Shown here: positions 1-19,883 of the stretch, in pieces | Numbering within the stretch: the stretch's first letter is position 1 | Layout of the letters: every line of letters begins with the position of its first letter | NCBI GenBank assembly: GCA_027596035.1 | Contig: JADGJA010000397.1 | Coordinates: 1-19,883 of the forward strand | Source: Thoreauomyces humboldtii | Taxonomy: Eukaryota > Chytridiomycota > Chytridiomycetes > Spizellomycetales > Powellomycetaceae | Length of the DNA: 19,883 bases | Direction: 5' to 3' | Position numbers and translations under genes: made by a program | The notes under the pieces: generated by a model | Database searches by the model: none | What the model was told of the DNA's origin: nothing | Seen by the model: only the letters and a program-made list of their open reading frames with translations

Positions 1-1231
<1,231 letters not shown>

Positions 1232-1911
1232 ATACCAGCTCCCATCACGCACACACACACACATGCACACACCACCCTGTCTCGCGACGTTCTTGTATCC
1301 GTTGCCTTTCGTATCGTTCCCGCGGTATTCTGGTTCAACGACTTGCCGAACCACCGCTCCAGTTTACATCCTTTTTCTTTTTTCGCTCTAGTTTCCCTCG
1401 TCGCGTCGCTCGCGTCTTTGGCTTCTATGCCCACCGTCCGCGACCGTTTTATCTATCACGTTCGACGTGATCGCCGGTTCCGCAGTCCTCGCGCCAGAAC
1501 CTCAGCCGACGGTCGTTTACAACTCCTTGCCAAGTTCTCGTCAAGGTTGCCAGTCCGCGTTCCACTCGACAACGTCAAGACATGCCAATCCCTTGTCAAC
1601 CGCTTGCCAACGGTCGCCTTGCCACACAAGTCATGCCAACTTCCCAATCATTGCCAATCAAGATCTTGCCAGTCCCGATCTCCCTTTCAAACCTTGCCAA
1701 TCAAGTCCTGCCAGTCTCGTTCATCGGACATGTCAATCAAGTTTGCCTATCCTTGCCAAGCACCAACGCCGCCTGAACCCAGGTCCTGTGTTTCATCCAG
1801 TCAGGTTTAGTTTCAGAGTCCGTCCATCATCGGGAGGGGCAGCTTCTAACCAGTCTTTCAACCACCACGTGTGCTACGACATTCACGAAAACTAAAAGCT
1901 ATCTATCTCTC
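1232..1911. other. Convergent intergenic region with TTGCCA word cluster
   Basis: This stretch lies between the stop codons of the Ran gene and the MYND gene and must hold both 3' UTRs. It starts with a short CA-rich microsatellite near 1247-1270. It then carries a cluster of TTGCCA or TGCCA words at 1527-1758. Open frames here are short, show no recognisable domain and are not supported as genes. Confidence 0.7.
1527..1758 (+). repeat. Interspersed TTGCCA/TGCCA repeat cluster
   Basis: Eleven TGCCA words occur on this strand, eight of them as TTGCCA, starting near 1527, 1547, 1583, 1604, 1619, 1634, 1651, 1666, 1694, 1709 and 1753. Two larger near-identical blocks of about 28 nt begin at 1651 and 1694 with TTGCCAATCAAG, a period of 43. 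Spacing is otherwise irregular, so this is a diverged repeat or a binding-site array rather than a clean satellite. Confidence 0.7.
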
Positions 1912-3260
1912 TTACAGTCTCCCGTACCCACTGAAGGCCATCCACTGCTCCGCGATCATCCCTTTGCCTCCCGCTCCCCCACCCGCGCCGGCGCCTGCGA
2001 GTCCCCCGGTCCCGAGCCCTGTCCCGATCCGTGTTCCACCGCAGACGTCGCTGTGCTGAGACTGATGCTCGTCCCTGCAGTCGTCACCGCAGTACCACAC
2101 GTTGGGACACGCGTTCCGGCAGGTCCTGGGCTCCGAGAGGGACGTCATGCAGCAGTAGGCGCAACGGGTGCGTAGGTTCTGGGTCGACTTCCGGGAGAGG
2201 AGGAGACGGGGTCGAGCACTTTGGGTGGGCTGCGATGGTGATCGTGGCGGGAACGTCTCCATCGTCGTCGTCGATGTCAACGTTGGCGAATCGCTCGGCT
2301 CCGTTCGTCGAGATGGCGGAGATCCTGGAAGAGGCGGAGGTCGAGGATGGGATGGAGATCGAGGTTGCGGTGCCATGAGGAGAAGTCGCGTGAGGACCGA
2401 GGAGGAAGCCACGAGCTTGGAGGCGAAAGTCGGTGGATTGGGTGATATGAGGGAGGCGACGCAGGGACGATCCAGATGGTACGTCACGAGCAAAGATTGG
2501 GACGTCGATTCGTCCCTCAGTTCCAGGTTCAGGATCGCGAGCTAAAAAAAAAAAACAGAAGCGCGAAGGGATGTGTGAGTGAGATCAGGTCGAGAAAGGG
2601 AAAGCATGGGATGGATGGTGGGAATTTGCATCTGTTTACCTGCAACGCGACGGCCCTCCTCCCATCCGCGCCTCCATCTCCATCATCCGCATCCTCCAGC
2701 ATCGAAGCCACGAGACTGGTGGCTTCCTCCAGGAGATCCCTGACGGATCCCTTCTTGTCCATCTCCCCGACCGTGTCCCCGCGTCCGGGCAACGCCACAG
2801 GAGGACTGCTGGCGTCCTCCCGTCCTCCCGCTCGCTCCAACGCCTGCTCGTAGATCAGTCTCCCCACGTCCAGTCGCAGGGCCCAGCAGCAGAGAGGCGG
2901 GTCGGATGATTCGGGACGGAGACGGGAGGCGATCTGGAGCCGGGCGCGCGCGTGGATGAGGATCTCGACGGCCGGTCGTCTGCAGAGTCGGGCGACGGAG
3001 ACGAGGTGGGTCAGTATGACGAGGGTCTGGGGTGGTGGTGGTGTGTTGGTGGGGGCGGTGGTGATGTGGACGGGCCATTCGAAGTTCATGAGTTCGAGGG
3101 TTCGTAGTAGGGCTCTGTATGTCGGTTTGTGTATTGATGGCGATGATGATGGTGATGATGATGAAGCTGCTGCTGCTGCTGCTGCGAGAACGGTGGCTAG
3201 AAGGTGTTGCGCTTTGACGTGAGCTTCGGGATCCACCACCAGTGGGATGGACGATACGAT

Positions 3261-3293
<33 letters not shown>

Positions 3294-4139
3294 CGCCTGA
3301 GCCTGAGCCAAAGCGACGTCATGGACGGCGACGAGTCTCGTCGCGAGATCCACGGCCAGGTCCATCATGTCCTCGTCCTTGTCCCTCAACTCCATGGCGT
3401 GATCCACTCCGATCGCGAAGAGGGACCTGAACTCTTCCTCCTCGATGCCCGCGATCCCCGTCCCCGTCCCCGCCGTCCCCGTCCTCAGGGCGTGGTAGAT
3501 GGCGAGGGCGCACAGATGCATGTGAAGACCGTGTCTCTTGTTTCCAGCCTCGGCTATGGCCTTCCCCAACGCCAAGGCCAGACGAGCCACGCTCGCCATC
3601 CTCGTCCTCCTCCTCCCCGGGTCGGAACTCGAACCCCCGTTTCCATCATCAACCTCAATTCCGTTCCCCTTCTTCCCGACCAGACGATGCAGGATGTCCC
3701 CGTCGTCCTCCCCGCACCGTTCCGGATGGTCCGTGATCCAAGCCGCGAGTCCCATCCCGTCGTCCGCGAACCTCAGCGCCTTGAGGAGCGAGTCCATTCC
3801 GTCGAGCGGGGAGGAGATTGCGCACTTGTAGAGCGTCGCGTTGTAGCATGCCGTTGCGTACGGGAGCAGGAGGGAGGGCGTGACGAGGGTGGCGGTGGAG
3901 TCTAGTGGGATGGAGTATATCCAGTCTGCGGAGACGTCGAGGTCGTGGTTGGGGTCGACGTTGGGTTGAGTGGCGGTGGCGTTTTTGGTCGTGTTGGTGC
4001 TGGTAGTGGTGGTGGTGGTGAATGAGAGGACCAATGACGGGAAGGATGACGAAGGGGAGGAACACGAGCAACAGTACGAGTGAAAGGAGGCCGACTCTCG
4101 GTCCAGACGTTCCACGAAACTCTCCACGGCGCCGTTCAT
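1912..4139 (-). CDS. Helical (TPR-like) protein with C-terminal MYND zinc finger, two exons
   Basis: Exon 1 runs from 4139 down to 2640 and exon 2 from 2541 down to 1912. The intron (2639-2542, 98 nt) has donor CAG|GTAAAC and a polypyrimidine tract before TAG, and joining keeps the frame. The product is about 709 aa. The middle is Ala/Leu-rich and looks like helical repeats, possibly TPR-like, interrupted by a (AQ)n tract, an alanine run and Ser/Asp-rich linkers. Residues about 627-667 carry eight ligands, C-x2-C-x9-C-x3-C-x5-C-x3-C-x7-H-x3-C, the MYND pattern; MYND fingers usually bind short proline-rich peptides. A Gly/Ala-rich tail follows. No SET domain is visible, so it is not a SMYD methyltransferase. 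The frame stays open upstream to 4334 but has no ATG before 4139. Function is unknown; the N-terminus is the least certain part. Confidence 0.75.
3260..3311 (-). repeat. Hexanucleotide repeat coding for (Ala-Gln)n
   Basis: A near-perfect array of CTGAGC-type hexamers (plus strand) lies inside the MYND gene and encodes alternating Ala-Gln on the minus strand, with one CTGCGC variant. A hexamer keeps the frame when it expands, so length variation between strains would be tolerated. A separate CTG run at about 3167-3186 encodes polyalanine. Confidence 0.85.
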
Positions 4140-4201
4140 TACTGTAGATACACGGTAGATACGGTAAGCGAGGCCTGTGCAGTTTGGCGACGGAAGTACC
4201 A

Positions 4202-4264
4202 GGATACCGGGACTTCGGGAAAGAATACCGGTACTTCGGGAAAGGATACCGGTACTTTGGGAAA
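4202..4264 (+). repeat. Three-copy 21-bp tandem repeat upstream of the MYND gene
   Basis: Three 21-bp units at 4202-4222, 4223-4243 and 4244-4264 share the core ATACCGGNACTTYGGGAAA, with single-base differences. They lie 60-125 bp upstream of the likely ATG (4139) of the minus-strand gene, in its promoter or 5' UTR. The same frame would encode a Ser-Thr-Gly-Ile-Leu repeat if translation began further upstream. Confidence 0.85.
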
Positions 4265-4806
4265 CGCCGGTGAAGTATTTTTGAGAGTTGAGGATCTCAT
4301 GTGGATCCTCAAAGAGATCGTCGAAAAGGTTCACTGGGTTCTCCGAACACCAAAGCCTCGTAGATAAAAAGAGTATACGACTTGATGCTTAGTACCCCTT
4401 GGTCAAGGCTTTGTATATTGCATATAGAACTGGACGCAACCGGTGCTGCTAATGGCGATGTACAGTTCATGTTGCTCGATCCGCATTTGGGGACGGCCTT
4501 CGTTTGAGCGGGTTATATTCTCAAAAATGCAGACAGTACTCTGATTCAAGCTGTTTTTCACGCTTATGTCCTGTTTGATGTTCATGTCGCAAAGTTGGCC
4601 AAATAATATGTTTTCGGAGGCCGCACATTCCCGAAGGACATTTCATTCGCAGAACAGCATCCTACAGCGTACATCATCCTAAACTCTTTATCATTCCATT
4701 TTCTGCAGATGGCACGCTCCCTCGAAGCGAACTTTAGTGAAGATTCATCCCGCTAGAAAAGAGCTGTCTAAACTCTTATTGCTGCATTGGTCTCGTCGAC
4801 GAAACA

Positions 4807-4861
4807 ACCTCAATGACCCACTCAGAGGGCGAAATCAGAGCTCGCGTACCGTCATTGAGGT
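4807..4861. repeat. 11-bp perfect inverted repeat
   Basis: ACCTCAATGAC at 4807-4817 is matched by its exact complement GTCATTGAGGT at 4851-4861, with a 33-nt spacer. A 10-bp perfect palindrome, TCGTCGACGA, lies just to the left near 4794-4803. Pairing stops at the outer flanks. Confidence 0.8.
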
Positions 4862-4988
4862 ATGATTAGCGCTTCATGGCTACTCAAGACCGCACGGTCC
4901 AAGAAATGGTGCTTAATTATGAATTTCGATAGCGTGAATCAACACTTTGAAACGATATCGTAACGATTACGGGGGAGCTCACAGGTAA

Positions 4989-5025
4989 AGGACGCCTATA
5001 AGCGTCCTAGAGCAGCAAGCTGCTC
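4989..5025. repeat. Two adjacent perfect stem-loops
   Basis: AGGACGC (4989-4995) pairs with GCGTCCT (5002-5008) around a six-base CTATAA loop. One base later GAGCAGC (5010-5016) pairs with GCTGCTC (5019-5025) around AA. Each stem is 7 bp without mismatch. The pair could be part of a structured RNA or a DNA cruciform site; nothing around it identifies a known RNA family. Confidence 0.7.
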
Positions 5026-5617
5026 GGGTGGTGCGTTCTGTGCCCGGATGCGAGCTCAACGGCACGATAACTACACGTCGGGCGTCCGCTGTGCAAGCGT
5101 CGCTACGGTTTGATATTGCTGTCTCCCACCCACTTGTGGTCTGGACGCTGTATCGCATCAATGGTCGCTATTGTCGGGTTTCAAGCGTTTCGTAGGTGGG
5201 GACAATGTCAAATCTGCGTTGGACGATCTAATACATGGAATGCAACGTAATTCCTTCTTTGTTTTGAGGTAAGTCCTTCAAAGAAAACTTTCGTAGCGCA
5301 GCGGTATGTGCTTCCGGCTTACCCCAGGATATTTCGAGTCTGGGCTGTTGAGTACGAATAACAGATCGTTTCTTTCTGGAGACTCATGCCGTGTCATGAT
5401 ACCAGGAGCTTGGCGACTGGCGAACGGCTTTCTGGCATGGGGAAAAAGGGATTCCCTGCCGAGTGTACTACAGCAGTCACTCGACAGACGGCTTCCCTTC
5501 AGGTTTTCCTGCTTTTTCACCGCCCGCACGACCGCCCGCACCTTGTGGCCGTGTCCCTGCCAGTCTGCTTTGTCCTACGGTCACCTCATGCCGCCCCAGC
5601 CAGGCTGGAGCGTTGTT

Positions 5618-5624
5618 TATAAAA
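5618..5624 (+). promoter_or_regulatory. TATA box of the Myb-like gene
   Basis: TATAAAA lies about 125 bp upstream of the ATG at 5748. It is followed by a pyrimidine-rich, C/T/A leader with no upstream ATG before the coding start, as expected for a strongly expressed or regulated fungal gene. Confidence 0.65.
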
Positions 5625-5747
5625 GACGCCTGCAGGCTCTTTGCTGCCTCCCATTCTTCCATCCTTCTACGACCACGACATTCCTTCACATTCGTTCACT
5701 TTCACAACCAACTTTCCCCACTCAATCCTACGAACTGCACATCGAAC

Positions 5748-6062
5748 ATGACAGCGTGTAACAAGCGTTTCATGCAGTCGCTTCTGGTATGTCAAACTCG
5801 AAGCAGATACTCCATGAGTGAACTTGGGGTTGACAGGTGTGTTTTTTCCTTCAAGAAACATCCGTGGCGCGGGGGCGCTTATTGGACGGAAGCTGAGGAG
5901 AAAGCATTGGGCGCTGCCCGAGCCCGCGGTGCATCCATCAAGGAGATGGCGTACGATCACAGACGCACCACCGCCGCCATTTACCAACGGCTGAAAGTCC
6001 TCGATCTTGCCGAGCTCCCCGCAGTTGGTCTCGACGACACCAAGATCGGCAAGCGCAAGTAG
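5748..6062 (+). CDS. Small Myb/SANT-like DNA-binding protein, two exons
   Basis: Exon 1 is 5748-5786 and exon 2 is 5856-6062. The intron is 69 nt, a multiple of three with no stop, so the retained form is also open (104 aa against 81 aa spliced). Its ends are GTATGT and TTCCTTCAAG. The body reads W-T-E-A-E-E-K-A-L, a helix with Ala/Arg, then RRTTAAIYQRL-x-V-L. This matches the three-helix Myb/SANT or homeodomain-like fold, with a helix-turn-helix at about residues 33-65 of the spliced product. A basic C-terminus (KIGKRK) could serve nuclear entry. A TATA box stands upstream. It is unusually small for a transcription factor and has only one repeat; it could instead be the relic of a larger gene or a co-factor subunit. 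DNA binding is inferred. Confidence 0.6.
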   Translation: MTACNKRFMQSLLVCQTRSRYSMSELGVDRCVFSFKKHPWRGGAYWTEAEEKALGAARARGASIKEMAYDHRRTTAAIYQRLKVLDLAELPAVGLDDTKIGKRK

Positions 6063-6099
6063 CAAGTAGCCGCCGCCGCAAGTAGCAAGTAGCAAGTAG
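6056..6099 (+). repeat. CAAGTAG heptad repeat spanning a stop codon
   Basis: Five exact CAAGTAG copies occur at 6056-6062, 6063-6069, 6079-6085, 6086-6092 and 6093-6099; the second and third are separated by CCGCCGCCG. The TAG stop of the Myb-like gene is part of the first copy. Confidence 0.9.
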
Positions 6100-6447
6100 C
6101 CGTTCACCAGCAAATACAAACTCACCTATAAGGAAAATGAAAGCAAATCTTGAAAGCGTCGGTTGTTTCTTTTCTTTCATTCGTGCCGACGAATATATCC
6201 CATCATTCAACCCCAAGATCCTGTGTCATCGTGGCTCAATGTCTTCGTCTTTGCATGGTATCCTAGGCATTCCTGCTTTTGCATGCGCAGTGTGAGTGAG
6301 GCAAATGTCTGCGTCGTTTGCGCGCGGAGGGGTATTAGCCGGGTGTTTTCCATAGATTCGGCTGGTTTTCCCCTCTGTGTTCTAAGCCCGCAGCTCTCAT
6401 TAACCCCCCCGCACAAACTTCTCCGACGTCCCCGAGCTGCCCTCGGC
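6063..6447 (+). other. Leader/promoter region of the PPP1R37-like gene
   Basis: This is the gap between the Myb-like stop and the chosen ATG at 6448. The downstream frame is open back to 6163, but that extension reads as low-complexity, Cys/Phe-rich sequence with no domain, so I treat it as 5' UTR and promoter. After the CAAGTAG copies I see nothing distinctive. Confidence 0.5.
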
Positions 6448-9400
6448 ATGCTTGAACCCCTGAGCGACGATGGCGGTGACGCCGACTTGGGAGTGGGGAA
6501 CTTCGAGATTCACACTCCTATCTCAACTGGAATCCCTGCTAGCATCAATGTCGACCAGCATCACGAAGAGGACGGCGACGAAGCGAACTTGAGGGAGGAG
6601 GGAGAGGAACTTGATGGGCAGCTCACGCCGGGAACGCCGGACGGACCACTAGTACAACCACCACGACCACCCCCATCTGTAGACCGCAACCGTCCGCCTG
6701 TCTCCGCGGCTCGAGGACAGTCTGAGGAGGACATCAGTGGGGCATCCTTGTCCTTTTCGCGGCCCTCCGGTGCACCAGGCGCCGGCTTCGCATCATCCTC
6801 CTCCTCCTCGGCGTCTCCTGTTCGCCAAAGTCCTCCGCCCATCCATCCGCCACGGCATCACTCTCTAGCGGAAGCGACCATCGACAAGGTTATTCCTTCA
6901 AAACTGAAGATTGTTGAGGACCACCATAGGCTAATGCAGGAGCCTCATCCGGTCATGTCGCCTCGCACCATAACATCTTCTGCCCAAAGTTTTGGCGCTA
7001 CAAAACCAATGAGCCCACAAGCACCTTCATCGTCTTCCTCCTCTTCAACAGTCCCATCTGCTCTTTCTCCGCCCGCTCTCGCTCCCGGCGAAGACCTCGA
7101 CGCGACGTTTGCTCAACTACTCTCCATGGGCTTCGAGGCCGACATGTGTGAATTGGCCATATCGGGATGTCTGGCCACGCGTGCGAGGCTTGGAGAGGGT
7201 GCGCCATCCATCGGTTTGACCGAAGCCGCCGTGGCGTACATCGTGGCACGAATGGGAGAGACCTCGGCTCGGGACATTGCCGGTAAGCAGCTGGAATCTT
7301 CGGGTACGCTCTGTTCCCGGGAGACCCATGGTGGAACTCGGATGGGACGGAAGCTGGGAGTTCAGAAGATGGCTGCTCAAGCAGAAGCCTTGAGGGGTTT
7401 CGAATCTGTTCGAGGATCGGCAGCATAGGTAACTGCTCTGACGGTTTGCATCTCTTACTTTAGTCAAACCAGTTCGCCCAGCCAGTCACCTACCGTCGGG
7501 CGCTAGCCGTCCTCGCGGCATTCTCAAACCCGCTCCTGCGCCTCTCCAACCGCCATCCCTTTTCTCACGCTTTGCGAAACAGATGGATACAGCAGCTGAC
7601 GCGTTTTCGTCGACTCTGGAAAAAATGAAGCCACTCCTTGCGGGTCTATCGAGTGGCGACCTTGATGCTGAGGAAGACAGCAACGGGTATTCAAGTCCCG
7701 TCTCAGCTCCGCAAGGGTCACGGATCTTGGAAAGCAGTCCAAAGAGGACAACGCCAGTCAGCCCATTTCCACCCTTCACGATAAGCCGCACCTCTCGGGA
7801 CTCGCTTCCTCGCCTCAGCACGGGTTCAGCCTCATCGGTCTTTGCATCCCGCGACTCTCTCGGTCCTACGCCGAAACATGTTCGCTTTTCATTTCCGGAT
7901 ATCAACGGAATGGAGCCAGGGCCTGCATCACCTGCGCTTACAGATGACAGCGCCAGCTTCTTTTCAGCGTGGGATGCATGGGACTCACCAATAGACCAAC
8001 CACCAAGCGTGACCGAAGCGCCAATTGCACCGCCCGTTGATCACGGCCCCCCGGCTAGGACGCGAATCGAGACGGCCGAGGCACTGATCACCTATTATCA
8101 GACCCGATGCGCTTTACGAAATCAGAAGATCGTGGAGAGCATCGCTGTGCAGATCAGAAAGGCGGTCGTGAGTGGACTGCCCCTCTCCGAGCTGGACCTT
8201 TTCGGTATGGGATCGTTTGGGCGCTTTCCCTTGGACATAGCAGCTTACGCCTTCAATTACGTTACCAATAAGAGATCGTGATCAGTTCAAAGAATGTGGC
8301 TTCCATTTCGGACCTTTTGGCTACTAGTTACCCTATCGGCAGAATTTCATTTGAAGGGGCTACACTTGAAGATGAGGTCAGTACGGAAAGGTCGGATGTG
8401 AGCAACGCAAGTGATGTTTCTGATCCGAGAAGATGTACAGAGTCTGAAGCCAGTGCTGTCCGCGATTTTACTTCATGACCACGTCAGAGAGTTGTCGCTG
8501 CGTGGTGCCAAAAAAATCGGGACCGCAACGCTTAAGTATCTATCTGTCTTCGTTAAAAAGGTATCGGTGGAAGTGAGGCCGTACTTTGTGCGCTGGCAGA
8601 CTAAACTAAAACTCGCGCAATGGCACGTTCTCAGAGCAAGGCTCTTCGCTCCCTTGACGTTTCGCGGATCTCCTTTGATCATCGGGCGATGTCTTACCTT
8701 GCTCACGCTCTCCGTGAGGGCACGGGTATTTTATCGACTCTTCGCATGGATGGTTGCGATGTGTCTCCTGCGTTGCTTCGCGTACTCAGCACCGGTGTCA
8801 TCGAATCGGGCCTCACAACTCTTACACTGCGGGACAACAGACTTACGCGAGAGAGTGGCGCAGCGTTTACGGACATACTACATGGCGGTTCCAGCCTTTC
8901 CTCATACATTATTAGGGGAATCAAGGTACTAGACTTGTCAGGAAACAGCCTTGGGGTAAGAAATATCGCACAAGACTTGGCGATCGCCACGAGATAGCTA
9001 ACTCGGGGTTGGACAGCGAGGAATAACGACCATCGCCGCTGGCCTAGCTAAAAATACCCGGCTCGAGGAGCTATATCTACGCAACAACCAAGCTCTGGAT
9101 GCACGTGACCTGAACGCTTTGGCGGAAGCGTTGGTAAGCTGATGCGAGGAGAGACAGATCGCTCGAGCGGCCGAATTGAAGTTTTGGTGAACAGAAGGCG
9201 AATACGCGTTTGCGAATACTCGATCTTAGCGGGACTGTTTTAGATGGGGAGAAAAAGGTTGATGCGGTAAGACACGAAAATTGAGGAAAGCGGTAATTTG
9301 CACGGTTAAGTCTCATTGTCGCCTTGCAAAGATATCAGCGCTGAAGGACGCACTCAATCACAACAAGACACTTCGTACGCTTTCCCTCTCCCGGACACAC

Positions 9401-10614
9401 CTAACTACTGAAGGTGAGCGCTTTCAAATGCAAGCATCACATCTCAGCCTCTCTGACTTCAAGGCATCCTGCAGGGGCCATCGCACTCGCGGAGTCACTT
9501 CCGCTCACTGATACTCTCCGTCAGCTGGAGCTCTCGCATAATCCACTGGATGTGGCCGGCACCATGGCCCTCGCCGTTTCGATGAAGATGAACCACAGCA
9601 TTGTCACTCTCGATATTGCTCCTGTTCTCAAGAAAGGGCTGCAACAGGGTATCGACGTATGTTTTCCGCTTTGCTTGTTAATCACGGCATCAAGGCAACT
9701 AAGCTGTTTTGCTGTTAAAGGACAACCCAGATCTAGCTTCTTTTCTTAACGACATCGCTATGTATACACAGCGAAACTCTGAAATTGCGTACTCAAGTCC
9801 AACCAAGGGGCGAGAGGAACAGTCGCTCGAGAGTTTGGGTGACGACACTGCAACGCGAATCGACGCTAGGAAATTAAGCAAGGACATCGAGACTGCCGTC
9901 GAAACTGCCAGAGTTCTAGAAGAAATCCTGGGAGCTGGCGGAAGCGCCGAGGAGGTCATACAGGTAAGTCTAGCAGTCTATCTCGACTAGCGAGCCGGAA
10001 CGCTGATGCGCGCTTGATCCGGTAGCAACTGCATGATCAGACTAGAAGTTTTCAAGGCACTCTCCAACAACTTGTCAGCGAAACGCCGGGGCTGTCAGAA
10101 GACCTTCTTGGTAGAGCGTAGTACTTCTCAAAAACTTTCTGCGTAGTGTGTTCTTACTTGCTATTCCTTCTTCAGTGACAGTCCTTTCAGCAAACGACGT
10201 TCTCGGCGGAGCGCTGGCAGCCTGGGCGCGTCGAAATGCTCAACCGGTAGTGCGACAAAGACTGAAAGATCCAGACAATCCCTTCGGTCTTGATGTGCCG
10301 CTTGTTGCTCGACCATCTTTCTCGCGTATGGGGTCGTCCGGGTCGACACCTGGAATGCTGGCACGGCACGGAGGTGGGGGGAGCTTTGGGAGCCTATCGT
10401 CGGATTTGGATCTCACAGGGATGGAGGAGGATGGCCCGCTGGGAATGGGATCGAGCGACACGAGCGGGAGGGTTGGTCATGGGAGACTGAATTCTGAGCT
10501 GGATGATCAGGTACGGAGCATCCGGAACGATTGGGCATAATTATTTTCTTGAAATAATGCTTTCCACAGATGAAAGAAATCGATGCCTTCCTGGACGATG
10601 AGGCGGACAAATGA
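6448..10614 (+). CDS. PPP1R37-like leucine-rich-repeat PP1 regulator with N-terminal UBA-like segment, 13 exons
   Basis: Proposed exons are 6448-7282, 7464-8204, 8273-8380, 8433-8560, 8635-8955, 9017-9133, 9195-9266, 9332-9413, 9475-9656, 9721-9963, 10026-10110, 10176-10510 and 10570-10614, giving about 1097 aa. Phases match at every junction. The exon 3/4 junction (weak donor near 8381; acceptor 8429 or 8432) is least certain. Residues 1-210 are disordered and Ser/Pro-rich; about 217-268 resemble a UBA fold (LLSMGF start). GILKP is followed by KHVRF at about 416-420, a classic RVxF docking motif for protein phosphatase 1. About 520-862 are ribonuclease-inhibitor-like leucine-rich repeats (LRSLDVS, LTTLTLRDNRL, LEELYLRNN, LRILDLSG, LRQLELSHNPL). 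The order RVxF, helix, then LRRs ending in MALAVSMKMNHS closely follows animal PPP1R37. It probably recruits and restrains PP1. The UBA part may belong to another transcript. Confidence 0.8.
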
Positions 10615-11411
10615 AATCCCTTCCTAGTCCATATTTCAATGGTTCGATGGGCGTTTGAAGTTGCGACCAATCATCCGGACAATTGCTATGCAGAACCAGA
10701 GAGAACACTCGTGAAGAAGAAGATACCGAGCAGAGTATGGAAAGCTTAGGGAGCCGGGGCCACGCCGAGGGGCTCTGCCACTCCCAACGCGACCACTCCG
10801 TACACAAGTCCGTATCGACATCTGTACCCGCCAAGTGATCCCTTCGACCTAAGGTCTCCCTTTACCCGGGGGTGGCTTGACCGTCCGTTTGAGGATCCAG
10901 CCTCTCGGCTCCGACGCGAGAGGCTACAAGGGCTTGAACCAGGTACCTCTACGTCCTGTCCAGCGAGGCACCCTGAAAGTGACTACGAATGTGGACAATC
11001 ATGGGGTGGCATTGATAACACATCTCACATGATGTGACTGTTACGCCGGTTCAGTATTTGTAAGTCCCCTCTCCCGGAAGAGCCATCGGCGACGAAGTCT
11101 CCAGTACCTGCGCATCTTTGGATGGGTGAAGAAACATATACAGTACAGTACATTATAAAGTCAACAGCTCTTCAAGTTGCCGCTAGCGCCTTTCAGGACC
11201 TTTGAGTTGATCCCTGCTATGGTCGGAAAGGAGTTACTCGCAACTACTCATATCGCTCAAGTTCCTGATTGCTTAAGGTGGAAGTGGCGAAAAGGCAGGA
11301 CGCCGAGTCTGCTTTAACGAGCACGCGAGAAACGTAATCCCAAAGATGGTGAAAGGCTATAGCTTGATCTCAGTCTTGGGTAGCAATTTCCAATCTATTC
11401 GAAGAGCGCTT
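10615..11411. other. Gene-poor gap left of the HMG/methyltransferase/homeodomain island
   Basis: No supported gene lies here. The left part is 3' UTR of the PPP1R37-like gene. I see a 9-bp GC-rich stem-loop at 10899-10925, a 13-bp palindrome TCACATGATGTGA at 11025-11037, and an AT-rich TTATAAAG near 11153. No transposase, terminal repeats or target-site duplication could be recognised. Confidence 0.5.
10899..10925. repeat. GC-rich perfect stem-loop
   Basis: AGCCTCTCG at 10899-10907 pairs exactly with CGAGAGGCT at 10917-10925 around a nine-base loop. It lies about 285 bp past the stop codon of the PPP1R37-like gene, so a role in its 3' end is possible but unproven. Confidence 0.7.
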
Positions 11412-11856
11412 TCAAGACATGTTTGTTCTCTTGGTGCGTCTTGGCTTATGCTTTCGAGGCGCAAAGCGGTAGTTAGGGTGCGCGATCAGATGTAGAGCTT
11501 TCAGCTCTTGACTTCGCGCCTGGTAAACAGCTTTCACTGATGTTGATTCCGCGGCCCACATCCTGCCTATAATCTTCGAGACATCGTTGTTCACGATGTT
11601 TTTGAATCTTGCGAGGACCCGACGGTGCTGTTGTTGTCGGTAGATGATAAAGGCGTTCAAAGGCCTTGGGGTGCGCCATCGTTTATTTAGCGCTTCCGGT
11701 CGAAGAGATGGCTTCGTTCTCTGTTCCAACGATGTAAGTATTCTGAGCCTCGAAACGTGTTGAAGCCCTCATTACCTCCTGCATCTTGCCCGTAGAAAGA
11801 TGTGTGTGGGATTGGGCAGTAAGTTTCAACGGCGCGCTGAGTCCGCTGACGTACAT
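11412..11856 (-). CDS. MATA-type HMG-box transcription factor, probably two exons
   Basis: The long exon (11720 down to 11412) encodes PRPLNAFIIYRQQQHRRVLA followed by NNDVSKIIGRMWAAES, V-Y-Q-A-R-S-Q-E and HPNYRFAPRKHKPRR. This is a complete MATA_HMG-type box: the RPLNAF opening, Tyr-Arg of helix 1, the I-x-R-M-W of helix 2 and the HPNYR..PR end. Basic residues after the box could serve as a nuclear signal. The frame has no ATG inside this exon before the box. A 55-nt intron (11775-11721, donor GAG|GTAATG, acceptor ACAG) joins it in phase to an upstream exon whose ATGs lie at 11856 (129 aa product) and 11784 (105 aa). HMG boxes of this class act in fungal mating-type and pheromone-response control. 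The gene diverges from the methyltransferase gene. The box is secure; start and intron are inferred. Confidence 0.72.
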
Positions 11857-11957
11857 GTGCTGACGCCTCGCGCCGGGCCGAAGGTTCCGCACGCGTTTCC
11901 TGGGGGAGGGACGGGGGGTGCTCCCCCTTTTGCCTTGAAGTTCTTCTATCCGATGCA

Positions 11958-13822
11958 ATGCTGCCGCAGGCAGGGTCAGGGACCTCAGTCGGATCCTTAT
12001 TTACCGGGGTACTGTACAGATCCCGCTCAACGATGCTTGTGCGCTCCCAGGCGACTATGTCTCGCCTCATGAACCGCACTGGCCTCGGAGAGACTCGCTT
12101 AGCCGCCGTCCTTCCTTCAATGTTCGACCCCACCTGTCGCGAAACCAGTATTCATGACCATAACAGGTCCTGGATTATTGCCGACCCCAAAAGAACCCTC
12201 CTTACCCAAATAGAACGCATTCGTCTCGACGGTGTCTTTCGAGCGGCTGGCCAGCGTCTTGTGCGAGCTGGAATTGCACGTAACGCCAACATGAAATATT
12301 GGCCAATCTACAATGGAAAGGTGGTAAAACCAGCTCTTTACGATTGGCCACTACCAAATCTAACTATCTGCGTTACAGATGACACCATATGTAGACATTG
12401 CGTTCATCAAGGATCGCACCTTGCACCTTTTGAAGTTCAGAACCGAAATTCAGATTGACAACCAGAGAACCGCCCTGATTGCAGAGTTCTGCGCGAGCAA
12501 GCAGGTTGACGGCGGACTTACGACGAGCTATGACACCGTAAGGGTCCTTATGGTATCGTGCGGAGTCATGCAAGCGAACAAAGAAGATCCGCGCTTCCGG
12601 GCTCTTCCTCCTCATTTGCGAACGCATGTCATCGGACTTGACGATTTGACAAATCTGCTCGAAAATAGTGAATCGAAGGAGACGCCTCAGTGTACGCGAC
12701 TGGTTTCGCACGTGGACACCATTTTGGTCGACGCTGTCCAGCAGGCTCTGAGAACTACGCCTACACCGGCCACCACAGGCTGCCTTAATTCTCGCACACC
12801 GGAAGATGCTCCGACTTGTTCAAGTTCGGCCGCAGCATCGCCCACTACATTGCATCAGGTATATATATTTCGCGAGTTCGCTGTCTTTTCCTATTTAACG
12901 TTAGTATCAGATACCCACAGCACAAGCCTCGCGCACACACAAGAAACCACGCCTGTCACCGTTGATATCGTGGCTGGGTGGAAAGTCGGAGGAGATTCGC
13001 CACTTTCAAGAATACATTCCAAGCCTGCGAAAACACGAAAACTACGTGGAGCCTTTTGCCGGCGGGCTTGCAGTCATGAATCATGTTGGCCACACGAGAA
13101 ATGCTATTTCCGATACACATCTCGACCTCCTGAACTTTTATTCGGAAATCAAGCATGGTCACGGTGAAAGCATTTACACGAGGATGAGCGCATGCAAGTT
13201 CGATGAGGCGGAGTTCAAGAACATTCGTGACGAGCGGTACGACCAGCCAGAGCACCCCACGAACCGCGCTTTCAGGTTTTATTATCTGCGCGCTACGTCC
13301 TTCCGAGGCATGGTTCGCTACAAGACGGACAAAGCTGGCGGCATTACATCTGGCGGAGGGTTCGGAAATCGGAGGGTAAGTCCTTTGCTGATATCAAGCT
13401 CAGCGTACTTCGGCGTTAACTCTACAGTTTGGTAGCTTGGCGAACGACGCTTGCACTCTTTGCAGGACGTGCGTTATAAGGAGCTTCTCGAGCGGACTGA
13501 GATCATAGCCTCATCGTACGAAGCTGTACTAGCTAGGCACGATACCCCGCGGAGTTTCGTATTCTTAGACCCGCCATACGACTGCACATTCACCAACTAC
13601 GGATTCTCTACATTCGGTCGCGAAGATCACATGCGACTTGCTCATAGGTTCAAGACCACCAAGGCGCGTTGCCTCTTGATCCTCGGCAAAACAAGCTTCG
13701 TTAGCCAGCTTTACAAAGGCTACATAAGGAAAGAGTTTTCCAAGAACTACCGCTTCAACATCGCCGGTACACCAACAGCTCCAGAATTTGTCAATACCCA
13801 TCTTGTTATCACAAATTACTGA
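11958..13822 (+). CDS. D12/Dam-class adenine-N6 DNA methyltransferase with unrecognised N-terminal region, four exons
   Basis: Proposed exons are 11958-12320, 12379-12858, 12905-13375 and 13436-13822, all phase 0, giving about 566 aa (541 if ATG 12033 is used; an acceptor at 12910 or 13465 is also possible). From about residue 300 every hallmark of the D12 class is present in order: ISWLGGK (302-308), the SAM-binding NYVEPFAGG (327-335), D-x-H-x-D-L-L-N-F-Y, FYYLRATSFRGMVRY, then the catalytic FLDPPY (483-486 for DPPY) with TNYGF and ending HLVITNY. Enzymes of this class transfer a methyl group from SAM to N6 of adenine in DNA and are typical of bacteria, phages and some large DNA viruses. 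Residues 1-280 match no family I know; the first 40 are Arg/Ser-rich and almost free of acidic residues, so organelle import is possible. The active site looks intact. Confidence 0.8.
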
Positions 13823-13873
13823 GCGGAAATTATATGTGGGAATCACAAGAAAACATGAATTTGTGGAGCAAAT

Positions 13874-14674
13874 TCATATTAATCTTTGGCATATGTCGAC
13901 GGGAAGCGCAGGTCCGACTTCCGATGATGATGAAATCCGAACTTCTAGTATCGTCGACGAGCTACTTCCAAAAGTTAATGCTGAGCGCGAAATAGAGCAG
14001 AAATAGGGCGCACCATTGATAAACCAGTCATTGAGTTGCTTCATATTAAGGCCCGAATCGTTGCAAAGAGTTGCCTTCTGTGATTCGCTTGGAAATGGAT
14101 GCGACCGATTCTCGTAGAACCAAGTGTACAGAACCGCAAGCTGCTCCGTTTTGAAGTTTGGCCGCTTTGTCTTGACAGGGTCACGGGCGGAGCCTTGGGA
14201 AGTTTTACGGCCGCGTTTGACCTGCTCCGCAAATTCGGCCACGGAATCATCCAATATATTCCGATCGTCTCGCGATAGAGAGCCAGGGCTTGGCAGTGCA
14301 AGGGTTTCTGTCGCTTTTCGCTTGCGCGGGGAAAGGAGAGGAAGCAGGGCGTCAAGCTCTCTCTGGAACCCTTGCAAGTGGGCAGCAGTAGAAGCCTCGC
14401 TAGAAGCCGCCGTTCGAAATGCCCCCAGTAACTGACTGATCGAGAGTTTCGCTAAGGCCGCCAGAAAGGTGTCTTGAGGTTTCTCAGAGCGGCTCATTTT
14501 CAATAACTCGTCAGAGCGGCTGTGAACGAGCTCTGCTGCGCGGGAAAGTGCCTTCCCGCTTTCCGTTCTGTCCCCAGTTTTGAAGGTAGCGATGCGAATG
14601 TCCATTAGCTCATGAACGACCGAGTACATCTGATGTTCTCGGAGTTGAGCCATTTCACAAAAGTCGTCGGACAT
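13874..14674 (-). CDS. TALE-class (HD1-like) homeodomain protein
   Basis: ATG at 14674 is the first in frame; the 266-aa frame ends at 13874. Residues about 167-222 form a TALE homeodomain: TKRPNF arm, LYTWFYENRSHPFPSESQK with the three-residue loop extension (HPFP equals the family PYP), then LNMKQLNDWFIN with the invariant W, F and DNA-contacting N (220). Basic SPRKRK and KRGRK stretches upstream could be nuclear signals, and the N-terminal 120 aa are helical, as in fungal HD1 mating proteins where this part dimerises. Directly after WFIN the usual Arg-rich end of helix 3 is missing. A stop-free 69- or 72-nt intron from 14013 would change this to WFIN followed by EVR or VR. The gene converges on the methyltransferase gene, only 51 bp apart. 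No HD2 partner is visible. Confidence 0.75.
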   Translation of the reverse strand: MSDDFCEMAQLREHQMYSVVHELMDIRIATFKTGDRTESGKALSRAAELVHSRSDELLKMSRSEKPQDTFLAALAKLSISQLLGAFRTAASSEASTAAHLQGFQRELDALLPLLSPRKRKATETLALPSPGSLSRDDRNILDDSVAEFAEQVKRGRKTSQGSARDPVKTKRPNFKTEQLAVLYTWFYENRSHPFPSESQKATLCNDSGLNMKQLNDWFINGAPYFCSISRSALTFGSSSSTILEVRISSSSEVGPALPVDICQRLI

Positions 14675-14702
14675 CTGGATGCCGGCTTGTAGGCAAATTT
14701 CG

Positions 14703-14749
14703 AAGTGGGATTTTTGCGAAAATGGCCCCAAAGTGATTTTTGCGAAAAT
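14703..14749. repeat. Direct repeat in the homeodomain gene promoter
   Basis: GATTTTTGCGAAAAT occurs exactly at 14709-14723 and 14735-14749, each preceded by AAGTG with a short difference. The two copies are 26 nt apart and lie about 35-75 bp upstream of the homeodomain ATG. Each core is nearly palindromic, as expected for a transcription-factor site; the factor is unknown. Confidence 0.7.
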
Positions 14750-14852
14750 AGTTCGTCATATATATCACGAATGGTCAAGCACTTCCCAAATTACGACAAA
14801 CGGCCGCAACTTATCCATCTCCGCCTTAACCGTCCCCGCTTATCCCTTCCAA

Positions 14853-16728
14853 TCAAGGCCCAGTCCAATCCACCAAAGCGGTCGGGAGGACATCCGGGAC
14901 CTCCGTCCCGCGTAACCTCTCATCGATCAGGTACATACCTACCGGGAAAAAGTCACCAGTGGAAAGCCAAGGTCAGTCGAATGCCCATATCAGAAACGAT
15001 CAACGACCAACAACATCAGCAGCATTACCGATACAGAACTCTGCGCGATCCAGCATCCCGTCCTCATCGCGATCCGCCAGGTTCCTGCCACCGCCATAGA
15101 ATGCGAGCCCGTCAGCACAAGGTTGTCACGAAAAAGTCCTGTTCCCCGTGCTCACCATATAAGCCCAAGGGTCCGGTTGTCCAATCCACTCTTGACCCAC
15201 AGTTTCCTCGCATCCTCGCCCCCGACCAGACCCGAGTCCCCTCGCTCCACGAACAGGTCCATGTATCGGGACTGCGCGTCCTTCGGGATGAGGGACTGCC
15301 GTCGCTCTTGCGGTTGCCGCTGCGGTGGCGGTGGCGCCTGAGCCGGTCGTCTGGAGGGGGGAGGCGGGGGAGCTGCCGGTCTCGGTCGCGAGGGGACGGG
15401 AGGTGCCGGTAGGGACGATGCGGGGTTCGGGTTGACGACCGTGCGGGTGAGGTCCGCAGCGATGGGGAGACCGAGGGCTGCTCCTGCTCCTGCTCCAGGG
15501 GGGTTTGTGGGACGTGGTGGTGCTGGTCTCCGAGCGGGGAGGGAGGGTCCGCCCGATGCGGGCGTCTGAAGTGGTTGGGATTGAGATGGTGGTTGGTCGA
15601 TGGGTTTCGGGGTCGGAATGGATGGTACGGCTGTGAGGATCGGGGTCGAGTTGACGGGTGTCGTGTTTCGTGACCGCACCGCTGGGGGTGCTCCGGATGC
15701 GGGTTGATCGGGCGCGGTCGCGCGCGAAGGCAGCTTGGGAGGTGCGTAAGATTGGTTCGATACCAACAGGCCGGGTCGATTTGGGAGGGCAGGATTGGAT
15801 CCTCCGAGCTGTTGTTGCGGAAGGACGGGTGGCGCGTCATCCAGGGAGACGCTGTTGAAGCGGTTCCGAAGGGCGGCCACGGTCGATGCGTGGTCGGACG
15901 CGACGGAGGAACCCGAAGCAGAACGCGTCATGCCTTTGATCTGCTGCGCTTGCGGTTGTACGGGAGGAGTGCGTCTGGCCCAAGGTGGAGTAGTGCTTTC
16001 AGCCCTTCCAGCGTCCGATGTGGTGACACTGGAGTTGCTGGCGGTGCTGTTGCGAGCAGCCATCAAGCTCTCTCTCCCGGCCTTTGCGAGGGCGTTGCTC
16101 TTGTCCTGTATGGCCATGCGAGTCGCGTGGGCGTTCAGCTTCTTCTTTGCCCTGGCGATCGCATCGCTGGTCGTGACCGACTGGCCAGAATCCTCCTGAT
16201 CCGCTGCGCCGTCTGCGCCGTCTTCTTCGGGAGGTGGAGTGTTGAAGTCTGCGGGCTTCGGCGCGGGACGCAGTGCGGCTCGAAATCCCGCGTCCGAGCC
16301 GGACTCGGAATGAAGGGACCCTGCGGACAAGTCGCGTCGCATACCCGACGAAGGCTGAGTGGTCGCAGCACGGTGAGCGAGGGAGGAGATGGAACTGGCC
16401 GAGGTGGACGCGGATATGGTGTTCCGTGACTGCATTGGCGGCGGTCGACTCGGCGGCTGTGAGGTCGTTGGCAGGGCGTGAGCGTGAGGATCGAGCCCGA
16501 CCAAGAGAGAACGCAAGAATCAAGCGCTACCTTTGGCTTTTCTGCCTCTGCTGCGTCGACGAGCATGACATAGTTTCCGGGAAACAGACCTGTCTTCGAG
16601 CCGAGGGTTCCCACCAGCCATCCGGCGTCTGGAGCGGGACGCACGTCGGTGATGGAGTCTCCTGCCTTGAAGGAGAGTTCCTGAGGCGTGTCCCCGTCGC
16701 AGTCGAACAAGGCTCTCGCATGCGTCAT
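14853..16728 (-). CDS. SH3- and EH-domain endocytic adaptor, four exons
   Basis: Exons on the minus strand are 16728-16531, 16456-15156, 15084-15029 and 14938-14853, with phases matching throughout and about 546 aa. Residues 3-58 are an SH3 domain (ALFDCDGDTPQELSF, GWLVG, GLFPGNYV). A long Ser/Pro-rich disordered linker with many proline-rich stretches follows. Residues about 455-540 are an EH domain: SRYMDLF, GLVGGEDARKLWVKSGL, LGLIW, then the EF-hand loop DRDEDGMLDRAEF and CIGMYLIDERLRGTEVPDVLP. EH domains bind NPF motifs in endocytic accessory proteins and SH3 domains bind proline-rich partners, so this is probably a scaffold at cortical actin or clathrin sites. The SH3 is N-terminal and the EH C-terminal, an order I cannot match to a named yeast protein. 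It shares a short promoter with the GGA gene. Confidence 0.85.
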
Positions 16729-16973
16729 GATGTCTCCTCAAGATGGTTGGCTGAGCTGTGCCGAGAGACTCTGGACGGTGATGGAGCCTCCTCTGGATCA
16801 ACTTCCGTCGTCGTCGTCGTCGTCGGTGTGTGTCACCTCTTTGCTACGCCACACGGGGGAACACCTCTGCGGAATCGGCCGCACCCACAACTCTTGCTCA
16901 CGTCCTCCCATCCCCATCTTCCCACCCATTATCAGTCGCTCGCTCGACGAAACGAAGAGGCACAGCGGGCAAC
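16729..16973. promoter_or_regulatory. Divergent promoter between SH3-EH and GGA genes
   Basis: Only 245 bp separate the two start codons, so both promoters and both leaders must fit here. The region holds a short GTC/GAC trinucleotide run near 16807-16825 but no obvious TATA box. The pairing of two vesicle-traffic genes makes shared regulation plausible; that is inference from position only. Confidence 0.5.
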
Positions 16974-19653
16974 ATGACATCCTTCATATCGATGGGTTCC
17001 CTTGTGGGTGAGTTGTACCGCGTCTGCTCCTTCCCATCTTGTCATTGTCCCTCATGTCCCTCATGCCAACTACCTGCCCGCCCGCCCCAGACTCTGCCTG
17101 CGACCCAGACTACTCGGAACCTAACGTAGCCCTCATGCTGGAGATCTGCGACCTCATCGTCTCGACCGGAAAGAACCTGTGAGAAGCGAAGCATCCCCTT
17201 GCCTTTGCCCGTCGGAAACATATGCTCATGCCTGTCTCTCCCCCAGGCCGAGAGAGGCCGCATTTGCCATCACGCGAAACATCAACTCCCGCACCTCCAC
17301 CGGCGCTATGCACGCACTTCTGGTACTCTACGCTGAGGCTTCATGCAGAGCGTCATCGGACGGCAGGATTGCTCAACTCGCGCACTCCTTCTCTGTCATA
17401 GCTGCTCGACTACTGCGTCAAGAATTGCGGCTATCCGTTCCATCTCATCATCTCCACGAAAGAGTTCCTCAACGAGCTCGTACGGCGATTTCCGGAGAAG
17501 CCAACGGTGAGTGTGGGAAAGTAGGGTATGGAGGACACGTCAAGCGTCCCGCATGTCTGACGATCGGGAATTCTGTTCGCACTACAGAACATTTCGATGG
17601 TCCACCATCGTATCCTGGAACTCATCCAACAATGGAATGCAACCTTATGCGCTACGTCCCGGTACAAAGAAGACTTCAAGCACATCAATGACATGTTCCG
17701 GCTACTCTCTTACAAAGGTCGCTTTGCTGACCTTGTCCTTCACCGTTCGCTGTGCATCCTCGATCTCTGACTCGGCTATGTTCCTGTGCCGCAGGTTACC
17801 GGCTTCCACCACTATCCAAAGAAGCGATAGCACAACTTAATCCGGAACCCGCGTTCCAGACAGCCGAGGAGCTCGAGGAAGAGGACAAGGTTGCTCACGG
17901 TGCAAAACTGACGGAACTCCTCCGCATCGGAACTCCCGCCGCGCTCGAACGTGCCAACGACTTGATGAAGATCATGAGTGGTTACGACACGGACCGGATA
18001 CCAGATTACACCAAACATGTCCAGGTCGAACTCGATCGGATCGAACAGAGGGCCATCGCCCTCAACGATCTGCTCATCAGCAAGCGGGAAGGGGACCGCT
18101 TTACAGTGGATGAGCGGATGGAAGAACTTGTTGGCAGCACGAAGAGCGCTCAAACGCGGATTCGGAAGCTCGTCGAAGATGGTGACGAGGACGAGCGGAT
18201 GGGTGAGTTCTCACTTAGTCTCTTTGCGTCGTCAACCCGTACGTCTACTGACACGTCTGCCTTGAACAGAACGCCTGTTGGAGCTCAACGATCTGATCAA
18301 TACCGTGCTTATCAAGCACGATGACTACAAAGCGGGCAAACCAATAACCGGCGCGCTTGCGAAAGCATCTCCAGCCCCAACTTCCGCTACCTCTTCGCAT
18401 ACCACATCCCCAACCGCTTCATCAGTGCAACCCGTTGCAAGTCTTATCGATCTGGACGACTGGGGAGCACCCGGCCCGACCGGCCTCGCGCCACCCGGTA
18501 CATCGGGTACCTGGACCCCGACCGCTGTGACGCCATCAACCGGCGGTCCGGGGATGAGAAGCCTGATGGATGACCTCGGCGACCTGAACTTTGGGACGGC
18601 GGCGCCTACATCCTCGGGTGCCAACGGAGCGGCTTCACGACCACCACCACCACCACCCGCTTACTCGGATTTCGCAAACTTCGCGGGTGGCGATAACGCA
18701 CAGCCGGCTTCTGGAACGAATACACCTGGCTCTGGCCCTCGAATCGCACTTCATAGCACTGGCGGAAGTAACGCTGGGTTCGGAAGCATGCAGAGCGCTG
18801 GCGCTAATCTCGGAGGACTCCGTCCACAGCAGCAGGTTCAGGGAGGTGGGAATGTTTGGGGAGCACCTTCCATGGCGGGCGGCATATCGCCCGTCCAGGA
18901 ACAGTTCCCACAAAAACCCGCGGATCCTTTCGGTGGCATCGATCTCTTTGGTAAGCTTGCTGGGATACAAGGTATGGACGACAGTGATCTTCTTTTTCCT
19001 GGGGAGTCTTGGACACTTACTCCTTCGTTCAACTGCAGCTGCATCTTCCAATACGGCTACTCCTTTCCAGTCCCTACCCGGCACCCCACCCGCTACCCCC
19101 GCACAGCAGCCGCAGCAGCCATCCATTCAATCATCACCAAGGGAGCTCATGCTTTTCGACAAGAATGGTCTGCAGATAAAACTGCGAATAGCCTTCAACC
19201 CCGAGACGAAAGAGTTGATCGGCAAGGTTTCGTTCGTCAACGTTACGACCGTCAAGTTCGACGAGCTGAACTTTATGCTCGCCGTTACAAAGGTGAGAGC
19301 GGGGAGAGGCTAAAGAAAGAAAATACAAGAGGCAGTAAAAAGCATGAATCGGCACCCGCTCGGTTTTTCTAACCTCGGCGTCTGGCTTTTGAGTAGAACA
19401 TGAAACTGGCCATGGAGCCGGCGAGTGGAACGGTGTTGGAACCGCTCAACCAAGGAGGCGTCACACAGGGGTTACGCATCTCGAATCCGCTAGAGGTGAG
19501 TCATCCAAGGTCTATCGATGCATACTTTCGCCTGATTGTTGCATTGACATGGCTGGCATCCTTATCAAGGAGCCATTGCGATTGAAATTCAAGGTCAGAT
19601 ATTCCATCAACGGCGCTACCGTCAACGAAATGGGAGAGTATAATGAGGCGTAG
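16974..19653 (+). CDS. GGA-type Arf-binding clathrin adaptor, ten exons
   Basis: Exons are 16974-17007, 17091-17178, 17247-17322, 17402-17506, 17588-17717, 17795-18202, 18270-18950, 19039-19292, 19397-19495 and 19570-19653; phases match and the product is about 652 aa, close to other fungal GGA proteins. Residues about 10-146 are the VHS domain (VALMLEICDLIVST, LLDYCVKNCG, RYKEDF). Residues about 160-300 form the GAT domain, which binds Arf-GTP and ubiquitin (LTELLRIGTPAALERANDLMK, ERLLELNDLINTVL). A disordered hinge carries the clathrin box LIDLD (339-343). The end (543-652) is the gamma-adaptin ear with the GLRISNPLE and VRYSING strands. GGA proteins sort cargo at the trans-Golgi network into clathrin vesicles bound for endosomes. 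The gene is complete. Which of the yeast GGA1/GGA2 paralogues it matches cannot be decided, so no symbol is given. Confidence 0.93.
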
Positions 19654-19883
19654 CGCAGTTCCACACACTCCGAAGATTCTCAATGGAGAAGCTCCACCAG
19701 CAAGGGAAGAGCTAGGCTGATACCCCCCATCGAAGAACTCTTATCACCCTCCCTTTTTACTTAGCTCTTACATAAAGTTCAAGGGTGATAAGACACACGG
19801 AACGGGGTCCTCGTGGGTCAACAGCCTGAGGCGGATTCGGGAACGTAGTCCTTTTTTTCTTTTTGGTTCCCGTCTATTACAAA
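19654..19883 (+). other. 3' flank of the GGA gene
   Basis: This is the presumed 3' UTR and terminator region, ending in a T-rich stretch (19852-19865). It contains the 12-bp inverted repeat listed separately. No gene starts here within the window. Confidence 0.5.
19739..19793. repeat. 12-bp perfect inverted repeat after the GGA gene
   Basis: TCTTATCACCCT at 19739-19750 is the exact complement of AGGGTGATAAGA at 19782-19793, with a 31-nt spacer. It starts 85 bp after the GGA stop codon. Confidence 0.85.

Follow-up and report, generated by a model that had tools for sequence, protein, structure and literature searches.

A D12-class adenine methyltransferase gene with phage-like relatives and a possible nuclease remnant, lying between HMG-box and TALE homeodomain genes in the chytrid Thoreauomyces humboldtii

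Between genes for two eukaryotic regulators, the chytrid Thoreauomyces humboldtii carries an intron-bearing gene for a D12-class adenine methyltransferase; its catalytic motifs are in place, its nearest relatives lie on phage-like contigs, and in those contigs a nuclease-like gene stands directly upstream of the methyltransferase. We think it slightly better than an even prospect that this gene derives from a captured type II restriction-modification (R-M) pair that became fused, that its cutting half is probably dead, and that it has been kept as a solitary “writer” of N6-methyladenine (6mA).

The window analyzed here is the whole of contig C331 (19,883 nt), from an assembly of 20.67 Mb in 823 contigs. 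The first-pass annotation had placed an HMG-box gene (minus strand), a D12 methyltransferase gene (plus strand) and a TALE homeodomain gene (minus strand) within about 3.3 kb, and all three were found at those positions with Pfam scores above the cut-offs. The HMG-box gene (11412–11856, minus strand) is divergent from the methyltransferase gene (12033–13822, plus strand), with 176 bp (11857–12032) between the two start codons as modeled, and the TALE gene (13945–14674, minus strand) is convergent on it, with 122 bp (13823–13944) between the stop codons. Ten ORFs flank the trio; six of these had no family match (the matches were Ras, LRR, SH3, and GAT below cut-off). A search of 10500–15500 for repeats turned up two families of direct repeats and two imperfect inverted pairs, all of them short. 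One inverted pair, of 19 nt with 79% complementarity (11847–11865 and 15110–15128), brackets the island, probably by chance.

A whole-genome DNA search with window positions 7400–19800 returned matches on only two other contigs: a 93% copy (about 0.8 kb) of the SH3-gene stretch at 15876–16705, on C164, and a 68% identical stretch corresponding to 17245–17719, on C12. A mobile element or multi-copy cassette was rejected on this result. An allelic second copy was likewise considered and rejected: C164 (27.9 kb) carries a duplicated fragment of the SH3 gene, and the remainder of that contig does not match the window except in short chance pieces.

The methyltransferase gene was modeled in four exons (12033–12323, 12379–12858, 12905–13375, and 13466–13822) encoding 532 aa. 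The introns of the public protein for this locus (HKX48_005530, 444 aa; P0001 in our searches) match this model apart from one acceptor that lies six bases later, so that its third exon begins at 12911, and the public start lies 86 residues downstream of ours. A homologue with the same layout (P0002; 160 of 497 residues identical) occurs in Fimicolochytrium jonesii, a member of the same family; since the homology begins at residue 57 of our model, part of the stretch upstream of the public start is evidently coding. Contamination is made less likely by the introns and by the occurrence of such a homologue in another genus of the family.

The D12 domain (12950–13822, plus strand) was recognized on two exons by PF02086 (58.3 and 41.0 bits; cut-off 22) and contains the GGK, EPFAGG, and DPPY motifs (the last at 13568–13579) in invariant alignment columns; score, SAM-binding motif and DPPY together assign the protein to the D12 N6-adenine methyltransferases. 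The nearest solved structures by sequence were DpnII methylase 1 (2dpm; E = 3e-15) and then the Dam enzymes, and the best PADLOC model was MTase_II (1.9e-46 for P0001, 9.9e-54 for P0002), making both proteins kin of R-M methyltransferases. With its catalytic motifs intact, the enzyme would be expected to methylate adenine in DNA. A D12 search of the whole assembly gave two rows, both from this locus, which is thus the sole D12 gene found in 20.67 Mb (the genome domain searches were made in six frames, in which intron-split domains can be missed).

A protein search yielded 45 proteins among the best 8000 candidates, and the only fungal ones among those with a species name were the T. humboldtii and F. 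jonesii enzymes. In a 45-row tree these two are sisters (support 100/99) and group with viral contigs L046–L050 and with P0003 (support 99/97), apart from all 16 sampled bacterial-genome rows; the chytrid gene is fast-evolving (branch 1.35). Single-protein queries found no matches among viral sequences, and viral and genome D12 loci were instead collected by alignment-based scans, the best 80 of each being kept. The genes around D12 in the nearest viral loci are, judged by eye, phage-like; an origin from giant viruses was considered and, with such neighbors, is unsupported. The earlier suggestion of a captured DNA methyltransferase, with one of the two classes of sex-locus transcription factor on either side, is supported. 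It is unlikely, on the other hand, that the trio arrived as a single transferred cassette (also suggested on the first pass), because phage or bacterial relatives turned up for the methyltransferase alone, whereas the HMG and TALE proteins have their matches among eukaryotic domains.

Directly upstream of D12 in nine viral loci from two clades (L046–L050, L053, L054, L064, and L066) lies an ORF with the motif D-x(n)-[ED]-x-K, and when the nine ORFs are aligned the D and K of the motif are invariant (9/9). The motif was rejected as sole evidence, since about half of the control loci carry it as well: among loci with an upstream ORF, it is present in 17 of 40 from the remaining viral set and in 22 of 44 from genomes. 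A PADLOC scan that took in three of the nine matched the L053 ORF to type II restriction enzyme models (5.7e-9), the L048 ORF to a PD-(D/E)XK model (8e-4), and the L046 ORF, weakly, to a type II restriction model (0.0044) after a DRT model at 0.0026. Six of the nine matched PHROG 26553, a family of unknown function; none rose above the Pfam cut-off, and a sequence search of the nuclease profile against solved structures gave nothing significant. An ORF matching this profile adjoins D12 in 9 of the best 80 viral loci versus 0 of the best 80 genome loci; seven of these nine are members of the profile itself, L065 scores as L064 does, and L066 is new.

The chytrid protein has its own domain ahead of the methyltransferase (residues about 57–221; 12201–12750, plus strand), in a coding stretch that the first intron interrupts, and hhalign together with a joint alignment leads us to propose that it is a vestigial PD-(D/E)XK nuclease. 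When the chytrid N-termini were compared with nuclease alignments of seven, nine, and four rows, hhalign gave E-values of 7.7e-4, 0.0019, and 0.023 at low probabilities (2–25% local, 8–40% global); none of 200 column shuffles reached the observed score with any of the three alignments, and the match to the nuclease family is colinear over 145 columns. In a single-sequence comparison the nuclease ORFs took ranks 1, 2, 10, 13, 17, 18, 24, 37, and 88 among 99 (p = 0.0018). Homology of the chytrid N-terminus to the viral upstream nuclease is, by these comparisons, supported but weak. The domain might instead be an unrelated target-recognition, targeting, or chromatin domain, the methyltransferase alone having been captured, which we consider rather doubtful while giving it appreciable weight. 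The low absolute scores are what such a domain would give, and the direct searches failed: the plain nuclease HMM scored the T. humboldtii domain at E = 5, below 4 of 1000 shuffles, and did not have F. jonesii among the 22 matches listed, and a PHROGs search with the T. humboldtii N-terminus found no match. An unrelated domain would be harder to reconcile with the 145 colinear columns and with three alignments whose scores no shuffle out of 200 attained, or with the nuclease-like gene that stands before D12 in the closest phage-like clade.

If the domain is indeed a nuclease remnant, T. humboldtii keeps the metal-binding aspartate (D103), and K116 and R118 (K-x-R) occupy the E-x-K positions in what is a weak alignment; in F. 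jonesii the same position reads R-x-Q ungapped or Q-x-K gapped (the lysine then being kept), depending on the alignment. Since the acidic residue of E-x-K is absent from T. humboldtii and from both F. jonesii alignments, the nuclease half has probably lost its ability to cut DNA, provided that the weak alignment is right. In the AlphaFold model of the F. jonesii protein, the N-terminal region is mostly at pLDDT <50.

The history that we propose would begin with a type II R-M pair of the kind found in some large phages, with the nuclease gene just upstream of D12, entering a chytrid lineage no later than the common ancestor of Thoreauomyces and Fimicolochytrium. The captured pair would have acquired introns and fused into a single protein, and the nuclease half would have lost the E-x-K acidic residue, surviving either as a folded remnant or as a module for DNA binding or target recognition, while the intact methyltransferase half would serve as a solitary N6-adenine DNA writer alongside the MT-A70 enzymes that usually do this work. 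In such a history, the genes for the HMG-box and TALE proteins would be ordinary chytrid regulators.

The HMG box scored 66.5 bits with PF00505 (cut-off 25.4), and its nearest solved structures are SRY/SOX boxes; it may be of MATA type, as the first-pass annotation labeled it. No ATG precedes the box in the frame of its second exon (11720–11412), so that a further exon must lie upstream; we predict one at 11856–11776, beyond a 55-bp intron, giving a protein of 129 aa with the box towards the C-terminus. The TALE gene (225 aa; Homeobox_KN, PF05920, 53.1 bits, cut-off 24) has a main exon at 14674–14014, a 52-bp intron, and a 17-bp exon at 13961–13945 that completes WFINARRRY and the stop codon. 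The homeodomain thus stands at the extreme C-terminus; it has the three-residue loop extension (loop HPFPSE) and the WFIN helix 3, and the nearest structures are Meis (best), TGIF, and PBX. Neither protein had relatives at E ≤ 0.001 in the protein collection (in a search limited by word and length), and as neither model matched itself there, the public proteome seems to lack an annotation for either gene. Across the genome, the HMG_box search gave nine rows, three of them SOX/MATA-type by eye (C331, C526, and C788), and a protein search recovered the same three with a weak row on C444 (E = 0.96). The homeodomain search gave 11 rows at 10 loci, with only C331 being TALE by eye; a row on C216 stops before the diagnostic helix.

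HMG-box and homeodomain proteins are the two transcription-factor classes that define fungal sex loci. Both are described at such loci in PMC2866331, and regulator genes of this kind, a mark by which mating-type loci are known, are present in our window. The first-pass annotation accordingly suggested a mating-type locus, and it holds that both classes flank the methyltransferase; no second allele is present in the single assembly. That the trio is a chytrid mating-type or sexual-identity locus, with HMG and TALE determinants and a methyltransferase that marks one parental or organelle genome, is in our estimation unlikely. It would account for the proximity, within 3.3 kb, of the sole recognized TALE gene to a member of the SOX/MATA-type HMG set of three, and for the lack of detected relatives of either protein, as might be seen in fast-evolving MAT genes; moreover, BLAST is reported to have found no MAT genes in the chytrids compared in PMC6572847. 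Against it are the missing second allele and the two further SOX/MATA-type HMG genes elsewhere (with no recognizable sex gene nearby, among 10 ORFs per contig), as well as a mitochondrial presequence on the methyltransferase that is weakly indicated at best (its charge and moment were reached by 110 of 2000 shuffles for T. humboldtii and 190 of 2000 for F. jonesii). No MAT-type neighbor was recognized either: none of the known MAT flanks (SLA2 and APN2; TptA and RnhA in Mucoromycota) was recognized among the 10 flanking ORFs, which is a weak test for chytrids because their SLA2 and APN2 scaffolds are reported without an HMG or alpha-box gene (PMC6572847) and TptA/RnhA synteny is reported absent from them (PMC2866331). 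A search for the pheromone receptor STE3, run without a positive control, gave no match.

We think it probable that the three are simply chance neighbors, two unrelated regulators that happen to adjoin a captured methyltransferase, the three having no function in common, a reading that is compatible with capture of an R-M pair. Any HMG/homeodomain pair would fall within 3.3 kb with p = 0.028 (uniform placement; post hoc), and the number of windows scanned may have been large; phage or bacterial relatives were seen for the methyltransferase alone, and coding GC3 of the trio (0.55–0.57) is inside the spread of the flanking exons (0.54–0.83). The tight spacing of the genes tells against chance, as does the lower probability of a MATA-type and a TALE gene lying this close (p = 0.001, again with uniform placement and post hoc). 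A combination of the sex-locus and R-M-capture ideas, a chytrid sex locus whose HMG and TALE determinants bracket a domesticated R-M methyltransferase that marks the nuclear or mitochondrial DNA of one parent, strikes us as very improbable; if true, it would mean that a restriction system had been recast as a mark of parental identity. The 11–15 kb interval is in any case a specific place in which to test a chytrid mating-type hypothesis. The open-access literature searched showed no chytrid mating locus, no D12 enzyme in fungi and, in keeping with what the first-pass annotation had stated, no fungal locus combining HMG, TALE, and methyltransferase genes; the passages of PMC13297926 that were examined have 0 occurrences of “D12”.

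In a chytrid family of which one member is unusually rich in 6mA, the D12 enzyme is a candidate for the role of writer. Lax 2024 (PMC11258239) names three chytrids for exceptionally high 6mA: F. jonesii, at >1%, which is exceptional for chytrids, P. hirtus, and T. arcticum. P. hirtus belongs to the same family as T. humboldtii and F. jonesii (Powellomycetaceae). Neither P. hirtus nor T. arcticum had a homologue among the best 8000 protein candidates, so that F. jonesii is the only link to 6mA, and MT-A70 alone may explain the 6mA. The T. humboldtii genome has three MT-A70 loci (one with in-frame stops) and C5-methylase matches on six contigs; MetB-type PF02384 was not found in it, in a search whose control was positive in 13 of 14 genomes.

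The same two transcription-factor classes lie in or near one locus in MATa of Saccharomycotina (HMG a2 and homeodomain a1) and in basidiomycete HD1/HD2. Unlike the T. humboldtii trio, these have demonstrated allelic forms and no methyltransferase. With phage and bacterial type II R-M systems of the D12 kind (DpnII/Dam-like), the chytrid enzyme shares its methyltransferase domain and motifs, and a nuclease-like gene lies directly upstream in its nearest phage-like relatives; it differs in being, in the chytrids, one intron-bearing protein, and in that the E-x-K acidic residue would be lost from its nuclease part, if the weak alignment is right. Two captured prokaryotic methyltransferases that became eukaryotic DNA writers are already in print. 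N4CMT of bdelloid rotifers (PMC8885841) is likewise a captured bacterial amino-methyltransferase that writes on DNA, its introns being conserved and a further domain being joined to it by fusion; it is an N4-cytosine enzyme (PF01555) fused to a chromodomain, with experimentally shown activity. MetB of Mucoromycota (PMC11258239), likewise an adenine methyltransferase of restriction type, was captured by early-diverging fungi and writes asymmetric 6mA; it belongs to another methyltransferase family (PF02384) and has its own target-recognition domain. A D12 enzyme that still bears what is left of its restriction partner, if that is what the chytrids carry, would stand beside these two as a record of how such a capture is made safe.

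The refined model of the methyltransferase gene opens with 86 residues (window 12033-12290) that are missing from the public T. humboldtii protein HKX48_005530, and part of this N-terminal stretch is homologous to the F. jonesii protein. Closely 5' of the TALE homeodomain start codon, a repeat search returned two copies of an exact 15-nt direct repeat, GATTTTTGCGAAAAT (window 14709-14723 and 14735-14749; 26 nt start to start), which are possible regulatory sites.

In a whole-genome DNA search, positions 15865-16687 of contig C164 of the same assembly matched window 15876-16705 with 93% identity; this is a truncated copy of a portion of the SH3-domain gene, and the remainder of C164 has no match to the window apart from short chance pieces. 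Two other contigs carry SOX/MATA-type HMG genes that are candidates for further sex-related regulators: C526 (7479-7703), together with an alcohol dehydrogenase, and C788 (99-437), together with NMD3 and an Ada2-like gene.

Among the viral loci, PHROG 26553, annotated as of unknown function, matches the ORF upstream of D12 in L046, L047, L049, L053, L054 and L064 and looks like the restriction-nuclease partner of phage D12 methyltransferases. Viral locus L050 has a distinct upstream ORF with a D-x(n)-D-x-K motif (4359-4970). Because this ORF differs and was not recovered by the nuclease profile, exchange of partners in D12/nuclease pairs is suggested. By eye, four bacterial loci have a different conserved ORF directly downstream of D12 (L126:3876-5555; L134:4016-5632; L161:3860-5554; L165 from 3661), with TLFFTTSPRTP.KM.PEI... 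in three of the four; this is probably another restriction partner.
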